From Desulfitobacterium dichloroeliminans LMG P-21439 (GTDB lineage Bacteria > Bacillota > Desulfitobacteriia > Desulfitobacteriales > Desulfitobacteriaceae): a stretch of DNA of 64,000 nucleotides. Numbering within the stretch: the first letter of the stretch is position 1; every line of letters starts with the position of its first letter. Positions 1 through 64,000 of this stretch are shown here, piece by piece. The stretch spans positions 2,828,001 to 2,892,000 of the forward strand of contig NC_019903.1 in NCBI RefSeq assembly GCF_000243135.2. The letters run 5' to 3'. The notes under the pieces were generated by a model, which saw only the letters and a program-made list of their open reading frames with translations, was not told the origin of the DNA and did no database searches. Both the position numbers and the translations under genes were made by a program.

Positions 1-381
1 AGTCATATGGATATGACGAGCTGCAATGATTGTTCCAGCCTCAACTTGGACTTTTCCCGCGGGACCGACAATTTCCAAGCCCGGGGTCTCATTAATATCT
101 CCCGAATCCCGAACCGGGGGCTTTACCCCAAGCTTAAAGGTATCTGTAGCTGCAAGCTCCACTTGAGTGGCCTTGCGAGCAGGTCCTAACACACGCACAT
201 TGGGCATCGAGCCCTTAGGTCCTACTAAGGTTACAGTCTCTTCGCTGGCAAATTGACCCGGTTGAGATAGATCCTTAGTCCGAGTGAGTTGGTGTCCGGC
301 ACCAAAAAGGATACCGATATGTTCCTCAGAGAGATGAAGGTGACGATTGGAAATTCCGACGGGTACTTGAAAGGTTTTCAT
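1..381 (-). CDS. pduL: PduL-type phosphate acyltransferase, C-terminus cut by window edge
   Basis: The 127 visible codons start at ATG 381 behind a good AGGAGG site (about 389-394) and run off the left edge. The protein begins MKTFQVPVGISNRHLHLS and contains QPGQFASEETVTLVGPKG, VRVLGPARKATQVEL and the block AARHIHMT at the edge. These are the PduL signatures, including the histidines that bind zinc in that family. PduL moves acyl groups between CoA and phosphate (propanoyl- or acetyl-phosphate). No microcompartment gene is visible, so a housekeeping phosphotransacetylase role is as likely as a propanediol role. Family assignment is firm; the substrate is inferred. Confidence 0.88.
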   Translation of the reverse strand, partial: MKTFQVPVGISNRHLHLSEEHIGILFGAGHQLTRTKDLSQPGQFASEETVTLVGPKGSMPNVRVLGPARKATQVELAATDTFKLGVKPPVRDSGDINETPGLEIVGPAGKVQVEAGTIIAARHIHMT

Positions 382-512
382 GAACATGACCTCCTGGTTA
401 AGTTTCTAGACGTTTTTTATTATGCCTAATACACAACTAATAATTATACTCCATATTTCGCTAAAAATCTGCATCAGAAAATTAGTACTTTAAAATTACT
501 ATTCAATACTAT

Positions 513-1979
513 TCAATCTTCCACTTTTCGCCAACGGAGATCGGGTTTTCTGGCCGCGCCAGTCTCATCCAAACGGGTCACCAAAGTAGTATAAGGAGCG
601 TTTTTGACCATTTCCACATCATCTTGCACTTCTGCGGCAATTTTTATCATGACCTGGGCAAATTGTTCAAGGGTTTCCATGCTTTCCGTTTCCGTGGGTT
701 CAATCATCATCGCCTCTTCCACGATGAGCGGAAAGTAAATCGTGGGCGGATGATAGCCATAATCCAAAAGTCGTTTAGCGATGTCCAAAGTATGAACACC
801 ATAACCCTTGAGGTTCTGTGGGGTGATGACAAACTCATGCATACAGATTCGGTCATAGGGCAGATGATAGTGTTCTTTTAAGATGTTCATCAGGAAGTTG
901 GCATTGAGGACAGCATTCTGGGAGGCTGCAGTCAACCCCTCACCTCCTAAAGCCCGTATATAAGCATAGGCTCTGACCAATACCCCAAAATTAGCTTGGA
1001 AGGCTCTGACCCGTCCAATGGAAAGAGGACGGTCTGCATCGAGGGTGAATTTCCCGTCGCTCGTGCGCACTGCCACAGGCTTCGGTAAATAGGGTGCGAG
1101 GAACTCTTTGACTCCTACAGGTCCTGACCCTGGACCGCCTCCACCGTGAGGAGTAGAGAAGGTCTTGTGGAGGTTAAGATGGACCACATCAAAGCCCATG
1201 TCTCCGGGACGGGCAATCCCCATAATCGCATTGGCATTGGCCCCATCATAGTAAATCAGACCACCCACATCGTGGATAATCTTAGCAATCTCTAAGATAT
1301 TAACATCAAAAAGACCTAAGGTGTTCGGATTGGTCAGCATTAAGGCGGCTACCTCTTCATTGGCCGCTTGGCGCAAGGCCTCAATATCCACACCGCCACG
1401 CTCATTACTAGGTACTTGCACAATCTCAAAGCCCGCCATGGCTGCTGTCGCGGGATTCGTCCCATGGGCAGAATCCGGTACAATAACCTTCGTTCGCTTA
1501 AAATCACGCTGCTGTTCATGGTAGGCTTTAATGATGAGAATTCCTGTCATTTCTCCATGAGCTCCGGCTGCCGGCTGGAGAGTAAAGGCATCCATCCCCG
1601 TAATCTCCGCCAGATCCTCCTGAAGTTCAACCATCAAACCCAGTGCACCTTGAACTAACCCTTCCGGTTGATAGGGATGAATCTGACTAAAGCCCGGGAG
1701 ACGAGCCAGTCTTTCATTAACCTTGGGATTATACTTCATAGTGCATGAGCCTAAGGGATAGAAGCCTGTATCCACCCCATGGTTAAAGGTGGACAGTCTA
1801 GTAAAATGACGGACCACATCGACTTCCGAGACTTGCGGTAGCTCCGCTTCCCGTTCTCTTAAGAATTCTCTTGGAACTAGGGTCTCTAAAGAGACCTCTG
1901 GAACATCACAGGGAGGCAAGCTGACTCCACTCCTACCCTCCTGACTCAGGTCAAAAATTAGCGGTTCTAGTGTTTTCAT
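513..1979 (-). CDS. gcvPB: glycine dehydrogenase (decarboxylating) subunit 2, P-protein beta
   Basis: This 488-residue protein is the C-terminal half of the split PLP-dependent P-protein of the glycine cleavage system. With GcvPA it decarboxylates glycine and passes the aminomethyl group to lipoyl-GcvH. The PLP-lysine motif is seen as [17 protein letters not shown], with [10 protein letters not shown] near the N-terminus and the late block [11 protein letters not shown], all typical of the family. Its ATG overlaps the gcvPA stop (ATGA, 4 bp), so translation is probably coupled. It is the last gene of the gcvT-H-PA-PB operon; no clear terminator is seen between it and pduL. Confidence 0.97.
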
Positions 1980-3316
1980 TGTATCTCCCCCATTCTGGCC
2001 ACAAGCCGATCGATATCTTCCTTGCTCTTGGTCTCCGTGACGCAGAAAAGAAGATGCTGATTCAGTTCCGGGTAGAAACGGGACAGATCAAGACCGCCGA
2101 TAATCTTATGCTGCAAAAGCTGCTCATTGATTTTCTGAGGACTGATCTCGGTTTTGATCACAAACTCGTGAAAAAACGGGCCGCTGAAAGCTAAGGACAT
2201 TCCTGGGAGCTTCCCAATCTCTTGAGCCGCATAATGGGCTTTTTGTAGATTAAGGTGCGCCATCTCTTTGAGACCTTTTTTCCCTAATCCCGAGAGATGA
2301 ATGGTAAACGCTAGGGCACAAAGGGCCTCATTCGAACAGATATTAGACGCTGCCTTTTCCCTACGAATATGCTGTTCCCGAGCCTGCAAGGTGAGTACAT
2401 AACCCTTCTTACCGTTTTTATCCTTGGTAGCTCCGACAATCCGCCCAGGCATCCGACGTGTGTATTTCTCACGACAAGCTAAGAAACCAAGATAAGGACC
2501 TCCGAAGTTCAAAGGATTGCCAAAAGGCTGTCCTTCGCCCACCACGATATCCGCACCGAGCTCTCCGGGAGATTTGAGTAACCCTAAGGATACCGGGTTC
2601 ACCGCCATGACCAGCAGTGCCCCCTTGGCGTGGGCTAACTTGCCAATTTCCTCAGCCTGTTCAATAACTCCAAAAAAATTGGGGCTTTGCAACAAGACTG
2701 CTCCCACCTCTTGATTAAGCGCTGCTTCTAATTCATCGAGTCTTAGAACGCCGTTGCTGGAGGAGATAGACTCAATTTCTACACCCCGAGGAAGCAGATA
2801 GGTTTGGAGTACTTCTCGATATTCCGGATGAAGGGTTTGCGGCACGAGCACTTTCTTGCGACGGGTAGCATCGCAAGCCATTAAGGCTGCTTCAGCTAAG
2901 GCGGATGCTCCATCATACATAGAAGCATTGGCCCCGTCCATTCCCGTTAATTCGCAAACAAGGGTCTGAAACTCATAAATCGCTTGCAGGGTCCCTTGGC
3001 TGATCTCCGGTTGGTAAGGGGTATAGGCCGTATAAAACTCCGAACGGAGCAGAAGCTGGTCCACATAACTAGGAATGAAGTGCTCATAGGCACCTGCTCC
3101 CAGATAAGAGTCATACTCTTCAACGGTGGTATTTTGGGCAGCAAGTCCTTGCATCGACTTCACCAATTCATATTCAGACAAACCTTCCCGAATCTTTAAT
3201 TGGGCTTGGCGCCGAACGCTTTCTGGGATATCCGCAAAAAGCTCTTCAATGGAGTTGACTCCAATCCGGGCCAGGATCTGTTCTTGCTGGTCCACTGTGT
3301 TCGGCACATAATTCAT
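1976..3316 (-). CDS. gcvPA: glycine dehydrogenase (decarboxylating) subunit 1, P-protein alpha
   Basis: This 446-residue protein is the N-terminal half of split P-protein. It opens with [20 protein letters not shown] and carries [29 protein letters not shown] as adjoining blocks (positions about 80-107) and [11 protein letters not shown], all diagnostic for GcvPA. It lacks the PLP lysine, which is in GcvPB, as expected for the two-subunit form found in Firmicutes and archaea. The start is 1 nt past the gcvH stop; its ribosome site lies in the last gcvH codons. Confidence 0.97.
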
Positions 3317-3317
3317 G

Positions 3318-3704
3318 TTAATGGCCCTCCTCCGCTAGAAACGCTTCATATTCTGCGGCAGACATTAATCCATCTAGATCTTTCAAGTCATCCACTTCTA
3401 CTTTAACCAGCCAACCCTCGCCATAGGGATCATTATTCAGAAGTTCCGGAGAATCGAGGACCTCTTGATTAAATTCGATGACCTTGCCAGAGACTGATGA
3501 GATGATATCCGATACTGCCTTCACAGACTCCACCGTTCCATAAGCTTGCCCAGTTACCACGGTCGTATCGTTCTCCGGTAACTCAACAAAAACTACATCC
3601 CCCAAGCTCTCTTGGGCATGTTCCGTGATTCCTAAAACTACCGTATTTCCTTCTACCTTAGTCCACTCATGAGATTTGCTGTACTTTAATTCCACTGGAT
3701 TCAT
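3318..3704 (-). CDS. gcvH: glycine cleavage system H protein (lipoyl carrier)
   Basis: A 128-residue lipoyl carrier that shuttles the aminomethyl group between P, T and L proteins. The lipoylated lysine is K62 in ESVKAVSD. A longer reading frame extends to 3767, but the ATG at 3704 has AAGGAGG 8 nt upstream and gives the standard family N-terminus [14 protein letters not shown], so I chose it. It lies between gcvT and gcvPA in the riboswitch-controlled operon. The matching L protein is probably encoded by lpdA at 40 kb. Confidence 0.96.
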
Positions 3705-3719
3705 ACATTCATCCTCCTT

Positions 3720-3749
3720 AATAATGCGGGACTCTAGTCCCTGATTATT
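3720..3749 (-). other. intercistronic hairpin between gcvT and gcvH
   Basis: AATAAT and GGGAC pair with GTCCC and ATTATT around a TCTA loop (two 2-nt internal mismatches). It sits directly before the gcvH ribosome site and has no T-run, so it is not a normal terminator. It could protect or process the mRNA; function unknown. Confidence 0.45.
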
Positions 3750-3796
3750 GCTTACGTTCGCTGGCATCGACTCAAGTTAGTGGTATGGTGAGATCC

Positions 3797-4894
3797 CTAT
3801 TTTTGCCGCTTGTAGAATTGAGAAGGCACAATCTGAGCCTTGACTGCTTTGCCTCGAATCATCACATCGAGTGTTTCTCCTATTTGGGCATATTCCGAGG
3901 GAATAAGACCTAAAGCAATGTTTTTATTCAAGGTAGGAGAAAAAGAGCCTGAAGTAATGAACCCAATTTCTTTACCCTCCTTATGAAGAGGATAGTGGGA
4001 ACGAGCAATCCCCCGCTCGATCATCTCTAGGCCGACGAGCTTACGGGGCACACCTTTTTCCTTCTGAGCCAAAAGAATCTCCTTGCCAATAAAATCCTTT
4101 TTCTCCATCTTTACAAAGAAGCCAAGTCCTGCTTCCAAAGGAGTAATATCAGGACCTAATTCGTTGCCGTATAAGGGTAGGCGAGCCTCAAAACGTAGAG
4201 TATCGCGAGCCCCGAGCCCGATGGGCTGCACACCTTCTTCACTTCCCACTTCTAAGATTCTCCGCCACATTTGTGATGCCTGTTCAGGGGATAAGTAAAC
4301 TTCAAACCCATCTTCCCCCGTATACCCCGTCCGTGAAACCAGACAAGGAACGCCATCCACTTCCCCTTGCTTGAACCAGTAATACTTAATTTCCTGCAAA
4401 TCCATGCCTGTCAACTTTTGCAGAATCCTCTCCGCTTGGGGCCCTTGTATGGCCAATTGCGCATACTCTTGGGAACGATTCACCAGATTCACGGTAAAGT
4501 CTTGAGCTTGTTCCTGCATCCAAGCAAAATCTTTATCCGTATTAGAGGCATTGACGACGATTAAGTAATGACTCTCACGAAGCCGATACACGAGCAGATC
4601 ATCTACGATCCCTCCATCCGGATAGCACATGGGGGAATATTGAATCTGCTCATCCTGCTGGCGGGATAGATCATTGGTAAGTATGTACTGAATAAAGGGA
4701 AGCGCATCCTGACCCTCGACCTCCACTTCACCCATGTGAGAGACATCAAAGAGTCCTGCCTGATTGCGCACGGCCTTGTGTTCTTCGATAACTCCTGCAT
4801 ATTGGACAGGCATCTCCCAACCGCCAAAATCAATGAGCTTGGCTCCCAACCTTTGATGTTCTTCATAGAGCGGAGTTCTTTTCAGTTCTGTCAC
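3797..4894 (-). CDS. gcvT: glycine cleavage system T protein (aminomethyltransferase)
   Basis: A 365-residue aminomethyltransferase that releases ammonia and passes the one-carbon unit from GcvH to tetrahydrofolate. Family blocks seen are GWEMPVQYAG, GLFDVSHMGEVEV, RTGYTGEDGFEVYL and GLGARDTLRFEARLPLYG. Start choice: a GTG at 4903 lies inside the AGGAGG (complement of 4903-4908) and cannot use it, whereas the GTG at 4894 is 8 nt downstream of that site. First gene after the glycine riboswitch, so glycine supply probably sets operon expression. Confidence 0.96.
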   Translation of the reverse strand: MTELKRTPLYEEHQRLGAKLIDFGGWEMPVQYAGVIEEHKAVRNQAGLFDVSHMGEVEVEGQDALPFIQYILTNDLSRQQDEQIQYSPMCYPDGGIVDDLLVYRLRESHYLIVVNASNTDKDFAWMQEQAQDFTVNLVNRSQEYAQLAIQGPQAERILQKLTGMDLQEIKYYWFKQGEVDGVPCLVSRTGYTGEDGFEVYLSPEQASQMWRRILEVGSEEGVQPIGLGARDTLRFEARLPLYGNELGPDITPLEAGLGFFVKMEKKDFIGKEILLAQKEKGVPRKLVGLEMIERGIARSHYPLHKEGKEIGFITSGSFSPTLNKNIALGLIPSEYAQIGETLDVMIRGKAVKAQIVPSQFYKRQK

Positions 4895-4953
4895 TTCAGC
4901 CACCTCCTAAAGTATGAGTATTTGCTAATTCAGCTTAAAAGATGAACACAAAT

Positions 4954-4990
4954 AAAAAAACAGAGGGAATAACGCGTCGCGTTACCTCTG
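4954..4990 (-). terminator. riboswitch expression-platform terminator
   Basis: Stem CAGAGG/CCTCTG plus an inner AACGCG/CGCGTT pairing, followed on the minus strand by seven T. It lies between the glycine aptamers and gcvT and so is the likely regulated terminator; glycine binding would favour read-through, as known for this class. Confidence 0.85.
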
Positions 4991-5160
4991 TCCTTTAACC
5001 TGAGAGATTACCTTGCGGCTACCCCTTTGGTGTTCTCATCTGAGAAGCTCTCCAGAGTTTCGTCTTCCAGCAGTACTTTTGCCTGAGAGTTTCCCCCAGA
5101 ATAGATGCGACATTCTGGCCGTTTCTCCTTCGGCGCTCACCTATGAGTCTCTCCTACTGG
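4991..5160 (-). promoter_or_regulatory. tandem glycine riboswitch
   Basis: On the minus strand two aptamers follow each other. The first has GGAGAGACTC near 5150 and closes with AAACTCTCAGGC near 5085; the second has CTCTGGAGAGC near 5050 and closes with GTAATCTCTCAGG near 5000. These GGAGAG...CTCTCAGG pairs are the hallmark of glycine riboswitches. A terminator follows at once, then gcvT. The 375-bp gap between gcvT and the transducer gene is otherwise promoter sequence. Confidence 0.95.
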
Positions 5161-5278
5161 AATCATTCGAAACCTATTCGATTATCTGCTTTCATTATAG
5201 TCAGCTAATGGAGATTCGTCTACACCATTGCCCCTATATTCTAATAATTATTATGTAGAATCAACGATGGTCTACCTC

Positions 5279-6139
5279 TTAAAGCTTGTGAGCGATACCA
5301 TTCAGATCATTGCCCACCTGCTGTAATTCTTGAACCATCATAGCGATTTCTTGAGTAGCTTTTGCTTGCTCTTGGGCAATCACATTGTTCTGGAATACAC
5401 CCTTGACGATTTCCTCCATGGTTTCTTGAAACTTCATCAACAGCTCATTGATCTCATTAGCTGAACGATTGCTTTCGTCGGCTAGCTTTCGAACTTCACC
5501 GGCTACCACCGAGAACCCTTTACCCAGTTCACCGGCCCGGGCTGCTTCAATCGCCGCATTAAGTCCTAAAAGATTCGTTTGCTTCGACACACGACGAATA
5601 AATTCAGTGACCCCTTCTGTAGCCTTTACTTGCTGCTTAGCCTCTTGGGCGACAGTAGCCACGGTCTGGCTCACACTGGCAACCTCCTCAGAAGAGGCAG
5701 CCATTTCTTCCAGGGCTCCTGCGGCTTGCTCTATAGACTCCCCTATATGATCGACATGCTTCTTAAGAATGTCTTTCAGCTCTTCATCACGCAGCAAATA
5801 AGCAACCATGGCTGCCGCAACCTTAGCTACAGGAGATACGATGGCAAGAGGTCCTGCAACTCCAAAGGTACCCACTTTCTCTTCTTCTAAAAAAATCGCC
5901 AAATTCAAACCCTCACGGACCTGTCCTGAACTATTGGCTTCATCTTCCGCTGTAATTTTGATTTCGTTGATTGAAGTATTCATAATGCGCTGGGCGCCCG
6001 TATGTAAAACTCCCAGACGTATCTTTGCTGAGTCAGCGATAATAATGCCTTGGGGGTCACAGACGATGCCATGGTACCCACTTTCCGAGTAAATTAAATC
6101 AACAATTCGGTTGGCCAGATTTGCCGTAATTTTTTTCAT
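5279..6139 (-). CDS. cytoplasmic methyl-accepting chemotaxis-type transducer
   Basis: This 286-residue protein has no membrane segment. Residues about 1-115 resemble the sugar-diacid recognition fold ([20 protein letters not shown], then [14 protein letters not shown]). Residues about 125-286 are an MCP signalling hairpin with the conserved tip region [22 protein letters not shown] and [16 protein letters not shown]. It probably senses a cytosolic small molecule and controls CheA. It stands alone between the glycine cleavage leader and ileS. Ligand unknown; the N-terminal assignment is by pattern only. Confidence 0.85.
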
Positions 6140-6315
6140 AATCCCTCTCCCACCTCTGCTGTGCGTCTTAGGGTCAACTCCTTAATGGGCCGTAAAGTAT
6201 TTAAAAACGCGCAATACTAATACCATTTTTAATAATACTAACTTTTCTAATAATTGTCCATAATTTCGAGGAATTAATTGTGAATAACTACTTTAATTTG
6301 GGTTTTAATATAAAG

Positions 6316-6350
6316 AAAAGACTTACCTGGTAGGTTCCAGGAAGTCTTTT
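6316..6350 (-). terminator. terminator downstream of ileS
   Basis: AAAAGACTT/AAGTCTTTT with inner CCTGG/CCAGG. It lies 30 bp past the ileS stop and the minus strand continues with T-rich sequence; the symmetry means it could also work on the plus strand. Confidence 0.8.
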
Positions 6351-6379
6351 TAGCAACTAAGCAATCAAGTACCTAAGTT

Positions 6380-9148
6380 TTAAAGATGGCTTACCACCGA
6401 TGCGCATCTTGGGCATAAGTTCGGATGGTCTTGGTCTTGACCCACTTTAGTATCATAAATCCAGCAACGTTCGCATTTCTCACCGGCTGCCGAGCTCACT
6501 GCGATACCAAGCTCTTCCATAGATTCCGCCATGGTGATTCCTTCTGGTTTTCCCTCTCCTGCCTGGTGAACATAAACCTCAGAGACAATAAAAATCTCCG
6601 CCAAGTTCGGAATAGCCTTCAAGAATACTTCGAGTTCAGCATTCGGGTAAATCTCGACTCGAGCTGTCAAAGAATGGTTAATTAGCTTATCTTGACGAGC
6701 CTTTTCGAGAGCTTTTGTCGCTTCAGAACGCACAGCCAATAGAGTGTCCCATTTCTTCTCCAAAACTTCATCCATCCAGCGGGGATTTACTTTTGGCATT
6801 TCCTCGGTTTGGATATTCGAGCCTTCAGCTACGGCGGGGATATATGGCCAAATCTCATCTGCCGTAAAGGTTAATACTGGAGCAATCAGGCGCACAAGAG
6901 CATCAAGGACATCATAGAGTACGGTCTGAGAAGCGCGACGCAGAGCGGAATCCTTACCTTCTACATAAAGGCGATCTTTGACGACATCCAAGTAAATAGC
7001 GCTCAATTCTACCGCACAGAAGTTATGAACGGTATGATAGACCCAGTGAAATTCATATTTTTCATATCCCTGCAAAACACGGTCGATAACTTTGCCCAGT
7101 TGGAGCAAAGCCCAGCGGTCGATTTCCGGCAACTCCTCATAAGCGACCCGATCCTTAACAGGGTCAAAGTCATTGAGATTGCTGAGCAAGAATCTTAAGG
7201 TGTTACGGATCTTACGATAGGCTTCCGTCATCTGTTTCATAATCCGCGGCGAGGCTGCAACGTCGTTTTTGTAGTCTGTTGAACAAACCCAGAGTCTGAG
7301 GATATCTGCACCCATATCCTTGGCTACTTGTAAGGGATCCACACCGTTACCTAATGACTTGGACATTTTACGTCCTTTTTCATCCACAATGAAGCCATGG
7401 GTTAAGACAGCTTTATAGGGGGCCTTGCCATAGGCAGCAACAGATGTCGAAAGGGAGGAATTGAACCAGCCTCGATGTTGATCCGAACCTTCCAGGTAAA
7501 GGTCAGCAGGCCAAGCAAGCTCTTCTCGCTCCATCAACACCCCTGTATGACTGGTACCGGAATCGAACCAAACATCCATGATATCGGTCTCTTTGCGGAA
7601 GGACTTGCCACCGCAGGAGCAAGCGAAGCCTTCCGGCAAGAATTCTTCAGCCGGACGGATAAACCAGGCATCTGAGCCTTCGGCACGGAAGATCTCTTGA
7701 ACCTTGGCGATGGTTTCATCGGTGATAATCTCTTTTCCACAATCCTCGCAGTAGAAAATGGGAATGGGCACACCCCAAGTCCGTTGACGTGAAATACACC
7801 AGTCTCCCCGATCTGCCACCATGTTATAGATGCGGTCTTTACCCCAGGCGGGAATCCATTGGACATGATCAATTTCGGTCAGAGCCTCTTTGCGGAAACC
7901 ATCAATAGAGGCGAACCATTGCTCAGTTGCCCGATAGATGATGGGGTTCTTGCAACGCCAACAGTGAGCATAGCTATGCTTAATCTTAGCCTCATGAACC
8001 AAGGCATGGAGATTCTTGAGGTCTTCAATAATCACCGGATTTGCCTTATCTACCTTCATGCCGGCATAGGCCCCGCCTTCGGCAGTAAATTTCCCTTGAT
8101 GGTCAACAGGGCAAAGGACTGGCAGGCCATATTCCTTGCCCACATTAAAGTCTTCTTCCCCATGTCCAGGAGCCGTGTGTACACACCCGGTTCCTGCTTC
8201 CAAGGTTACATGATCCCCAAGGATGAGCACGGAATCCCGATCGATGAAAGGATGTTTAGTAATCACGCCTTCCAGTTCTTTCCCCACAAAGCGCTTTTCA
8301 ATAGGCAGTTCTAAATTCCAAGTCGAGCGAAGGCTATCTAATAGCCCCTCTGCCACAATCCAATGTTCATTTTCTACCTGAACCTGTACATAGGTAAATT
8401 CCTCATGCAAGGTAATCGCTAAATTTGCCGGAAGCGTCCAGGGGGTTGTGGTCCAGATGATGACAAAAGTGTTTTCATCCGTAAGGATGCCCTTGCCTTC
8501 CTTGACAGGAAACTTCACAAAAATAGCATCCGAAGTTTTCTCTGCGTATTCGATCTCTGCTTCAGCCAAAGCCGTTTCGCAAGAGGGGCACCAATAGACT
8601 GGCTTCAAGCCCTTATAGATATAATTCTTACGTGCCATTTTACCAAAGACACCGATTTGGGCGGCCTCATACTCTTTTTCCAAAGTCAGATAGGGGTTTT
8701 TCCAATCTCCCCGTACACCCAGCCGTTTAAATTGCTCACGCTGAATGCTGACATAATTTTTAGCGTACTCTTTGCACATTCTGCGGAACTCAACCACAGA
8801 GACCGCATGGCGGTTCACCCCTAACTTTTTAATGACCTGTTGCTCAATGGGCAAACCATGAGTATCCCAACCGGGAACATAAGGGGCATCAAAGCCAGCC
8901 ATGGTTTTATATTTGACGATGATATCTTTGATGACTTTATTTAAAGCATGGCCAAGGTGAATATCCCCATTGGCGTAGGGCGGTCCATCATGGAGAACAA
9001 ACTTCGGACGTCCGTCCCGTGCTTTTTGCACTGTTTCATAAATGTCGAGATCTTCCCATTTTTGCAAAATTCCCGGTTCCCGCTGGGGGAGATTACCACG
9101 CATAGGGAACTCTGTTTCCGGTAAATTCAACGTATCCCGATAATCCAT
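6380..9148 (-). CDS. ileS: isoleucyl-tRNA synthetase
   Basis: A 922-residue class I synthetase that charges tRNA-Ile. The HIGH motif is [11 protein letters not shown] (about residue 60), the KMSKS loop is [11 protein letters not shown] (about 600), the editing domain lies between, and the C-terminal zinc site is CERCWIY and CPRCASVV. Length fits the bacterial type. A T-box leader lies upstream (9223-9470), so uncharged tRNA-Ile should induce it. It ends the conserved ylm-divIVA-ileS block. Confidence 0.98.
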
Positions 9149-9222
9149 AATAAATTCCTCCTGTGATTTTCAATACAAAGGCGCGACCCTGAGATCATAT
9201 GCCTTTTTGCTGTTAAAGTATA

Positions 9223-9254
9223 AAAAATCCCAATCCCCAAAAAAGGGACGGGAT
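9223..9254 (-). terminator. T-box regulated terminator
   Basis: ATCCC and TCCC pair with GGGGA and GGGAT, followed on the minus strand by six T. The 5' side would pair with the T-box in the antiterminator. Confidence 0.85.
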
Positions 9255-9470
9255 ATTACTCGCGATACCACCCTTGTTGCCGGTTGTCCCAGCCACTCGG
9301 AGTCCTTTAACGGGGACGAGGCGGAAGGCTTACTCAAAGTTTCAGCACTTCACTCAAAGGGGATACTCCTTGGTTCACCTCACAGGCTTTCACCATCTCC
9401 TGCTCGCTATAGAGGCTCCATTCAAGGACAGTCCTTTTCAACGCTCTTAATTATTTAGCATTATGATACA
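9223..9470 (-). promoter_or_regulatory. T-box leader (Ile) of ileS
   Basis: Minus strand carries AGGGTGGTATCGCGAG (complement of 9259-9274), the T-box that pairs with the tRNA acceptor end. Upstream a specifier ATC (Ile) occurs in GGAGTATCCCC near 9365. A terminator stem ATCCC.TCCC/GGGGA..GGGAT with a T6 tail lies at 9223-9254. This fills the gap between ileS and the next gene. Confidence 0.92.
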
Positions 9471-9497
9471 CTTTATACTACCCATACCTAATGGTAT

Positions 9498-9965
9498 TTA
9501 ATCGTTTAACACCTTGCGGACGATCGTAACCAGTTTGGCTTGACCTTCAAGATTGACCGGCTCCCCCATAAACAAGCAAAGATAGGGAACTTTCTTATCT
9601 TTCCACTCGATAGTGAATTGATTGAGATCCTCCCGTTTCAAAGTCATCGGGTAAGAATCCGGCTCGGTAGATAAGCCGACAACCACACCCCGCTGCTCCA
9701 TTTCATCCAAAGCATGGAAAGCGCGATCCAAAAGATCATCACTTCCGGCCATCAAGATATCGCCCTCGCGATAAGGACCAGGCTCGGCCTTGCCAATATA
9801 AATGACTTGAGTTTCTTCAATATTCTTCAGAGTGTCAGGCGAAGAGGTAAGCTCTATTTCGTGGCGCCCAATCTTCCCTGTAAAAAAACCTTGTTCCTCC
9901 TTATGCATTCCTAAACCTTGCACAAGAAAGTCGGAGTCAAGCTCCGAATACAAAATGCTCTTCAT
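9498..9965 (-). CDS. conserved-looking protein of unknown function
   Basis: I do not recognise this 155-residue protein. It is acidic in the middle and has no signal peptide or membrane segment. Short blocks such as QVIYIGKAEPGPYREGDILMAG and VPYLCLFMGEPVNLEGQAK look like a small beta-rich fold. It is preceded by divIVA (72 bp) and followed by the ileS T-box, so it sits where few genes are usually found. Function not assigned. Confidence 0.7.
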   Translation of the reverse strand: MKSILYSELDSDFLVQGLGMHKEEQGFFTGKIGRHEIELTSSPDTLKNIEETQVIYIGKAEPGPYREGDILMAGSDDLLDRAFHALDEMEQRGVVVGLSTEPDSYPMTLKREDLNQFTIEWKDKKVPYLCLFMGEPVNLEGQAKLVTIVRKVLND

Positions 9966-10037
9966 AAGAAATCTTCTTCCCCTTTAAAAAATGTCTAGAT
10001 TTTATTCTAGCACAATCTCTTATGGTAGTGCAAGCAT

Positions 10038-10496
10038 TCATGAGACACGATCCTTCTCAAAGGCTTCCGCCAAATCCAATTGAGCAAGCAAAAAGGATTT
10101 CAGTTGAGTGCGAGTCATTTCTCGGCGTTTTTGCAACTCTTCGATTTCATCATTAACATGTTGCAGCTTATTCTGAGCTTCGGTTATCCGCCTTACTTTC
10201 TCTTGTTCGACTTCTTTGAGAATGAGTTCAGCTTCATGGCGAGCAGATTGCTTGACTTCATCAGCTGTTTGCTGTGCTAATACCATCGTTTGCTGCAAAG
10301 TGGATTCTAACTGCTTGTAATGCCTTAACTCCGCATCCAAACGTTGGACCTTATCTTTCAGTTCGAAGTTCTCAGCATAGACAACCTCAAATTCCTTGCT
10401 TACGCTTTCCAGAAACTTGTCCACTTCTTCCGTATGATAACCTCGGACCCCTTTGCGGAACTCTTTATTCTGAATATCAATAGGAGTTAATGCCAT
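10038..10496 (-). CDS. divIVA: DivIVA cell-pole/septum protein
   Basis: A 152-residue coiled-coil protein that binds curved membrane and marks septa and poles. The N-terminal DivIVA domain is clear (LTPIDIQNKEFRKGVRGY, then EEVDKFLESV), followed by heptad-rich coil from about residue 30 to 140. It lies 14 bp after ylmH, the usual neighbour order in Firmicutes. Confidence 0.97.
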   Translation of the reverse strand: MALTPIDIQNKEFRKGVRGYHTEEVDKFLESVSKEFEVVYAENFELKDKVQRLDAELRHYKQLESTLQQTMVLAQQTADEVKQSARHEAELILKEVEQEKVRRITEAQNKLQHVNDEIEELQKRREMTRTQLKSFLLAQLDLAEAFEKDRVS

Positions 10497-10510
10497 AATT
10501 CATCCCCCTC

Positions 10511-11308
10511 TTATGTCTTCCGAGGTATATATCGTATGATGCTCCAGGCAATTCTTCCCTTGCGAGTCCCCGTCGATTCCACTAAGCGAATTCGACCGTA
10601 GCCCCGACAAGATAGGATATCTCCCGGCTTAACCTCCAAGTCTGGTTTGGACACCACTAGATCGTTACGCTTTACCTTCCCCTGCTGAATGAGCTCTTGG
10701 AAGGTAGAGCGAGAGACATTAAAACTACTGGAAGCTACTGCGTCTACCCTTGAAGAAGCTACGGTAATGCGCCACTCTTCTCCCTGTTCAGCCGGAATCT
10801 CTTGATTTCCCTCGACGAGCTCCACCTGGATCCGTTCCCGCCCGGCTTTATCCCATTGGCTGAGCAAAACATCGGCGATGCCATGGGCTACCGCTACAAA
10901 AGAGCAGTGTTCACCGACACGAATATCCCCAATTACATCCCGTTTTAACCCCATGCCCATCAGGGAACCCAAAATCTGACGATGTTCCATCGTCCCACGC
11001 GGGTCAAGGGGCTTTGCACGTATAACTTTAACCTCACTGGCAACTTGATCAAGCATACCGGCATCTTCAACCATTAAAAATCGAGCCCTTTCCGCGTCTG
11101 GCAATCCGCCCTCGACTCGAAAAGCGAGACCTTCACTTCGCAGAATCCCTCCGAACCAGTTCCCTAGGGCTTGACTTAAAAAGGGAGTCCAAACCGGCCT
11201 TGAAGTGCTGATGGCTTCCTCGCACAAATCCAACAGATGAGCCCCTTCAAGTTTTAACTCCTTATCAGACCAAAAATTCAAGATAGCACGATCCATCCGA
11301 TAGTTCAT
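10511..11308 (-). CDS. ylmH: YlmH, S4-domain RNA-binding protein
   Basis: A 265-residue protein with a C-terminal S4 RNA-binding fold (about residues 185-245: SSFNVSRSTFQELIQQGKV and VKPGDILSCRGYGRIRL). YlmH of Bacillus binds rRNA/tRNA on the 50S subunit; the same role is inferred. It lies between yggT and divIVA with 9 and 14 bp spacing, as in other Firmicutes. Confidence 0.95.
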   Translation of the reverse strand: MNYRMDRAILNFWSDKELKLEGAHLLDLCEEAISTSRPVWTPFLSQALGNWFGGILRSEGLAFRVEGGLPDAERARFLMVEDAGMLDQVASEVKVIRAKPLDPRGTMEHRQILGSLMGMGLKRDVIGDIRVGEHCSFVAVAHGIADVLLSQWDKAGRERIQVELVEGNQEIPAEQGEEWRITVASSRVDAVASSSFNVSRSTFQELIQQGKVKRNDLVVSKPDLEVKPGDILSCRGYGRIRLVESTGTRKGRIAWSIIRYIPRKT

Positions 11309-11317
11309 AGTTAGCCT

Positions 11318-11605
11318 CTAAAAGCGAAGCAAAAGACTTAATAAGACGGGTAAAACTACCGTCTTAATAATCATAAGGGTAAAATAGGCGAGAATCGGAG
11401 AAATATCAATGCCAAATCCAGGCCCCCCAAACTGAAACCGCTGAAAGGGCTTCAACAGAGGCTCTGTAATTTCATACAAAGCTCGAACTAAAGCATTATA
11501 GGGTACGTTAGGAAACCAAGATAGCAACGCCCGTGCAATGATAGCATACATAAGGATCGTGATGACGGTGTGAATTACTTGATAAACGAATAGTATATTA
11601 ATCAC
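11318..11605 (-). CDS. ylmG: YggT family membrane protein (YlmG)
   Basis: A 95-residue protein with two membrane segments (about residues 5-28 and 65-93) and the family signature ALLSWFPNVPYN. It starts 3 nt after sepF. YggT proteins are linked to cell division and membrane homeostasis but have no settled reaction. Confidence 0.92.
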   Translation of the reverse strand: MINILFVYQVIHTVITILMYAIIARALLSWFPNVPYNALVRALYEITEPLLKPFQRFQFGGPGFGIDISPILAYFTLMIIKTVVLPVLLSLLLRF

Positions 11606-11608
11606 TCC

Positions 11609-12058
11609 TTATTTAGTTAAAGACCAAAAAAATCCCTTTTCCTTAAAATCGTCCTTCATTTCGCCGGAAATATCTACATTATTGGGAACAAAAAGAAAAA
11701 TGCCATTGCCGACCTTTTGCATGTTTCCACCCAAAGCATAGGTTGTCCCACTCACAAAATCGACAATCCGTTTTGCCAAATTACGATCTGCATTTTCCAG
11801 GTTCACAATCACAGGACGGCGGTTTTTTAGCTGATCAGCAATGTTTTGAGAATCTTCAAAAGCTTGGGGTTCGAGCACAACGACCTTAACTTGCTTTTGG
11901 GTATGGATGCTTACCACTTGTGCCCCTTTGCGATTGTTTGTTGCTCTTGGTTCTTCTCGAACAACCTCTTCCTTTTCATCTTCTTCGAAATAATCGTCTT
12001 CAAAGTCTTCATCAGCAAAACCCATAATTCCAATCACTTTGTCTAACAACTTTGCCAT
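11609..12058 (-). CDS. sepF: SepF cell-division protein
   Basis: A 149-residue protein with an N-terminal membrane-binding stretch (MAKLLDKVIGIMGFADED), an acidic linker and the SepF core (VVVLEPQAFEDSQNIADQLK, then PVIVNLENADRNLAKRIVDF and GGNMQKVGNGIFLFVP). SepF links FtsZ filaments to the membrane. No ftsA lies in the nearby dcw cluster, so SepF may be the main FtsZ anchor here (inference). Confidence 0.97.
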   Translation of the reverse strand: MAKLLDKVIGIMGFADEDFEDDYFEEDEKEEVVREEPRATNNRKGAQVVSIHTQKQVKVVVLEPQAFEDSQNIADQLKNRRPVIVNLENADRNLAKRIVDFVSGTTYALGGNMQKVGNGIFLFVPNNVDISGEMKDDFKEKGFFWSLTK

Positions 12059-12124
12059 TTTAGCAACCTCCTTAAAATCATAAATATATACTTCTATCTG
12101 AATCTTGTGAACAAACCTTGTCCC

Positions 12125-12820
12125 TTAGGAGCGTTCTCCAAAAATCTGCCTGCCAACTCGGATGATGGTAGCACCCTCTTGAATTGCCCACTCAAAATCA
12201 TGACTCATCCCCATGGAAAGTTCCTTGAGGGCGACATGAGGTATAGTCTTTACCTGAATTCGCTCCTTCAGCAAGCGCAGTTGGCGAAAATATCCTTGTG
12301 TCTCTTCCTGAGAAGCACCTAATGCCCCTATGGTCATCAGTCCATGCACCCGGACATGTTCACAACGAGTCACCTCCGTCAGGAAATCCTCCACTTCTTC
12401 TTCTAACACTCCTGCTTTATGAGGGTCGCGAGCGATATTAACCTGGACCAAGGTTGGCCAAATCATCTGCCGCTGAGTACCATGGTGTTCCAATGCTTCA
12501 AGCAAGCTTATCCTATCAAGGGAATGAATAAGTGTAATCCTAGTATCTAAATACTTTACCTTATTGGTTTGCAAACGGCCAACCAGGTGCCATTCACAAT
12601 CCTCAGGGAGATGATCCACCTTCTCTTGCCATTCCTGAACCCGATTTTCAGCAAATGCACGTAGTCCGGCTTGATAAGCACAGCGAACCACGTCGGAACT
12701 CATGGTTTTGCTTACTGCTAGAAGCTTTATCTCGGAAGGGTTACGACCACTCTTACCGGCCGCCTGATTCATCCTCTGACGGATATCTGATATATTTCCA
12801 TTTATATCCAATTCGAACAC
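12125..12820 (-). CDS. ylmE: YggS/PLP homeostasis protein
   Basis: A 231-residue pyridoxal-phosphate-binding protein. The PLP lysine is in IKLLAVSKTMSSD (about residue 37), and the C-terminal phosphate site is LSMGMSHDFEWAIQEGATIIRVG. The family keeps free PLP in balance and has no enzymatic activity of its own. It is the usual neighbour of sepF. Confidence 0.96.
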   Translation of the reverse strand: MFELDINGNISDIRQRMNQAAGKSGRNPSEIKLLAVSKTMSSDVVRCAYQAGLRAFAENRVQEWQEKVDHLPEDCEWHLVGRLQTNKVKYLDTRITLIHSLDRISLLEALEHHGTQRQMIWPTLVQVNIARDPHKAGVLEEEVEDFLTEVTRCEHVRVHGLMTIGALGASQEETQGYFRQLRLLKERIQVKTIPHVALKELSMGMSHDFEWAIQEGATIIRVGRQIFGERS

Positions 12821-12880
12821 CGTCCATTTTGATTCAATTCTACAAAGAATGCCTATTTCCTGCTACTTCTATAGCACAGT

Positions 12881-13921
12881 TTATAATTGAGTGACATTTT
12901 TTATATTTATGGTTAAACCATCTAGACCCATACGGGGATTGATAATGACGGGAATACCATGAGGTAAATTCTCTACACAGATGACTTGATCATTCTCATC
13001 AAGTATTTTAACCTTGCGGTATTGAATGGCACTTTCCTGAACCACATAAACGCCCTGTTCTTCCCCCTTAATCCAAAGGCTGCTCTTGGGAATCAGAATT
13101 CCGCTAACCGTGGGCTTCACAACCAGGGCAATCTCCTGAAATCTTTCTCGGCTTGTCCCATCGATATATTGATTGAATTGAACTACCAATCCTTGAGGAT
13201 CATCTAGAAGGCGCATAATCTTAGCAGTGAAGCTCTGGCCATTGATGAGCATCTTCACATTCTTACCCACCTCATACCCCTTGGTATCCACCTTAACCAC
13301 TGCTACCGTAGGCAGAAGATTATTGACGATCTTACCGATAACCTTGCCGCTGGCCACGCTTCCGCTTGTATTCTGTAACGCCTGAGTAGACTGAGAAGCT
13401 TGAGCTTCTTGAGTGGTCGGATCGTTCTGAGGGATTGTGGACTTTGCGACGGACTCAGAGCTATTGGCAACGGTCTGTTGAAGAATTTTGCTGACATCCA
13501 TGGAGACAAGATTCTCAGGAGTCAAAAACGTTTCTAGCCCATCCGTTGCAGAATATACAAGTCCGCCAATCGGTGCAACCAGAGTATTCGACTGGGATAT
13601 GCTATCCTGTCCAAGGGCAACCCCTCCCGATTGGATTGTAGCGATAGGTTCCCCTTTGCGGATTCGTTCCCCCTCTTGGGCCAAAAACTTAGGTGTCCCT
13701 GCAGCAGGCGCCTTAAGGAGAGTTTCTTCATTGGCAAATACCACGGAGACCGTCTGCTGATGTTCAATATCTCCTTGCTTGGCCAACTCTACCTTCAGCG
13801 AACCCGTTAAGAAATTCGAACGATAAACCCAGCCTAACGAACCGATGAGGAGCAGCAGAAGAGCCCCCACCCCAACGACTCGTATCATTCTATAGATTAG
13901 TGTCCTTGGGCTCCTCTTCAT
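12881..13921 (-). CDS. HlyD-like membrane-fusion protein
   Basis: A 346-residue protein with one N-terminal membrane anchor (about residues 14-32) followed by a barrel-sandwich/lipoyl-like region (LLKAPAAGTPKFLAQEGERIRKGEPIATI), a low-complexity Q/S/T/A linker (about 150-190), and beta-barrel segments. That is the plan of HlyD/MFP adaptors. No ABC partner is adjacent. It overlaps phoR by 32 bp; the ATG has GGAGG 8 nt upstream, so the overlap looks real. Partner and substrate unknown. Confidence 0.8.
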   Translation of the reverse strand: MKRSPRTLIYRMIRVVGVGALLLLLIGSLGWVYRSNFLTGSLKVELAKQGDIEHQQTVSVVFANEETLLKAPAAGTPKFLAQEGERIRKGEPIATIQSGGVALGQDSISQSNTLVAPIGGLVYSATDGLETFLTPENLVSMDVSKILQQTVANSSESVAKSTIPQNDPTTQEAQASQSTQALQNTSGSVASGKVIGKIVNNLLPTVAVVKVDTKGYEVGKNVKMLINGQSFTAKIMRLLDDPQGLVVQFNQYIDGTSRERFQEIALVVKPTVSGILIPKSSLWIKGEEQGVYVVQESAIQYRKVKILDENDQVICVENLPHGIPVIINPRMGLDGLTINIKNVTQL

Positions 13922-15293
13922 TTGTTATCCCTCCATTTCTGGTCGGTAATTCGCAGATGAATAGGGATCCTGAACCCAACTTCGATGTCACCCAAATCTT
14001 CCCTCCAGCTCCTTCGACAATATGCTTAACAATACTTAATCCCAACCCTGTCCCTCCTTGTTCACGAGAACGGGCCTTATCCACTCGATAGAAACGCTCA
14101 AAGACACGGGGGAGATCTTCTTGAGGAATACCACAGCCTGTATCGCCAAACTCTAAACGAATGGATTGATTAACATAAGACGCATGTAGCCATACTCTAC
14201 CTTTCGCTGTATACTTTACAGCATTTTCCATCAAGTTAAGAAGTACTTGACTCAACAAATCAATTCCCATAGCTACTTCCGGCAACGTATTAGGAATTAC
14301 GACTTCAAGTTCGATGCTTTTAGCTTCAGCATAGGGTCCAATCACCGGTTTAATCTTCTCATAAGCCTCTTGGATCCTACTTCTGCCATTGCAGACATCT
14401 GGGCGTTGGTTTTCAATCCGCGATAAAGTCAGCAATTCATCCACTAAGCGCTGTAAGCGAAGAGTCTCTTTATGGATAATATTGAGAAAGCGCTCCCGCA
14501 AGTCGGGGACCTCTGCCGCCCCGTCTAAAAGGGTTTCCACAAATCCTTTGATCGAAGTCAGAGGTGTTCTCAATTCATGAGATACATTGCCGACAAACTC
14601 TGTCCGCAACTGCTCTAAGCGACGAAGCTCAGTGATATCATAGCAGACGATAACTGCTCCTTGGGAACGATCCTTCTCTTCCAAAATTGGATTGACCTGA
14701 ACGCGAATCATCATTTTGGAACGGATGAGAAGCTCTGTTTGCCCGGGGAGGCCTTTCTCTAAAGCTATAGAGATGAGCTCTTCTAACTTTTCAAATCCAT
14801 TTAATTCGGAAAGGTATCTATTCCTTACTGCGTCTTGCTTCTTGCCAAAAAGCTTCTCTGCAGCACGATTCAGAAGGACGATTCGCCCCACACGATCCAG
14901 GGAAATGACCCCTTCTTGCATACCCGCAAGAATAGCTTGGATTTTCTGCGATTCCCGACGGTTAGTCGATATACTGACTTTGAGTCTTTGTCCAAGCTCA
15001 GTAACCTCTCTGGACAGGTTTCCCAATTCATAAGTAAACTCCGGCAGATTTGTGGGCTGAGATTGATCTTGCGCAATCCCTTTAACTGCACTATATATCC
15101 TTTCTATCCGTTCTCCGAGCCGGTCAGCAAAGAAGTAAACAATCCCCCCCGGTAGCAGAATGGCAAAGGCAAGTGCCATGAAATCTATCTCCAGACGAAT
15201 CCCTGTTTGAACTTGAGCCCCCAACCAGAAAAGCAGAAGGGAAAGTGATGAGACCAAGAGATAGATTGGGATAATCAACCATTTAATTCTCAT
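13890..15293 (-). CDS. PhoR-like sensor histidine kinase
   Basis: A 467-residue kinase with two N-terminal membrane segments (about residues 3-25 and 34-57) separated by only a few residues, so it has almost no outside sensor. A PAS domain follows (about 110-220: ILAGMQEGVISLDRVGRIV), then HisKA with FVGNVSHELRTPLTSIKG and an ATPase domain with N, G1 (GDTGCGIPQED) and G2 (GGTGLGLSIVKHIV) boxes. It starts 3 nt after its response regulator. The PhoR name follows architecture; the signal is unknown. Confidence 0.9.
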   Translation of the reverse strand: MRIKWLIIPIYLLVSSLSLLLFWLGAQVQTGIRLEIDFMALAFAILLPGGIVYFFADRLGERIERIYSAVKGIAQDQSQPTNLPEFTYELGNLSREVTELGQRLKVSISTNRRESQKIQAILAGMQEGVISLDRVGRIVLLNRAAEKLFGKKQDAVRNRYLSELNGFEKLEELISIALEKGLPGQTELLIRSKMMIRVQVNPILEEKDRSQGAVIVCYDITELRRLEQLRTEFVGNVSHELRTPLTSIKGFVETLLDGAAEVPDLRERFLNIIHKETLRLQRLVDELLTLSRIENQRPDVCNGRSRIQEAYEKIKPVIGPYAEAKSIELEVVIPNTLPEVAMGIDLLSQVLLNLMENAVKYTAKGRVWLHASYVNQSIRLEFGDTGCGIPQEDLPRVFERFYRVDKARSREQGGTGLGLSIVKHIVEGAGGKIWVTSKLGSGSLFICELPTRNGGITNEEEPKDTNL

Positions 15294-15296
15294 AAT

Positions 15297-15980
15297 CTAA
15301 CCTTTCAGCCGATATCCTATACCCCGCAGTGTTTCGATATAATCGGGATCGGATGGGTCCTTCTCAATTTTTTGGCGGAGATGTCTCACATGAACGTCCA
15401 CCGTTCGAGTATCTCCCGCATATTCATAGCCCCAAATTCGTTCGAGAAGTTCATCCCGGGTATATACTTTACCCGGATGAGTGGCTAGTACACGTAAAAG
15501 CTCAAATTCCTTCGGGGTCAGTTCTATGTATTCCCCTCGTACAGACACTCGGAAACGTTCAAGGTCAATACGCAAATCCTGACGTACTATATCTGCTCCC
15601 TCTTCGCTTGGCTTATTGCGTCGCAGCCTTGCCCGAATTCTTGCCACCAGCTCTCGGGGACTAAAGGGCTTCGTAATATAGTCATCAGCCCCAATCTCCA
15701 ATCCAAGTACCTTATCGATCTCCTCGCCCTTGGCGGTAAGCATAATGACCGGTAAATCAGCAAGCTTTGGCACCCTGCGCAGTTGATTGCATACTTCAAG
15801 ACCGCTCATACCAGGCAACATAATATCTAACACCACAAGATCGGGAAGTTTTTCCTTTATAACTCTTAACGCCTCAGGGCCGTCGGAAGCCATCAGTACC
15901 TGATAGCCCTCCTTCTCCAGATTAAATTTGAGCAACTCTTGAATTAGTTCATCATCATCAACGACCAAAATAACGGCCAT
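15297..15980 (-). CDS. PhoB/PhoP-like response regulator (OmpR family)
   Basis: A 227-residue regulator. The receiver domain has VDDDELIQ at the N-terminus, the phospho-acceptor aspartate in LVVLDIMLPGMSGLEV, and K in YITKPFSPREL. The C-terminal winged helix ends in DTRTVDVHVRHLRQKIEKD. A longer frame reaches 16103, but the ATG at 15980 has GGGAGGGG upstream and begins exactly at the family start MAVILVVDD. Spacing to pgeF is 2 nt and to phoR 3 nt, so all three are probably cotranscribed. Confidence 0.93.
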   Translation of the reverse strand: MAVILVVDDDELIQELLKFNLEKEGYQVLMASDGPEALRVIKEKLPDLVVLDIMLPGMSGLEVCNQLRRVPKLADLPVIMLTAKGEEIDKVLGLEIGADDYITKPFSPRELVARIRARLRRNKPSEEGADIVRQDLRIDLERFRVSVRGEYIELTPKEFELLRVLATHPGKVYTRDELLERIWGYEYAGDTRTVDVHVRHLRQKIEKDPSDPDYIETLRGIGYRLKG

Positions 15981-15982
15981 GA

Positions 15983-16801
15983 TTACCCCTCCCTTGTTGG
16001 CAACCGGCGAATCCAACCCGCCATTCGTCCTGTATTCGGACCTTCTATGCGATAGGAGAAGAAGGAGTCCGTATGACAGGCAGTACATTCTCGGGCAATC
16101 CAAATCTTCTCCGGTGGTATCCCCGCTTCCCTCAGGACCATCGCATTCGCTTCCCGCAAATCCAGTTGGAAATGTCCTTGTCGGCCCGGTTTTAGAAAAG
16201 GTGTTCTTAAAAAGCTCTTCTCAAACTCCTTCTGCACGGGTTCATCCACTTCATAACAGCAGGGGCCAATACTCGGCCCAATGGCTGCCCAACATTCTGC
16301 AGGGTCACCCCCTCGTAGACGAAACAGTTCTAACATCTCACTAACGATCTTGCCAGAAGTACCTTTCCAGCCCGCATGAGCAATGCCTACCGCTTGGAGA
16401 AGAGGATGATAAAAGAACACCGGAACGCAATCCGCAAAGAAGGCCATAAGAGCGGTATGGGTCACAGTCATTAACCCATCGACACCAGTAATTACAGTAT
16501 CAAGAGATTCGGAACCTCGTCCGGCATCTCCTTCAGTGACTTGATGGACCTTTGTTCCATGGACCTGTTCCCCTAGGGCGACCTCCCCCGGCAAAGTATT
16601 CCATTCAGCAAACCATAACTTGCGATTATTTTTCACTTGATCTGGGGAATCGCCCACATGGAGTCCAAGGTTCAAGGTCGAATAGGGAGATGAGCTAACC
16701 CCTCCCCAGCGTGTTGAAAATCCAATCTGAATACCCTCCGCTTCCCATGCAGGAAGAGTAAGATAGACTAGTTCCTTTCCCTGACGCCAACTCCATACCA
16801 T
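15983..16801 (-). CDS. pgeF: PgeF/YlmD laccase-domain protein (purine nucleoside phosphorylase / peptidoglycan editing)
   Basis: A 272-residue DUF152/laccase-fold protein. Zinc-site residues are visible in EQVHGTKVH, DCVPVF and AHAGWKGTSG, with GPSIGPCCYEV downstream. In E. coli PgeF removes mis-added L-Ser from UDP-MurNAc; related enzymes cleave purine nucleosides. Its place in the ylm cluster matches ylmD. Which activity is primary here is not visible. Confidence 0.93.
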   Translation of the reverse strand: MVWSWRQGKELVYLTLPAWEAEGIQIGFSTRWGGVSSSPYSTLNLGLHVGDSPDQVKNNRKLWFAEWNTLPGEVALGEQVHGTKVHQVTEGDAGRGSESLDTVITGVDGLMTVTHTALMAFFADCVPVFFYHPLLQAVGIAHAGWKGTSGKIVSEMLELFRLRGGDPAECWAAIGPSIGPCCYEVDEPVQKEFEKSFLRTPFLKPGRQGHFQLDLREANAMVLREAGIPPEKIWIARECTACHTDSFFSYRIEGPNTGRMAGWIRRLPTREG

Positions 16802-16889
16802 TCGGTTACCCCCATCAACATTCTATTGTAACTATATCATAAAGTCCCCAGGGGATGTACTCCCCGAAAGTCCTATTCTTTACATGATT

Positions 16890-16925
16890 TAAGCCTCCTA
16901 AAGGATTTTCCCTTCAGAAGGCTCT
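16890..16925 (-). terminator. possible terminator after ylmC
   Basis: AGCCTCCTAAAGG and CCTTCAGAAGGCT form a 13-bp stem with two G-T wobbles. The following minus-strand T-run is weak (TTAAAT), so efficiency is uncertain. Confidence 0.45.
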
Positions 16926-16952
16926 TCTATCTTGAACGAGAAGCCATACATA

Positions 16953-17225
16953 TTAGCGACGATCATCTACTAAGACATTAAAATCCGGCAAATCAGTGGC
17001 ATCGACCAAAATTACATCGACCCCAATTTTCTTTACCCGATCCCAAGGAATGAGAATATCCTCATTCCTGCCGCCGAAAAAACCCCAGCTTCGAGAGGCG
17101 CCCTGCACCACGATCCCTTTAATGGAGCCTCGTTCTAAATCCAGATCCAAATCTTTGATGGGGCCCAAGCGGCGACCATCTTTAATATTTACAATATCTA
17201 ATAAGCGTAGCTCAGAGATCCGCAT
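16953..17225 (-). CDS. ylmC: YlmC/YmxH family sporulation protein, PRC-barrel
   Basis: A 90-residue PRC-barrel protein: MRISELRLLDIVNIKDGRRL, then SRSWGFFGG and ILIPWDRVKKIGVDVILV. The YlmC/YmxH family is found in spore formers, often beside sigG as here. Molecular role not established. Its ribosome site lies in one arm of a perfect 10-bp inverted repeat (17235-17267), so translation may be restricted. Confidence 0.93.
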   Translation of the reverse strand: MRISELRLLDIVNIKDGRRLGPIKDLDLDLERGSIKGIVVQGASRSWGFFGGRNEDILIPWDRVKKIGVDVILVDATDLPDFNVLVDDRR

Positions 17226-17234
17226 TCATACTAC

Positions 17235-17267
17235 CTCCCCTCTCTAAATTTATATTCGAGAGGGGAG
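17235..17267 (-). promoter_or_regulatory. hairpin covering the ylmC ribosome site
   Basis: CTCCCCTCTC (17235-17244) pairs perfectly with GAGAGGGGAG (17258-17267) around a 13-nt AT-rich loop. On the mRNA the 3' arm contains the GGGGAGG that serves ylmC. No T-run follows. Sequestration of the site, or a weak sigG terminator, are both possible. Confidence 0.55.
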
Positions 17268-17281
17268 ATGTTTATTCTATA

Positions 17282-18055
17282 CTAGACGAACTTACGCATA
17301 TGTCCTAAGGCTGCTTTTTCTAAACGGGAAACTTGGGCTTGGGAAATTCCGATTTCGTCGGCAACCTCCATCTGAGTCTTGCCATGGAAGAAACGCAGAG
17401 ACAAAATGAGCTTTTCTCGTTCACTTAGCCGCCGTAGGGCTTCCCGAACTGCGATACCTTCTAACCAGCTGTTATCGGAATGCTTCTCATCACCGATTTG
17501 ATCCATCACAAAGATGGGATCTCCACCATCATGATAAATCGGTTCAAACAGGGAAATCGGCTCCTGGATAGCATCTAAGGCAAAAATAACTTCTTCTCTG
17601 GGTAATGTAAGTTTGGCAGCAATCTCCGATACCGTAGGTTCTCGTGAACATTCACTGACCAATTGGTCTCGAACTTGCAGCGCCTTATAAGCAATGTCCC
17701 GCAGGGAGCGACTGACCCGAATCGGGTTGTTGTCCCTCAAGTATCTGCGAATCTCACCAATAATCATGGGAACCGCATAGGTAGAGAACTTTACATTTTG
17801 ACCCAGATCAAAATTGTCAATGGCTTTCATCAAGCCAATGCAACCTACCTGGAAAAGATCATCCACATACTCTCCCCGATTGGTAAATCGCTGAATTACA
17901 CTCAGGACTAATCTCAAATTTCCATAAATCAACTTCTCCCGTGCTTCTTTTTCGCCGCTTTGATAGGCAATGAATAATTCCTTCATTTTTGCGCTACTAA
18001 GAACAGGCAACTTTGAGGTGTTCACTCCACAGATTTCCACTTTGTTTAAAGCCAT
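17282..18055 (-). CDS. sigG: RNA polymerase sigma-G factor (late forespore)
   Basis: A 257-residue sigma-70 family factor. The N-terminus MALNKVEICGVNTSKLPVL is the SigG signature; region 2 has DLFQVGCIGLMKAIDNFDL and region 4.2 ends in QMEVADEIGISQAQVSRLEK. A TTG at 18070 overlaps the ribosome site GGAGGG, so I chose ATG 18055. It lies after sigE as in Bacillus. SigG drives late forespore genes after engulfment. Confidence 0.97.
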   Translation of the reverse strand: MALNKVEICGVNTSKLPVLSSAKMKELFIAYQSGEKEAREKLIYGNLRLVLSVIQRFTNRGEYVDDLFQVGCIGLMKAIDNFDLGQNVKFSTYAVPMIIGEIRRYLRDNNPIRVSRSLRDIAYKALQVRDQLVSECSREPTVSEIAAKLTLPREEVIFALDAIQEPISLFEPIYHDGGDPIFVMDQIGDEKHSDNSWLEGIAVREALRRLSEREKLILSLRFFHGKTQMEVADEIGISQAQVSRLEKAALGHMRKFV

Positions 18056-18112
18056 TTGAGCACCCTCCAAGCCAATTTTCTCTTGGAAGAGTATGCCCGA
18101 TGGGATTAAAAC

Positions 18113-18841
18113 TTATTCCAAACGGATGAATTCTTTCCTTAAACGGCGGATTATCCGCTTTTCCAAACGAGAAATATAGGATTGAGAAATACCCAGCCGA
18201 TCCGCTACTTCCTTTTGGGTCTTTTCCTCACCATTGTCTAAGCCAAAGCGCAATTCCATAATCATTTTTTCTCGATCCGTCAGTCTAGCCATAGCTAAAT
18301 GCAAAAGCTGGCGATCAACTTTTTCTTCAAGAGGTCGTGAGATAATATCATTTTCTGTCCCTAACACGTCGGATAGCAACAATTCATTACCATCCCAATC
18401 GATGTTCAGGGGTTCATCGAAGGAGACCTCCGTGCGTGTCTTATTGTTGCGACGCAGATGCATGAGAATTTCATTTTCTATGCAGCGCGAGGCATAGGTA
18501 GCCAATTTTATCTTCTTCTGAGGGTCAAAGGTATTGACTGCTTTAATCAAGCCAATGGTCCCGATGGAAACGAGGTCCTCAATATTGATTCCGGTATTCT
18601 CAAATTTACGGGCAATATACACCACTAAGCGCAAATTCCTCTCGATGAGAATATCGCGAACACTAAAATCCCCCTGCTCCAGGCGTACTAAAAGTTCGCC
18701 TTCCTCATCCGAAGTAAGTGGAGGAGGCAGCGCTTCACTGCTACCCACATAATAGATTTCATCCCAATCACCGATTTTACGTATTAAAAGGGATTTAATT
18801 TTAAAAAACCAAAGTTTGATGCGTTCTACTATCCTGCTCAT
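18113..18841 (-). CDS. sigE: pro-sigma-E, mother-cell sigma factor
   Basis: A 242-residue pro-sigma factor. Residues 1-31 are a basic, hydrophobic pro-sequence ending at DEIYY before [11 protein letters not shown], matching the known processing region cut by SpoIIGA. Region 2 has [20 protein letters not shown] and region 4 [20 protein letters not shown]. Its ATG overlaps the spoIIGA stop by 1 nt. It directs early mother-cell transcription. Confidence 0.98.
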
Positions 18842-19755
18842 TAGCCTTCCTCCGCTCCTCGAACATGCTCTGGATGCAGCAAGGCTTGGTAGGTTCTATC
18901 CGAACTAAGCCCATGCTGCACTAACGCTAAGGTTGCTTTCATTTCTTTCGGTTCCGACATGGATGTACAAACCACCTTATAGGGTCGGATGCCGAGAAGC
19001 CAACTCTTATGTCCCACCCCTTGATAGGGGATAAAGACAAAATACTTAATCCACGAGGAATCAGACTGCCAAAGCCATGGCCAAGGATCTTCTAAGTCTC
19101 GCCAAGCTCCCTGCAAAGCTGGCAACAGCTCTTCGGGCATGACCGCCGCAGCTATTTCCTCTTCCACCAGAATGACAGGGTTCCCTGTGAGAGGGTCTCG
19201 CAATTGGTTCCCTGTATCCAGTAAGGCCCTCACCGTGATTGAACCTGCCTTCCCCATTTCCTTGCTTAGATCAATCTGGAGATCATAGAGAGTAGCTCTC
19301 GTCTGGGCAGAGGATCCCAATATCCTATGCCAATACTTTTGGCTAACCCACCACAATCCGGCCCCTAAAGGCAGAATCCATAGGTTTTTCAGGCCTAAGC
19401 GCAAAGAGCTACCAAGGATACCATCGAAGCTAACCCAGCCCCACAAAGCGTAGACGAGCCCCCCAAGACCCGCTGAGACAATCCAAAATAATAGAAGAGT
19501 CTTGAGATAAGGTCGTATTCCTCGATAAGAAAAAGCAAGCCCAATCATAAGCCAAGGGACGAGAAATTTGCTCAATTCAAAAACGAACGAGGCCGGAGCA
19601 TAGGCGGAGAGAATTACCGGAATTTCTCCAGCCATCACTCCGGCCGCAATTCTCTTGCCTCGGAGGGGAAGATTCAATAAGCGGGCAGCGAGGATTATAA
19701 GCAAAGCATCCATACTCCCGTTCACTACAAGATCAAGATCTAAATACCTCTCCAT
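18841..19755 (-). CDS. spoIIGA: SpoIIGA sigma-E processing aspartic protease
   Basis: A 304-residue membrane protease that converts pro-SigE to SigE after septation. About five membrane segments fill residues 1-140. The catalytic aspartate is D180 in [18 protein letters not shown]. Length and order (spoIIGA-sigE-sigG) match Bacillus and Clostridia. The 320-bp region upstream (19756-20075) holds its promoter and the ftsZ terminator; TGTCGGAA near 19818 resembles half an 0A box, but this is weak. Confidence 0.96.
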
Positions 19756-20075
19756 GACTACATTGCAGCCCTTTCCACCGTCTCTCCCAAATTATACCGA
19801 ATAAGGAGAATAAAAGCTGTCGGAATAGGCGGGAATATTTAGGAAAACTAATGCGACTTCTGACAAATAATCGCGTTTGAAACCACCTGCTCCGGAAGAA
19901 GACCTGACCCAAGGCTCAGGACCTGCCCGGAATATAAAAAGGCCATGGTTTGTTGACCTTACAAGGCCCAACCATGGCTTAATTACTTAACTCATTTTAT
20001 TGATTGCACAACTTTCGTCATATAAGTTAAAGGCAACTAACAGCGAACACGTCTTGAAGCTAAAGTAAAACTCAC
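19756..20075. other. intergenic region between spoIIGA and ftsZ
   Basis: This 320-bp gap holds the ftsZ terminator (19934-19979) and, on the spoIIGA side, presumed promoter sequence. I see no further gene. TGTCGGAA near 19818 and TTTGTCAGA (minus) near 19860 are poor 0A-box matches and are not called. Confidence 0.6.
19934..19979 (-). terminator. terminator of ftsZ
   Basis: GCCATGGTT pairs with AACCATGGC, with an inner GGCC/AAGG partly paired loop, followed on the minus strand by TTTTTATA. It separates the dcw cluster from the sporulation genes. Confidence 0.88.
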
Positions 20076-21137
20076 TTAGCGTTTACGACGCAAAAACTCT
20101 GGGATATCCAGCTCCTCGGCAGTGGCTGCTACGGGACGAATAGCCTCATTAGCACTCCCTCTTAACCCGACAGTAGCCGTTTTCTGTTGTTCAAATCCTG
20201 TCGCGATGACAGTCACTCGAATCTCTTCCTTCAGGCTTTCGTCAATGACTGCACCAAAGATAATGTTAGCTTCCGGATCAGCTGCCTCAGCAATGATTTC
20301 CGAAGCCTCATTGACTTCGAACAAGGTTAAATTGGAACCACCGGTAATGTTTAAGAGAACCCCTTGAGCGCCTTCAATCGAGGTTTCCAACAAAGGACTG
20401 GAAATAGCTTTACGGGCAGCATCTGCCGCTCTATTTTCTCCGGTAGCCGCTCCGATTCCCATCAAAGCTGAACCAGTGTTACGCATAATCGTCTTCACAT
20501 CAGCAAAGTCCAGATTAATCAAGCCAGGAACAGCAATCAGATCAGAAATTCCTTGAACCCCTTGACGCAATACATCATCAGCAATTCGAAAAGCTTCATG
20601 AAGAGCTGTATGCTTGTCCACCACTTGAAGCAAACGATCATTGGGAATAGTAATCAAAGTATCCACCTTGGACTTTAGCTCGGCGATTCCTTTTTCCGCC
20701 TGCATTGCCCGTTTTCTTCCCTCAAAGGAGAAGGGACGGGTTACTACACCCACCGTCAGGGCCCCCAATTCTTTAGCAATCTCAGCCACAATCGGAGCTG
20801 CACCGGTTCCTGTTCCACCGCCCATTCCGGCGGTGACAAAGACCATATCTGCACCTTTTAGGACACTTATCAATTCTTCGCGACTTTCTTCAGCAGCCTT
20901 CAAACCGATTTCCGGATTAGCCCCGGCACCAAGACCCTTGGTAATCTTATTACCAATTTGAATCTTCTCTCCGGCACGTGAGAGGTTAATTGCTTGAGCA
21001 TCAGTATTCACCGCTACAAAATCTACACCTTTTAAACCGGCTGTAATCATACGATTTACAGCATTATTTCCACCACCGCCAACTCCGATTACTTTGATCT
21101 GGGCGAATTGATTAAAGTCCATGTCGAATTCAAGCAT
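20076..21137 (-). CDS. ftsZ: FtsZ cell-division GTPase
   Basis: A 353-residue tubulin homologue that forms the division ring. The G-box is [12 protein letters not shown] (about residue 110), with [17 protein letters not shown] at the N-terminus and the T7 loop [14 protein letters not shown]. The C-terminal partner peptide [10 protein letters not shown] is intact and binds SepF/other partners. It is the last gene of the dcw cluster, with its own terminator; the 205-bp upstream gap to the small basic protein gene suggests an extra promoter. Confidence 0.98.
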
Positions 21138-21343
21138 TTAGCTTACGACCCCCCCGCTAGTATTAGAGCATTACCTATTCACGGTCACGTTCACGTGATA
21201 ATGACACAAAAAAAACACCTATACCCGTGATAAATTCTATGGATAAGCATTTTATCCTTCTTTTCACTTCAACTTTTTTAACAGGAAATATCACCCACTA
21301 TGCTATTTTAGCATGGATTCGCACCAAAAAGGGTGGTCTATCC

Positions 21344-21682
21344 CTAAAGTATCCTTTTTTGAAGCAAATGTCTGCGAATAATCGCTAAGTTGTTGAATAA
21401 TCGGACTCCAAAGGCCACCACAGCCGCTAGGAATAGGTCAACCCCAATGCGGTCACCCACATAAGCAAGTATTCCTGCCAGCAAGATATTGGTAAAGAAA
21501 CCGGAAAGAAACACCACAGAATCAAAATGGTTTTCTTGAGCAGCTCGGATACCTCCTAAGACTGAGTCCAGAGCAGCCAAGATGGCCACAGAAAGATACT
21601 TTGAGTATTCTACCGGAACCGAAAACGGACTAAACCAACCAATAACTAGTCCAAGTATGAGCCCTAAGATTGGTAACCACAT
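21344..21682 (-). CDS. sbp: small basic protein (Sbp, DUF1290)
   Basis: A 112-residue membrane protein with about three segments (residues 2-17, 26-45, 55-100). Blocks GLILGLVIGWFSPFSVP, YLSVAILAALDSVLGGIRA and GVRLFNNLAIIRRHLL match the DUF1290/Sbp family. In Bacillus it lies between divIB and ftsA; here it is followed directly by ftsZ. Function unknown. Confidence 0.93.
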   Translation of the reverse strand: MWLPILGLILGLVIGWFSPFSVPVEYSKYLSVAILAALDSVLGGIRAAQENHFDSVVFLSGFFTNILLAGILAYVGDRIGVDLFLAAVVAFGVRLFNNLAIIRRHLLQKRIL

Positions 21683-21700
21683 TCAAGAAATTCCTCCTCA

Positions 21701-22426
21701 TTAACGACCTATTACGGGCTTTGCGGCGGTAAAATCAATATACCTTACCCCGTTCTTAAAAGACTTATACCCATCATCATTAATCAATACATAAAGTGAC
21801 TTGAGTTTATCCTCCCAGACATTCGCTTTACCTAAGCGGACTTCCACCCCATCCGTCAGATAAAGGGTGATCTGTTCAATCGTATTTACATAGACTTCCC
21901 CAATCCAAGGCTTTAACTCCTCAGGGGCTTGTCCGACTACAATTAGGGCAGCCTTAAGTCCAGGCAGATCCAACTCCAGCCCCGGACCAGCCGTATCAGG
22001 GATGGTCAATCCATTAATCACAGGATAACTTTGTTCCGGCCATCCTTCAAGACGACGGAGATAGATACCTTTGTGGTCCACCTCCACGACACCTCGTGGG
22101 ACGGCTACTAGAGCAACTGGCGTTCGTTCTGTAATCTGAACGATTAGTTGATTGGGGAACTTCCTTTTAAACTCCACGAATTCCACAAGGGGATGCAGCT
22201 GCACCTTCTGGCTAAGCTGCTTTAAATCTAACATGAAAAGATTCTGCCCTGTTACATCCGTAGTTAAACGTTCAATCTCATTGGGAGTAATTTGTTTCAG
22301 ACCCTCTATCTTCACTGTCTGAGTCGTAAAATGACTTGACTGAAAGAAGAAACTCAGCCCCACTACGAAAAGTATCACAAGTAATGAAATATACAGAAAG
22401 GATGTAGTCGATTTCCTAGGCTCCAT
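21701..22426 (-). CDS. ftsQ: FtsQ/DivIB septal protein
   Basis: A 241-residue bitopic protein: short cytosolic tail, membrane segment at about residues 12-30, a POTRA domain (VKIEGLKQITPNEIERLT) and the beta domain (VNTIEQITLYLTDGVEVRLG). It scaffolds FtsL and septal synthases. I chose the ATG at 22426, 7 nt after GGAGGA; the GTG at 22432 is too close. Follows murA. Confidence 0.95.
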   Translation of the reverse strand: MEPRKSTTSFLYISLLVILFVVGLSFFFQSSHFTTQTVKIEGLKQITPNEIERLTTDVTGQNLFMLDLKQLSQKVQLHPLVEFVEFKRKFPNQLIVQITERTPVALVAVPRGVVEVDHKGIYLRRLEGWPEQSYPVINGLTIPDTAGPGLELDLPGLKAALIVVGQAPEELKPWIGEVYVNTIEQITLYLTDGVEVRLGKANVWEDKLKSLYVLINDDGYKSFKNGVRYIDFTAAKPVIGR

Positions 22427-22512
22427 GATCACTCCTCCTAGTTTCCTAGTATATCGAATACAACCCTCTCTGTCATGTTTTTCTTTTCAAGACATCTCAG
22501 ATCGTGCTCTGA

Positions 22513-23772
22513 TCAAGAGCTTACACGTTTTAGCTTGGCACCCAGACTCCGATACTTCTCTTCAAGATTATCATAACCCCGATCAATATGCCCTACCTTT
22601 TCCAGTACAGTGGCCTCTTCTGCCGCCAAAGCTGCCAGGAAAAGCGCTGCTCCCGCCCTCAAATCTGTAGCTTCGACAAAGGCCCCTTCCAGTCGCTCCA
22701 CTCCGCGAATAATCGCTGCCCGCCCTTCCACAGTAATCTGGGCTCCCATCCGGCGAAGCTCATCCACGTGCTGAAAACGGTTTTCGAAGATAGTTTCTGT
22801 CATAATACTGGTTCCCTCAGCCGTCGCCAAAAGCGCCATGAATTGGGGTTGCATATCGGTCGGGAAGCCAGGGTGGGGCATGGTCTTGCAATCCACTCCC
22901 TTAATTCTACCCTTACCTTTGACGCGGATAAAATCATCTCCCACAATAATTACCGCTCCGGCCTGACGAAGCTTCGCTATAACAGGCTCCAGATGCTCAG
23001 GAATCACATTGCTAATCTCAATATCACCCTGCGTCATTACTGCAGCCACCATATGCGTTCCGGCCTCAATTCGATCGGGGATGACCGTGTGTTCAACTGG
23101 ATAGAGGGTGTCTACCCCCTCAATGCGTAGAACATCCATACCCGCACCACGGACTTTAGCTCCCATCTTATTCAGGAAATTCTGTAAATCGATTATCTCC
23201 GGTTCCCTAGCTGCATTGTGTATCGTCGTGGTTCCCTTGGCCAGTACTGCCGTCATCATCAAATTCTCCGTTGCCCCAACGCTGGGAACATCAAGATAGA
23301 TTGTGGATCCTTGTAACTGGTCTACCCAGGCCTCAATATATCCGTGTTTTTCTTTGACCTTAACTCCCAACTCCTGCAAACCCTTAATATGTTGGTCCAT
23401 CGGGCGAGAGCCAATGGCACAGCCCCCAGGCTTGGAAATCCTCACTCGACCATGACGAGCAATCAGAGGACCTAGAATGAGATTAGAGGCCCGCATTTGG
23501 CGCATGAGTCCTTCATCGACTTCGCAGCTGCTGAGATCTGAGGCATTCACGAGAATGGCTTCATTCTGGGTATCGACACGCGCACCAAGGCATTCCAACA
23601 CTTCAATCATGTGATCAATATCGGCTAAGCGGGGAATGTCCAATAAGGTGGTCTTGCCGGCAACGAGTAAGGAAGCGGCTAATAAGGGTAAGGACGAGTT
23701 TTTGGCCCCACTATTGCGAATCTTGCCTTCTAATCGTTGTTTTCCGGTAATGACATAGCGATCCATCGCCAT
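22513..23772 (-). CDS. murA: UDP-GlcNAc 1-carboxyvinyltransferase
   Basis: A 419-residue enzyme for the first committed peptidoglycan step, transferring enolpyruvate from PEP to UDP-GlcNAc. The catalytic cysteine is C118 in SKPGGCAIGSRPMDQH, the loop targeted by fosfomycin, so the enzyme should be fosfomycin-sensitive. AGGAGG lies 8 nt before the ATG. Within the dcw cluster, after murB. Confidence 0.98.
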   Translation of the reverse strand: MAMDRYVITGKQRLEGKIRNSGAKNSSLPLLAASLLVAGKTTLLDIPRLADIDHMIEVLECLGARVDTQNEAILVNASDLSSCEVDEGLMRQMRASNLILGPLIARHGRVRISKPGGCAIGSRPMDQHIKGLQELGVKVKEKHGYIEAWVDQLQGSTIYLDVPSVGATENLMMTAVLAKGTTTIHNAAREPEIIDLQNFLNKMGAKVRGAGMDVLRIEGVDTLYPVEHTVIPDRIEAGTHMVAAVMTQGDIEISNVIPEHLEPVIAKLRQAGAVIIVGDDFIRVKGKGRIKGVDCKTMPHPGFPTDMQPQFMALLATAEGTSIMTETIFENRFQHVDELRRMGAQITVEGRAAIIRGVERLEGAFVEATDLRAGAALFLAALAAEEATVLEKVGHIDRGYDNLEEKYRSLGAKLKRVSS

Positions 23773-23788
23773 GACAGATTCCTCCTTC

Positions 23789-24682
23789 TCAGTTTGGTGA
23801 GATATACCTCACCTCTGTCTTTAACTCGACACCAAACTTCGTTTGTACATCCGTGTGTATCCCATGAATCAAATTCAAAACATCCAGCGCTGTGGCGCTG
23901 CCGTGATTGACAATAAAGTTAGCATGCTTTAGGGACACTTGAGCTCCACCTATCGTTTTCCCCTTCCAGCCGGCTGCTTCGATTAATCTTCCCGCCGAAT
24001 CCCCATCAGGATTTCGAAACACGCTTCCGGCATTAGGTAGTTCCAAAGGCTGTGTTACTTTTCGTTTGGCAAGATTCTCACTCATGATTTGACGAATCGT
24101 AGCCGAGTCACCCGCCTTAAGGCAGAAGACCCCTTCCAACACAATGGCCTGATCCCTTAGGGAACATTCCCGATAACCAAATTCAATATGTTCCTTCCCA
24201 AGTCTTTCAACCTTACCCTCTCGGTTAATAATCTTCACTTCTACCAAGACATCTTGGATACTTCCTCCGTGGGCTCCGGCATTCATCACTATCGCCCCGC
24301 CCACAGTCCCGGGAATTCCGCGAGCAAATTCTAATCCTGTGTATCCGCATTCAGCAGCATCTTGAGAAAGACGGGCTAAGGAATATCCCGCTCCCACTCT
24401 AACCTGCGACCCACCCCAAACGCATTGAGCCACGCCCGTACTGATTATCGTAACCCCCGTTAGTCCCTCATCAGGAAAAAGAACATTCGATCCGCGACCG
24501 AATAGCCGAACAGGTATCTCTTTTTCGTGACAAGACAACCACACCGCCATTAATTCTTCTTCATTTTCAGGCCAAAAAACTGCTTCAGCCAATCCCCCGA
24601 TTCGCCATGTATTCAGGCTTTTCAGAGGAAATTGGCGTTCGACCCGTCCCTTCATTCCTTGTAATACCCCATGCAAAATCAT
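23789..24682 (-). CDS. murB: UDP-N-acetylenolpyruvoylglucosamine reductase
   Basis: A 297-residue FAD enzyme that makes UDP-MurNAc. Blocks NTWRIGGLAEAVFWP, LFGRGSNVLFPDEG, EFARGIPGTVGGAIVMNAGAHGG (in two halves) and LPNAGSVFRNP are diagnostic; the active-site serine is in AGSVFRNP. Start at 24682 is chosen because AAGGTGG is 7-8 nt upstream; an ATG at 24688 is too near that site. The start lies 98 bp inside the preceding MurC-like gene, so translation is probably coupled. Confidence 0.96.
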   Translation of the reverse strand: MILHGVLQGMKGRVERQFPLKSLNTWRIGGLAEAVFWPENEEELMAVWLSCHEKEIPVRLFGRGSNVLFPDEGLTGVTIISTGVAQCVWGGSQVRVGAGYSLARLSQDAAECGYTGLEFARGIPGTVGGAIVMNAGAHGGSIQDVLVEVKIINREGKVERLGKEHIEFGYRECSLRDQAIVLEGVFCLKAGDSATIRQIMSENLAKRKVTQPLELPNAGSVFRNPDGDSAGRLIEAAGWKGKTIGGAQVSLKHANFIVNHGSATALDVLNLIHGIHTDVQTKFGVELKTEVRYISPN

Positions 24683-25454
24683 CAGCATACCACCTTATGT
24701 TTTCCCTAGGATCAATACCGAGGAAGATATTCAGATTCACATCCTGGATGCGCCGAATCGTATCCCAAGGCACTCCTATTCGCAGTGCTTGTAGCACTAT
24801 GGAATATATTATATCTTCCTTGGCATTATCTTCACTGGGCAAAATACAACCCAGATACTCGTAATGCTTCTGATCCCCATAGAATTCCACCCGATTTTCC
24901 CGACGAATCCAGCAACTCTCGGGAAGAACCGACTGTGGACGGCGTCCAAAAGCCTCACCGCCTAAGCAATTCTGTAACCACTCAGCAGAAATAACCCAAT
25001 GAAGGCCATTGCCGATTCGTACATCCCATTGCCCTTCTTCCTTCTGCCACAACAAGGAAGGTTCGAACCCTGCCTTATTTAAGATCCTCCATAAGAAGGG
25101 TTCTTCTTCAGATTCAGTGTGAGATACTGGCAGAAGGATCTCTTCCGCCCAATACCTATGTAGAAATTCCGTAAGTACTGTCTGCATAAGTCCTCGAGAA
25201 AGGCCCCATTCTCGATAGGGATCTTCCGGTGGGATTCCCGGCCAATAGAGAATTTCTGTAGGCCCAACATCAGCTAATCTATAGGATTCCTCTTCTAGGC
25301 CTGAGGATGAAAAATCCGCCAAGTCCATCGGAGTCTCCGCTGAGGTTTCTCTGACGATTACGTTTCTATGTAGGGCATTCAGCAAGCTAAGAATTCCTTG
25401 CCAGCCTTCAAACCCTCGGGGAACGAGAAGTAATATTTTTTGCTTAGGCCACAT
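24585..25454 (-). CDS. MurC-like pseudoenzyme, P-loop lost and C-terminal domain missing
   Basis: This 289-residue protein sits where murC normally lies (between murG and murB). I read it as a shortened Mur-ligase relative. Residues 67-80 (EILYWPGIPPEDPY) match the N-domain end; residues 106-137 align without gaps to the MurC ATP loop region, but the GTHGKTTT core is VSHTESEE here (110-117). Residues 145-159 (VRIGNGLHWVISAEW) match the following strand; 205-236 (LPSEDN...LRIGVPWDTIRR) match the PGEHN helix; 257-266 ADDFAWGITR matches DDYAHHPTE. It then ends, 100 residues short. ATP binding should be impossible. Frame and ribosome site are intact, so it is probably expressed. It might be a regulatory relic; function unknown. 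Confidence 0.7.
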   Translation of the reverse strand: MWPKQKILLLVPRGFEGWQGILSLLNALHRNVIVRETSAETPMDLADFSSSGLEEESYRLADVGPTEILYWPGIPPEDPYREWGLSRGLMQTVLTEFLHRYWAEEILLPVSHTESEEEPFLWRILNKAGFEPSLLWQKEEGQWDVRIGNGLHWVISAEWLQNCLGGEAFGRRPQSVLPESCWIRRENRVEFYGDQKHYEYLGCILPSEDNAKEDIIYSIVLQALRIGVPWDTIRRIQDVNLNIFLGIDPRENIRWYADDFAWGITRNEGTGRTPISSEKPEYMANRGIG

Positions 25455-25525
25455 AACAAACCCACTCCCTTCCTTCTGACTGTCATATGTTATGCAAGTA
25501 AGTCAGAAGGTGTGAAAGAAGAGGA

Positions 25526-26635
25526 TTATTTCCAAGCAGTGTCCAGGCAAACCTTGACAATTTTCTCTAGCGCATCCGGTTGCCCTGACTTCCGAGCAGA
25601 ACGAGACATCTCTGCTAATTGCTCAGGGTTTTCCGCCAGGCCTTGAATCACTGCCCAAAGATTCTCACCGGTTAAATCCTGATCTAGAATCACACGAGCT
25701 GCGCCATCCTTTTCCAAAGCCCGCGCATTAAATTCTTGATGGTTTTCGGCAGCAAAGGGGTAAGGAATAAGTATCCCCGGTTTACCTGCCACCATGATTT
25801 CCGCTAAGGTCGTAGCCCCAGCCCGCCCCACGAATAAATCAGCACAAGCCAGTGCTTCAGGCATAGCCTTAAGATATTCTAATATCCGCCAGTTCTCTCT
25901 TTGCCACTGAATTCCTTCAGCCTTTAAAGTCTCCACAGTCTCCTGATAGGTTGCTTTGCCTGTAGCCCAAATCACTTGAATCTCCGGATGATTTGCTAAC
26001 TGCCTGAGTACCTTAGGCATGGCTTGGTTAATACTGCGTGCACCCCGACTGCCTCCTGTCACGAGCAAGGTCAAATGCTCAGGACGTAATCCCAAACAAT
26101 CTGCCCCTTTTTGCCGGGATATACTTCCGATCTCGGGACGCACCGGGAGACCGGTTAAGATCAATTTCTTGCGCACACCAAAGTGAGCAATGCTTTCCGG
26201 GAAGGTTACCATCACCTTGCGCACAAAACGGGTGAGGATTTTATTGGTGATACCCGGCAAGGCATTCTGTTCATGAAGCAAGGTCGGAATCCCAAATAAG
26301 GCCGCGGTCAATACCACAGGCCCTGATACATATCCTCCGGTTCCGACAACGAGATCCGGTTTATACTTCTTGAGAATCTCTTTTGTCTCCCACAAGGCCT
26401 TGATTGTTTTGCCCCCTACCTTGAGCGTATCCAGGCTAATTTTGCGGGGAAGCCCTTGCCCCGACACCCCTTTAAAGCTAATTCCGGCTTCAGGAACTAG
26501 GCGTGCTTCCATGCCTTCTCGTGTACCCACATAGAGGATTTCACTATCCGGTACTTTGGCGAGAATCCCCTTCGCAATCGCTAGGGCTGGGTAAATATGG
26601 CCGCCTGTTCCTCCACCTGTGACAATCACACGCAT
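25526..26635 (-). CDS. murG: MurG lipid II synthase
   Basis: A 369-residue GT28 glycosyltransferase that adds GlcNAc to lipid I on the inner membrane face. The N-terminal loop is TGGGTGGHIYPALAIA, with GTGGYVSGPVVLTAAL and the UDP-GlcNAc site FVGRAGATTLAEIMVAGKP. AAGGAG precedes the ATG. A 778-bp gap with two palindromic repeats separates it from ftsW. Confidence 0.97.
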   Translation of the reverse strand: MRVIVTGGGTGGHIYPALAIAKGILAKVPDSEILYVGTREGMEARLVPEAGISFKGVSGQGLPRKISLDTLKVGGKTIKALWETKEILKKYKPDLVVGTGGYVSGPVVLTAALFGIPTLLHEQNALPGITNKILTRFVRKVMVTFPESIAHFGVRKKLILTGLPVRPEIGSISRQKGADCLGLRPEHLTLLVTGGSRGARSINQAMPKVLRQLANHPEIQVIWATGKATYQETVETLKAEGIQWQRENWRILEYLKAMPEALACADLFVGRAGATTLAEIMVAGKPGILIPYPFAAENHQEFNARALEKDGAARVILDQDLTGENLWAVIQGLAENPEQLAEMSRSARKSGQPDALEKIVKVCLDTAWK

Positions 26636-26724
26636 GGAATTGTTGCTCCTTTCGTTGGTTCGCGGTTCTTGGGTCTTCGTTTCTTGGAATTCTTTTAAGT
26701 ATTGTCTCCAGGATTTTGCTATAC

Positions 26725-26887
26725 GCGGTCACTCCGTAAGCTGCGCGGACCAATCTAATCGCTCAAGCCCTCCGCTCCGTCCGGTTCCCGCCCAAATCGC
26801 TCCTGCTCAATGGGCGGTTGGAAACGTCCTGTTTCCAACCCGACTCCGCTGCGTGCTTTTCGCGAAGATTGGTTTCCGCTCGCTTAG
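26725..26887 (+). repeat. palindromic dispersed repeat, copy A
   Basis: Copy A aligns along its whole length with the reverse complement of copy C at 54933-55140. A perfect 10-bp hairpin (GGTTGGAAAC/GTTTCCAACC, 26816-26840) is followed by CCGACTCCGCTGCGTGC, also in C. Outer arms ACCAATCT (26749-26756) and AGATTGGT (26866-26873) pair, while C has ACCCGTTCT/AGAACGGGT at the same place. Confidence 0.85.
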
Positions 26888-27098
26888 AAGGCGTTCCCTG
26901 CTGTATATCAAAATCCTTGGGTCTTCTTTTAAGTATATGCTCGAGTTGCCTTTGGGGTACTGCTGATGAACTGCAAAGAATCCAATATAACTGCAAGAAC
27001 CCCAAGAACTCTTTAAAGCTGCTTAGAACTTTTCACAAGAATTGCCAACAAGAATCTCATGCAAATCTTGAAAGTATTCTCCAGCCTTTCTGCGAAGT

Positions 27099-27374
27099 GA
27101 GTTGCGATTACAGAAAGCGAGGTTTCTACGGGAGCAGCCCGCAAACTTGGGCTAAACTGCACCCCAGACAGCGGGGCGGGCAACATGGATGTTGCACGCC
27201 GCCTAGTGAGCCAGGGATGGCGATTTAGGCAGCGAAATCCGGATGAGGATTTCGGCCAAGCCGCACGCCACAAAGGATGACCTATCGGCGCAGGTTACCC
27301 GCCCGCTCGCACGAGGCAGTTTGGCCCTTAGTTTGCTCTGCGAGCGTAATTTCCGAGCGTCTGTAACGCAACTC
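27099..27374 (+). repeat. palindromic dispersed repeat, copy B
   Basis: Outer arms GAGTTGCGATTACAG (27099-27113) and CTGTAACGCAACTC (27361-27374) pair with one bulge. Inside, hairpin GCAAC/GTTGC (27180-27195) is followed by GGATGGCGATTTAG (27215-27228), the same order as in copy C. It lies 40 bp past the ftsW stop. Confidence 0.8.
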
Positions 27375-27413
27375 TATTGCACAAAATCTCTCGAAAGAAT
27401 GTCCCAGTCGACT

Positions 27414-28508
27414 TTATCGCGACTCCCGCGAAATATTCAACAGCACCCCAACTCCTACCATTGTAAATACCAGCGAAGTGCCTCCATAACTTAGAAAGGG
27501 TAACGTAATTCCCGTGACCGGGAGTACACCGCTGACCACGCCCATATTGATCATGGCCTGGATGGATACCATTGAAGTGAGGCCAACTGCCAGAAAACCG
27601 GTAAAGGGGTCCGGTGCCCCCATGGCTACTCGAAATCCTCGCCAGGCAAACAAGAAGAAGAGCAAAATTACGATGGTGGCTCCCACAAAGCCCAGTTCTT
27701 CCCCTATCATGGCAAAGATAAAATCTGTATGATTTTCCGGAAGATAGAGGAACTTCTGCTTGCTTTGCCCAAGACCTAGGCCGAAAAGGCCTCCCGGTCC
27801 CAAAGCTAGCAAGGCTTGAATCGTCTGATATCCCTTGCCAGAAGGATCTGCCCATGGATCCAGGAAGGCGAAGATGCGATTCATTCGATAAGGTGCCGTG
27901 GCAATCGCCGCCACGACCAAAGCGATACCTGCGCCGCCCAAAGCCACAATATGGCTTGCCTTGGCACCTGCCGCTATAAGCATAAAGAAAGTCGTACCGG
28001 CAATGGCGAGAGTTGTCCCCAAGTCGGGTTGAAGCATAATGAGCCCTGCCACAAGGCCAAGCAGACCAAGCACAGGAAGCAAACCTTTGCGAAAAGATTT
28101 TATCTTATGGGGGTCAGCCGATAAGATACTGGCCATTACCAAAACCATGGTTAATTTAATAACCTCTGACGGCTGGATCGACAAAGGACCAAGACCTATC
28201 CAGCGGTCAGCACCATTAACTCGACGTCCGATTCCGGGTATCTTAACCATAATTAAGAGGACAATAGCCATAATGAGGGCCGGTTTTGCCCATCGGCGCA
28301 ATAACTGCAAATCAAAGCGCATTGCCAAAATCATCGCCACTAACCCAATGGTAACCCAAATCACCTCCATCTTCAAAAAGTGATAAGGATCATCATACAT
28401 CACATATCCTTTAACTGCACTCGAACTATAGACCATGACGGTTCCTATAGCAAGGAGCGCTAGGATTGCTCCCAGTAGGACTAAATCAGGGCGACGACGT
28501 CTTGGCAT
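27414..28508 (-). CDS. ftsW: FtsW/SpoVE lipid II polymerase (SEDS family)
   Basis: A 364-residue SEDS glycosyltransferase with about ten membrane segments. Signatures are GIGRRVNGADRWIGLGPLSI, VMLQPDLGTT-like AGLIMLQPDLGTTLAIAG, and PENHTDFIFAMIGEELGF. The C-terminus SYGGTSLVFTMVGVGVLLNI is complete. A TTG at 28529 lies in the ribosome site; ATG 28508 is 8 nt past GGGGG. FtsW or SpoVE cannot be told apart by sequence alone. Confidence 0.95.
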   Translation of the reverse strand: MPRRRRPDLVLLGAILALLAIGTVMVYSSSAVKGYVMYDDPYHFLKMEVIWVTIGLVAMILAMRFDLQLLRRWAKPALIMAIVLLIMVKIPGIGRRVNGADRWIGLGPLSIQPSEVIKLTMVLVMASILSADPHKIKSFRKGLLPVLGLLGLVAGLIMLQPDLGTTLAIAGTTFFMLIAAGAKASHIVALGGAGIALVVAAIATAPYRMNRIFAFLDPWADPSGKGYQTIQALLALGPGGLFGLGLGQSKQKFLYLPENHTDFIFAMIGEELGFVGATIVILLFFLFAWRGFRVAMGAPDPFTGFLAVGLTSMVSIQAMINMGVVSGVLPVTGITLPFLSYGGTSLVFTMVGVGVLLNISRESR

Positions 28509-28530
28509 TTCAAGTTCCCCCTTTGACAAT

Positions 28531-29898
28531 TTAAAAAATGGGTTCCCTATAATGCCTACGCACTAACTCCTTAAAGAATTCCCCTCTTTCTTCATAACTC
28601 TTAAACATATCCCAACTTGTACAAGCCGGGGAGAGTAAGACAACATCTCCGGACTTCGCTTCAGCTATGGCCAGCTCCACGGCTTCCTCAAAGGTTCTCG
28701 CCCGTAAATAGCGCTGGATTCCTACGTCTTGAGCAGCGATTTCCATCTCGTCAGCAGCTGCACCGACAAGAACAAGACTTTTGACTTGTTCCTTCACAAT
28801 TTTCATAAAGTCGTGGAAATCAAGGCCTTTATTTTTGCCCCCGGCAATCAGGACGATCGGCTCTGCAAAAGCATACAAAGCTTTTTCCGCTGCATCTGGA
28901 TTGGTCCCCTTCGAATCATTGATATAGAGGATCCCTTCATATGTTCCTACGACCTCTTGGCGGTGCTCTACCCCTTTAAACTCTTGAAGTCCTTGGACAA
29001 TCTGTTCCCAGGAAAGTCCCAATTCCCTGACAGCTGCTATGGAGGCTAGAATATTTTCCAGATTATGATTACCCCGCAGCAGCAGTTCTCGCCGGTTCAT
29101 AATGGGAGTAATCTTCCCCTTCTCCGCAGAAACAAGCTCATCCCCTTGAACACTATAGCCATTCTCCAGAAAGCTGGTGGGGCTAAAAAAGATTACCCTA
29201 CCTTTTAGATGAGATGCTAACTCGCGGACACGGGTATCATCCCAATTTAAGATTGCACAGTCCTCAGCTCTTTGATTTTCAAAAATCCGAGCTTTGGCTG
29301 CCAGATAATTTTCTATCGTTCCATGTCGATCCAAATGATCGGGAGTCACATTAAGTAGAATTCCAACATTCATGTGCAAGCTATCGATATGTTCTAACTG
29401 AAAGCTCGAAAGCTCGGCGACCACAATTCCCCGGTCGTTCAACTCATCTACCTGATCGCTTAGAGCAACGCCGATATTTCCTGCCACTATGGTAGGACGG
29501 CCTGTTTTTTTCGCTAACTCACCGATGAGTGTTGTCGTCGTTGTTTTTCCATTTGTACCCGTAACACCAATCTTAAAGGCCGGATGGTCTCGCAAAGCGA
29601 GTTCGACCTCACTCCAGATTTGTGCCCCTTGACTGATACCCACTTGGATAAAGGGAAGTGCAGGGGAAACCCCAGGCGAAAGTACGACAATTTCAGACTG
29701 AACCTCATCCCATTCAGGTATACGACCTAAAATAAGTTGTCCCTCTGTTAAGCCCACTTCGTAAACACCCTTAAGTTTGTCGGGTTCTTGGCGATCCGTT
29801 AATTTCACCCTCGCGCCCAAGGCCTTAAGCCTTTTAACTGCAGCCAACCCGCTTCTTCCGGCGCCCACAATGAGTACTTTTTTAGCTTCTAAATTCAT
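28531..29898 (-). CDS. murD: UDP-MurNAc-L-alanine:D-glutamate ligase
   Basis: A 455-residue ligase that adds D-Glu. N-domain GAGRSGLAAVKRLKALG, P-loop GVTGTNGKTTTTTLIGEL, NHLE-like RGNHNLENILAS, and GKNKGLDFHDF are all present, showing a normal Mur ligase for comparison with the degraded MurC-like gene 3 kb away. Located between mraY and ftsW. Confidence 0.97.
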   Translation of the reverse strand: MNLEAKKVLIVGAGRSGLAAVKRLKALGARVKLTDRQEPDKLKGVYEVGLTEGQLILGRIPEWDEVQSEIVVLSPGVSPALPFIQVGISQGAQIWSEVELALRDHPAFKIGVTGTNGKTTTTTLIGELAKKTGRPTIVAGNIGVALSDQVDELNDRGIVVAELSSFQLEHIDSLHMNVGILLNVTPDHLDRHGTIENYLAAKARIFENQRAEDCAILNWDDTRVRELASHLKGRVIFFSPTSFLENGYSVQGDELVSAEKGKITPIMNRRELLLRGNHNLENILASIAAVRELGLSWEQIVQGLQEFKGVEHRQEVVGTYEGILYINDSKGTNPDAAEKALYAFAEPIVLIAGGKNKGLDFHDFMKIVKEQVKSLVLVGAAADEMEIAAQDVGIQRYLRARTFEEAVELAIAEAKSGDVVLLSPACTSWDMFKSYEERGEFFKELVRRHYREPIF

Positions 29899-29921
29899 GA
29901 TTCCACCCTCTTAGGAGATAA

Positions 29922-30929
29922 TTATAGTATCCCGGCAAAATAGGCGATAACTCCTAGCACAGCACAAAGTAGAGAGACTAACCAAAAAATGATGACGACT
30001 TTCCACTCATGCCAACCCACTAATTCATAATGGTGATGCAAGGGGCTCATCCGAAAGACCCGCTTTCCGGTAGTCTGGAAAGAGATAACCTGAATGATAA
30101 CCGAGATGGCTTCTATGACATAAACACCACCAAGGATAAGTAGGATTAGCTCTGTTTTTGTCAGCACTGCTAAACCAACCAATGCTCCTCCTAACGCCAA
30201 GGAGCCCGTATCACCCATGAAAACTCGTGCAGGAAATCTATTGAAACGCAAAAAGCCAAAGCAACCGCCCGCTACAGCCGCGGCAAAGACTGCGAGGTCA
30301 GATTCATAAGCCAATACGGGCACCCTACCCCCTTGTGTTGTCGCCAGCCAAGCTATACCCACATATCCCAGCGCAGAAAACAAGGTCGTTCCCGCCGCTA
30401 AGCCGTCCAGCCCATCGGTCAGATTCACCGCATTGGTAATCCCCACAATGATTAAGGCAACAAAAGGATAATAAATCAGACCCAATTCGAGATGTATCGT
30501 GGTAAAAGGGATGACGAGATCGGTCCCTCGGCCTAAGTAGCGATTAGCCGCCCACGTAAGGAGGAAAGCTAGAGTAAATTGTCCTATTAATTTTTGATAA
30601 GCTCTTAGACCTAAGGACCTATGCATGACTACCTTGATAAAATCATCAATAAAACCAATCAGGCCATACCCGAGCATTGAACTGACAACCAAAACCATTT
30701 CTAAAGACGTTGGTTTTTCAGCAATAGTCAGAGCGCTTACCACAATTCCCACTAAAAAGATAATGCCACCCATAGTGGGGGTACCCGCCTTGGCAAGATG
30801 CCGTTTGGGGCCTTCCTCACGAATATTCTGGCCGAACTTCAACACCCGTAGAATAGGAATCAATAACGGCCCAAGAATTAATGTGATAATCAGTGCTACG
30901 GCAGCAGCCAAAAAAATACGTTCAGACAT
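29922..30929 (-). CDS. mraY: phospho-MurNAc-pentapeptide transferase
   Basis: A 335-residue polytopic enzyme that makes lipid I. Signatures: [50 protein letters not shown] and the C-terminal histidine block [17 protein letters not shown]. About ten membrane segments. Spacing to murF 17 bp. Confidence 0.97.
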
Positions 30930-30946
30930 GGAATATATTCCTTCCT

Positions 30947-32383
30947 TTACTCCAAACCTCTACGAAGTGCTTCTGTCACTTCTTCCATCTTCATACCACG
31001 GGAAGCTTTGATTAAGACCCAAGTGCCTTGACTTAATTGGGCGAGCACTTCTTGCGCCTTCTTTATCGCTCCTGCTTGTTCTGGAAAAGAATAGACTCTC
31101 TCAGGAGACAACCCTCTTGCAATGGCTCCCCGAGCAATTTCCTCGGCAAGTTTCCCTACGGTGATAAGTTCAGAAATTCCCAAGTCGGCTACAGCTTGCC
31201 CCACCTCATAATGACCTTCCCGACTAGCCTCACCTAGTTCGTACATCTCACCTAAGATGGCTAGGGTCGATGCTCCTCCTCTTTCTCGCAAGACTTGCAA
31301 GGATGCCTTCATAGAGGTCGGATTAGCATTATAAACATCGCTAATCAGGGTGCTTTCATAAATTCCCTGCTGTAGCTCTAACCGCATCCTAGACAACTCC
31401 ATCGTCGCTAAACCCTCACATCCCTCTTGAAGAGGGACCTCTAAGAGCAGTCCTACACTGAGGGCAGCCAAAGCATCAAGCACGTTATGCTCTCCCGGTA
31501 GTGGCAAATCAACTTTTACCGGCGAAGTGAGAACAGGGACCTGGCTCCGGTTTTCATTTTCCACGGTGAAGCGAGTGCCTAGGGTTCCAAAGGGGGTTAG
31601 CTTCAGGCCACGGAGGTCCGGCTTATGGAACTTTCCGCCTAAGCCATAGAAAAATTGGTGAACAGAGCTTTCCTGGGCGAGTTTCACACTCCACTCATCT
31701 TCACTATTGAGCACAGCGAATCCCTCGGGAGGAAGTGCTTGGATTAACTCCCATTTAGCTCGGGCAATGTTCTCTTGAGTACCTAATAGCTCCAAATGAG
31801 TTGTGCCAATATTGGTAATGACACCGATATCCGGACGAGCAATACCACATAAAAAGGCAATTTGCCCTAATCCGCGCATACCCATCTCTAAAACGAGGAT
31901 CTCCGTGTTCTCCGATGCATTCAGGATGGTCATGGGAACACCAAGCTCATTATTCTGATTCTCCAGATTCTTATGAACTCGGTATTTTTGACTGAGCACT
32001 GCAGTTACCATATCTTTCGTGGTGGTTTTGCCATTGCTACCGGTGATAGCTACAACCTTGGCTCCCAATTGCCGGACCCAGGTTTGGGCTAGGGATTGCA
32101 TAGCAATAAGGCCCAAATCCACTTGGATCAGCGCTTTTCCTTCAGGGATACTAATTTCAGGTCGGTTCTTTAAACGTTCTTTCTCGGCAACTACTACACT
32201 AGCGCCTTTTTGCCAAGCTGCTTTTATATAATCATGTCCATCGACCTTTTCACCCACTAGGGCAAAAAAGATATTACCGTCCTTAACTAGGCGGCTGTCA
32301 ATACAACAACCATGAGCTTTAGCTTGGCTATCTCCCCTCAATTCCCCCTCTAGTAGGGTGGCAATCCATTGGCTATCCCACAT
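30947..32383 (-). CDS. murF: UDP-MurNAc-tripeptide:D-Ala-D-Ala ligase
   Basis: A 478-residue ligase. P-loop is [19 protein letters not shown], with [17 protein letters not shown] and [15 protein letters not shown]. The first part ([23 protein letters not shown]) is the MurE/F N-domain. Start overlaps murE by 11 bp and has GAGGAGG 7 nt upstream. Confidence 0.97.
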
Positions 32384-33863
32384 AACCCAGCCTCCTCAAG
32401 GCTTCCCGGGCGACTTCCCGGTCATCAAAGGGCAATACTTCTTTGCCGATAATCTGATAATCTTCATGGCCTTTTCCTGCTATGAGCACCGTGTCTCCTT
32501 CTTTAGCAAGAATAAGGGCGCATTCGATAGCCTCCTGACGTTTGACATTAGCTGTATAATCAATTCCTTCTATCCCCTCAAGGATATCTTGGATAATCTG
32601 TCGAGGGTCTTCGGTACGAGGGTTATCTGAAGTGACAATGACGTGATCACTGAGTTGTTCAGCGATAGCACCCATCTGTGGTCGTTTCCCCTTATCCCGA
32701 TCCCCTCCGCAGCCAAATACCGTAATCAAGCGTCCTGGCGTAAATTCCAAAGCAGCTTGGCAGACATTGGCCAGCCCATCTGGAGTATGAGCATAATCCA
32801 CAATCACTTGAAAGGGCTGCCCCATCCTTATGCTCTCAAAACGTCCCGGTACACCTTGAACATCTGCCAAGGCCTTTTTGACAAGTTCCGGGCTACGGCC
32901 GCTTTCTACACCCCAGGCAAAGGTTGCTAAAGCGTTATACACACTAAACATACCGGGTGTTGCATAGTTCACTTGCTCTGTCTGACCTTTGAAGTGAACT
33001 GTAAAACGAACCCCATGAGCGGTTAACTCAATATCCGACGCCCGATAATCGAGATGAGCAGCGTTCACCCCATAGGTTATTACGGGAGCAGTCGCAACCT
33101 TTATTAATGTCTCTGCTGCCGGATCATCTCCGTTCACAACGCCGATCTTCGGGCTTTTAGCTCCAGTAAGGCCGCTAAAAAGTTTTGCTTTCGCCTGGAG
33201 GTATTCCTCCATTGTTTTATGATAATCTAAGTGATCTTGTGTCAAATTAGTGAAAATCCCCGCATCAAATTCGCATCCCCTAACTCGGCCTAAGTCTAGA
33301 GCATGGGAGGACACTTCCATGACCGCCAGTTGGACTCCCTCGTCCACCATTTCCTTCAGCAGCTTCTGTAGATCAATAGCTTCCGGAGTAGTGCGGTTTC
33401 CCGGTAACTCTCTTCCGGCAATGCGGGCCCCAAGGGTTCCGATTAAACCTACCTTTTTCCCTTCCTCGGTTGCAATACTCTCGACCAAATAGGTAATGGT
33501 GGTTTTTCCGTTGGTACCCGTTACGCCGATGACTTCCAGCTTATCAGCAGGATGATCATAGATATTGGCAGCGATTTCGCCCATGACCTCGCGTATATGC
33601 TTTACTTGGATTTGCGGCACATCCAAAGGGAGAACCCTTTCCACCAGTAAGGCTACTGCTCCTTTTTCGATGACTTGGACTGCGAAGTCATGACCGTCCA
33701 CATTCATTCCAGGAACACAAGCATATAAATCTCCTGGCTGAACCTGGCGAGAATCCATAGAAATCCCTCGGACCAAAGTTTCTTGGTCTCCGGTAATACT
33801 CATTATTTCAATGCCAGATAAAATCTCGGATAGCTTTTTTTGAACAGACTTCACCCTCATCAC
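32373..33863 (-). CDS. murE: UDP-MurNAc-L-Ala-D-Glu:meso-diaminopimelate ligase
   Basis: A 496-residue ligase. P-loop GVTGTNGKTTITYLVESI; ASN SFHTALDLGRVRG-type block VSSHALDLGRVRGCEFD; and the substrate loop VTSDNPRTEDPRQI. The DNPR motif marks the meso-diaminopimelate type, so the cell wall should carry mDAP. Follows the PBP gene. Confidence 0.97.
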   Translation of the reverse strand: MMRVKSVQKKLSEILSGIEIMSITGDQETLVRGISMDSRQVQPGDLYACVPGMNVDGHDFAVQVIEKGAVALLVERVLPLDVPQIQVKHIREVMGEIAANIYDHPADKLEVIGVTGTNGKTTITYLVESIATEEGKKVGLIGTLGARIAGRELPGNRTTPEAIDLQKLLKEMVDEGVQLAVMEVSSHALDLGRVRGCEFDAGIFTNLTQDHLDYHKTMEEYLQAKAKLFSGLTGAKSPKIGVVNGDDPAAETLIKVATAPVITYGVNAAHLDYRASDIELTAHGVRFTVHFKGQTEQVNYATPGMFSVYNALATFAWGVESGRSPELVKKALADVQGVPGRFESIRMGQPFQVIVDYAHTPDGLANVCQAALEFTPGRLITVFGCGGDRDKGKRPQMGAIAEQLSDHVIVTSDNPRTEDPRQIIQDILEGIEGIDYTANVKRQEAIECALILAKEGDTVLIAGKGHEDYQIIGKEVLPFDDREVAREALRRLGYVG

Positions 33864-33924
33864 TACCTTTCAACTCTAGTATAGACAGTATAAATTTATT
33901 GCAATCATGGACGTAGTTTGTTCA

Positions 33925-35973
33925 TTACTCACTCAAGGGTAGTCTCCAGGGCATTTGCAGTAGGGCTGGAATATCCACATCCACTTCCTCTTCGATGGCC
34001 CACCAATTTCCTGTCGTCGGGGAACCCGCCTCTGAACCAAGATAGACCAGAACAGATGACTCCGCTTCGACAAGGGAATCCGCATGTGGGATTTGATCCA
34101 GAACAATACTACCGCTTCCTTCGGTCATAATCTTGAATCCAGCTTTCTTAAGCGCCTTATCGGCTTCGGAGTAAGTAAGACCCAGTACGGAAGGTACCTT
34201 AACAGCTTTCTTAATAGGAGGAATAATCATATCCAGCCGTGGCTTTCCAAGTGTTAAGGGAGCTTTCATATCCATCTCCACATTCAAGTATTTCAAGGAA
34301 TCCAACAAAACTCCTCTTACAGGTGGAGCTGCTACTGAACCTCCATAGAAAGGCACACCATCTATCACGCAAAGAATGGCCAACTTTGGATTGTCCGCTG
34401 GAGCAAAGGCTATGAAGGAAGCTACATACTCCCCTTGGATATACGCGCCATTAGCTACTTTTTGAGCGGTCCCGGTCTTTCCTGCCACCCGATAGCCAGG
34501 CAAGAAGGCCCGATATCCCGTGCCATTGGTTACCACAGACTCGAGCATCTGCCGAGCTGTTTTGGATGTCTCTTCCTTAATTACACGATGGACTTCTTGG
34601 GGCTCAAATGACTCAACCACTTTCCCGGTGGGGCCCACAATTTCTTTGACCAATTGAGGCTTCATCAAGGTTCCGCCATTAGCCACTGCTGAAACGGCCG
34701 TTAGCAGCTGAATCGCAGTTACATTATTGGTTTGCCCGATGGACATCGTGGCTAAATCCAAGGCGGTGGCTCGCTTCTTATTGGCTAGAATCCCCACAGC
34801 CTCCCCCGACATCTCGATTCCCGTCTTCTTGCCAAAGCCAAAATCAGCAAGGTACTGATAGAATTTATCCGTACCCAAACGCTGCCCCATTTCTACGAAA
34901 CCCGGGTTGCAGGAATTTTCGGCCACTTGTGTAAAGGTCTGACTTCCATGTCCCCCATGCTTCCAGCAATGGACCGTTTTACCGAGGATCGTGATGCCAC
35001 CTGGATCAAAAAAACCACCATTTGGGCTAATTTTCTTCTCTTCAAGAGCAGCTGCTAAGGTAATAATCTTGAATGTCGACCCCGGTTCATAGCCATTTTG
35101 AATAGCAATATTGCGTCGCGTACTTTGTTCATAATTCTGGTAATAATTCGGATCATAAGTAGGCGCTGAGGCTAGTGCCAAAACCTCCCCTGTATTGGGA
35201 TCCATGACAAGGATGGAGGCACTTTTCGGGGTCTGCCCATTCATATTCATACCTTGTCCGGACATTAATTTCTGCAGCTCACGCTCGGCAAAGGCTTGGA
35301 TATTTTTATCGATGGTCAATCGCACCGTATTCCCGTTTTTGGGTGTAACATACATCTGATTGGCAAACGGTAAGGGAATGCCATTGGCAGCAAATTCCGT
35401 CAAGACGGCCCCCGGCACGCCAATCAACGCAGAATCCCTAGTCAACTCTATTCCTTCCAACCCCTGGTTGTCAATCCCTGCAAAACCAATAATATGGGCA
35501 GCTAATGTCCCATTGGGATAATAACGCACACTATCTTCGGTAACGCCGATCCCAGGTAACTCTAAGGCCCGGACTTGAGCAGCAACCTCTGCTGTGACTC
35601 TTTTTTTTACATACTCTAGGGCCGATCGCTTGGTGATTTTCTCAAGCACCTGCTCTGGCTGCATTTCTAGTATTCCTGATAAGGTGTGAGCGATTTCTTC
35701 AGCACGTTTCGAAGATCTTACTTGAGCCGGAACAGCAAATACTGTCTCCGTGCTTACACTCATAGCGAGAACGTCCCCATTGCGATCCTCAATATTACCT
35801 CTTTTGGCGGCAACCGGCACCCCTCGGTAATGGCTTTCATCGGCCTTATCGCTCAGAATTGCCCCCTGAGCTAATTGCACAAAGGCTAGCCGGACAACTA
35901 ATACCACCAAGAAAGCACTTACACAGAGAAAAAGAAAAGCGATACGTTTACGCATGACAACATAAGGACTCAA
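33925..35973 (-). CDS. septal/sporulation transpeptidase PBP with PASTA domain (FtsI/SpoVD type)
   Basis: A 682-residue class B PBP with one N-terminal membrane segment (about residues 9-33). The transpeptidase has STFK at S299-K302, SCN in AENSCNPGF, and KTGTAQ. A single PASTA domain lies at about residues 600-660 (VPSVLGLTYSEADKALKKAGF). The start is a TTG at 35973 after GGGGGTG; an ATG seven codons in is possible. The place in the cluster and PASTA fit SpoVD or PBP2b. Confidence 0.95.
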   Translation of the reverse strand: MSPYVVMRKRIAFLFLCVSAFLVVLVVRLAFVQLAQGAILSDKADESHYRGVPVAAKRGNIEDRNGDVLAMSVSTETVFAVPAQVRSSKRAEEIAHTLSGILEMQPEQVLEKITKRSALEYVKKRVTAEVAAQVRALELPGIGVTEDSVRYYPNGTLAAHIIGFAGIDNQGLEGIELTRDSALIGVPGAVLTEFAANGIPLPFANQMYVTPKNGNTVRLTIDKNIQAFAERELQKLMSGQGMNMNGQTPKSASILVMDPNTGEVLALASAPTYDPNYYQNYEQSTRRNIAIQNGYEPGSTFKIITLAAALEEKKISPNGGFFDPGGITILGKTVHCWKHGGHGSQTFTQVAENSCNPGFVEMGQRLGTDKFYQYLADFGFGKKTGIEMSGEAVGILANKKRATALDLATMSIGQTNNVTAIQLLTAVSAVANGGTLMKPQLVKEIVGPTGKVVESFEPQEVHRVIKEETSKTARQMLESVVTNGTGYRAFLPGYRVAGKTGTAQKVANGAYIQGEYVASFIAFAPADNPKLAILCVIDGVPFYGGSVAAPPVRGVLLDSLKYLNVEMDMKAPLTLGKPRLDMIIPPIKKAVKVPSVLGLTYSEADKALKKAGFKIMTEGSGSIVLDQIPHADSLVEAESSVLVYLGSEAGSPTTGNWWAIEEEVDVDIPALLQMPWRLPLSE

Positions 35974-36025
35974 TGTCCCACCCCCTATTCTAGGGCGTCA
36001 CCGTAAACTCTACCGCTTTTGTTTA

Positions 36026-36505
36026 TTATCGTTGTGTGGAAGCAAAAAAACTGGTAAATTTCTGCGATATTTGCTCGAGTGCAGAAGGTTCTTGTACAAC
36101 CTCTTCCTGTGCGGCTGGAGTTGACTGGACGCCCATTTCTGTCTTGGCGACAGGCAATGTTCCAGCCACATAGACCGTTCCCGCAGGTTTTTCCATACCC
36201 ATGGCAAGTGCCGCACTTTCAATCCGGCTTACGGAACGCAATTTGTCCACTTGCGCTTCTAAGAGATCATTATTAGCCTCAAGGGCTGTGATCTCTCTTT
36301 GCATTCCCCGAATTTGGGCTCCCTTTACCACCGTGAGATTAATGGTTTCCACAGCAAATATAGTCGCAAGGGTCACCACTAAACTTAAGATGAGAACACT
36401 TTTCCAGTGAGAACGGGGCCTCTGGCGACGGACGGGCCTTTTCGCTTTGCGGGGTAATTCCTCTATGGGCTGTTCCCATTCCATTTTTTCCTGCGCTACT
36501 ACCAA
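36026..36505 (-). CDS. ftsL: FtsL-like septum protein
   Basis: A 159-residue bitopic protein with a membrane segment at about residues 35-55 (VLILSLVVTLATIFAVETI), then a coiled coil with QMR-leucine repeat pattern to residue 95 and a low-complexity tail. Position after rsmH is that of ftsL. The TTG at 36505, 7 nt after GGAGGAGG, is the best start; the TTG at 36538 lies before that site, and ATG 36484 has no good site. Confidence 0.85.
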   Translation of the reverse strand: MVVAQEKMEWEQPIEELPRKAKRPVRRQRPRSHWKSVLILSLVVTLATIFAVETINLTVVKGAQIRGMQREITALEANNDLLEAQVDKLRSVSRIESAALAMGMEKPAGTVYVAGTLPVAKTEMGVQSTPAAQEEVVQEPSALEQISQKFTSFFASTQR

Positions 36506-36546
36506 AGGTATTCCTCCTCCGTTCTCTTTATACTTCAAATTCTACT

Positions 36547-37479
36547 TCATAGTTTTTCTGCTATCCTCAGCTTGGCACTGCGTGCTCGAGGGTTAGCCTC
36601 AATCTCTTGGGAACTAGGCAAAATTGGTTTTCTATTGATTAAACGCGCTAAAGGTTTTGCGTGACATTGACAGATTGGGAAACTGGGGGGGCAACTGCAT
36701 CGCCCTAACCAAGAGTTCATCTTCTCTTTCACAATGCGATCTTCCAAGGAGTGAAAAGTTATGACTCCAACCCTCCCACCGGGGGCGAGACAGGGTAGAA
36801 CCTGATCTAAGGTCCTTTCCAAAACTCCCAGTTCGTCGTTCACGGCAATTCTAAGGGCCTGAAAGGTTCTTTTCGCCGGGTGAGGCCCTTCGCGGCGAGC
36901 CCCTGCCGGAATCGCCTTTTTAATAATATCGACTAACTCCCCCGTTGTCTCAATCGATCCTTGCTCCCGAGTGTTAACGATAAATTCAACGATTCTTTTC
37001 GACCATTTCTCTTCTCCATACTTCCAGAGGATCTCCGAGAGTTGCTCTGGTTTCCACTCGTTGACTAAAACCTTCGCCGATACAGGATTCTGCGGATTCA
37101 TCCGCATATCCAGTTCGGCGTCCTGCATATAACTAAATCCCCGTTCAGCCTCATCCAACTGAGGAGACGATACCCCAAGATCAAAGAGAATACCTTGAAC
37201 AGGCAGAAGCTCAAGAGCTTGAAGTGATTCCTCTAGGGATTCAAAGTTGCGATTGACCAGAAAAACCCGAGGATCTTCCTTAAACTTTAGGCGTGCGTTG
37301 TCGATGGCCAAAGGATCTTGATCTAAACCCACTAGTTTGCCAGCGTTGTTAAGTTGAGACAATAGCAAGGCGCTATGTCCTGCACCCCCTAAAGTGCAAT
37401 CCACATAGGTCCCGGAGGGATCTTTGACAACCCCTTCAACAGTTTCTTTTAACAAAACCGTAACATGATGAAATTCCAA
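36547..37479 (-). CDS. rsmH: 16S rRNA m4C1402 methyltransferase
   Basis: A 310-residue methyltransferase (MraW). Blocks YVDCTLGGAGHSALLL, LFDLGVSSPQLDEAERGFSY and GVITFHSLEDRIVK are diagnostic. Length and place after mraZ are standard. RNA target is known from E. coli. Confidence 0.97.
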   Translation of the reverse strand: MEFHHVTVLLKETVEGVVKDPSGTYVDCTLGGAGHSALLLSQLNNAGKLVGLDQDPLAIDNARLKFKEDPRVFLVNRNFESLEESLQALELLPVQGILFDLGVSSPQLDEAERGFSYMQDAELDMRMNPQNPVSAKVLVNEWKPEQLSEILWKYGEEKWSKRIVEFIVNTREQGSIETTGELVDIIKKAIPAGARREGPHPAKRTFQALRIAVNDELGVLERTLDQVLPCLAPGGRVGVITFHSLEDRIVKEKMNSWLGRCSCPPSFPICQCHAKPLARLINRKPILPSSQEIEANPRARSAKLRIAEKL

Positions 37480-37496
37480 AGCATTCGACCTCTTCT

Positions 37497-37928
37497 CTAT
37501 ATTCCCAGGTTCACTAAAGACTCTGCCGCACTAGCATAGGCATCTTCAGCCTGACGAGAATAGTCTGCCCAAAGGCCTTGACTCCAAATCTCCACTCGTG
37601 AGGAGACTCCAACCAATACCACATCTTTATCAAGCTGGGCATATTCCCGCAAATTTGCTGGCAAAAGAATTCTCCCTTGCTTATCTATCTCGCATTCAGT
37701 GGCCCCGGAAAAAAAGAAACGGACAAATGCTCGTGCATCCTGTTGGGTAAAAGGTAAAGCGCGAAGTTTCTCTTCGAGGATCTTCCACTCCTCTTGGGGG
37801 TAAACAAAGAGACAGTGATCTAAGCCTTTAGTGGCTATAAATCGCTCGCCTAAGGCTTCTCGGAACTTTGCCGGCACAATCAGCCGACCTTTTCCATCGA
37901 TCGTATGGAGGTATTCCCCCATGAACAT
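37497..37928 (-). CDS. mraZ: MraZ transcriptional regulator
   Basis: A 143-residue AbrB-fold DNA-binding protein with two tandem domains ([20 protein letters not shown] and [18 protein letters not shown]). It represses its own promoter in known cases. Either of two ATGs (37928 or 37922) fits; the second is better spaced from AAGGA. Four 10-bp repeats 24 bp upstream are the probable operator. It opens the dcw cluster. Confidence 0.97.
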
Positions 37929-37951
37929 GTTCCTTCACCCCACATCGAGCA

Positions 37952-37987
37952 CACTTCACTCCACTTTACTCCACTTTACCCCACTTA
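37952..37987 (-). promoter_or_regulatory. MraZ operator: four 10-bp direct repeats
   Basis: On the minus strand AAGTGG-type units (complement CACTTN) begin at 37952, 37962, 37972 and 37982, exactly one helical turn apart. They read GTGGGGTAAA, GTGGAGTAAA, GTGGAGTGAA and a partial GTG. Such GTGG repeats upstream of mraZ are the known MraZ-binding form, so autoregulation is likely. Confidence 0.8.
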
Positions 37988-38072
37988 TTCTCCATTCGCA
38001 GGGATATTCCTTCTTTCTGCCTCCTCTTTTAAAGAAAAATATCAAAATAGGGAAGAAAGTCCTAGTCTCAAC

Positions 38073-38120
38073 AAAAAAAGGGAGGAGACAAACTGCTTAA
38101 AAACAGCTTGCCATCCTCCC
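38073..38120 (-). terminator. terminator of the purine permease gene
   Basis: Stem GGGAGGA/TCCTCCC with a partly paired inner arm (AAACTG/CAGCTT), followed on the minus strand by seven T. It ends the permease transcript before the mraZ promoter. Confidence 0.85.
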
Positions 38121-38147
38121 CGAGTCAGGCTAATTCATTTTTGAAGT

Positions 38148-39560
38148 TTAGAGTCTCCCTAGGAGAATAAAGTTCAGGATAAACAGAAGCGTTGCGACCC
38201 ACAATACAGGACTAACATCTTTTGCCTCACCTTTAAAAATCTTAACGATGCAGTAGAAGATAAATCCAGTAGCAATACCGTAGGAAATACTATAGCACAG
38301 AGCCATGAAAATACCAGCAAAGAAAACGGGAATAGCTTCACTTAAATCTCCCCATTTAATATCTTTAAAGGAAGAAAGCATCATGATCCCCACAATAATC
38401 AATGCCGGAGCTGTTGCCACACCAGGAATTGCACTTAGCACCGGAGCCAAGAAAGCACTCACTGCAAAGAGGATGGCGACGACAACACTGGTCAATCCTG
38501 TGCGTCCGCCTGCGCCGATACCCGCAGCACTTTCCACATAGGTGGTCGTGTTGGAAGTACCGAAAACAGCACCCACGGAGGTAGCTATGGCGTCAGCGAA
38601 AAGAGCCTTGTCCATCTTGGAGTTAAACCCTTTGCTAGTTTCAAGCGCTTTTTGGTCCGCTTCAGAGAAGATTCCTGAACTGCGACCTGTTCCAATAAAC
38701 GTACCAATGGTATCAAACACATCCGATAAGCTAAAGGCAAAAATAGTAACTAAGACGAGGGGAACCTTGGCAGGATCGCTAAAAAGTGAGCCTAAGCCAG
38801 GATTACCAAAAGCGGCCAGGAAGGTTTGCGGCAATTCCGCGAGAGCTTCACTAAAGCTAATGGAAGAACCCATGTGCGTAATTCCTAGGGGAATACCTGC
38901 TAGAGCAGTTGCGACAATTCCAATTAAAATTGCACCTTTAACATTGCGAATAAGCAAGATAACGGTAAGGATAAGACCGAAGATAGCTAGAAGTACCGGA
39001 GCAGAATTTAAGGTCACTAGCCCGGGAATGGCACGTGAACTGGCGATAACGGTTCCTGCTTCACCTAGTTGCACATAGGTTCCAGGATCAGAGGTAAAAG
39101 AAAGTAAGCCAGCGTTTTTAATTCCGATATAAGCGATAAAAATACCAATACCGCCACCGATCGCGTTTTGCAGACTTGGCGGAATCGAAGTAATGATCTT
39201 TTTTCTAATGCTTGTCACAGTGATTAAAATATTAATAATACCGCATAAGAAAACCATTGCGAGGGCTTCTTGCCAAGTAAAGCCAAGACCAAAAACAACA
39301 GTAAAGACAAAAAATGCGTTCAGACCCATTCCAGGTGCTTGGGCGTAAGGTACATTAGCGACTAGACCCATAACCAAGGTTCCAATCACTGACGCGATAA
39401 TCGTCGCTAGGAATACTGCACCCCAAGGCATACCCGCTTGTGAGAGCATTGTTGGATTAACCATAATGATGTAGGCCATTGCGAAAAAGGTAGTTAGTCC
39501 GGCAACGACCTCAGTACGAATATTACTGCCGTTTTCCCTTAGTTTAAAAAAGTTTTCCAC
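38148..39560 (-). CDS. AzgA-type hypoxanthine/adenine/guanine permease
   Basis: A 470-residue NCS2 permease with about 12 membrane segments. MAYIIMVNPTMLSQAGMPWG, AQAPGMGLNAFFVFTVVFGLG (as two halves), FDTIGTFIGTGRSSG and GTSNTTTYVESAAGIGAGGRTG are signatures of the AzgA/PbuG clade. GTG start after AGGAGG. It likely imports purines. A PurR-box-like pair overlaps its promoter. It is not a dcw gene; it lies just upstream and has its own terminator. Confidence 0.93.
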   Translation of the reverse strand: MENFFKLRENGSNIRTEVVAGLTTFFAMAYIIMVNPTMLSQAGMPWGAVFLATIIASVIGTLVMGLVANVPYAQAPGMGLNAFFVFTVVFGLGFTWQEALAMVFLCGIINILITVTSIRKKIITSIPPSLQNAIGGGIGIFIAYIGIKNAGLLSFTSDPGTYVQLGEAGTVIASSRAIPGLVTLNSAPVLLAIFGLILTVILLIRNVKGAILIGIVATALAGIPLGITHMGSSISFSEALAELPQTFLAAFGNPGLGSLFSDPAKVPLVLVTIFAFSLSDVFDTIGTFIGTGRSSGIFSEADQKALETSKGFNSKMDKALFADAIATSVGAVFGTSNTTTYVESAAGIGAGGRTGLTSVVVAILFAVSAFLAPVLSAIPGVATAPALIIVGIMMLSSFKDIKWGDLSEAIPVFFAGIFMALCYSISYGIATGFIFYCIVKIFKGEAKDVSPVLWVATLLFILNFILLGRL

Positions 39561-39887
39561 CCTGATTCCTCCTGTTTATTGTCATCTTTGCCGCTTTTCG
39601 TCTTAAACAGACATCAAACAGCATTTATTTAATGAATGTATTATACTTTATTTCCGAACGTTAGTCCATACTTTTTCCAGTTCGTTCGGGAGTTTCTTTT
39701 CCTTTTCTCTTTCTCTAGTTACTTTTTTCTAGTTACTTCTTTGTCTAGTTAAACACATACCATAGAAAGGAGGACAAAGAAAACCCCGCTTCACTGCGCT
39801 TAGGTTTCGCGCATTGAAGTAATTCGTAGTCCCGGATTGCCGTTATACTATCGACCGATAAAAATAGTGAAAACCTAAATTTATGTA
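39561..39887. other. intergenic region with permease promoter
   Basis: About 330 bp. It holds a TATAAT (minus, complement of 39640-39645), a PurBox-like pair (39650-39692), and TAACTAGA repeats near 39711-39750. No gene or purine riboswitch fold was found. Confidence 0.6.
39650..39692. promoter_or_regulatory. PurR box-like inverted repeat
   Basis: CCGAACG (39654-39660) and its inverse CGTTCGG (39683-39689) face each other, each beside AT-rich bases, as in Bacillus PurBoxes (CCGAAC pairs). They overlap the -35 side of a TATAAT promoter for the purine permease, which is regulated by PurR in Bacillus. No purR gene is in view. Confidence 0.55.
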
Positions 39888-39935
39888 CAAAAAAGGGAGT
39901 AGACAAGCGCTTTAGATGCTATGCCATACTCCCTT
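39888..39935 (-). terminator. terminator of lpdA
   Basis: GGGAGTA (39895-39901) pairs with TACTCCC (39927-39933); the minus strand then has six T. It lies 11 bp past the lpdA stop. Confidence 0.82.
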
Positions 39936-39946
39936 GATTCGATCGT

Positions 39947-41332
39947 CTAGGCTAAATGCAATGGCTTCTCAAAGATTCCATGGGCCGCCTCCATAATGGC
40001 CTCCGGCAACGTCGGATGAGCATGAATAGTTTTCGCAAGGTCATCCGCAGTTAAGCCTTTCTCCACGGCAAGAACACATTCTTGAATCAGGCTGCTGGCC
40101 TGAGGTCCCATAATACTAGCACCGATCACTACGCCCTCTTCATTTGCAAGAAGCTTCACCAGTCCCATGACTTCTCCTAATGCTAAAGCTTTGCCATTGG
40201 CACTGAAGGGAAACTTACTAATCTTATAGGCTTTTCCGGAAGCCTTTAAAGCTTGTTCAGTTTCTCCTACAGTAGCGATTTCCGGATATGTAAAAATCGC
40301 ACTGGGAATCGCCCGACCTTCCATCGTAACCTGTCTTCCGGCAATATGCTCAGCTACTACCATACCTTGCATTGAGGCAACATGGGCAAGCATAGTCCCG
40401 CCGACAACATCCCCAATGGCATAGATCTTCGGGACGGAAGTTTGCATCTGTCCGTTGACGCGAATGGCTCCGCATTCAAGCTCAAGCCCTAAGGCCTTCA
40501 CCTGAATTCCACGCATATTTGGTTTTCTCCCCGTTGCTAAAAGCACTTGCTGAGCCGGCAACTCCTTAAGTCCTTTAGCATCTTCAACATGGACAATCAA
40601 TGCTCCGTCTCCGGCGCTAATTGCTTTGACCGAGGTTTTCGTCAGAATCTGGATGCCACTTTTCTTAAGCAAGGGCGTTAAACGTTTGGGAATCTCCTCA
40701 TCAATCATGGGGAGGAGCGTGGGGAGCATTTCTATGACACTTACCTGGACCCCAAGCTCATGATAGATGGAGGCAAATTCTAAGCCGATGACTCCCCCAC
40801 CGATGATGACCAAGCTCTCCGGCAGGGTCTTCTGTTCGAGGATTTCTTCGCTAGTGACCACGCCCGGTAGCTCCAGTCCCGGTACGGGTATACTTGCCGG
40901 AAGTGAACCAGTAGCTAGAACTATGTGATCGACCTGTATCCGATCTATACCTGTTTCGGACTGGACTTCCAGATAGCCGGCTTCTTTAACCTCACCCCAA
41001 GCCTTCACCACATTTATCTTCTTGGCCTTTAGAAGCTGCTCTATGCCGCCCACCAAAGTATTGACCACCTGATCCTTTCTCGCCATGATGCGCGCGAAAT
41101 CAAAACCTGCATCGTGAATCGTGATACCAAAGTCTTCAGCATGCTTTAACTCTCGCCAAAGCTCGGCACTTTTGACTAAGGTCTTCGTAGGAATACATCC
41201 TTTGTTTAAGCAGGTCCCGCCCAGACGCCCTTCCTCGATGAGAATCACAGATAAGCCAAGCTGAGCCGCACGTAAGGCGCAAACATATCCTCCAGGTCCT
41301 CCCCCTAAAATGCCCACCTGATAACGTTCCAT
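39947..41332 (-). CDS. lpdA: dihydrolipoamide dehydrogenase
   Basis: A 461-residue flavoprotein. It has the FAD site GILGGGPGGYVCALRAAQLG, the redox disulfide GGTCLNKGCIPTK, an NAD site GGGVIGLEFAS, and the C-terminal interface HAHPTLPEAIMEAAHG. It oxidises the dihydrolipoyl arm; with no E2/E3 operon nearby it is probably the L protein of the glycine cleavage system 35 kb away. ATG 41332 is better spaced from GGAGAG than ATG 41338. Confidence 0.95.
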   Translation of the reverse strand: MERYQVGILGGGPGGYVCALRAAQLGLSVILIEEGRLGGTCLNKGCIPTKTLVKSAELWRELKHAEDFGITIHDAGFDFARIMARKDQVVNTLVGGIEQLLKAKKINVVKAWGEVKEAGYLEVQSETGIDRIQVDHIVLATGSLPASIPVPGLELPGVVTSEEILEQKTLPESLVIIGGGVIGLEFASIYHELGVQVSVIEMLPTLLPMIDEEIPKRLTPLLKKSGIQILTKTSVKAISAGDGALIVHVEDAKGLKELPAQQVLLATGRKPNMRGIQVKALGLELECGAIRVNGQMQTSVPKIYAIGDVVGGTMLAHVASMQGMVVAEHIAGRQVTMEGRAIPSAIFTYPEIATVGETEQALKASGKAYKISKFPFSANGKALALGEVMGLVKLLANEEGVVIGASIMGPQASSLIQECVLAVEKGLTADDLAKTIHAHPTLPEAIMEAAHGIFEKPLHLA

Positions 41333-41382
41333 AGTCATCTCTCCTCTCGCCTTATTGAGTCACTACCTTAGCAATGATAGTG

Positions 41383-41419
41383 AAAAAAGCCTATTTTGTG
41401 TGTACTCACAAATAGGCTT
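41383..41419 (-). terminator. terminator after the DUF1858 gene
   Basis: AAGCCTATTT pairs with AAATAGGCTT around a short loop; the minus strand continues TTTTTT. It separates the DUF1858 gene from lpdA, so these are separate transcripts. Confidence 0.85.
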
Positions 41420-41458
41420 CCCTTATTATCCAAAATTAATAGCTGTTAATTGAAGCTG

Positions 41459-41656
41459 TCAATTGGATGTAATGACTTTATTCAAGTGCTCCACTAATTC
41501 ATCCGGTTTCTTGCCATGTGTAAGTGCTGCACCTTCGATGCTTTCCATAGCGGATGAAGGGCAACCCAAACAGTGCATACCTAATTCAAGAAAGGTTTGA
41601 ACCGTCTGAGGGTAGGTTCGTAAGACTTGACCCACAGTCATATCCTTGGTAATCAA
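41459..41656 (-). CDS. DUF1858 domain protein, small CxxC
   Basis: A 65-residue protein: DMTVGQVLRTYPQTVQTFLELGMHCLGCPSS. Family DUF1858 has this fold with a CxxC (here CLGC) that may bind metal or be redox-active. Found alone between lpdA and a membrane protein. Role unknown. Confidence 0.88.
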   Translation of the reverse strand: MITKDMTVGQVLRTYPQTVQTFLELGMHCLGCPSSAMESIEGAALTHGKKPDELVEHLNKVITSN

Positions 41657-41740
41657 TGTAACGGCCTCCTATCATCTCTCAATTCTCACTAAATCACTCG
41701 GATTTATTATAAAGGATTTTGGTGATAAGTTCAACTCCTT

Positions 41741-43861
41741 CTACTCAAAGAGAATCACCTTGAGCCAGTCGGATTGTTGGAGTAAATGTAGTGCATAGAA
41801 AAAATCTTCCCAGCGAAAAGCCGCCACGGCACCGAGAATTAAGATAAGAATTCCCGGAACCCAAAGAAAGGCTGCATATCGACCTCCTACGCGATGGGTA
41901 TCCCGAATTTTCAAAGGGAGAAAGAGAATATGAAAAGCTACATAGGCTAATATAGGTACGGAGCGAGGGACCCCCCATCCTTGTAACACCCACAAAACTC
42001 CCACCATCCAGTTCCAGAAATATCTTCTTTCCAGCCATGCCGCAAGTCCCATGACGTCAGGTGTGCCCGGCATTCTTGGCGCCACAACTCCAATTTGTAG
42101 CAATCGAAATAGAACAAATAGGCTCCCCATCATCACCCAAATTAACCATGGTGATTGGAGACGTATCCCCTCCCAAATCGGCCATTGATTGGGAATCCAG
42201 TGCGCCCACGGTACATGGGTATTAAAAATTAGGGCAGTCAACAAACCCGCTATCGTCATCTCCCGAGTCAACATGGCTAAGCACTGCCAAAACCAAGCGA
42301 TTCGCAAAGCCCTTTTGGGTTTCTTATTTTGCAGTTCCTTGTATCGCCAATTCACCGCCACCAAATTCGACCAAGCTACTATAATAAGCAGGGCAGTCCA
42401 TACCCAGCTTACCAATTGCTCTGCGGGCCATAAAAGCTCCGAAGTTGTTCGGTTTACTTGAGGCTGCTCAATCTCTCCCCAAGTACCTTGAATAGTTATT
42501 TCATCAGTTAAGTTAAAGTTAAACGCCGGAATCGGTTTCACCATAGTCTGAACTGCTTGTTCGTAGTCTTTTAACAAAGCTTGGGGATTATATTCCAACC
42601 CTATGCCTGAGGTATAGGCCCACACTGAGGGATGGAGGCTACTTACCCGGATCCAATCTTCCCATGAACGAGGTTCTGGGAGATGCTGAGCAGGTATCAT
42701 CGAGCTACTAGGAAGTTCTGTCCATACTCCGATGCCCACCCGGTCGGCTTCGACCAACCAATATTCATCGGGTAAATCTCCCGAAAAATAGATGAGATTA
42801 TAACCTTGGGCCTTGCATTCCTTAAGCCAATCCGCAACTTCACCACGATTTCTCAATTCATACCCCTTGGCCGGGGAGAGTGCCAATCCTCTGATAGCAA
42901 GCTGTTGACCATTCAAGGAGAAGCTTCCTTCCTGATAGTCTAAGGACTTAAGACCAACAGCAAAGGCGATATCATCTCGATCTCCACGGGTGTTGCTTAC
43001 AGTTAAATAGGCCTGGTAAAGAAAAGGATCTTCAGGGCTCCAGACATGCCCGTTGGGAATCTGGAAAGTGACGCTTACTGGTTGTACAGGGCTCTCATCG
43101 GCTTGAACTTGGGTCATGATTTGAGCTACCTCTGCCGAACCATCGGAAATCACCCCTTGAACAGTCCAGGGACCATACTCTGAGAACCCATGATGGCTAA
43201 GTTGGAAATCTACTCGAACAAGGGCCGTTTCCTTCTCCCAAACACTATGAAGCTGAGGATTTTCAATACTTGTCTCCATTATCGCTTGTAACGAAACTGC
43301 TCCCGTAATCCTACCTTTGGCCGGATAGGGCGATCCTAAAAAGGTTTTTCTCTGAGATGGGGGAGCTGTAATCTCCAGTAGAAGGAGGTTTTCTTGACCA
43401 TGTCGCAAAGCCGAAACAGGTACTTGTATTCGGCTGCTGCCTCCCTCGCTTTCCACATACCCAATCCGGTTGCTACTCTCCATTCCGTTGAGGTAAATTG
43501 CACCCTCCCCGTACACTCCATTGATTTGGAGCATGAGGCTCCGAGCGTTCCATTCCGCCGGTACTGTAAAGGCTTTTGTTGCCACATGGAAATCTAAGTT
43601 CGACGGTAGCAAACCATACTCTCCACCTGTTAACGGTGAGTTGTTCCCTTTCTCCTCAAGATCCGTTTCCGTAATCCATGCTTGTCTCAAAGAAGGATAT
43701 ATCTTCCACTGCCCGCCCAAATCCATTTCCCAGCGATTTACACTAGTTAAAGATGAGGCAGATTCAAGCAGAACTCCAGGAGTCGAATGCCAATTCCAGA
43801 GGAGTAGCCCTAGGGTTATGGCAAGGGTAAGTATTAATATATAAAGACGTCTATTAAACAT
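41741..43861 (-). CDS. membrane protein with GH2-like ectodomain fused to a polytopic tail
   Basis: A 706-residue protein. An N-terminal segment (about 6-22) is followed by a GH2-type jelly roll (about 40-195: WEMDLGGQWKIYPSLRQAW, PAEWNARSLMLQINGVYGEGAIYLNG split in two), an Ig-like part (to about 315) and a shortened TIM-barrel-like part (SFSLNGQQLAIRGLALSP; HPSVWAYTSGIGLEYNP). In GH2 the acid/base site reads SLGNE; here GIGLE keeps an E but loses N. Six membrane segments follow (about 490-700). This layout is unusual. Catalysis is doubtful; sugar binding at the surface is an inference. ATG 43861 chosen over TTG 43870. Confidence 0.7.
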   Translation of the reverse strand: MFNRRLYILILTLAITLGLLLWNWHSTPGVLLESASSLTSVNRWEMDLGGQWKIYPSLRQAWITETDLEEKGNNSPLTGGEYGLLPSNLDFHVATKAFTVPAEWNARSLMLQINGVYGEGAIYLNGMESSNRIGYVESEGGSSRIQVPVSALRHGQENLLLLEITAPPSQRKTFLGSPYPAKGRITGAVSLQAIMETSIENPQLHSVWEKETALVRVDFQLSHHGFSEYGPWTVQGVISDGSAEVAQIMTQVQADESPVQPVSVTFQIPNGHVWSPEDPFLYQAYLTVSNTRGDRDDIAFAVGLKSLDYQEGSFSLNGQQLAIRGLALSPAKGYELRNRGEVADWLKECKAQGYNLIYFSGDLPDEYWLVEADRVGIGVWTELPSSSMIPAQHLPEPRSWEDWIRVSSLHPSVWAYTSGIGLEYNPQALLKDYEQAVQTMVKPIPAFNFNLTDEITIQGTWGEIEQPQVNRTTSELLWPAEQLVSWVWTALLIIVAWSNLVAVNWRYKELQNKKPKRALRIAWFWQCLAMLTREMTIAGLLTALIFNTHVPWAHWIPNQWPIWEGIRLQSPWLIWVMMGSLFVLFRLLQIGVVAPRMPGTPDVMGLAAWLERRYFWNWMVGVLWVLQGWGVPRSVPILAYVAFHILFLPLKIRDTHRVGGRYAAFLWVPGILILILGAVAAFRWEDFFYALHLLQQSDWLKVILFE

Positions 43862-44053
43862 AGTAGCCAATGCCTTTCTTAATCAACCTATTAAGAACCA
43901 ATAGATTATTCATCCGTTATAATTTCTAGAAAACCTCTCAAATTCCTTTATCCGGGTAGTCGCCCTAGAAAATAGTGACCCATGAGCTACTTGACCCCAG
44001 AAAGATTTTTCATCAGTGATGTAGCCTAAGAGCGACATGGGAGTCTGACGAGA

Positions 44054-44084
44054 TAAAAAAAGCCTGATCAAGGATCAGACTTTT
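44054..44084 (-). terminator. terminator of perR-like gene
   Basis: GCCTGATC pairs with GATCAGAC (one wobble) around AAG; the minus strand follows with seven T. It lies about 20 bp past the stop. Confidence 0.88.
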
Positions 44085-44104
44085 AAAATAGCTTTACTTT
44101 ACAG

Positions 44105-44539
44105 TTAATTCATTTTCTTCAGATCTGGCGATACACAGTTAGGACAAACCCCGTAAAACTCCAGGCGGTGACCGTGGACTTGGAAACCTGTCTTCACTTC
44201 AACTTCATTCTCCAACTCCAGTAATGGACGATGCAAATCTACAATTCTCCCACACTCTGTGCAGGCAACATGATAGTGATTATTCGCATTCCCATCAAAA
44301 TGGCTTGACATATCTCCATAGGAAAGTTCTAAGATATATCCATGTTCCTTCAACATATTCAAGGTGTTATAGATTGTCCCCAAACTTACCCCAGGAAATT
44401 TTGCCTTGACATGATGATATATCTCCTCAGCAGTTGGATGAGTATCGGTACCTAACAGAAATTCTAAGATAGCTTGACGTTGGGGTGTAAAGCGTACCCC
44501 TTTATCTTTGAGGTGCTTAAGAATTTCTATTGCAGTCAT
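44105..44539 (-). CDS. perR: PerR/Fur family regulator
   Basis: A 144-residue Fur-family repressor. The helix-turn-helix covers about 15-75 (RFTPQRQAILEFLLGTDTHP; GVSLGTIYNTLNMLKEHG). Metal site residues: H and D in SSHFDGNANNHYHVACTECG, D in RIVDLH. Two CxxC pairs (CTEC, CPNC) make the structural zinc site. The aspartate spacing suits PerR, a peroxide sensor. A PerR-box-like site lies 20 bp upstream, suggesting autoregulation. Fur or Zur function is not excluded. Confidence 0.9.
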   Translation of the reverse strand: MTAIEILKHLKDKGVRFTPQRQAILEFLLGTDTHPTAEEIYHHVKAKFPGVSLGTIYNTLNMLKEHGYILELSYGDMSSHFDGNANNHYHVACTECGRIVDLHRPLLELENEVEVKTGFQVHGHRLEFYGVCPNCVSPDLKKMN

Positions 44540-44558
44540 GACCTCATCTCCTTGATCT

Positions 44559-44573
44559 TTAAAATTATTATTA
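44559..44573. promoter_or_regulatory. PerR-box-like operator
   Basis: TTAAAATTATTATTA matches the PerR consensus TTATAATNATTATAA at 12 of 14 positions and lies in the perR promoter region. Confidence 0.55.
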
Positions 44574-44628
44574 GTTTTAGTTTAGTTAAATATATGCCAA
44601 CTGTCAATAGAAATATTTCTGAATATAT

Positions 44629-44660
44629 AAAAAAAGAGAGAGTCTTTTTTCTGACTCCCC
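44629..44660 (-). terminator. terminator of ferredoxin gene
   Basis: GAGTC pairs with GACTC; the minus strand continues with CTCTC and seven T. The ferredoxin stop is 15 bp upstream. Confidence 0.75.
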
Positions 44661-44674
44661 TTTTCAGTACACAT

Positions 44675-44878
<204 letters not shown>

Positions 44879-44955
44879 TCACTATAACATAAGGAAAGAA
44901 AGTATGGCAATATGCAATTTAATATTTTGTCCAAAGTACTAATTGTTATGCGAGA

Positions 44956-45111
44956 TTAGATATCCCGGTCAGGACGATAAGGCACTTGATAAAGTCTCCG
45001 CATACAATGAGAACAATAAGGGAGCATACGATTGCTTACATGATTTCTCCGAAAAAGGACCTTGTCTAAATCCTCATGTTCAAATCCGCAAGAACGACAT
45101 CTTTCTAACAC
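44956..45111 (-). CDS. small zinc-finger-like protein (51 residues)
   Basis: A GTG at 45111 lies 6-7 nt after AGGAGG and opens a 51-codon frame: (V)LERCRSCGFEHEDLDKVLF, then YCSHCMRRLYQVPYRPDRDI. Two CxxC pairs 25 residues apart suggest a zinc knuckle. The frame fills the gap between the ferredoxin and VWA genes. I do not recognise the family. The good ribosome site is the strongest support. Confidence 0.65.
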   Translation of the reverse strand: MLERCRSCGFEHEDLDKVLFRRNHVSNRMLPYCSHCMRRLYQVPYRPDRDI

Positions 45112-45184
45112 CTGATTAACCTCCTAGATTGTGAGCTTATGAACGATGTATTTACACCTCTAGTATGTCTCACAACTTTGGAAT

Positions 45185-46519
45185 TTAAACAAACCCTGGT
45201 GATTTCTTTAGAATATCCTGCAAATGTTCTAAAGTATTGCATTCAAACATTTGGCAATAGGGTCGGAAAAGTTCAATGGAATTGACATCCTTCCAGCGTT
45301 TCTCGGGCAAAGTATTAAGCCAAACAATCTCCCGTACCTTCCTGCGCGTCTTTTTAAGATAGACCGCTGCTTTCTCCCCCTCCAAAGTTAGGGCGTCGCT
45401 TAGAATAAAGAGAACGGTGCGACGAGAAAGGGAATGCCCATGCTGTTCATGAAGTTCCTCTAGAGACACAGCTAAATTCGTTCCACCGCCAAATTCTTCA
45501 ACTAAACCTGTCAAGGATGTATTCACCATTCCTTGAAAGGACTGAATCCCCCGAAGTCTTGGGGTAATATCTACTAGATGACTAGCAAAAACATAAGTCT
45601 CAATTCCGGCAACTAAGCTGGTCAAACCATAAATGAATTGCAAAATAAACTCTGTATATTTCACCATGGACCCGGACAAGTCACAGATTAGAACAAACTT
45701 GGGCTTGCCTTTACGCCTTTTTCGATAGGTCTGTTTTAATAAGACACCTCCATAGCGAAGGTTTTCTCGAACTGTTCGACGCATATCCAAGCTTCCCCTT
45801 TTGCCTTGCCTAAGTCTCCGTGAGACCTGTGAAGCCAATCTTCGGGACAAACGACGGATTAATTTACTCACTTCCGGCCACTCTTCAGGAGGTATATCTT
45901 TTAAATCTTTAGTAAGGTAGTGCATTTCCTTCTGGCGCACAGCCCGCTCAACCTCGCTCAACAAGCCTTCTTGTCCCGGCGGGGCGATTAGAAAATCTTC
46001 TCCTAATTTTCTTTTCCAGTATTCCAAGGAGCCGTGAAACATCTTTTCCACCAAGGGTTGGAAGGAATGATCCACGGGAATCCCATTTCTGACCCCTTCC
46101 TCTGAGCGCCCAAGGAACTTCTTCAGCCGCTCTTTTTCATCTTCGGGAAGACTCATATAGGTTGCCCGCTGTTCATCCGTAAGCTCTAATTCCTCCCCTT
46201 GAAAACGCAACTCTTCTCGAGTCTCTGCTATCCCCTTTTCCCAGCTTTCCGTCTTTTCCTGTGCCTCTTTCTGCCAATTCGACTGGGCTTCTGGGGTAGC
46301 GAAGAACACGCGAAAGACTTCTTCGAACCAGGACAACTGATTCACAGATTTCACTAAAGTGCTTCGAAGAACCCCCTCTACTAAGGATTTATCTGCCATT
46401 CCAATTATAGTTAAACCTTGCAAAGCATCTTGAACCTCTGTAAGGCTCACAGGTATGCCTCCTTCACGCAGGAGACGAATAAAATCTAAAAGATGACGGT
46501 CCAACTCACTTCGTTCCAC
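45185..46519 (-). CDS. VWA domain protein (CoxE-like)
   Basis: A 444-residue protein. The C-terminal VWA domain has the MIDAS motif DLSGS (D280, S282, S284) in VLICDLSGSMVKYTEFI. The first 260 residues are helical and charged. Such CoxE-like proteins partner MoxR AAA+ ATPases to mature metalloenzymes or complexes. The moxR gene is 13 bp upstream in the same direction, so they are a pair. Client unknown. Confidence 0.9.
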   Translation of the reverse strand: MERSELDRHLLDFIRLLREGGIPVSLTEVQDALQGLTIIGMADKSLVEGVLRSTLVKSVNQLSWFEEVFRVFFATPEAQSNWQKEAQEKTESWEKGIAETREELRFQGEELELTDEQRATYMSLPEDEKERLKKFLGRSEEGVRNGIPVDHSFQPLVEKMFHGSLEYWKRKLGEDFLIAPPGQEGLLSEVERAVRQKEMHYLTKDLKDIPPEEWPEVSKLIRRLSRRLASQVSRRLRQGKRGSLDMRRTVRENLRYGGVLLKQTYRKRRKGKPKFVLICDLSGSMVKYTEFILQFIYGLTSLVAGIETYVFASHLVDITPRLRGIQSFQGMVNTSLTGLVEEFGGGTNLAVSLEELHEQHGHSLSRRTVLFILSDALTLEGEKAAVYLKKTRRKVREIVWLNTLPEKRWKDVNSIELFRPYCQMFECNTLEHLQDILKKSPGFV

Positions 46520-46532
46520 TCGGGGTCCCCCC

Positions 46533-47417
46533 TTAAATTCCTTTCGCCTCCCCTAAGAGTCGTTCCGCCCCCATTTCCCGGTAGAAGAGTTCGAGATCTT
46601 CCTTGCTTTTGATGAGCAGATTCAAGGTGGCATCGACCCAAGCAGGATCAAGGTCAGTTTTACCCATAACCAATAATGCTTTCGCCCAATCCATCGTCTC
46701 AGCGATCGATGGAATCTTCTGCAGCGCCAGTCTTTCCCGAAGAATGCTCACGGCTTTAGCCACTTGATAGGCTAATTTATCCGGTAAATCCGGATATTTA
46801 GAGCGAAGGATTCGCACTTCCTTCTCCACGGTAGGTGGATTAACATAAAGAAAGACACAGCGACGTTTCAAGGCGTCAGACAATTCCCGCTCCCCATTCG
46901 AGGTAAGAATGACAAAAGGCCGTTGCTTAGCCTTCACCGTTCCCATCTCGGGTATTGTCACTTGAAACTCTCCTAAAACCTCCAACAAAAAGGCCTCAAA
47001 TTCAGCATCCGTTTTATCAATCTCATCAATGAGCAACACCGAAGGCTCTTCGCTCATGAGTCCTTGCAGAAGGGGGCGGGGAAGAAGATAATCCAGACCA
47101 AAGAGATCCTCTTCCTTAAGACTTTCTTCTTTCATCTGAATCCGAATAAGCTGCCGCTGATAATTCCATTCATAAAGAGCCTTGTTCTCATCGAGTCCTT
47201 CATAACATTGCAAACGAATCAGGTTGGCCGAGAAAACCTGACTCAAGGCTTTTGCGATCTCAGTTTTTCCCACCCCCGGTGGCCCCGCAATAAGTATGGG
47301 CTTCTCTAACTGAGCCGCTAGATAGGCCGTGAGCGCAATCCGATCTTCTTTTTCAGTAATATAGCCCTCTCGTGTCAAGGCCTGCTCAAAATCATTCAAT
47401 GTCATATCCAGCTTCAT
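46533..47417 (-). CDS. MoxR-type AAA+ ATPase
   Basis: A 294-residue ATPase. Walker A is GPPGVGKT (residues 45-52), Walker B VLLIDEIDK, sensor VILTSNGERELSDALKRRC. It probably powers the VWA partner downstream. The ATG at 47417 follows GGAGGAGGG; an ATG at 47438 lies before that site. Confidence 0.94.
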   Translation of the reverse strand: MKLDMTLNDFEQALTREGYITEKEDRIALTAYLAAQLEKPILIAGPPGVGKTEIAKALSQVFSANLIRLQCYEGLDENKALYEWNYQRQLIRIQMKEESLKEEDLFGLDYLLPRPLLQGLMSEEPSVLLIDEIDKTDAEFEAFLLEVLGEFQVTIPEMGTVKAKQRPFVILTSNGERELSDALKRRCVFLYVNPPTVEKEVRILRSKYPDLPDKLAYQVAKAVSILRERLALQKIPSIAETMDWAKALLVMGKTDLDPAWVDATLNLLIKSKEDLELFYREMGAERLLGEAKGI

Positions 47418-47592
47418 ATGTTCCCTCCTCCACTTCACTTCGGTTCTTATTCTAATGGATCAGTTTTCTTTTTTAAACCGGCAGAATGCCTCGACTATCA
47501 CAGAACTAAATTACCCTCATCATATCACGAGTTGCGACTTTTGAAAATTCAGACTTCTTAACAAATTACTTTGACCTGACCCAATTCGACGC

Positions 47593-47632
47593 AAAAAATC
47601 TGCAAGCACCCAAGGGGTAGTTGCAGATTTTT
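47593..47632 (-). terminator. terminator after the 239-residue protein gene
   Basis: AAAATCTGCAA pairs with TTGCAGATTTT around a 17-base middle; minus strand ends in T-rich sequence. It divides this gene from moxR. Confidence 0.85.
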
Positions 47633-47657
47633 AAGCAAGGGTTATGGATAGGAATAA

Positions 47658-48377
47658 TCAATAGAAATTAGTATACTCGCTTGGCAGACTCTGATTGACA
47701 AGCTGCTCTAGTAATTCGTAGGATTCAAGTCGACTGTAAGCCAAAATTTCTTCCCATTCCTTTTTGTCAAACTGCCAGGGCGAATAGGCTGACACTCGAC
47801 TGGCAAACCCAATCGGGCGTCCCCCGCCGAGAAGCTTCTCCACTCTTCGGGCAGCCAGGCTTTGGGGACCATCGGGCCGAGCGGAGCAAAAGATCGGTTC
47901 CAAACAAAGTGCGGGGTGATCTCGATAGGTCACAAGTAAACTTTGCTTATAGAGAAGCTCAACCCCTACCTTTTCTCGTTGTATTTCTTCTTGCAAAAGA
48001 ACGGGTTCCGGTACATCAAGGGCCCCCAGCCTTTGCCAGAATCTCTTCTCCGCAAGATATTGGATAGGGGCTCTTAAAGCCACGGCTCCCATCTCTTTAG
48101 CAAATCGAGTTAACATCTCCGCAAACTCACGCTCAGAGTCATTCTTAACAGTTAGACCCATCATCACAATCAGTCGTTCAGATGAGCTCACCAGTAACTC
48201 CCCAGCCTCATCTTCTTCACCCATACGTACGATGAGATAGCCCGGAAGCCGCTGCAGAGAAGTTGTTATCTTTCTTCCCCTTTCCGTTAAAAAAGCACCC
48301 AAAGCCTCAGCCCAATCAGCCAACCCCTCTTCATCCCAGTCTGTCAGAGGATCTAAACATAATTCCATCCAAGGCAT
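47658..48377 (-). CDS. protein of unknown function, 239 residues
   Basis: I do not recognise it. It is soluble and acidic, starting MPWMELCLDPLTDWDEEGLA. Mixed alpha/beta regions include LPGYLIVRMGEEDEAGELLV and ALCLEPIFCSARPDGPQS. The ATG at 48377 has AAGGAG 7 nt upstream; a TTG at 48401 lies before it. Its neighbours are HD-GYP and MoxR genes but it has its own terminator, so no pathway is implied. Confidence 0.7.
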   Translation of the reverse strand: MPWMELCLDPLTDWDEEGLADWAEALGAFLTERGRKITTSLQRLPGYLIVRMGEEDEAGELLVSSSERLIVMMGLTVKNDSEREFAEMLTRFAKEMGAVALRAPIQYLAEKRFWQRLGALDVPEPVLLQEEIQREKVGVELLYKQSLLVTYRDHPALCLEPIFCSARPDGPQSLAARRVEKLLGGGRPIGFASRVSAYSPWQFDKKEWEEILAYSRLESYELLEQLVNQSLPSEYTNFY

Positions 48378-48458
48378 ACTCTCGCTCCTTACCCAAATCA
48401 AATCTTTGCCTAGTTTGGCTTAGGCGCAGGATTTTTATCCGTGGGGTGTGAAATGGGG

Positions 48459-49136
48459 TCAGGTTCCTTGATTCAGGGATATCTCCTTGTAAAACCATTC
48501 ATCCAAATTGCTTGGGATGGTTTGAATTGTCTCTAAGAAATCCAAAATCTTTTCTCCCCAGAATGGATCATAGACACTTCCTAAAGCGAGGCGCATTTCT
48601 TTGATCACTACATTAGGGTCTTGGGGAGCACTTGAATAACGGCGCACCTCAATTCCCATCGCATAATTGTCAAAAACCCGAAGTCCCCTTGCCAGTAAGG
48701 GAATCTCTGTCCCTTTGAGTTTATAGGGATAGCCATTACCGGAATAGGCCTCATGATGGGAGACGACTCCCTTCACCATTCTCTCCCAGAACCGGTTACC
48801 CGTCTTTTTGTAGTAGTCGAGAACAATCTCTGCTGATCCTAAGGGATGTTCAATCATATGATTCCATACCTTGAGCAACATTTCCCGTTCAAGATCTTTA
48901 AGACGGTCACCCACAAGAAGCACTTCAGCGGGCCAACGCAACTTTCCGATATCATGTAAAAGACCTGTCGCGACAAACTCGTTGCGTGTAACCCAAGCTT
49001 GTTTTACAAACTGCTTACCCACTTCAACTTCCGCAAAACAGCTCATCAGATATCCTACCCGCAAGCTATGATAATAGCTAATGTCATCCAGCCAAGCGAG
49101 ATCTTGCAAGAGAAGTCGTATTTCTTTACCGTACAT
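48459..49136 (-). CDS. HD-GYP domain protein, candidate c-di-GMP phosphodiesterase
   Basis: A 225-residue single-domain protein. HDIGK (H61-D62), HMIEHPLGS, and HHEAYSGNGYP (127-137) show an HD-GYP-type site. It may cleave c-di-GMP or another nucleotide. No receiver domain or membrane segment is seen. Context with an unknown protein and a PHP phosphatase does not specify the substrate. Confidence 0.85.
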   Translation of the reverse strand: MYGKEIRLLLQDLAWLDDISYYHSLRVGYLMSCFAEVEVGKQFVKQAWVTRNEFVATGLLHDIGKLRWPAEVLLVGDRLKDLEREMLLKVWNHMIEHPLGSAEIVLDYYKKTGNRFWERMVKGVVSHHEAYSGNGYPYKLKGTEIPLLARGLRVFDNYAMGIEVRRYSSAPQDPNVVIKEMRLALGSVYDPFWGEKILDFLETIQTIPSNLDEWFYKEISLNQGT

Positions 49137-49232
49137 ACAGTAATTTCCTTTCTATGAAAGCCTTTTGGTCTATGTCGCGACAAATGTTAACGATCAAAAT
49201 CCATTGTAATCATTAGCTGAGAAAATTGCTAG

Positions 49233-49991
49233 CTATAAACAATAGTATATCTTTTCACCTTGATTAAACCCTGTGCATTCCTTGATGCCACACTCTTTGA
49301 GAAGTTGTGAAGCAAGATCCAGATCACGCCCCACGTGTCCTGCTTGATGGGCATCAGAACCTAAGGTCATCGGTATTCCACGGCGTTGAATATCCCGGAT
49401 AATCTTGGCCTCAGGGTAATACTCCCCCACCGGCTTATACCGTCCTGCTGTATTCAGCTCAACGACCAACCCCTTCTCTTGAATGCGTGTCAAGGCTGCA
49501 TCCGCTAAACTAAGGACGTCGGTCTGTGGTCGGACACCAAATAACTTAATAAGATCAAAATGGCCTAGGGTAGTAAACAGTCCACTAGCAGCAGCCAGTT
49601 CGACCCAAGAAAAATATTCCTCGTACATTTTATCAGCATCGCGCTGATGATGCATCGGCTCTGCCTCAGGAAGATCAAAAATCCACCTATTCACCTCATG
49701 AACCGAACCAATCACAAAATCAAAGGGGAACTGCCTTAAAAGGGCTCTTATCTTCTCTTCTTCTTCTGGTCGATAGTCCACTTCAAGACCAATCGAAACC
49801 TTTAGGTCGGGATATTCATTGGCCACTTTACGAATTAAGGGCAAATCCAAGTCCTGATAATAATAATCGTGATCTGCAAAGCCGATCTCCTTAAGACCAA
49901 CTTGCCGAGCCTGTTCAAGAAACTCCCGAATAGTCTCGGCTGTTGCTAAGCGATCCTCATGTCCCGTTAAGTGTACATGCATGTCCAGCAT
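49233..49991 (-). CDS. PHP domain phosphatase (histidinol-phosphatase type)
   Basis: A 252-residue PHP metal enzyme. Metal-binding motifs are MHVHLTGHEDRL, GFADHDYYYQDLDLP, and GSVHEVNRW, with DAHQAGHVGRDLDLA late. This resembles the HisK-type histidinol-phosphatase. No other his gene is in view, so the substrate could differ. Confidence 0.85.
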   Translation of the reverse strand: MLDMHVHLTGHEDRLATAETIREFLEQARQVGLKEIGFADHDYYYQDLDLPLIRKVANEYPDLKVSIGLEVDYRPEEEEKIRALLRQFPFDFVIGSVHEVNRWIFDLPEAEPMHHQRDADKMYEEYFSWVELAAASGLFTTLGHFDLIKLFGVRPQTDVLSLADAALTRIQEKGLVVELNTAGRYKPVGEYYPEAKIIRDIQRRGIPMTLGSDAHQAGHVGRDLDLASQLLKECGIKECTGFNQGEKIYYCL

Positions 49992-50059
49992 TTTTCTTTT
50001 CCTCCAAAGCCATGCTCTATAAAATACCAGATCTTACTTTACCACAGAAAACGACTTCC

Positions 50060-51382
50060 TTACATATTCTGAACCCCAGTCCTCACCACCATGTAAGGCT
50101 TAGTTTCTATCTCTCCTTGCCCAAGAATCGTCTCCAAGGATGCCAGATCCTTGAAGAAGTTTCCATTGAGCTTCACATCCCGCTTTCCAGCGATCTTCCC
50201 TTTGAGAATACGTAGGCTCTGCGGAGCGCTTAGAGAGTAATCTCCCGAAGCGCTATTTTGGGTATGCATGCCTAACACGGATAGAATAAGGATACCATCC
50301 TCAATGCCGGAGAGCGCTTCCTCCCAAGGTTTCCCTTGCCTTGATTCGAGGTAAAGTCCCGATGTCCCACTGGAGATCCCGGTGGTTGGTGCTCCCCATT
50401 TTTTCGCATCCTTCATACGCAGAATTGGAGTTTGCAGACTTCCATTCTTAATAAGAACGGTCTTTTTAGCTGGCACTCCTTCAGGGGTCAAGAGATACGA
50501 ACCCCACTCAAGTGGCCGCAGAGGGTCTACATACAGATCCAAATCCTCGTGGAAAACCACCTTATGTGTTTTAAATTCTTCAACCTTAAAGGCACTTTGT
50601 CCTTCTAAGATGCTTTGTCCAATCAAGTTCGGAAAAATGAATTGACCAAGGAAGCTTCCAACAACACTAGGTGAAAAGACAACTACTGTCTTAGCACTAA
50701 TTTCAGGAGCATTATCTTGCAAAGCTTCATAATATAAATTTGTCCGCTTCCATAGCTTAGTCCATTCCTCAGGGCTAATCAATCGTCGCTTAGCAAAGCC
50801 TGCCCCAACTAAACTATCAAAGGAATAGGAAAGAGCGTATTGAGACTGTTGGTAACTGACCGCGAGGCCTTTAGAATTACGAACATGACGGTATCCCCAG
50901 CCTGCTTGAATACTGGCGTTTAAGTTGATCCCTTGCGGAATATCCTTCAGTAGCCTTGCCAGTTGTTCGAAAAGCAGGTCGTCTTCTCCAGCCAAAATCC
51001 GCTCTATCTCCCGATCCTCCACAGTCACAATCGGTATGGGCTCGGGTTGAGGGATATCTGCTCCCTCGGGATCTTCGTATGAAGCTTGTCGCCATTCCTC
51101 TAATTGCATCTGCCAATAAGCGATCCCACTTTGTAGATGAGGCACTTGCACTTGAGCCTGGGTTAAGCGACCATCCTCCCAGATAATATAGATGTCGCCG
51201 CTCTCCCCCTGCCGATAGCTGGGAGGAGTATAGACACTACCCGGAGAGTTTTCCTTAATCCCTATGGATAAGACCGAAGCCTCGTGAACCAAAATCCTCC
51301 ATCCACGAATCCCCAAGTCATTTCTATTCGGTGCGCTTTTTGCACTCTGGAGAAATTCCTCAAGCTGAGCTACGAGCTTCAT
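50060..51382 (-). CDS. tldE: TldE/PmbA metalloprotease subunit
   Basis: A 440-residue member of the TldD/PmbA family without the HExxxH site. Blocks GYRHVRNSKGLAVSYQ and GAPTTGISSGTSGLYLE fit PmbA/TldE. It starts 2 nt after tldD, so they form the heterodimer known from E. coli, which degrades unfolded peptides and matures modified peptides. No precursor peptide gene was found nearby. Confidence 0.93.
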   Translation of the reverse strand: MKLVAQLEEFLQSAKSAPNRNDLGIRGWRILVHEASVLSIGIKENSPGSVYTPPSYRQGESGDIYIIWEDGRLTQAQVQVPHLQSGIAYWQMQLEEWRQASYEDPEGADIPQPEPIPIVTVEDREIERILAGEDDLLFEQLARLLKDIPQGINLNASIQAGWGYRHVRNSKGLAVSYQQSQYALSYSFDSLVGAGFAKRRLISPEEWTKLWKRTNLYYEALQDNAPEISAKTVVVFSPSVVGSFLGQFIFPNLIGQSILEGQSAFKVEEFKTHKVVFHEDLDLYVDPLRPLEWGSYLLTPEGVPAKKTVLIKNGSLQTPILRMKDAKKWGAPTTGISSGTSGLYLESRQGKPWEEALSGIEDGILILSVLGMHTQNSASGDYSLSAPQSLRILKGKIAGKRDVKLNGNFFKDLASLETILGQGEIETKPYMVVRTGVQNM

Positions 51383-51384
51383 CT

Positions 51385-52881
51385 TTACTCCCCTCCCAAA
51401 TTAACATTTTCATCTTGATCGAGAAGGAGGTAGCGATGACTCCCTCCGCTGGAAGGAACAGATTGTCCCCCTTTGCCACAGGTCCCAATGGCATCATAAC
51501 ATCCTCCACCTAAGCCGGCGCGTATCGCCTGCAAGGCCGAGAGGATTTTTCCACTGAAGATACTCGGTTGATAAATAGTTAAATCTGAATCTGCAACATC
51601 AATAATCCCATCACATTGGAAGACAAAATCACCAGTTTTGGGGTTAACCTGTCCACCTCGATAGCCTAGGAGTAGAAGATGCTTCCCCTCTTGCTGAAGC
51701 TCGCCCTCTTCCAGCAAAACCTTGCGCACTTGTGACACCTCGTCCATCAATCCGGCGGTGTTCGGCAAAGCTAGTTCATAATCAACTAATAAACGGATAT
51801 TCGTCATCCGTGGCAAGGGAATTGACCCATAGCTTTCCGCTCTCCCAGCCCCGGTGATAGGCATCCCGGCCTCACGAGCCGAGAAAACATCGCCTAGACC
51901 CGCTTCCAGAACACCATCTTTGACAATCTCCACCATTTCACGAACCAGACCATTTGCAGAATAAGGCTGATAAGCCCAATCCCCTACCAAGGGTCCGTCG
52001 ATAATATGGACACCTTTACGAGCGACTTGAAGCCCTTTTTTGAACTTCCCGTTTTCCCCTAACACTGACTCCTTCATATGGTCTGATTCTACTGCATGTC
52101 CAAAAGCTTCGTGAGCTAAGCCCTTGGCTAAGCCGTAATCAATAATTAACGGGTAATGACCACTTGGTAAGCTCGGTGCTATGCAGACCCGTCTAGCAAA
52201 TTCCGCCCGCTCCACGGCTTTTTGCTCTAGGCTAGCATCCTCCTTCTCCACCAGCAGCAAATTGGCATCCACCCCACTTCGTTGAACCAAGACATTTTTA
52301 GCTCTTCCTTGTTCGCGAACAGTTCCTTGATGCATAAGCACTGCTCGAGGAACTGTATAGGATACTAAGGTCCCATCCGTTCGCCCGATACACCAGATAT
52401 CCTCAACTTGCCGATAATTGGACTGCCAAGAAGTCTCTGAACCCTTGTCCACTAATCGCTTATGTAAAAACACAACTTGCTCCTGCAGATCTTCGAGCGA
52501 AAAATGGTCAAATTCCAGCTTTGCTGGGTTATCCCCCTCAGCCTGAAGAGGCGAGAGCCTAAATATCTCCTGATTTAATTCAGCCCCAATCCTGGCATTG
52601 TGCTGAGCGAGGGAAAGGGCACGCTTCATAGCTTCCCTTCCCGCCTCGACAGTTAATGTATCGACTGAAGCAAAACCCGAGGCACCCTCGGGAGTAAATG
52701 CTTGTATCCCTATTCCACTTTCACTTGCGGTTGAAACCCTTTCAAAGCGGCCATTGGTCAGCTTAAGGGACCATTCTCGCCTAAATTGAGCACGCACAAC
52801 ATAATAACAACCGTCTTCAGTTTTCAATCCCTCTACTTGCAAGATAGATTGGACAATCTCTGCTATTTCTTTCCGTTTCAC
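51385..52881 (-). CDS. tldD: TldD metalloprotease subunit
   Basis: A 498-residue metalloprotease. The zinc motif is HEAFGHAVESDH (HExxxH), with ITGAGRAESYGSIPLPRMTN and GGQVNPKTGDFVFQCDG around the site. It is the catalytic half of the TldD/TldE pair. The upstream gap of 389 bp holds its promoter and a possible plus-strand small RNA. Confidence 0.96.
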   Translation of the reverse strand: MKRKEIAEIVQSILQVEGLKTEDGCYYVVRAQFRREWSLKLTNGRFERVSTASESGIGIQAFTPEGASGFASVDTLTVEAGREAMKRALSLAQHNARIGAELNQEIFRLSPLQAEGDNPAKLEFDHFSLEDLQEQVVFLHKRLVDKGSETSWQSNYRQVEDIWCIGRTDGTLVSYTVPRAVLMHQGTVREQGRAKNVLVQRSGVDANLLLVEKEDASLEQKAVERAEFARRVCIAPSLPSGHYPLIIDYGLAKGLAHEAFGHAVESDHMKESVLGENGKFKKGLQVARKGVHIIDGPLVGDWAYQPYSANGLVREMVEIVKDGVLEAGLGDVFSAREAGMPITGAGRAESYGSIPLPRMTNIRLLVDYELALPNTAGLMDEVSQVRKVLLEEGELQQEGKHLLLLGYRGGQVNPKTGDFVFQCDGIIDVADSDLTIYQPSIFSGKILSALQAIRAGLGGGCYDAIGTCGKGGQSVPSSGGSHRYLLLDQDENVNLGGE

Positions 52882-53004
52882 GGTATTCCTCCATCAACGA
52901 AGTTTTCTCTATTATACCACCGTCTTTGATTATGCATTATACTATATAACAGCTGTAAAAAGTACTTTTAACATAAAATTCTTAATCGTATGTATAATGT
53001 CAAC

Positions 53005-53103
53005 TATCTCAGGAAACAATTAAGGTAGTCTCACGTTTTCCAATTTTTTATCCCCACTCCTCTCTTTTACTTCGGCTTGCGGTTTTCTCGCAAGCTTTTT
53101 TTT
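53005..53103 (+). ncRNA. candidate small RNA
   Basis: A TATAAT (52993-52998), with TTAACA at 19-bp spacing, is followed about 80 bases later by a terminator (53075-53103) on the plus strand. ACTATC pairs with GGTAGT near the predicted 5' end. All annotated genes beside it are on the minus strand, so this unit has no gene of its own. No known RNA family was recognised. The spacing is long, so promoter strength is uncertain. Confidence 0.4.
53075..53103 (+). terminator. plus-strand intrinsic terminator
   Basis: GCTTGCG (53075-53081) pairs perfectly with CGCAAGC (53089-53095), followed by eight T. No plus-strand gene precedes it. Confidence 0.85.
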
Positions 53104-53150
53104 ATTTCTAAACCCTATTAAGACCATTTTTAAAGACCAAGAAAAACTAA

Positions 53151-53179
53151 ATGCTGTGAAGTCCCCGACTTCACAGCAT
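53151..53179 (-). terminator. terminator of the acetyltransferase gene
   Basis: ATGCTGTGAAGTC and its exact inverse leave a 3-nt loop, a 13-bp stem; the minus strand continues TTTAGTTTTTC. It lies about 90 bp past the stop. Confidence 0.75.
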
Positions 53180-53270
53180 TCTTAAATTGCATCTTAATTA
53201 CAAAGTACTATTAAGAACTACTCCAATGCTCTCTTTAATTCCCATCTATTAATTCATGTCCTGTTATGGA

Positions 53271-53747
53271 TTAGTCCTTTAAAACCTTCACCATAAGCTT
53301 GCGTTCTTCTACAAAGCCAAGGCTTTGATAAAGGTTGAGGGCCTGAATATTATGAGTGCTAACCGCCAATCCAAGATATCGAATAGACTCTTCCCGGCAA
53401 TATCCTTCAGCAGCTTCCATCAGAACTTTACCAATCCCTTTTTTGCGGTACTCCCCAAGGACAGCGAGATCCATAATCCATGCTTGATGTAGTCCCGTTA
53501 ATTCTTCAACTGCATGGGCATAAAGGACCAAAAAGCCCACCGGCTGATGCAGTTCTGTTTCAGCAATAAAAACCTTGGAGTCGCTTTGTTTAATCCAAGT
53601 CCAAAAGTTTTTCAGCATCTTCACCCGATATTTTAGGGTCTCTTCCAGTGGCTGTTGGCGCCACGGTGAAATATTCACCGGAATTACATCCTTAGCGAGT
53701 TCAAACATAAAGGGCCAATCCTTTACAGTGCCTTGGCGAACGAGCAT
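53271..53747 (-). CDS. GNAT family N-acetyltransferase
   Basis: A 158-residue acetyltransferase. The acetyl-CoA loop is EYRKKGIGKVLMEAAE, and LYQSLGFVEERKLMVKVL closes the fold. Close to RimI-like members, but the substrate (protein or small amine) is not clear. It diverges from the transporter gene across a 144-bp gap. Confidence 0.9.
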   Translation of the reverse strand: MLVRQGTVKDWPFMFELAKDVIPVNISPWRQQPLEETLKYRVKMLKNFWTWIKQSDSKVFIAETELHQPVGFLVLYAHAVEELTGLHQAWIMDLAVLGEYRKKGIGKVLMEAAEGYCREESIRYLGLAVSTHNIQALNLYQSLGFVEERKLMVKVLKD

Positions 53748-53846
53748 ACCATCACCCCTTGGGATAATTTACGCGCTCCAGGGCACTGTTGCGCCTGTTC
53801 TGCCGATGAAAAATTGCCCATATACTTTTTACAGCAAACATCGTAT

Positions 53847-53872
53847 GGGACATAGGGACAGTCCCTTGTCCC
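53847..53872. repeat. GGGAC inverted repeat between divergent genes
   Basis: GGGACA and TAGGGAC face GTCCC and TTGTCCC. It is a compact palindrome in the promoter region; a remnant of a dispersed repeat or an operator is possible. Confidence 0.5.
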
Positions 53873-53891
53873 AGAAGGGGAGGCCTTTGTC

Positions 53892-54806
53892 TTGACCATT
53901 CTCCTTGCCCTAACCTTAGGACTCGCTTTTCTGCTTTATGGAATGCACATATTGCGTTATGGCTTACAATCCTTTGCTGGGGATACATTCCGAACCCTTC
54001 TCCACCAGATGACAGCAACACCCTGGCGAGGATTTTGGAGCGGAACCCTAGCAACGGCAATTCTCCAATCCAGCACGGCCTTAACGGTGATGGTCGTCTC
54101 CTTTGTTGATTCAGGCCTTATTGCTTTTCCAAACGCCTTAGGTCTTATTTTGGGCAGTAACATCGGCACAACCATAACCACACAGCTCCTAGCATTACCT
54201 CTTGAGCCCCTAATACCCTATGCTCTTGTACTCGGGGCATTAGGATACCTCTTCTTTCCTCAGCGCTGGCGTTATCTAGCTCTCTCATGTCTAGGTCTGG
54301 GTATGCTCTTTCTCGCCTTAAGCCTTCTTGAGAGCGGTATGGCTCCTCTTGCCGAACTGGAATGGGTCCAAAAATCTCTCCATCAATTAGGAGACCACCA
54401 TTTACAAGGAATCGTCGCCGGAACCTTGCTCTCCGCTGTCCTCCACTCTTCAGCTGCTACCACTGGTATTGTGATGATTCTAGCCTCGGATGGCTGGATT
54501 ACTCTACCTACAGCCCTAGCCTTTATCTTTGGAGCCAACATCGGCACTTGCTTCACTGCTGTCATCGCTTCCTTAGCCACGAACAGAGCCGCTCAACGGG
54601 TCGCCATCTTCCACGTTTGTCTCAATATTTTTGGTGCGCTCCTTTTCCTCCCCTTTGTCACCCCACTAGCCTATTTTTTGGAATGGCTTGGCGGCAGCAT
54701 TAGCTTACAAGTAGCCAACGCCCACACCCTCTTCAACGTCATTTCTTCCCTAGCAGCCATGCCCCTCCTACCCTGGGCCACAAAGCAACTCGGAAAAATT
54801 CGTTAA
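53892..54806 (+). CDS. Na/Pi-cotransporter family protein
   Basis: A 304-residue membrane protein with eight or nine segments. Two QSST-like repeats show the family: ILQSSTALTVMVVSFVDSG with GSNIGTTITTQLLA, and VLHSSAATTGIVMILA with GANIGTCFTAVIAS. The TTG at 53892 follows GGGGAGG. No PhoU-like C-terminal part is present, so this is the short form. Phosphate or another anion is probably carried. Confidence 0.9.
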   Translation: MTILLALTLGLAFLLYGMHILRYGLQSFAGDTFRTLLHQMTATPWRGFWSGTLATAILQSSTALTVMVVSFVDSGLIAFPNALGLILGSNIGTTITTQLLALPLEPLIPYALVLGALGYLFFPQRWRYLALSCLGLGMLFLALSLLESGMAPLAELEWVQKSLHQLGDHHLQGIVAGTLLSAVLHSSAATTGIVMILASDGWITLPTALAFIFGANIGTCFTAVIASLATNRAAQRVAIFHVCLNIFGALLFLPFVTPLAYFLEWLGGSISLQVANAHTLFNVISSLAAMPLLPWATKQLGKIR

Positions 54807-54811
54807 AAAGA

Positions 54812-54899
54812 GGGCGTGTGAATACGTCAAAAACCGCCTAAAATCTCGCGATCTTTAGTCGGCCTTTATTTGCTGTATTTTCACACAGCCCCTTTTTAA
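54812..54899 (+). terminator. long terminator hairpin after the transporter
   Basis: GTGTGAA and TTCACAC with GGGC/GCCC enclose a nested CTAAA/TTTAG arm; five T follow on the plus strand. It ends the transporter transcript just before the palindromic repeat. Confidence 0.65.
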
Positions 54900-54932
54900 C
54901 ACAAAAGCTCGTCATGCAAAGACCCACAAGCG

Positions 54933-55140
54933 TAGCTTCTCACACAATAGTGAACGATTTTAAGCGAGCAGCTACCCGTTCTTCGCGAAAGCACGCAGCG
55001 GAGTCGGGTTGGAAACAGGACGTTTCCAACCCGCTAGAGAGCCAAGGATGGCGATTTAGCGGGGCACCCGACGAAGCGAAGAGCTTGAGCGTTAGAACGG
55101 GTGCGCGCAGCTTACGAAGTGAACGATGTGTGAGAAGCTA
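54933..55140 (-). repeat. palindromic dispersed repeat, copy C
   Basis: Terminal arms TAGCTTCTCACACA (54933-54946) and TGTGTGAGAAGCTA (55127-55140) are exact inverses. Inside are ACCCGTTCT (54974-54982) pairing with AGAACGGGT (55094-55102), and GGTTGGAAAC/GTTTCCAACC. Its reverse complement aligns with copy A; GGATGGCGATTTAG is shared with copy B. It lies 38 bp before the IS66 target duplication. Confidence 0.88.
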
Positions 55141-55161
55141 TTCGACCCAAATCTTGCAAAC

Positions 55162-55179
55162 AAAAAAAGTGAGACAAGG
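55162..55179 (-). terminator. distal arm and T-tract of the mobB terminator, split by IS66
   Basis: GTGAGACAAGG (55169-55179) pairs with CCTTGTCCCAC at 57722-57732 (one G-T wobble), and seven T follow on the minus strand (55162-55168). Without the IS these two halves form one terminator directly after mobB. The IS lies in the loop, so the terminator is broken. Confidence 0.85.
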
Positions 55180-55185
55180 TTAACA
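55178..55185. repeat. IS66 target-site duplication, left copy
   Basis: GGTTAACA directly flanks the left IS end and is repeated at 57711-57718. The 8-bp size is the IS66 norm. Confidence 0.95.
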
Positions 55186-55217
55186 GTAAGCGTCAAACAA
55201 GTCGGTGTATAGAAAAA

Positions 55218-55250
55218 GGGTAAAAACCAGTATAAACTAAGTTTTTACCC
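55218..55250 (-). terminator. terminator of tnpC
   Basis: GGGTAAAAAC and GTTTTTACCC pair (10 bp), with a T-run on the minus strand; the stem overlaps the tnpC stop. Confidence 0.9.
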
Positions 55251-56785
55251 TATTTGCAGACAGCCTGTACATCTGGACTCCACGGCAGATAATCTTCAAG
55301 AAATTCTGGGTATTGACCGAACTGCACCCCGGGCAACTCTTTAAAGATGAAACAAAGATATTTATAGGGATTCAGGCCATTGGCCTTAGCCGCTTCAATC
55401 ATGCTGTAAACGGCAGCGCTAGCAGTTGCTCCTTTCGGGCTTCCACTAAACAGCCAGTTCTTTCGTCCGATCGTAAAGGGGCGGATGCTGTTTTCAGCTA
55501 AGTTGTTCGAGATGGAGCAGTTTCCATCCAACAGATAATTGATCAATTCCTGTTTATGGTTTATGGCGTAATTAAGAGCTTGCCCCAGTTTAGATTTAGG
55601 GAGAACCTTTTTCTTATTGTAATCTACCCATGCCCAAAAGGCCTCCAAAACAGGTTGCTCCTGTTTCAGACGCTCGGATTGTCGCTCTTCCCTTGAACAC
55701 CCTTCAAGAGTCTTCTCTATCTCAAAGAGCTCATTACAGAATCGAACTCCATCGCTTACCAAAGTGGCTTCCGGGCTATGGATATCCTTCGGCAGGGCAT
55801 CAACGAAATTCCTTCGAACATGAGCCCAGCACAGGCATCGCGTGATTCCCTCCACCTTTTGGTAGCCTGAGTAGGCATCCGAGTGGAGGTATCCCTTAAA
55901 TCCTTTCAGGAATTTCTGAGGATATTTACCACTTCTGCCTGGTTGGTACTCGAAGATCCGGATGGGATGCTTACAGTGTTTGCTCGTACTGTAAACCCAC
56001 ATGTAAGAATCCGTGGTATTCTTTCGGCCCTCTTCGTTGAGGACTTGAACCGGAGTTTCGTCAGCATGCAGGAAGTTTTCCTCCAAGAGCTTCTGATGCA
56101 TCCGTTGCAAAAGCGGGGTCAGCCAATCTCGGGCTGCGACCATGATCCAATTGGCCATGGTGGCACGGCTTAATTCAACGCCCAGCGTCTTCCACTCCTT
56201 TTCCTGACGGTACAGAGGAAGCGCGTTGACAAACTTCTGATGCATCACCCAAGCTACTGTGGAGGGAGATGCCATGGAGTGTTGAATGACTGGCGAAGGT
56301 ACAGGTGCTTTCTCCATATAGGGCAAGTTATTCTTACGGCAGCTACGGCACTCGAAGGTTTCGCGGTAAATATCGATTACTCTTACTTTTGCAGGGATGA
56401 ATTCAATTTCGGTTCTCACGAACTCTTCTCCCACAGAGACCAGTGTCGTCTGACACTCTTCGCAGGACCGGTCATCTTCTAAGAGAGTACAGAACCGCTT
56501 TTCATGGGGAAGGTCTTTCAAAAGTTCCTTACGCTGACCGTCGAATTTCTTTCTCTGGTACCCCTCGACTTGCTTAAGGTCCGGTTCCACAGCCTTAGGA
56601 TTAGATTCCGTTTCTGCTTCATCAAAAAGAGACATCTGTCCCACAGAAAGGACGGATGTCTTCTCAGAGCTTCGACCAAAGAGTTTACGGGTCAGATGAT
56701 GAACGGTTTCATGAAGAAGTTTGTTTTCCTTCTCTAGTTCGGTGATGCGGTTTTCAAGAGTTTTTACCGATTTTACTTCACTCAT
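55250..56785 (-). CDS. tnpC: IS66 transposase
   Basis: A 511-residue DDE transposase. A leucine-zipper-like N-terminus (about 10-40) is followed by zinc-finger pairs CEEC and CRSC (residues about 110-155). The catalytic triad is in HADETPVQV, LHSDAYSGYQ and NNLAENSIRPF, with the GRKNWLFSGSPKGA tail. A GTG at 56812 lacks a site; ATG 56785 follows AAGGA. Complete. Confidence 0.95.
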   Translation of the reverse strand: MSEVKSVKTLENRITELEKENKLLHETVHHLTRKLFGRSSEKTSVLSVGQMSLFDEAETESNPKAVEPDLKQVEGYQRKKFDGQRKELLKDLPHEKRFCTLLEDDRSCEECQTTLVSVGEEFVRTEIEFIPAKVRVIDIYRETFECRSCRKNNLPYMEKAPVPSPVIQHSMASPSTVAWVMHQKFVNALPLYRQEKEWKTLGVELSRATMANWIMVAARDWLTPLLQRMHQKLLEENFLHADETPVQVLNEEGRKNTTDSYMWVYSTSKHCKHPIRIFEYQPGRSGKYPQKFLKGFKGYLHSDAYSGYQKVEGITRCLCWAHVRRNFVDALPKDIHSPEATLVSDGVRFCNELFEIEKTLEGCSREERQSERLKQEQPVLEAFWAWVDYNKKKVLPKSKLGQALNYAINHKQELINYLLDGNCSISNNLAENSIRPFTIGRKNWLFSGSPKGATASAAVYSMIEAAKANGLNPYKYLCFIFKELPGVQFGQYPEFLEDYLPWSPDVQAVCK

Positions 56786-56875
56786 CAGCCCTAAATCCTT
56801 TGCGTTTCTCACTGCATTTAGTATAGCATGAAAACGCCATAAAGTCCAGTAACCATGCAGGTTTGGGCCATTTCT

Positions 56876-57238
56876 TTATACCGAAAAGCAGCCTGTGGAA
56901 TCCCACTTTTTCACGGCCTTAGGCTGATCAATAGACAGCCCTTCCATAAGCCAGCGGAATTCCTGGCGGGTAATCCCGCGAACTGCTTCAGCATTCTTGG
57001 GCCATTGGAATTTGCTCTTTTCAAGTCGCTTATACAGAAGAACAAAGCCATCCCCTTCCCAATAGAGTGCCTTCAGTCGATCATGCCGACGGCCACAAAA
57101 GAGAAACAAACTATTTTGAAAGGGGTTGAGCTGAAAGTTTTGCTGAACTAGGGCTGCCAGTCCGTCTATGGACTTACGCATGTCGGTATACCCGCAGGCG
57201 AGGTAGATTTTCTCGGCCTTAGAGATGTCACCGAACAT
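56876..57238 (-). CDS. tnpB: IS66 accessory protein TnpB
   Basis: A 120-residue protein typical of IS66 Orf2: YLACGYTDMRKSIDGLAALV, NSLFLFCGRRHDRLKALYWEGDGF as two blocks, and LLYKRLEKSKFQWP. Needed for transposition in IS66 family; role still debated. It overlaps tnpA by 11 bp. Confidence 0.95.
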   Translation of the reverse strand: MFGDISKAEKIYLACGYTDMRKSIDGLAALVQQNFQLNPFQNSLFLFCGRRHDRLKALYWEGDGFVLLYKRLEKSKFQWPKNAEAVRGITRQEFRWLMEGLSIDQPKAVKKWDSTGCFSV

Positions 57239-57593
57239 GTTGAAGTGCTCTAAGAGTATTCTCGATTAAGTTCAACGAGGCAGTGTTATGAATTTCTAGA
57301 CTTGCGGAATCTAAGCGAACCACGATCGCTGGTGACAAGGAATCTGTCGCCGGAGAACTGACCTGGGGAAGTGAAAAGGATACGGGTACGATAGAATTGT
57401 TTTCGTTTTGAAGTGCCGGAAGAGCCTCACAGGCGGCAGTGCGGACTCGTCTCAACCAATAGAAGTAACTACTTGGATGAATATTATGTTCAGCACACCA
57501 TGCGGAGACTGTTTGCCCACTGCTGCGACATTCACTAATAAGTCGAGTCCATTTCTTCAATCGATAGTTTTGTGTGACTTTCTGAGTATCCAC
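57228..57593 (-). CDS. tnpA: IS66 accessory protein TnpA
   Basis: A 121-residue protein with an N-terminal helix-turn-helix (KKWTRLISECRSSGQTVSAW; CAEHNIHPSSYFYWLRRV), the IS66 Orf1 type. GTG start after AGGAGG. Since mobB's terminator is broken by the insertion, mobB/moeA transcripts may run into this gene. Confidence 0.92.
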   Translation of the reverse strand: MDTQKVTQNYRLKKWTRLISECRSSGQTVSAWCAEHNIHPSSYFYWLRRVRTAACEALPALQNENNSIVPVSFSLPQVSSPATDSLSPAIVVRLDSASLEIHNTASLNLIENTLRALQHVR

Positions 57594-57710
57594 TTTAATC
57601 CTCCTTTGAAGTTTTTCAAGTCTACTTGAAAAACTCTAAAAACTTCAATTTACGAGGATTGTCTCATAGTTTCCGAGATGGGGCTATACACTACCTTATT
57701 AGGCGCTTAC

Positions 57711-57718
57711 GGTTAACA
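57711..57718. repeat. IS66 target-site duplication, right copy
   Basis: Second GGTTAACA, exactly matching 55178-55185. Confidence 0.95.
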
Positions 57719-57721
57719 TAC

Positions 57722-57732
57722 CCTTGTCCCAC
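57722..57732 (-). terminator. proximal arm of the split mobB terminator
   Basis: CCTTGTCCCAC, whose last base is in the mobB stop codon. Its partner and T-tract now lie 2.5 kb away at 55162-55179. Confidence 0.85.
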
Positions 57733-58223
57733 TATAAGCTATATTTCTCCGCTAGGAAGTCGCAAATCCCCACAGCATCATCTAAGTCAAAGCAAGGCAC
57801 TCCCACATCGATGGAAACATCACTGGCAATAGCAATCAACTGCTCCGGCTTGGATAAAAGCTCCTTATGAACCGCTGAGCGAAAGACTTCAATCCGTGGC
57901 TGCTTGCCATGCTTATACCCTTCGGTAAAAATCAGGTCCACTTGCGGGATTCGTGCTATGACCTCTTCAAGTGTCCGTTCTTCTTCGACTTTTTCAATCA
58001 TGGCCATCTTCTCTTGTGAAGAGATTACAACCACATCCGCTCCCGCCTGAGCGAATCTCCAAGTATCCTTGCCCGGCTTATCCATCTCGAATCCATGTAC
58101 ATCATGCTTCACAGCTGCAATACGCCAGCCTCGCCGCTTTGCTTCCGTTAGCAGCTTGACCAGAAGAGTGGTTTTACCGGAGTTGGAGTGTTGTCCAACA
58201 ATCGAAACGACAGGGATTCCCAT
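57732..58223 (-). CDS. mobB: MobB, molybdopterin guanine dinucleotide synthesis GTPase-like protein
   Basis: A 163-residue P-loop protein (VGQHSNSGKTTLLVKLL, residues about 9-25) with VKHDVHGFEMDKPGKDTWRF and LIFTEGYKHGKQPRIEVFR. It assists MobA in adding GMP to molybdopterin. It starts immediately after moeA's stop, so they are cotranscribed. MobA itself is not in view. Confidence 0.95.
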   Translation of the reverse strand: MGIPVVSIVGQHSNSGKTTLLVKLLTEAKRRGWRIAAVKHDVHGFEMDKPGKDTWRFAQAGADVVVISSQEKMAMIEKVEEERTLEEVIARIPQVDLIFTEGYKHGKQPRIEVFRSAVHKELLSKPEQLIAIASDVSIDVGVPCFDLDDAVGICDFLAEKYSL

Positions 58224-59438
58224 TTAGTCCTCCTCCCAAGAGGAGATCCAACGACCTTGGAGACGCTCTCCCTTTTGCACAGGTCCATGTCCCCCCGGCA
58301 CATCGATAAGTAAGTGGCTACCCTTCATAGAGCGCAGAACACTTGAGCCTTGGGCAAAACTTGGGTCAGCCCAAATTTCACCATTACGGAAAACGGCTCG
58401 AGCCCGTATAAATCTTCTTTGTTTACCCGATTTACCAAAATCACCATCCATGTAAACAGGGAAAGTACGTTCTGGCAATTTTCTACCCTTGAGCTTCCGC
58501 AATGCGGGACGGACTAGAAGCTCAAAGTTCACTACGGCCGCTGCCGGATTCCCTGACAAGGAGAAGTAGAGCGTATCTCCCTTAATGCCCACCGCCACCG
58601 GGGTCCCCGGTTTAAAATTAACCTTCCAGAAGAGCAGTTTACAGCCCACACCCTCTAAAGCATCTCTAATCAAATCATAATCCCCTACCGAGGCTCCTCC
58701 GGTCGTCACTACAAAATCCATATCTTCTAGTGCCTTTAATGCGGCAACAGTCTCATCTAAATCATCTGCAACAAAGGGAGCGACTTTTACTTTGCACCCT
58801 GCCTCCATCAATAGTCCTTGCAAAGTATATGTATTGCTATTATATATCTTACCCGGCGTTAGGGAATCGCCAACTTCGCGAAGCTCAGAACCGGTGGAAA
58901 GAATTCCAACTTTGGGAGACTGATAGACCTCCACCTCTTCTACACCCAGAGAGGCAAGCAATCCTACTCCCGCAGGTGAGAGCAGTTCGCCCTTTGATAA
59001 GACGATATCACCCTTCTTAGTCTCCTCACCACGATACACAACATTTGCTCGGGGTCGAACAGGCTGATTAATCTGGACACGGTCACCCAACGGCTCCGTA
59101 TCCTCCTGCCTAACCACACAGTTGGCACCCTGAGGAATCGGTGCTCCCGTGAAAATCCGAGCACACTCCCCTAGTTTAAGCTCGCGCTCAGACCAAGTTC
59201 CAGCAGGAATTTCGCTGACAATTGCTAAAGTCAAGGGCGCCGGATCTGATGCTTGGGCGCAGTATGCGTATCCATCCAAAGGTGAACGATCAAAGGGAGG
59301 CATATCAATTGCTGCTTCAATATCCTTTGCCAAGACTCTGCCATAGGACTGGGCTAGGTGCACTTTTTCTGTTCCCAGAGGTTTTACCTGTTCATAGACA
59401 ATATCTAAAGCTCGCTCAAGAGAAATCATGGTTTCCAT
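58224..59438 (-). CDS. moeA: MoeA molybdenum insertase
   Basis: A 404-residue molybdenum cofactor enzyme. Blocks DMPPFDRSPLDGYAY, IFTGAPIPQGANCVVRQEDT, TGSELREVGDSLTPGKIYNSN and TTGGASVGDYD are characteristic, and SLSGNPAAAVVNFELLVRPAL closes domain III. Inserts molybdate into adenylated molybdopterin. Starts 4 bp after the FapA-like gene. Suits an organism with many molybdo-enzymes. Confidence 0.97.
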   Translation of the reverse strand: METMISLERALDIVYEQVKPLGTEKVHLAQSYGRVLAKDIEAAIDMPPFDRSPLDGYAYCAQASDPAPLTLAIVSEIPAGTWSERELKLGECARIFTGAPIPQGANCVVRQEDTEPLGDRVQINQPVRPRANVVYRGEETKKGDIVLSKGELLSPAGVGLLASLGVEEVEVYQSPKVGILSTGSELREVGDSLTPGKIYNSNTYTLQGLLMEAGCKVKVAPFVADDLDETVAALKALEDMDFVVTTGGASVGDYDLIRDALEGVGCKLLFWKVNFKPGTPVAVGIKGDTLYFSLSGNPAAAVVNFELLVRPALRKLKGRKLPERTFPVYMDGDFGKSGKQRRFIRARAVFRNGEIWADPSFAQGSSVLRSMKGSHLLIDVPGGHGPVQKGERLQGRWISSWEED

Positions 59439-59442
59439 TACT

Positions 59443-61230
59443 TCACCCCTTTAAACGTTCAATTGCTACTCTGCCTTCCTCGCGATATATTTCCAGTGAT
59501 TTATAGGGCTCTTCCATTGAGATGATTTCTTTATCGACAATAATCGTGACATTAGCGTGGCAATAGCCAACTTTCAAGCGCTTCGTACCGGGGAATTGGA
59601 CTGTCGTGGTGCTTACTCCCGATCCGCCAAGTTCCTTAATCACGACATTGCCCCCCGCTATAATCTTGCCCCCTCGGCAGACCCCTTCAATCTTGAGGTC
59701 CCCTGCGGCTTGAATAACCGAATTGTAGCTACCTTTCCGACAGACAAAATCGCCGGCGCATTCTACGATAGCCCCTTGAACATAGTCGACATTACAATCG
59801 AGCTTTTCTGGTAATTCAAAGGCCATACTATCAATAAGCTGCTTGAATGCTTGATTAACCCGTCCGAGCAAAGGTAGAGCTTGGGGCTCAAGAGGCCCTA
59901 AGCCTGTCAAAAAACGCTTCGTCGTACGTGCAAAAACAATCAACTCCTGAGTAATCAGCTCATCCTTTGTTGACAAGAGAAACTTCTCAAGGTCAGTAGC
60001 TTTCTTGGGTAAATCCGGGAATCTCCGCTCGATAATAACCTTAAGGCTTTGCCCTTCCCGTAGACTTTTAGCCTGGGGAGACTTCATAAAATCAATCGTG
60101 ATCAATAAACAGGCGTTCAGATCATCATATAGACTTTGCAAATCCTTTAGAAGCTTGGAACGGACGACAAAACGTGCTCCCACAACTAACTTGCCTGCCA
60201 AAACATTGCGATATATGTTGAGGCCCTTCTCCGCTCGGATCTCCGCTCGAGAAGTCGAGCCTCGAATTTCAACCTTTCCGCCTGAATAGATATGTAAACC
60301 ATCATGGACATCTCCCGAAACAAAAACATCGCCCGGGAATTCTATGCTTCCCACCGCTAGGTCAAGGTCCTGATTAAGCATAAATACAGCCTCTACCCCA
60401 AAGGATAATTCGTCCATACGAAGGGGGAGTCCTGCAATAGTCGCTATTACTTCCAGTCCATCCTCAGATAAACGGACATTCTTCTTTAATTTTAATTGGA
60501 AATCCTTTGGCAAAGGTGCCGGAATTTCCTGCCCATATACATTCTTCCCGGGAATTCCGGGCTTGCCTGGTATTTTGCGAGCTAAAGCTTGTCCTGCCTG
60601 AATCAAATTGATCTTGGAGGCAAAATAATCCACACGTTGCTCTTCATGTTGAGCCGGCTGTTTCTTGGCTATTAAGTCCACAAGTTGGGCATGAACAGGT
60701 AAGGTTGGTGCCTTTCCTTGGGCTATGAGCACCTCACCGATACCCTGTACGGCAGTAATAGCCTCCCATACCGAGGGAAAAACGCCAAAAATAATTCCTT
60801 GGTTCAGCAGATCTGCCTGAAGCTTTTCTTCATTCGAATATTGACCTTGCGGTTTAGAATCCCGCCAGATAATTATTTCATCAAAACGAATGGTCATATC
60901 CTCTTCAATACTATCAGGAAGAGTATAATATCCTGGTCTTTGATGAACAACCTTGGCCACTGCGGCGAATCCCTGATCGCGAACTTCTAAATCCCAATTC
61001 AATTCTCCCGGAAAGACCGTAGGATAAAACTCAAGAACATCGCCTGGCTCCACTTTAAATGCCCTTTGCTGAGATTCGCCATTGATACACAATGACCCTG
61101 CCTGCGGGGCGGGCACGATAAACTTAACTGCGTCTGTCAACATAATAAGATACTTTTTTTCATCGGGTTTCCAGCATACGGAGCAGGCATTCGATAAACT
61201 CTCATCTTTCTTTTCCGCCATCTCTGACAT
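59443..61230 (-). CDS. FapA/DUF342 protein
   Basis: A 595-residue cytosolic protein. The DUF342 beta-helix core has GKPGIPGKNVYGQEIPAP, LDLAVGSIEFPGDVFVSGDVHDGL (two blocks) and GGKVEIRGSTSRAEI, with a coil-rich part near 370-450 and a last beta part. Family members localise polar or form polymers; the function is unsettled. The ATG at 61230 has GAGGTG; a GTG at 61239 lies in that site. Cotranscribed with moeA. Confidence 0.9.
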   Translation of the reverse strand: MSEMAEKKDESLSNACSVCWKPDEKKYLIMLTDAVKFIVPAPQAGSLCINGESQQRAFKVEPGDVLEFYPTVFPGELNWDLEVRDQGFAAVAKVVHQRPGYYTLPDSIEEDMTIRFDEIIIWRDSKPQGQYSNEEKLQADLLNQGIIFGVFPSVWEAITAVQGIGEVLIAQGKAPTLPVHAQLVDLIAKKQPAQHEEQRVDYFASKINLIQAGQALARKIPGKPGIPGKNVYGQEIPAPLPKDFQLKLKKNVRLSEDGLEVIATIAGLPLRMDELSFGVEAVFMLNQDLDLAVGSIEFPGDVFVSGDVHDGLHIYSGGKVEIRGSTSRAEIRAEKGLNIYRNVLAGKLVVGARFVVRSKLLKDLQSLYDDLNACLLITIDFMKSPQAKSLREGQSLKVIIERRFPDLPKKATDLEKFLLSTKDELITQELIVFARTTKRFLTGLGPLEPQALPLLGRVNQAFKQLIDSMAFELPEKLDCNVDYVQGAIVECAGDFVCRKGSYNSVIQAAGDLKIEGVCRGGKIIAGGNVVIKELGGSGVSTTTVQFPGTKRLKVGYCHANVTIIVDKEIISMEEPYKSLEIYREEGRVAIERLKG

Positions 61231-61321
61231 GTCCGTCACCTCACTTATCCTCTTTAAGGGTAACCTAACCCAACTTACCTTTATTACATCAGAAAATCTA
61301 TCTCTCGAAAGCCTTTAGGGC

Positions 61322-62566
61322 CTACGTTTCCTTGTTTAATAACACATCTGTCTGTGGTTCATTTGGTTTTTTGGTATTTTCTTCATCTGGATTTTGGATA
61401 TTCTCTGGAATTCTTGGGATTTCTTGCGGTTTACTTTCTTTCTCTTCCTCCCTATTTTCCCCATCTACGTCTGCTTCTTCCTGAGGATTTCCCGCATCCG
61501 GAACTGCATCCTGATATTCCGAAGATTCTTGACCATTGGGGTCAACTGGGCTTCCCGGAACCTGAGGCAATGGATTATCGTCAATAGGCTCAATCGGCTC
61601 AAGCAAATCAATAACCGTGTCATCGATCACTTTTTCCGTCGTTATGCCGCGAAAAAGATTGCTTACCACCCTTTGGGCTTCCTCACGATCAACATCCCAG
61701 TAACTTATGCCATTGATATCATGAAATCGCCCGGGTAAGGTCTGGGTTAGAATGCTGATGTCTTTAAATTTCACAACCGTTGTCGACATCTTGAACATTG
61801 TTCTCAACTCAACGTTGCTATTTACCGCATCATTCAACTGGGGAATGAGCCAAGGAAGCTTGGGCAAGGTACTCAGCTGGAGCATTTCCTCCGCCACAGC
61901 TTTGAGCACAACCTGTTGCCTAGCGGTCCGAGATATATCTGCCAAAGCGTCATTTCGAAAACGTGCATACTGCAAAGCTTGTGCACCATCTAACTGTTGA
62001 AGACCTTTTTGCAGATTAATTATCCCATCGACAGCATCTCCTGTCTCATAATACATATCCTTCTCAACATCTACGGTAATCCCGCCTAAAGTGTCAATGA
62101 TCTGCTTAAATCCGTTAAAGTTGGTTTGTATATAGCCTGCAATAGGAACTCCTGTAAGATCGGCAACCACATCCACGAGGTTTTCTAAATCCGTTAATGG
62201 AGCTACCCCATTGATTTTGATGTTCTTATAGCCGGGAATTGAAACCCGGGTATCACGAGGTATTGATAACAAACTGACCCGGGCGCTCTTTGGGTCAATG
62301 GTAGCCAAAATAATCGTGTCTGTGTTGAACTTCTCCTCGCCCGGGCGCTGATCCGCGCCTATGAGAAGAACACTGATGCTATTCTTAAGCTCTTCAGTCG
62401 TTAATTGACCATTCGGACTATTTGGCATAATCTTCAAGTCTGTTAACACACTAAATCCAAGTAAAACACCGACCGCAAGAAGAATCATCACCATGAACGT
62501 AAGAAAAAGTTTTCTTTTCCTTCCGTTCTTTCTTCTTTTACTATTGCTATCGCTCTTTCTGCGCAC
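61322..62566 (-). CDS. LytR-CpsA-Psr family protein
   Basis: A 414-residue membrane protein: basic tail (KRRKNGRKRKLFLTF), one membrane segment (about 20-42), then the LCP domain with LIGADQRPGEEKFNTDTI, VSLLSIPRDTRVSIPGY, and ARFRNDALADISRTARQQ. These contain the conserved D and R residues. LCP enzymes attach anionic polymers to peptidoglycan. The C-terminal 100 residues are Pro/Glu/Asn-rich, an exposed linker. GTG start after GGAGTG. Confidence 0.95.
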   Translation of the reverse strand: MRRKSDSNSKRRKNGRKRKLFLTFMVMILLAVGVLLGFSVLTDLKIMPNSPNGQLTTEELKNSISVLLIGADQRPGEEKFNTDTIILATIDPKSARVSLLSIPRDTRVSIPGYKNIKINGVAPLTDLENLVDVVADLTGVPIAGYIQTNFNGFKQIIDTLGGITVDVEKDMYYETGDAVDGIINLQKGLQQLDGAQALQYARFRNDALADISRTARQQVVLKAVAEEMLQLSTLPKLPWLIPQLNDAVNSNVELRTMFKMSTTVVKFKDISILTQTLPGRFHDINGISYWDVDREEAQRVVSNLFRGITTEKVIDDTVIDLLEPIEPIDDNPLPQVPGSPVDPNGQESSEYQDAVPDAGNPQEEADVDGENREEEKESKPQEIPRIPENIQNPDEENTKKPNEPQTDVLLNKET

Positions 62567-62743
62567 AATATCACTCCATAAACCTTGCCCAAGTAGATTT
62601 AATATTCACAGCCCAACTTATTATACCTTTTATTCGGCAAGATTGTCTGATTTTTTTGATATACCCCCGCAGACTTTTTAGGATTTCGACATCAACTATA
62701 GCCTATTATAGGCATATCGTTATAACAGGAGGTACGATCATCG

Positions 62744-62971
62744 ATGCATCTTTCTCATCCGACTCCATTACAAAACATCATGGAATCAAAAACCTGTTCG
62801 CGCCGAGGAATACTTCTCCCCTTTAATTCCTATAGCTCGCACAAAAAAGACGCTCAGCATTGTATCTTCTGTGATACAACATTTCCTTTGCGAAATTTCA
62901 AAGGAAAAGCAGTATGTCCTACCTGCTCACAAAACATCCTTAAGTTGTTCTTGGAAAGGGAGGTACGATAA
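62744..62971 (+). CDS. small CxxC zinc-finger protein, Gin-like
   Basis: A 75-residue protein with HCIFCDTTFPLRNF and KAVCPTCSQNILKLF, i.e. CxxC-x14-CxxC. Spacing resembles Gin (CsfB), an anti-sigma-G factor, whose order is CxxC-x15-CxxC. But the N-terminal 40 residues and short C-terminus are unlike Gin. AGGAGG lies 11 nt before the ATG. It converges with mecA and shares a terminator. Assignment is tentative. Confidence 0.5.
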   Translation: MHLSHPTPLQNIMESKTCSRRGILLPFNSYSSHKKDAQHCIFCDTTFPLRNFKGKAVCPTCSQNILKLFLEREVR

Positions 62972-63013
62972 AATATTACAATCGTGGGAAAGGTTCAGCT
63001 CAAGAGTCAACCA

Positions 63014-63046
63014 CTGAAAAAGGAAGTCGTTCTGACTTCCTTTTTT
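63014..63046. terminator. bidirectional terminator
   Basis: GGAAGTC and GACTTCC pair around GTTCT, with A-run before and T-run after, so it serves both the small zinc-finger gene and mecA. Confidence 0.9.
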
Positions 63047-63056
63047 GCATTTCCCC

Positions 63057-63638
63057 CTAAAATTTGAAATGGCTTTTCAAGTTTTGTAGGGCGCGTTCCT
63101 TCAGAATCACTTTCCCATGTTCTTCTAGGAAAATCTTAGCGACATCGACCAACTCACCATATTCATCCAATAAGGCTTCCGCTATTTGTTTCTTCTTACC
63201 AGAGCCTAAATGGCTAACGACAAGATAGTATTCCCCATCAAACTCAAAGAGGCTGGAGCGAACACGGGAAATATCAGGCATTCGCCTCACAACGGACAGG
63301 ACATCCTCCAAATCAGCAAAAACATAGACCCACTCCGTAGCTTTTGAACGGCTTGGTCTCTTGTTTTCCTTCTCTTTTGGTATTGCTTCGATGACATCTT
63401 CTTGTTTGATAACCGTAATCACGAATTCTTCGTTAGAAGATGCCGTAGCTTGTATCCAGAAGGGTTGGTCCAGATTAAACTCCACTTCTTCCCTTGCCTG
63501 TGAAATCAATTCCCAAAAGAGTTGCTCACTTCGTTGGGATCTTTGTAAAAGATCCGCCATAGTAATCTCTCGGTCGGCAAGTTCGGTAAAGGAAATAAAG
63601 ATGCGGATTGTATTATCATTGACTTTTTGAATACGCAT
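63057..63638 (-). CDS. mecA: MecA-like ClpC adaptor
   Basis: A 193-residue protein with the N-terminal MecA fold (MRIQKVNDNTIRIFISFTEL; ITMADLLQRSQRSEQLFWEL) and the C-terminal domain (WVYVFADLEDVLSVVRRM; FEFDGEYYLVVSHLG). MecA feeds ComK-type and other proteins to ClpCP and controls competence and development in Bacillus. The ATG 63638 is preferred; a GTG at 63647 lies in the ribosome site. Confidence 0.93.
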   Translation of the reverse strand: MRIQKVNDNTIRIFISFTELADREITMADLLQRSQRSEQLFWELISQAREEVEFNLDQPFWIQATASSNEEFVITVIKQEDVIEAIPKEKENKRPSRSKATEWVYVFADLEDVLSVVRRMPDISRVRSSLFEFDGEYYLVVSHLGSGKKKQIAEALLDEYGELVDVAKIFLEEHGKVILKERALQNLKSHFKF

Positions 63639-63785
63639 AACCCTCACCTCTCCTTTCCAATCGTAATGAATAGTTATCTCTTATGATATCACATTACTAC
63701 AAGAATGTGTTGCTAAAACGCGAGATTTTTTTTGTAGCTTTTACAAATAAAGGTGCATCTTCTAGAGTTTTGTATTTGAACTTCT

Positions 63786-64000
63786 TTAAGATAGGGTGAT
63801 GAGATTATATTTTCTGGACCCTAAGCCCACACTCTCACCGTAATCTAATTGAACAGACCAATCAACTTCAGGGTGAATGACCCTGAACTTATCTGTTTCG
63901 TGATGACGCTCTCCCAATATCGAATAAGGGTTCCCATGAGCTTGATTGACAAGATCTACAGCGGCTTGATCAATGGCTACCGGATCTTCAGAGGCTAAAA
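63786..64000 (-). CDS. DUF362 domain protein, C-terminal end only
   Basis: The final 71 codons before a TAA at 63786 read ASEDPVAIDQAAVDLVNQA near the start, typical of the DUF362 family (Fe-S center-like proteins). The rest lies beyond the window. No terminator was assigned between it and mecA. Partial; family call from this short stretch. Confidence 0.75.
   Translation of the reverse strand, partial: LASEDPVAIDQAAVDLVNQAHGNPYSILGERHHETDKFRVIHPEVDWSVQLDYGESVGLGSRKYNLITLS

Follow-up and report, generated by a model that had tools for sequence, protein, structure and literature searches.

The place between murG and murB that murC usually holds in the dcw cluster was occupied, in the window (the whole 64,000-nt stretch of DNA analysed, to which coordinates refer unless given for the contig), by a gene encoding a 289-aa protein that descends from MurC and is devoid of its ligase machinery (gene X; 24585..25454, minus strand; defined by ORF, profile, HMM and AlphaFold/Foldseek comparisons). 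As far as can be read from sequence, X most likely serves peptidoglycan precursor synthesis as a MurC-derived protein that is under selection, has no catalytic activity and acts by binding or regulation.

The gene at the murC slot and its descent

The open reading frame of X was intact over 289 codons, with an ATG start and a ribosome site (GGGAGTGG). It was separated by 71 bp from its upstream neighbour murG (25526..26635, minus strand; named by context and tblastn synteny), and it overlapped the downstream gene murB (23789..24688, minus strand) out of frame by 104 bp (24585..24688, minus strand). Frame, start, ribosome site and overlap were as given in a preliminary description of the locus, where the overlap had been put at about 100 bp. 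The murB Shine-Dalgarno sequence, AAGGTGG (24690..24696, minus strand), was located within X; when translated in the X frame, this element gives the conserved NIRW/NLRW motif that immediately precedes the overlap, and it falls in the IRW/LRW codons. An ORF near the same cluster (15983-16801, minus strand) resembled by eye the YfiH/PgeF family, which in E. coli corrects erroneous products of MurC (PMC8844914).

Within the order, f1 denotes the family that includes Desulfitobacterium, Desulfosporosinus and other Desulfitobacteriaceae, f4 its sister family, and f2 and f3 the order's other two families. Identity within the X family was 26-65% across f1. Searches of Pfam and NCBIfam gave no meaningful match for X or for 24 relatives, all of which fell below the TIGR01082 cut-off and had no Pfam Mur_ligase domain. 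Matches of some members to SigZ (best E 0.0026) were marginal, had no support in the structure search and were rejected as chance.

Descent from MurC was established by three comparisons. When a profile of 30 X sequences was aligned to one of 44 MurCs with hhalign, a score of 49.9 was obtained (P 4.3e-6, probability 87%), the match placing X residues 59-137 (25044..25280, minus strand) on MurC 53-133, that is, the second half of the N-terminal domain and the start of the central one, with one short gap. Controls scored lower: the best of 30 column shuffles reached 21.3, the reversed profile 16.1, single sequences of MurE, MurF, MurG, MurA, MurB, FtsZ and others at most 23.5 against the X profile, and MurD 28.4, in the helix that ends its central domain. 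With smaller MurC sets the matches were colinear but weaker, spanning X 77-251 and 13-136. An HMM built from X sequences only was used to scan 398 genomes of the phylum and produced eight matches outside f1 (E 3.6e-6 to 2.8e-4), all of them MurCs with intact GxHGKTTT and [DE]DYAHHP[TV]E motifs, and a ninth match lay inside a MurC of the same order. Finally, AlphaFold2 models of the window X (pLDDT 79, pTM 0.75) and a relative of Desulfosporosinus type (pLDDT 73, pTM 0.69) were compared with 350,542 PDB chains by Foldseek; MurC took the top 24 and top 27 places, respectively (best E 1.3e-6 and 1.6e-7), with Mpl and MurD ranking after it. TM-scores were low (about 0.4-0.5), as expected of a cut, deformed two-domain protein. 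The relation to MurC proposed in the preliminary description was thus borne out, profile comparison and modelled structure both picking MurC first among Mur ligases; of the alignment over residues 67-266 claimed there, the credible part ends near residue 240.

Relative to MurC (UDP-N-acetylmuramate--L-alanine ligase, TIGR01082), with which X shares descent and, in f4, the same dcw slot, the N-terminal half and the start of the central domain were colinear. In the joint alignment, X retained the Rossmann-like half at the N-terminus, the FLH helix that leads into the ATP-loop position, and an AGFEPS turn where MurC has AGLDPT. In place of the ATP loop GTHGKTTT, by contrast, X carried VSHTESEE (residues 110-117; 25104..25127, minus strand), as had been noticed from the single sequence, and the P-loop (GxHGKTTT) was missing from all 30 aligned X sequences. 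The central motifs EADESD and DHLDHY were replaced or deleted, and about 100 central-domain residues were missing, followed by a remnant of the last helices of that domain (residues 188-236; 24747..24893, minus strand; LxLGVSWxDIRxAL), the likeness of which to MurC is weaker than that of residues 59-137. The C-terminal ligase domain was absent too, in agreement with the preliminary description, and so was the DDYAHHPTE motif that precedes it. The sequence ADDFAWGITR, previously read as a relic of that motif, falls in X 256-289, the out-of-frame overlap with murB, and was discarded as a coincidence arising from it. Throughout the 30 aligned sequences, the family was thus without the catalytic residues of its homologous enzyme; X lies outside the MurC enzyme family, failing its defining catalytic features, and is expected from its sequence to have no ligase activity.

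The family also gained conserved tryptophans. Residues 153, 159 and 230 were invariant tryptophans across the 30 aligned sequences, and tryptophans 2, 136, 143 and 182 were present in at least 28 of them, while the aligned MurCs had none of these. The most conserved stretch (residues 128-160; 24975..25073, minus strand) contained tryptophans 136, 143, 153 and 159. All invariant residues were glycine, proline, alanine, leucine, tryptophan or one tyrosine, none of them a typical catalytic residue, and these residue types count against a new enzyme and speak for a binding protein.

Displacement of murC from the dcw cluster

The genome of the window (3.62 Mb, one contig) contained one full murC, far outside the window (G000:C1:610719-612050), as had been predicted from the state of X. 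It is adjoined by an apparently split NiFe hydrogenase gene, the large-subunit gene at about G000:C1 612857-615918 (L194:9358-12419) seemingly being interrupted by a DDE transposase gene. X was present in 44 of the 46 f1 genomes searched, and wherever neighbours could be read it lay between murG and murB. The two exceptions were G011, in which neither X nor a readable murB was found, and G015, in which murG and murB were about 108 bp apart with nothing between them. All nine genomes of the sister family f4 had a full murC between murG and murB, exactly where X is found in f1, which upholds the earlier identification of this position as the usual murC slot. Nothing was found at the murG-murB slot in f2 and f3. 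In some f3 genomes (L080, L085, L089) an additional murB-like gene lay at a distance from the tested cluster genes. The murB of G006 and G014 (L082, L083) matched in two pieces within a single open frame, seemingly with an insertion near residue 180-188; X in these genomes has an expanded linker.

Of the 61 relatives, 60 carried a single full standalone-type murC elsewhere in the genome. When 44 MurCs were placed in a tree, the dcw-linked sequences formed one side of a branch (support 99/98), and the standalone MurCs of f1-f3 grouped with standalone MurCs of other Firmicutes. As judged from this tree, the enzyme in use in f1-f3 is of another lineage than the dcw MurCs; with the standalone MurC in a different clade, MurC has been displaced and the old copy became X. 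Placement of X with the dcw MurCs was favoured (94/92), and the p-AU values were 0.1 for X with the f1-f3 MurCs and 0.32 for X with all standalone MurCs. That X stems from the dcw and not the standalone clade is the favoured reading, and it leans mainly on gene position.

Selection on X and its upstream element

Over residues 1-240, dN/dS was 0.16-0.46 in 14 pairs (0.06-0.18 for murG), and differences were concentrated at third codon positions. When drift to the same divergence was simulated, at least 98% of X copies acquired a stop, with many more residue changes than were observed. Given these results, X is best read as a translated, selected protein under weaker constraint than its neighbours, with a rate of evolution two to four times theirs. 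This fast evolution and the loss in G015 indicate that X is not essential everywhere. Broken frames and neutral rates were sought among the relatives of X and not found; the frame was intact and conserved in relatives, so that the refuting outcome named in the preliminary description did not arise, and the protein was under purifying selection, in keeping with the earlier view of X as a kept but catalytically dead relative of MurC, since ATP site and ligase domain are both gone.

A promoter-like element, CACACC-N14-CATAACATA (25486..25514, minus strand; consensus CACACC-N14-CATARSATA), was detected between murG and X with the same spacing across f1 loci. The CATARNATA box was located 30-34 nt before the X start in 29 of 29 loci readable upstream, with the CACACC box fixed 14 nt ahead of it (CACCCC or a weaker form in three of the 29). 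The bases between both boxes varied and the murG-X spacer differed in length among loci; conserved boxes at a constant distance from each other point to a promoter. In f3, a comparable pair of boxes preceded murB. The strict pattern matched once in the genome of the window, at this site, and a backward control pattern gave no match. The element lies here in an inverted repeat (CCTTCTGACT...AGTCAGAAGG), and a search of Rfam with it returned nothing credible. The consensus for sigma-K, of the mother cell, consists of an AC box, a spacer of about 16-17 and CATANNNTA, and we take the boxes before X to resemble this type of mother-cell sporulation promoter. No link to spore genes could be made for the other genome matches of the element pattern. 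The element may possibly be a sporulation-type promoter or an RNA hairpin.

Alternative readings and proposed role

Two alternatives concern what X is. It might be no relative of MurC, its likeness reflecting chance or the general Rossmann fold, and the lack of Pfam and NCBIfam matches to Mur models would fit, as would an X-MurC identity of about 10-17%, scores of single MurC sequences against the X profile that ranged from 18 to 44 (some no better than controls), and a PDB sequence search with the X profile that returned one irrelevant match and no MurC. Against this, profile, HMM and structure comparisons all picked MurC first, colinearly and above controls, for a gene that sits in the murC slot, and this alternative is barely credible. 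It might otherwise be a decaying murC pseudogene without function, as its missing catalytic parts, faster evolution and loss in G015 could suggest; the frame, however, is open in 44 of 46 f1 genomes of several genera, dN/dS in close pairs is well under 1, and drift would have left stops in nearly every copy. Decay, which the dN/dS values and the simulation led us to reject, is very improbable.

Two others concern what keeps X in place. Translational coupling to murB could be the main reason for its retention, the protein itself mattering little: X precedes murB in every locus read, and in most relatives the murB Shine-Dalgarno and start lie within it. Yet purifying selection and invariant residues extend to parts of the protein far from murB, the end of X relative to murB varies (in L021 and L033 it falls short of the aligned murB start), and f3 genomes express murB without X, so that this explanation appears unlikely. 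There is a modest chance that X now serves a process other than peptidoglycan synthesis and owes its place in the cluster to inheritance only, for which its fast divergence (26-65% identity within f1), its new conserved tryptophans and the loss of ATP loop and ligase domain can be cited; against it, in no locus examined was X separated from murG and murB, and it has the promoter-like element and the overlap in common with murB.

Our preferred reading is that a displaced dcw murC gave rise to a selected, non-enzymatic binding protein of precursor synthesis. Descent from MurC, the loss of its catalytic parts, displacement and selection are established by the comparisons above; for the order and cause of these changes we infer the following course. 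The order would have come to depend on a standalone MurC of a different clade; the dcw copy, no longer tied to catalysis, would have shed the P-loop, about 100 central-domain residues and its entire C-terminal domain. It would have retained the Rossmann-like half at its N-terminus along with a portion of the central core, acquired the conserved tryptophans and then come under purifying selection. X would now be a non-enzymatic binding protein co-made with MurB, would bind a precursor-synthesis protein (MurG, MurB or the displaced MurC), and would tune or locate the synthesis of UDP-MurNAc-peptide; a part in spore-wall synthesis might be added, given the sporulation resemblance of the promoter-like element. 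Taken as a whole, the passage from displaced murC to binding protein seems to us evenly poised between right and wrong. The narrower proposal, that the old enzyme became a non-catalytic protein dedicated to regulating peptidoglycan precursor synthesis or acting as its adaptor, perhaps when the spore wall is made, is put forward tentatively, as something short of an even prospect. A regulatory or scaffold role, as envisaged in the preliminary description, is plausible.

Many pathways are known to include pseudoenzymes. No description of X or of any bacterial Mur-ligase pseudoenzyme was found in the open literature searched (mostly without subscription papers). MurT retains a ligase fold that uses ATP, and its partner is the amidotransferase GatD. 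As is proposed for X, MurT/GatD involves a Mur-ligase-like protein in a changed role, there another peptidoglycan role (PMC6085368), but X has no ATP site and no gatD lies beside it between murG and murB. The MurE-like protein of the plant plastid transcription complex is a Mur ligase relative with its main role outside the wall in flowering plants (PMC9434261); it is MurE-derived and serves plastid gene expression, whereas X is MurC-derived, bacterial and still in a wall-gene cluster. MurG has been proposed as a scaffold for Mur enzymes, MurC included, and MurG-MurC fusions exist (PMC6420597), which gives a precedent for the association of Mur enzymes with MurG; the partner in those cases is an active enzyme, while X is predicted from sequence to be inactive.

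The f1 lineages have swapped in a MurC of another lineage and kept the crippled, non-enzymatic remnant of their own under selection at its old site, which suggests a new job for it. The steps are visible in living relatives: in f4 the slot contains the intact enzyme, in f1 the enzyme has been displaced and the slot contains its dead, selected relic, and in f2 and f3 the slot is empty. They clearly illustrate how an essential enzyme can be displaced and what is left of it put to use again. Current annotation libraries miss this gene family. For spore-forming anaerobes, X offers a candidate, open to testing, for a regulator or adaptor in the synthesis of wall precursors and, if the proposal is true, would be a bacterial Mur-ligase pseudoenzyme acting as a regulatory part of the pathway that it once served as an enzyme.

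Follow-up and report, generated by a model that had tools for sequence, protein, structure and literature searches.

Conserved GGA loops in dispersed palindromic repeats of Desulfitobacterium dichloroeliminans suggest a diverged, TwoAYGGAY-type decoy for CsrA

The window analysed here (64,000 nucleotides of the D. dichloroeliminans LMG P-21439 contig NC_019903.1) contains two minus-strand ORFs, which we read as murG and ftsW, and the region between them is occupied by two long imperfect palindromes, copy A and element B, lying head to head (Table 1). A sequence-only reading had placed a palindrome at 26725-26887; it is indeed present there, but this extent is too short, because the complementary ends AGGATTTTGCTATAC and GTATATCAAAATCCT carry the element to about 26705-26921. 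Folded as RNA, the minus strand of copy A (26700-26930) had a predicted energy of -99.7 kcal/mol (z -7.8), and 0 of 200 shuffled sequences folded as well; the plus strand gave -88.8 kcal/mol (z -7.2). No sigma-70-like promoter or terminator was found in 26500-27500. Rfam at its curated thresholds returned no match in the A/B region; its only matches elsewhere in the window were a glycine-GGAnGA riboswitch (4984-5170) and a T-box leader (9241-9450), both on the minus strand and just above their gathering scores.

Table 1. Features of the window discussed in the text (R1, covariance model of the repeat core).
Feature	Position	Strand	Description
murG-like ORF	25526..26635	minus	3' side of copy A
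Copy A	26705..26921	minus (GA-rich strand)	long imperfect hairpin, three-way junction, terminal GGA loops ACAGGACGT and GCAGGAGC; ftsW-murG intergenic
Copy A core	26737..26886	minus	R1 positions 1-152, 173.5 bits
Element B	27099..27374	plus	long hairpin of A's structural family, facing A head to head; GGA loops CATGGATG, CAGGGATG, CCGGATGAGG and GGATGACC
ftsW-like ORF	27414..28529	minus	far side of element B
Copy C	54935..55140	plus	A-type inner part (R1, 153.1 bits) enclosed by a different kind of outer stem, TAGCTTCTCACACA / TGTGTGAGAAGCTA

Copy A had been described as aligning end to end, in opposite orientation, with a copy C whose outer arms differ while each still pairs. A blastn search of the intergenic region against the window recovered this inverted alignment (26726-26899 versus 55125-54949, 80.6% over 180 columns, E 2e-34), and copy C was the sole strong inverted partner of copy A in the window. 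The differing arms pair as described, with ACCAATCT/AGATTGGT at 26749 and 26866 in copy A and ACCCGTTCT/AGAACGGGT at 54974 and 55094 in copy C, and the GGA loops of copy C are ACAGGACGT and CAAGGATG. Both copies score end to end with R1, of which both are training sequences. Copy C looks like an A-type core enclosed by an outer stem similar to that of B2, a second type of head-to-head partner that is common in the related genomes G002 and G003 (for example at loci L128 and L129, about 3360-3640, in G003), with the outer stem GCGTAGCTTTACGCACA or similar. The B2 partner had no GGA loop in the two loci found by pattern among nine searched, which a CsrA reading leaves unexplained. Copy C adjoins an insertion sequence with three ORFs (window 55190-57593), presumably IS66-type transposition genes; at the corresponding place, G003 has an A-type copy in opposite orientation and a B-type partner without the insertion sequence.

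The repeat is dispersed over the genome and its relatives. By blastn, copy A matched 23 places in its own genome (G000; 3.62 Mb, one contig), some of which are halves of elements with long central insertions. R1, which was built from 25 cores and applied at E <= 0.01 to the best 150 first-look candidates per genome, found at least 20 copies in G000 and, in six related genomes, dispersed copies ranging from at least 17 to at least 78 each (at least 54 in G002, 78 in G003, 23 in G009, 17 in G010, 27 in G032 and 47 in G019). Copies were present by blastn in 16 of 61 genomes, comprising G000 and relatives, all of one family. Searched against named genomes, a 21-base pattern from the first hairpin hit 21 stretches. 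Eighteen belong to Desulfosporosinus (sp. BG, BRH_c37, palsa_1189, OKU5 and metallidurans) and to a pair of Bacillota/Clostridiales bins; three, from two Bacteroidia and one beta-proteobacterium, look like chance and lack the remainder of the element within 450 bases. The element was absent from the viral contigs and the plasmid and phage collections searched, and a phage or plasmid origin was rejected on these zero matches. All 52 copies examined were intergenic, and a protein-coding function was rejected, as 0 of 52 overlapped an ORF of at least 150 aa by more than 30 bases, shorter ORFs overlapping a copy having been removed beforehand. Every A-type place of G000 falls within 2.72-3.56 Mb or 0.05-0.58 Mb of the contig; an origin-proximal bias was dropped because the copies of G003 are spread over its chromosome.

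The sequence-only reading had attributed the compensated arms to selection on structure, in RNA or single-stranded DNA, and had proposed a covariance model of all genomic copies with a test for covariation. A model-fitted alignment of 77 distinct copies (A2) had 3603 cells, 95.5% of them paired, and 43 of 49 base pairs had changed on both sides, values reached by 0 of 500 shuffles; controls with the structure slid along the alignment were 29-43% paired. Since a model-fitted alignment favours the structure, we also counted a plain, sequence-only MAFFT alignment (A1, 25 rows), in which 92.5% of cells were paired and 22 of 49 pairs were doubly changed; 19 of 500 shuffles reached its number of pair types and none reached the other four measures. 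RNAalifold on a sequence-only alignment, from which three sequences with long insertions or truncation were left out, returned only part of the structure because the arms are slightly misaligned. Copies whose arms no longer pair, which would speak against such selection, did not appear: helix 3, the stem formed by the arms in question, was paired in 98.8% of cells over the 77 distinct copies, with changes on both sides at 8 of its 8 pairs. Covariation was also assessed with a tree-aware test resembling R-scape, though not R-scape itself, in which substitutions were re-placed on a FastTree tree and a G statistic with background correction was compared with 60 or 100 null alignments. The significant column pairs numbered 4 of 10731 in a sequence-only alignment of 51 copies (two long sequences and identical cores left out) and 7 of 10585 in a model-fitted alignment of 111 copies, and every one of them (4/4 and 7/7) fell within the predicted structure. 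Covariation is strong, and together with the compensated pairs in the copies these tests support the attribution to selection on structure. G-U accounted for 107 of 5345 cells; in a comparison of G-U with A-C, intended to tell RNA from DNA, G-U was the more frequent by cells (107 versus 47), but there was no bias by column pairs (30 versus 26).

The predicted fold of the GA-rich strand consists of a long stem interrupted by internal loops with GA on both sides, a three-way junction and two hairpins, the first with a stem of eight pairs. Of 111 distinct rows, 107 carry GGA in loop 1 and 109 carry it in loop 2; the one row with GGA in neither is a truncated match. The commonest form of loop 1 is AGGAC (85/111), the rest being mostly AAGGAT, AGGGAT, ACGGAT and similar, and loop 2 is AGGA in 66/111, the rest being mostly AAGGAT, ATGGAC, AAGGAC and longer forms. 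The internal loops were counted in 110 rows, leaving out one truncated row. In the loop below hairpin 2, GA stands on both strands in 96/110 copies with Watson-Crick closure in 0/110, and the tandem GA known from TwoAYGGAY is seen in the TTGA/GATT and GGA/GGA loops, with GA on both strands in 96/110 and 69/110. The GA/GCA, GGA/GGA and TTGA/GATT loops were perfectly closed in 0/110 copies each, while GAAAA/TTGA was closed in 12/110 and GCA/GGA in 4/110. Variable stems combined with fixed mismatches and with loop letters fixed on one strand are the pattern that selection on the folded strand predicts.

These features link the repeat to TwoAYGGAY (RF01731, clan CL00106). The entry for this motif in Weinberg 2010 (PMC2864571) describes a probable RNA, probably not cis-regulatory, from the human gut, gamma-proteobacteria and Clostridiales, and PMC4333381 notes its tandem GA and predicts, from motifs alone, a CsrA-binding sRNA; we found no validation of that prediction in the open-access literature searched. 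The copies of the window fall below the RF01731 cut-off of 43 bits, G000 has 0 matches, and copy A had no match at E<=5. Element B gave a partial match at 27176-27230 (23.8 bits), close to its R1 match at 27177-27232 (22.6 bits). A homologous copy in G032 (C11:122443-122652), found with the window query by blastn (E 2e-24, 74% identity), scored 48.8 bits with RF01731 and spanned the whole model, and at another relative's locus, L102, element B scored 44.8 bits and the A copy 34.2 bits over the whole model. In the reverse search, R1 recovered loci that pass the cut-off with RF01731, most of them with E between 1e-8 and 1e-14, its training copies including L105, which is the G032 copy. Because the G032 homologue links both searches, the repeats are related to TwoAYGGAY by descent, the copies of this genus apparently having drifted below the cut-off; and because the window copies score below it and the G032 homologue above, we file them as a diverged relative and not as a member at threshold. 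We regard a relation to the TwoAYGGAY structure as near certain, and take the repeats to be a diverged, amplified branch of this structured-RNA family. Of the AYGGAY loops themselves, copy A (AGGAC, AGGA) keeps GGA but not AYGGAY; copy C has AGGAC and AAGGAT, and element B has ATGGAT, which fits, and AGGGAT.

The elements carry several GGA hairpin loops each, as in CsrB-type decoys, and G000 has one csrA (PF02599 at G000:C1:2956889-2957044), the cognate protein that a decoy RNA requires. In the class set (62 genomes, each 90% complete or better), the RNA was found in 32 of 55 CsrA-positive and 0 of 7 CsrA-negative genomes (Fisher p 0.004, ignoring phylogeny; G000, G002 and G003 are positive by blastn only, and the CsrA-negative G064 lay outside the blastn search). 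Within the family the counts were 26 of 29 and 0 of 6 (Fisher p 5e-5, likewise ignoring phylogeny). A set of 61 genomes, overlapping with the class set and scored for RF01731 at E <= 0.001 or an A-type copy by blastn, had the RNA in 32 of its 50 CsrA-bearing genomes and in 1 of the 11 that lack CsrA (Fisher p 0.001, again ignoring phylogeny), the exception, G013, being a partial match in a genome 83% complete. The CsrA-negative genomes come from several genera (g2, g4, g5 and g6 of family f1 and g15 of family f3), and 23 of the 55 CsrA-positive genomes of the class had no such RNA at the thresholds used. A review (PMC7652899) gives the CsrB repeat as CAGGA(U/A/C)G, which loop 1 of copies A and C, ACAGGACGT, matches. 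The best-studied CsrA sites have an ANGGAN hexaloop; SELEX sites favoured short stems (PMC7652899). The conservation of these motifs supports the published prediction that TwoAYGGAY would bind CsrA, and the co-occurrence with CsrA is independent genomic support for it; binding of CsrA by the GGA hairpins is likely on the model considered below.

To the 5' side of many copies lies another long hairpin in opposite orientation. The A+B cluster between murG and ftsW is shared by G000, G002, G009 and G003, the last of which has two B elements, and no element lies between the two genes in G008, G016, G020 and G025 of the same family. Because the cluster is shared at this site, where it has persisted vertically, it was probably inherited from before the split of two genera. 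The counterparts in G003 of five G000 sites were one A+B cluster, one A-type copy in opposite orientation with a B-type partner, one fused remnant, one outer-stem scar and one empty site; most sites thus appear old, since only one of the five is empty and the others are occupied or hold remnants. At L155 (2990-3660), an inverted A-type pair of G000 corresponds to a single fused element in G003 (G003:C1:3753100-3753290), as if recombination within the pair had deleted the middle. Relative to the neighbouring genes of 52 copies, the GA strand runs along both in 18, against both in 19, convergently in 9 and divergently in 4, with one side unknown in 2; since it lies as often against as along genes, a separate promoter would be required for many copies.

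Several explanations other than a trans-acting RNA were weighed. BIMEs consist of REP palindromes in inverted pairs, dispersed in intergenic regions, and a comparable DNA-level repeat, MITE- or BIME-like, could act or spread as single-stranded DNA or a cruciform, with RNA irrelevant. The high dispersed copy number in seven genomes, the strictly intergenic position, the head-to-head pairs resembling those of REPs, the lack of strand bias to genes, the missing promoter and the few G-U pairs would all fit, and the GA strand of copy A folds well as DNA too (-55.7, z -7.9, versus -47.1, z -6.5, for the plus strand). Looked at as a possible MITE, the element has outer arms that are inverted repeats, and of the five sites compared with G003 one is empty, one a scar, one a fused remnant and two occupied; no target duplication was recognised, and most of these sites are old. 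A Y1/RAYT transposase (PF01797) had 0 matches in G000, while the control matched in 5 of 14 genomes, and mobilisation by RAYT or IS200/IS605 was rejected because G000 has no Y1 transposase. As a purely mobile repeat would leave the conserved GGA loops and the co-occurrence with CsrA unexplained, we consider this explanation unlikely.

We give still less weight to the possibility that mutation alone compensated the arms, template switching within a quasipalindrome copying arm onto arm with no function needed. Stems do change in blocks (for example ACCAATCT, ACCCGTTCT and ACAAAACT, each with a partner arm that fits it), and almost every change is exactly Watson-Crick, G-U being rare; yet such copying would erase mismatches, whereas the GA/GCA, GGA/GGA and TTGA/GATT loops are never closed, and GGA is kept in the loops while their flanks vary. 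The conserved mismatched GA loops therefore argue against arm-to-arm copying as the sole cause, although it may add to selection. Equally improbable is a cis-acting element of operon mRNAs, such as a processing site, stability hairpin or attenuator in the ftsW-murG transcript, in which copy A is sense. The retention of the A+B cluster in four genomes and the 3' end of A, near the next gene in most copies, would suit it. Yet 19 of the 50 copies flanked by called genes on both sides have their GA strand antisense to each neighbour, the murG-ftsW interval lacks the element in four other genomes of the family, and the TwoAYGGAY entry in Weinberg 2010 (PMC2864571) marks the motif as probably not cis-regulatory.

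The reading we favour, and hold to be rather probable, is that the diverged TwoAYGGAY repeats act through their GA strand as RNA, forming a dispersed decoy that titrates CsrA. The GA-rich strand, which is the minus strand in copy A and the plus strand in B and C, would be transcribed and would fold into the long stem with tandem-GA internal loops, ending in two side-by-side GGA-loop hairpins that would most likely bind a CsrA dimer; many loci could then jointly titrate CsrA, as CsrB and RsmZ do in gamma-proteobacteria. The two exposed GGA loops of the palindrome suggest that CsrA is soaked up in this way; transcription, binding and titration are what we infer. Against the decoy stand the A-type loops, mostly AGGAC and AGGA and thus shorter than ANGGAN, the eight-pair stem of hairpin 1 set against the short stems of SELEX sites, the missing promoter and terminator at the locus, the rarity of G-U pairs and the random orientation of the GA strand. 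A more tentative version, which we think possible although doubtful, is that the decoy, instead of being a single RNA gene, is an interspersed repeat spread over the whole genome: tens of intergenic TwoAYGGAY-type hairpins, often in head-to-head pairs that place one GA strand in sense either way, would couple free CsrA to total read-through transcription. Palindromic repeats in these genomes, easily dismissed as junk, may be regulatory RNA, and organisms with dozens of natural variants bearing comparable GGA loops make the CsrA question directly testable.

The repeats resemble several known systems in part. In gamma-proteobacteria, where CsrA antagonist RNAs are established, CsrB, CsrC, RsmX, RsmY and RsmZ come from a small number of loci, each of them rich in sites. 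The repeats share with them the repeated GGA hairpins, and loop 1 fits the CsrB repeat; unlike them, they have two putative CsrA sites per locus (four in B) at many loci that would have to be transcribed. They are likewise dispersed intergenic hairpins in inverted pairs, as are the REP/BIME palindromes associated with RAYT, but they are several times longer, their GGA loops are conserved and G000 has no Y1 transposase. For the firmicute B. subtilis, the review (PMC7652899) describes the protein FliW with regard to CsrA antagonism. The reverse strand of the Bacillaceae-1 RNA (RF01690) has likewise been predicted to act as a CsrA decoy through two GGA hairpins (PMC4333381); it differs in its hosts, and cmscan gave no match to it in the region. 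We found no description of the amplification of such repeats in the open-access literature searched, and titles and abstract openings on Desulfitobacterium palindromic repeats gave none; what this work adds is the amplification to dispersed copies, their head-to-head pairing and the co-occurrence with CsrA. The closest likeness is to TwoAYGGAY, with its long stem, two neighbouring GGA-loop hairpins and tandem-GA internal loops; in contrast to that motif, the A-type loops are mostly AGGAC or AGGA instead of AYGGAY, the outer stem is longer, and the repeats occur as tens of dispersed copies, often in head-to-head pairs.
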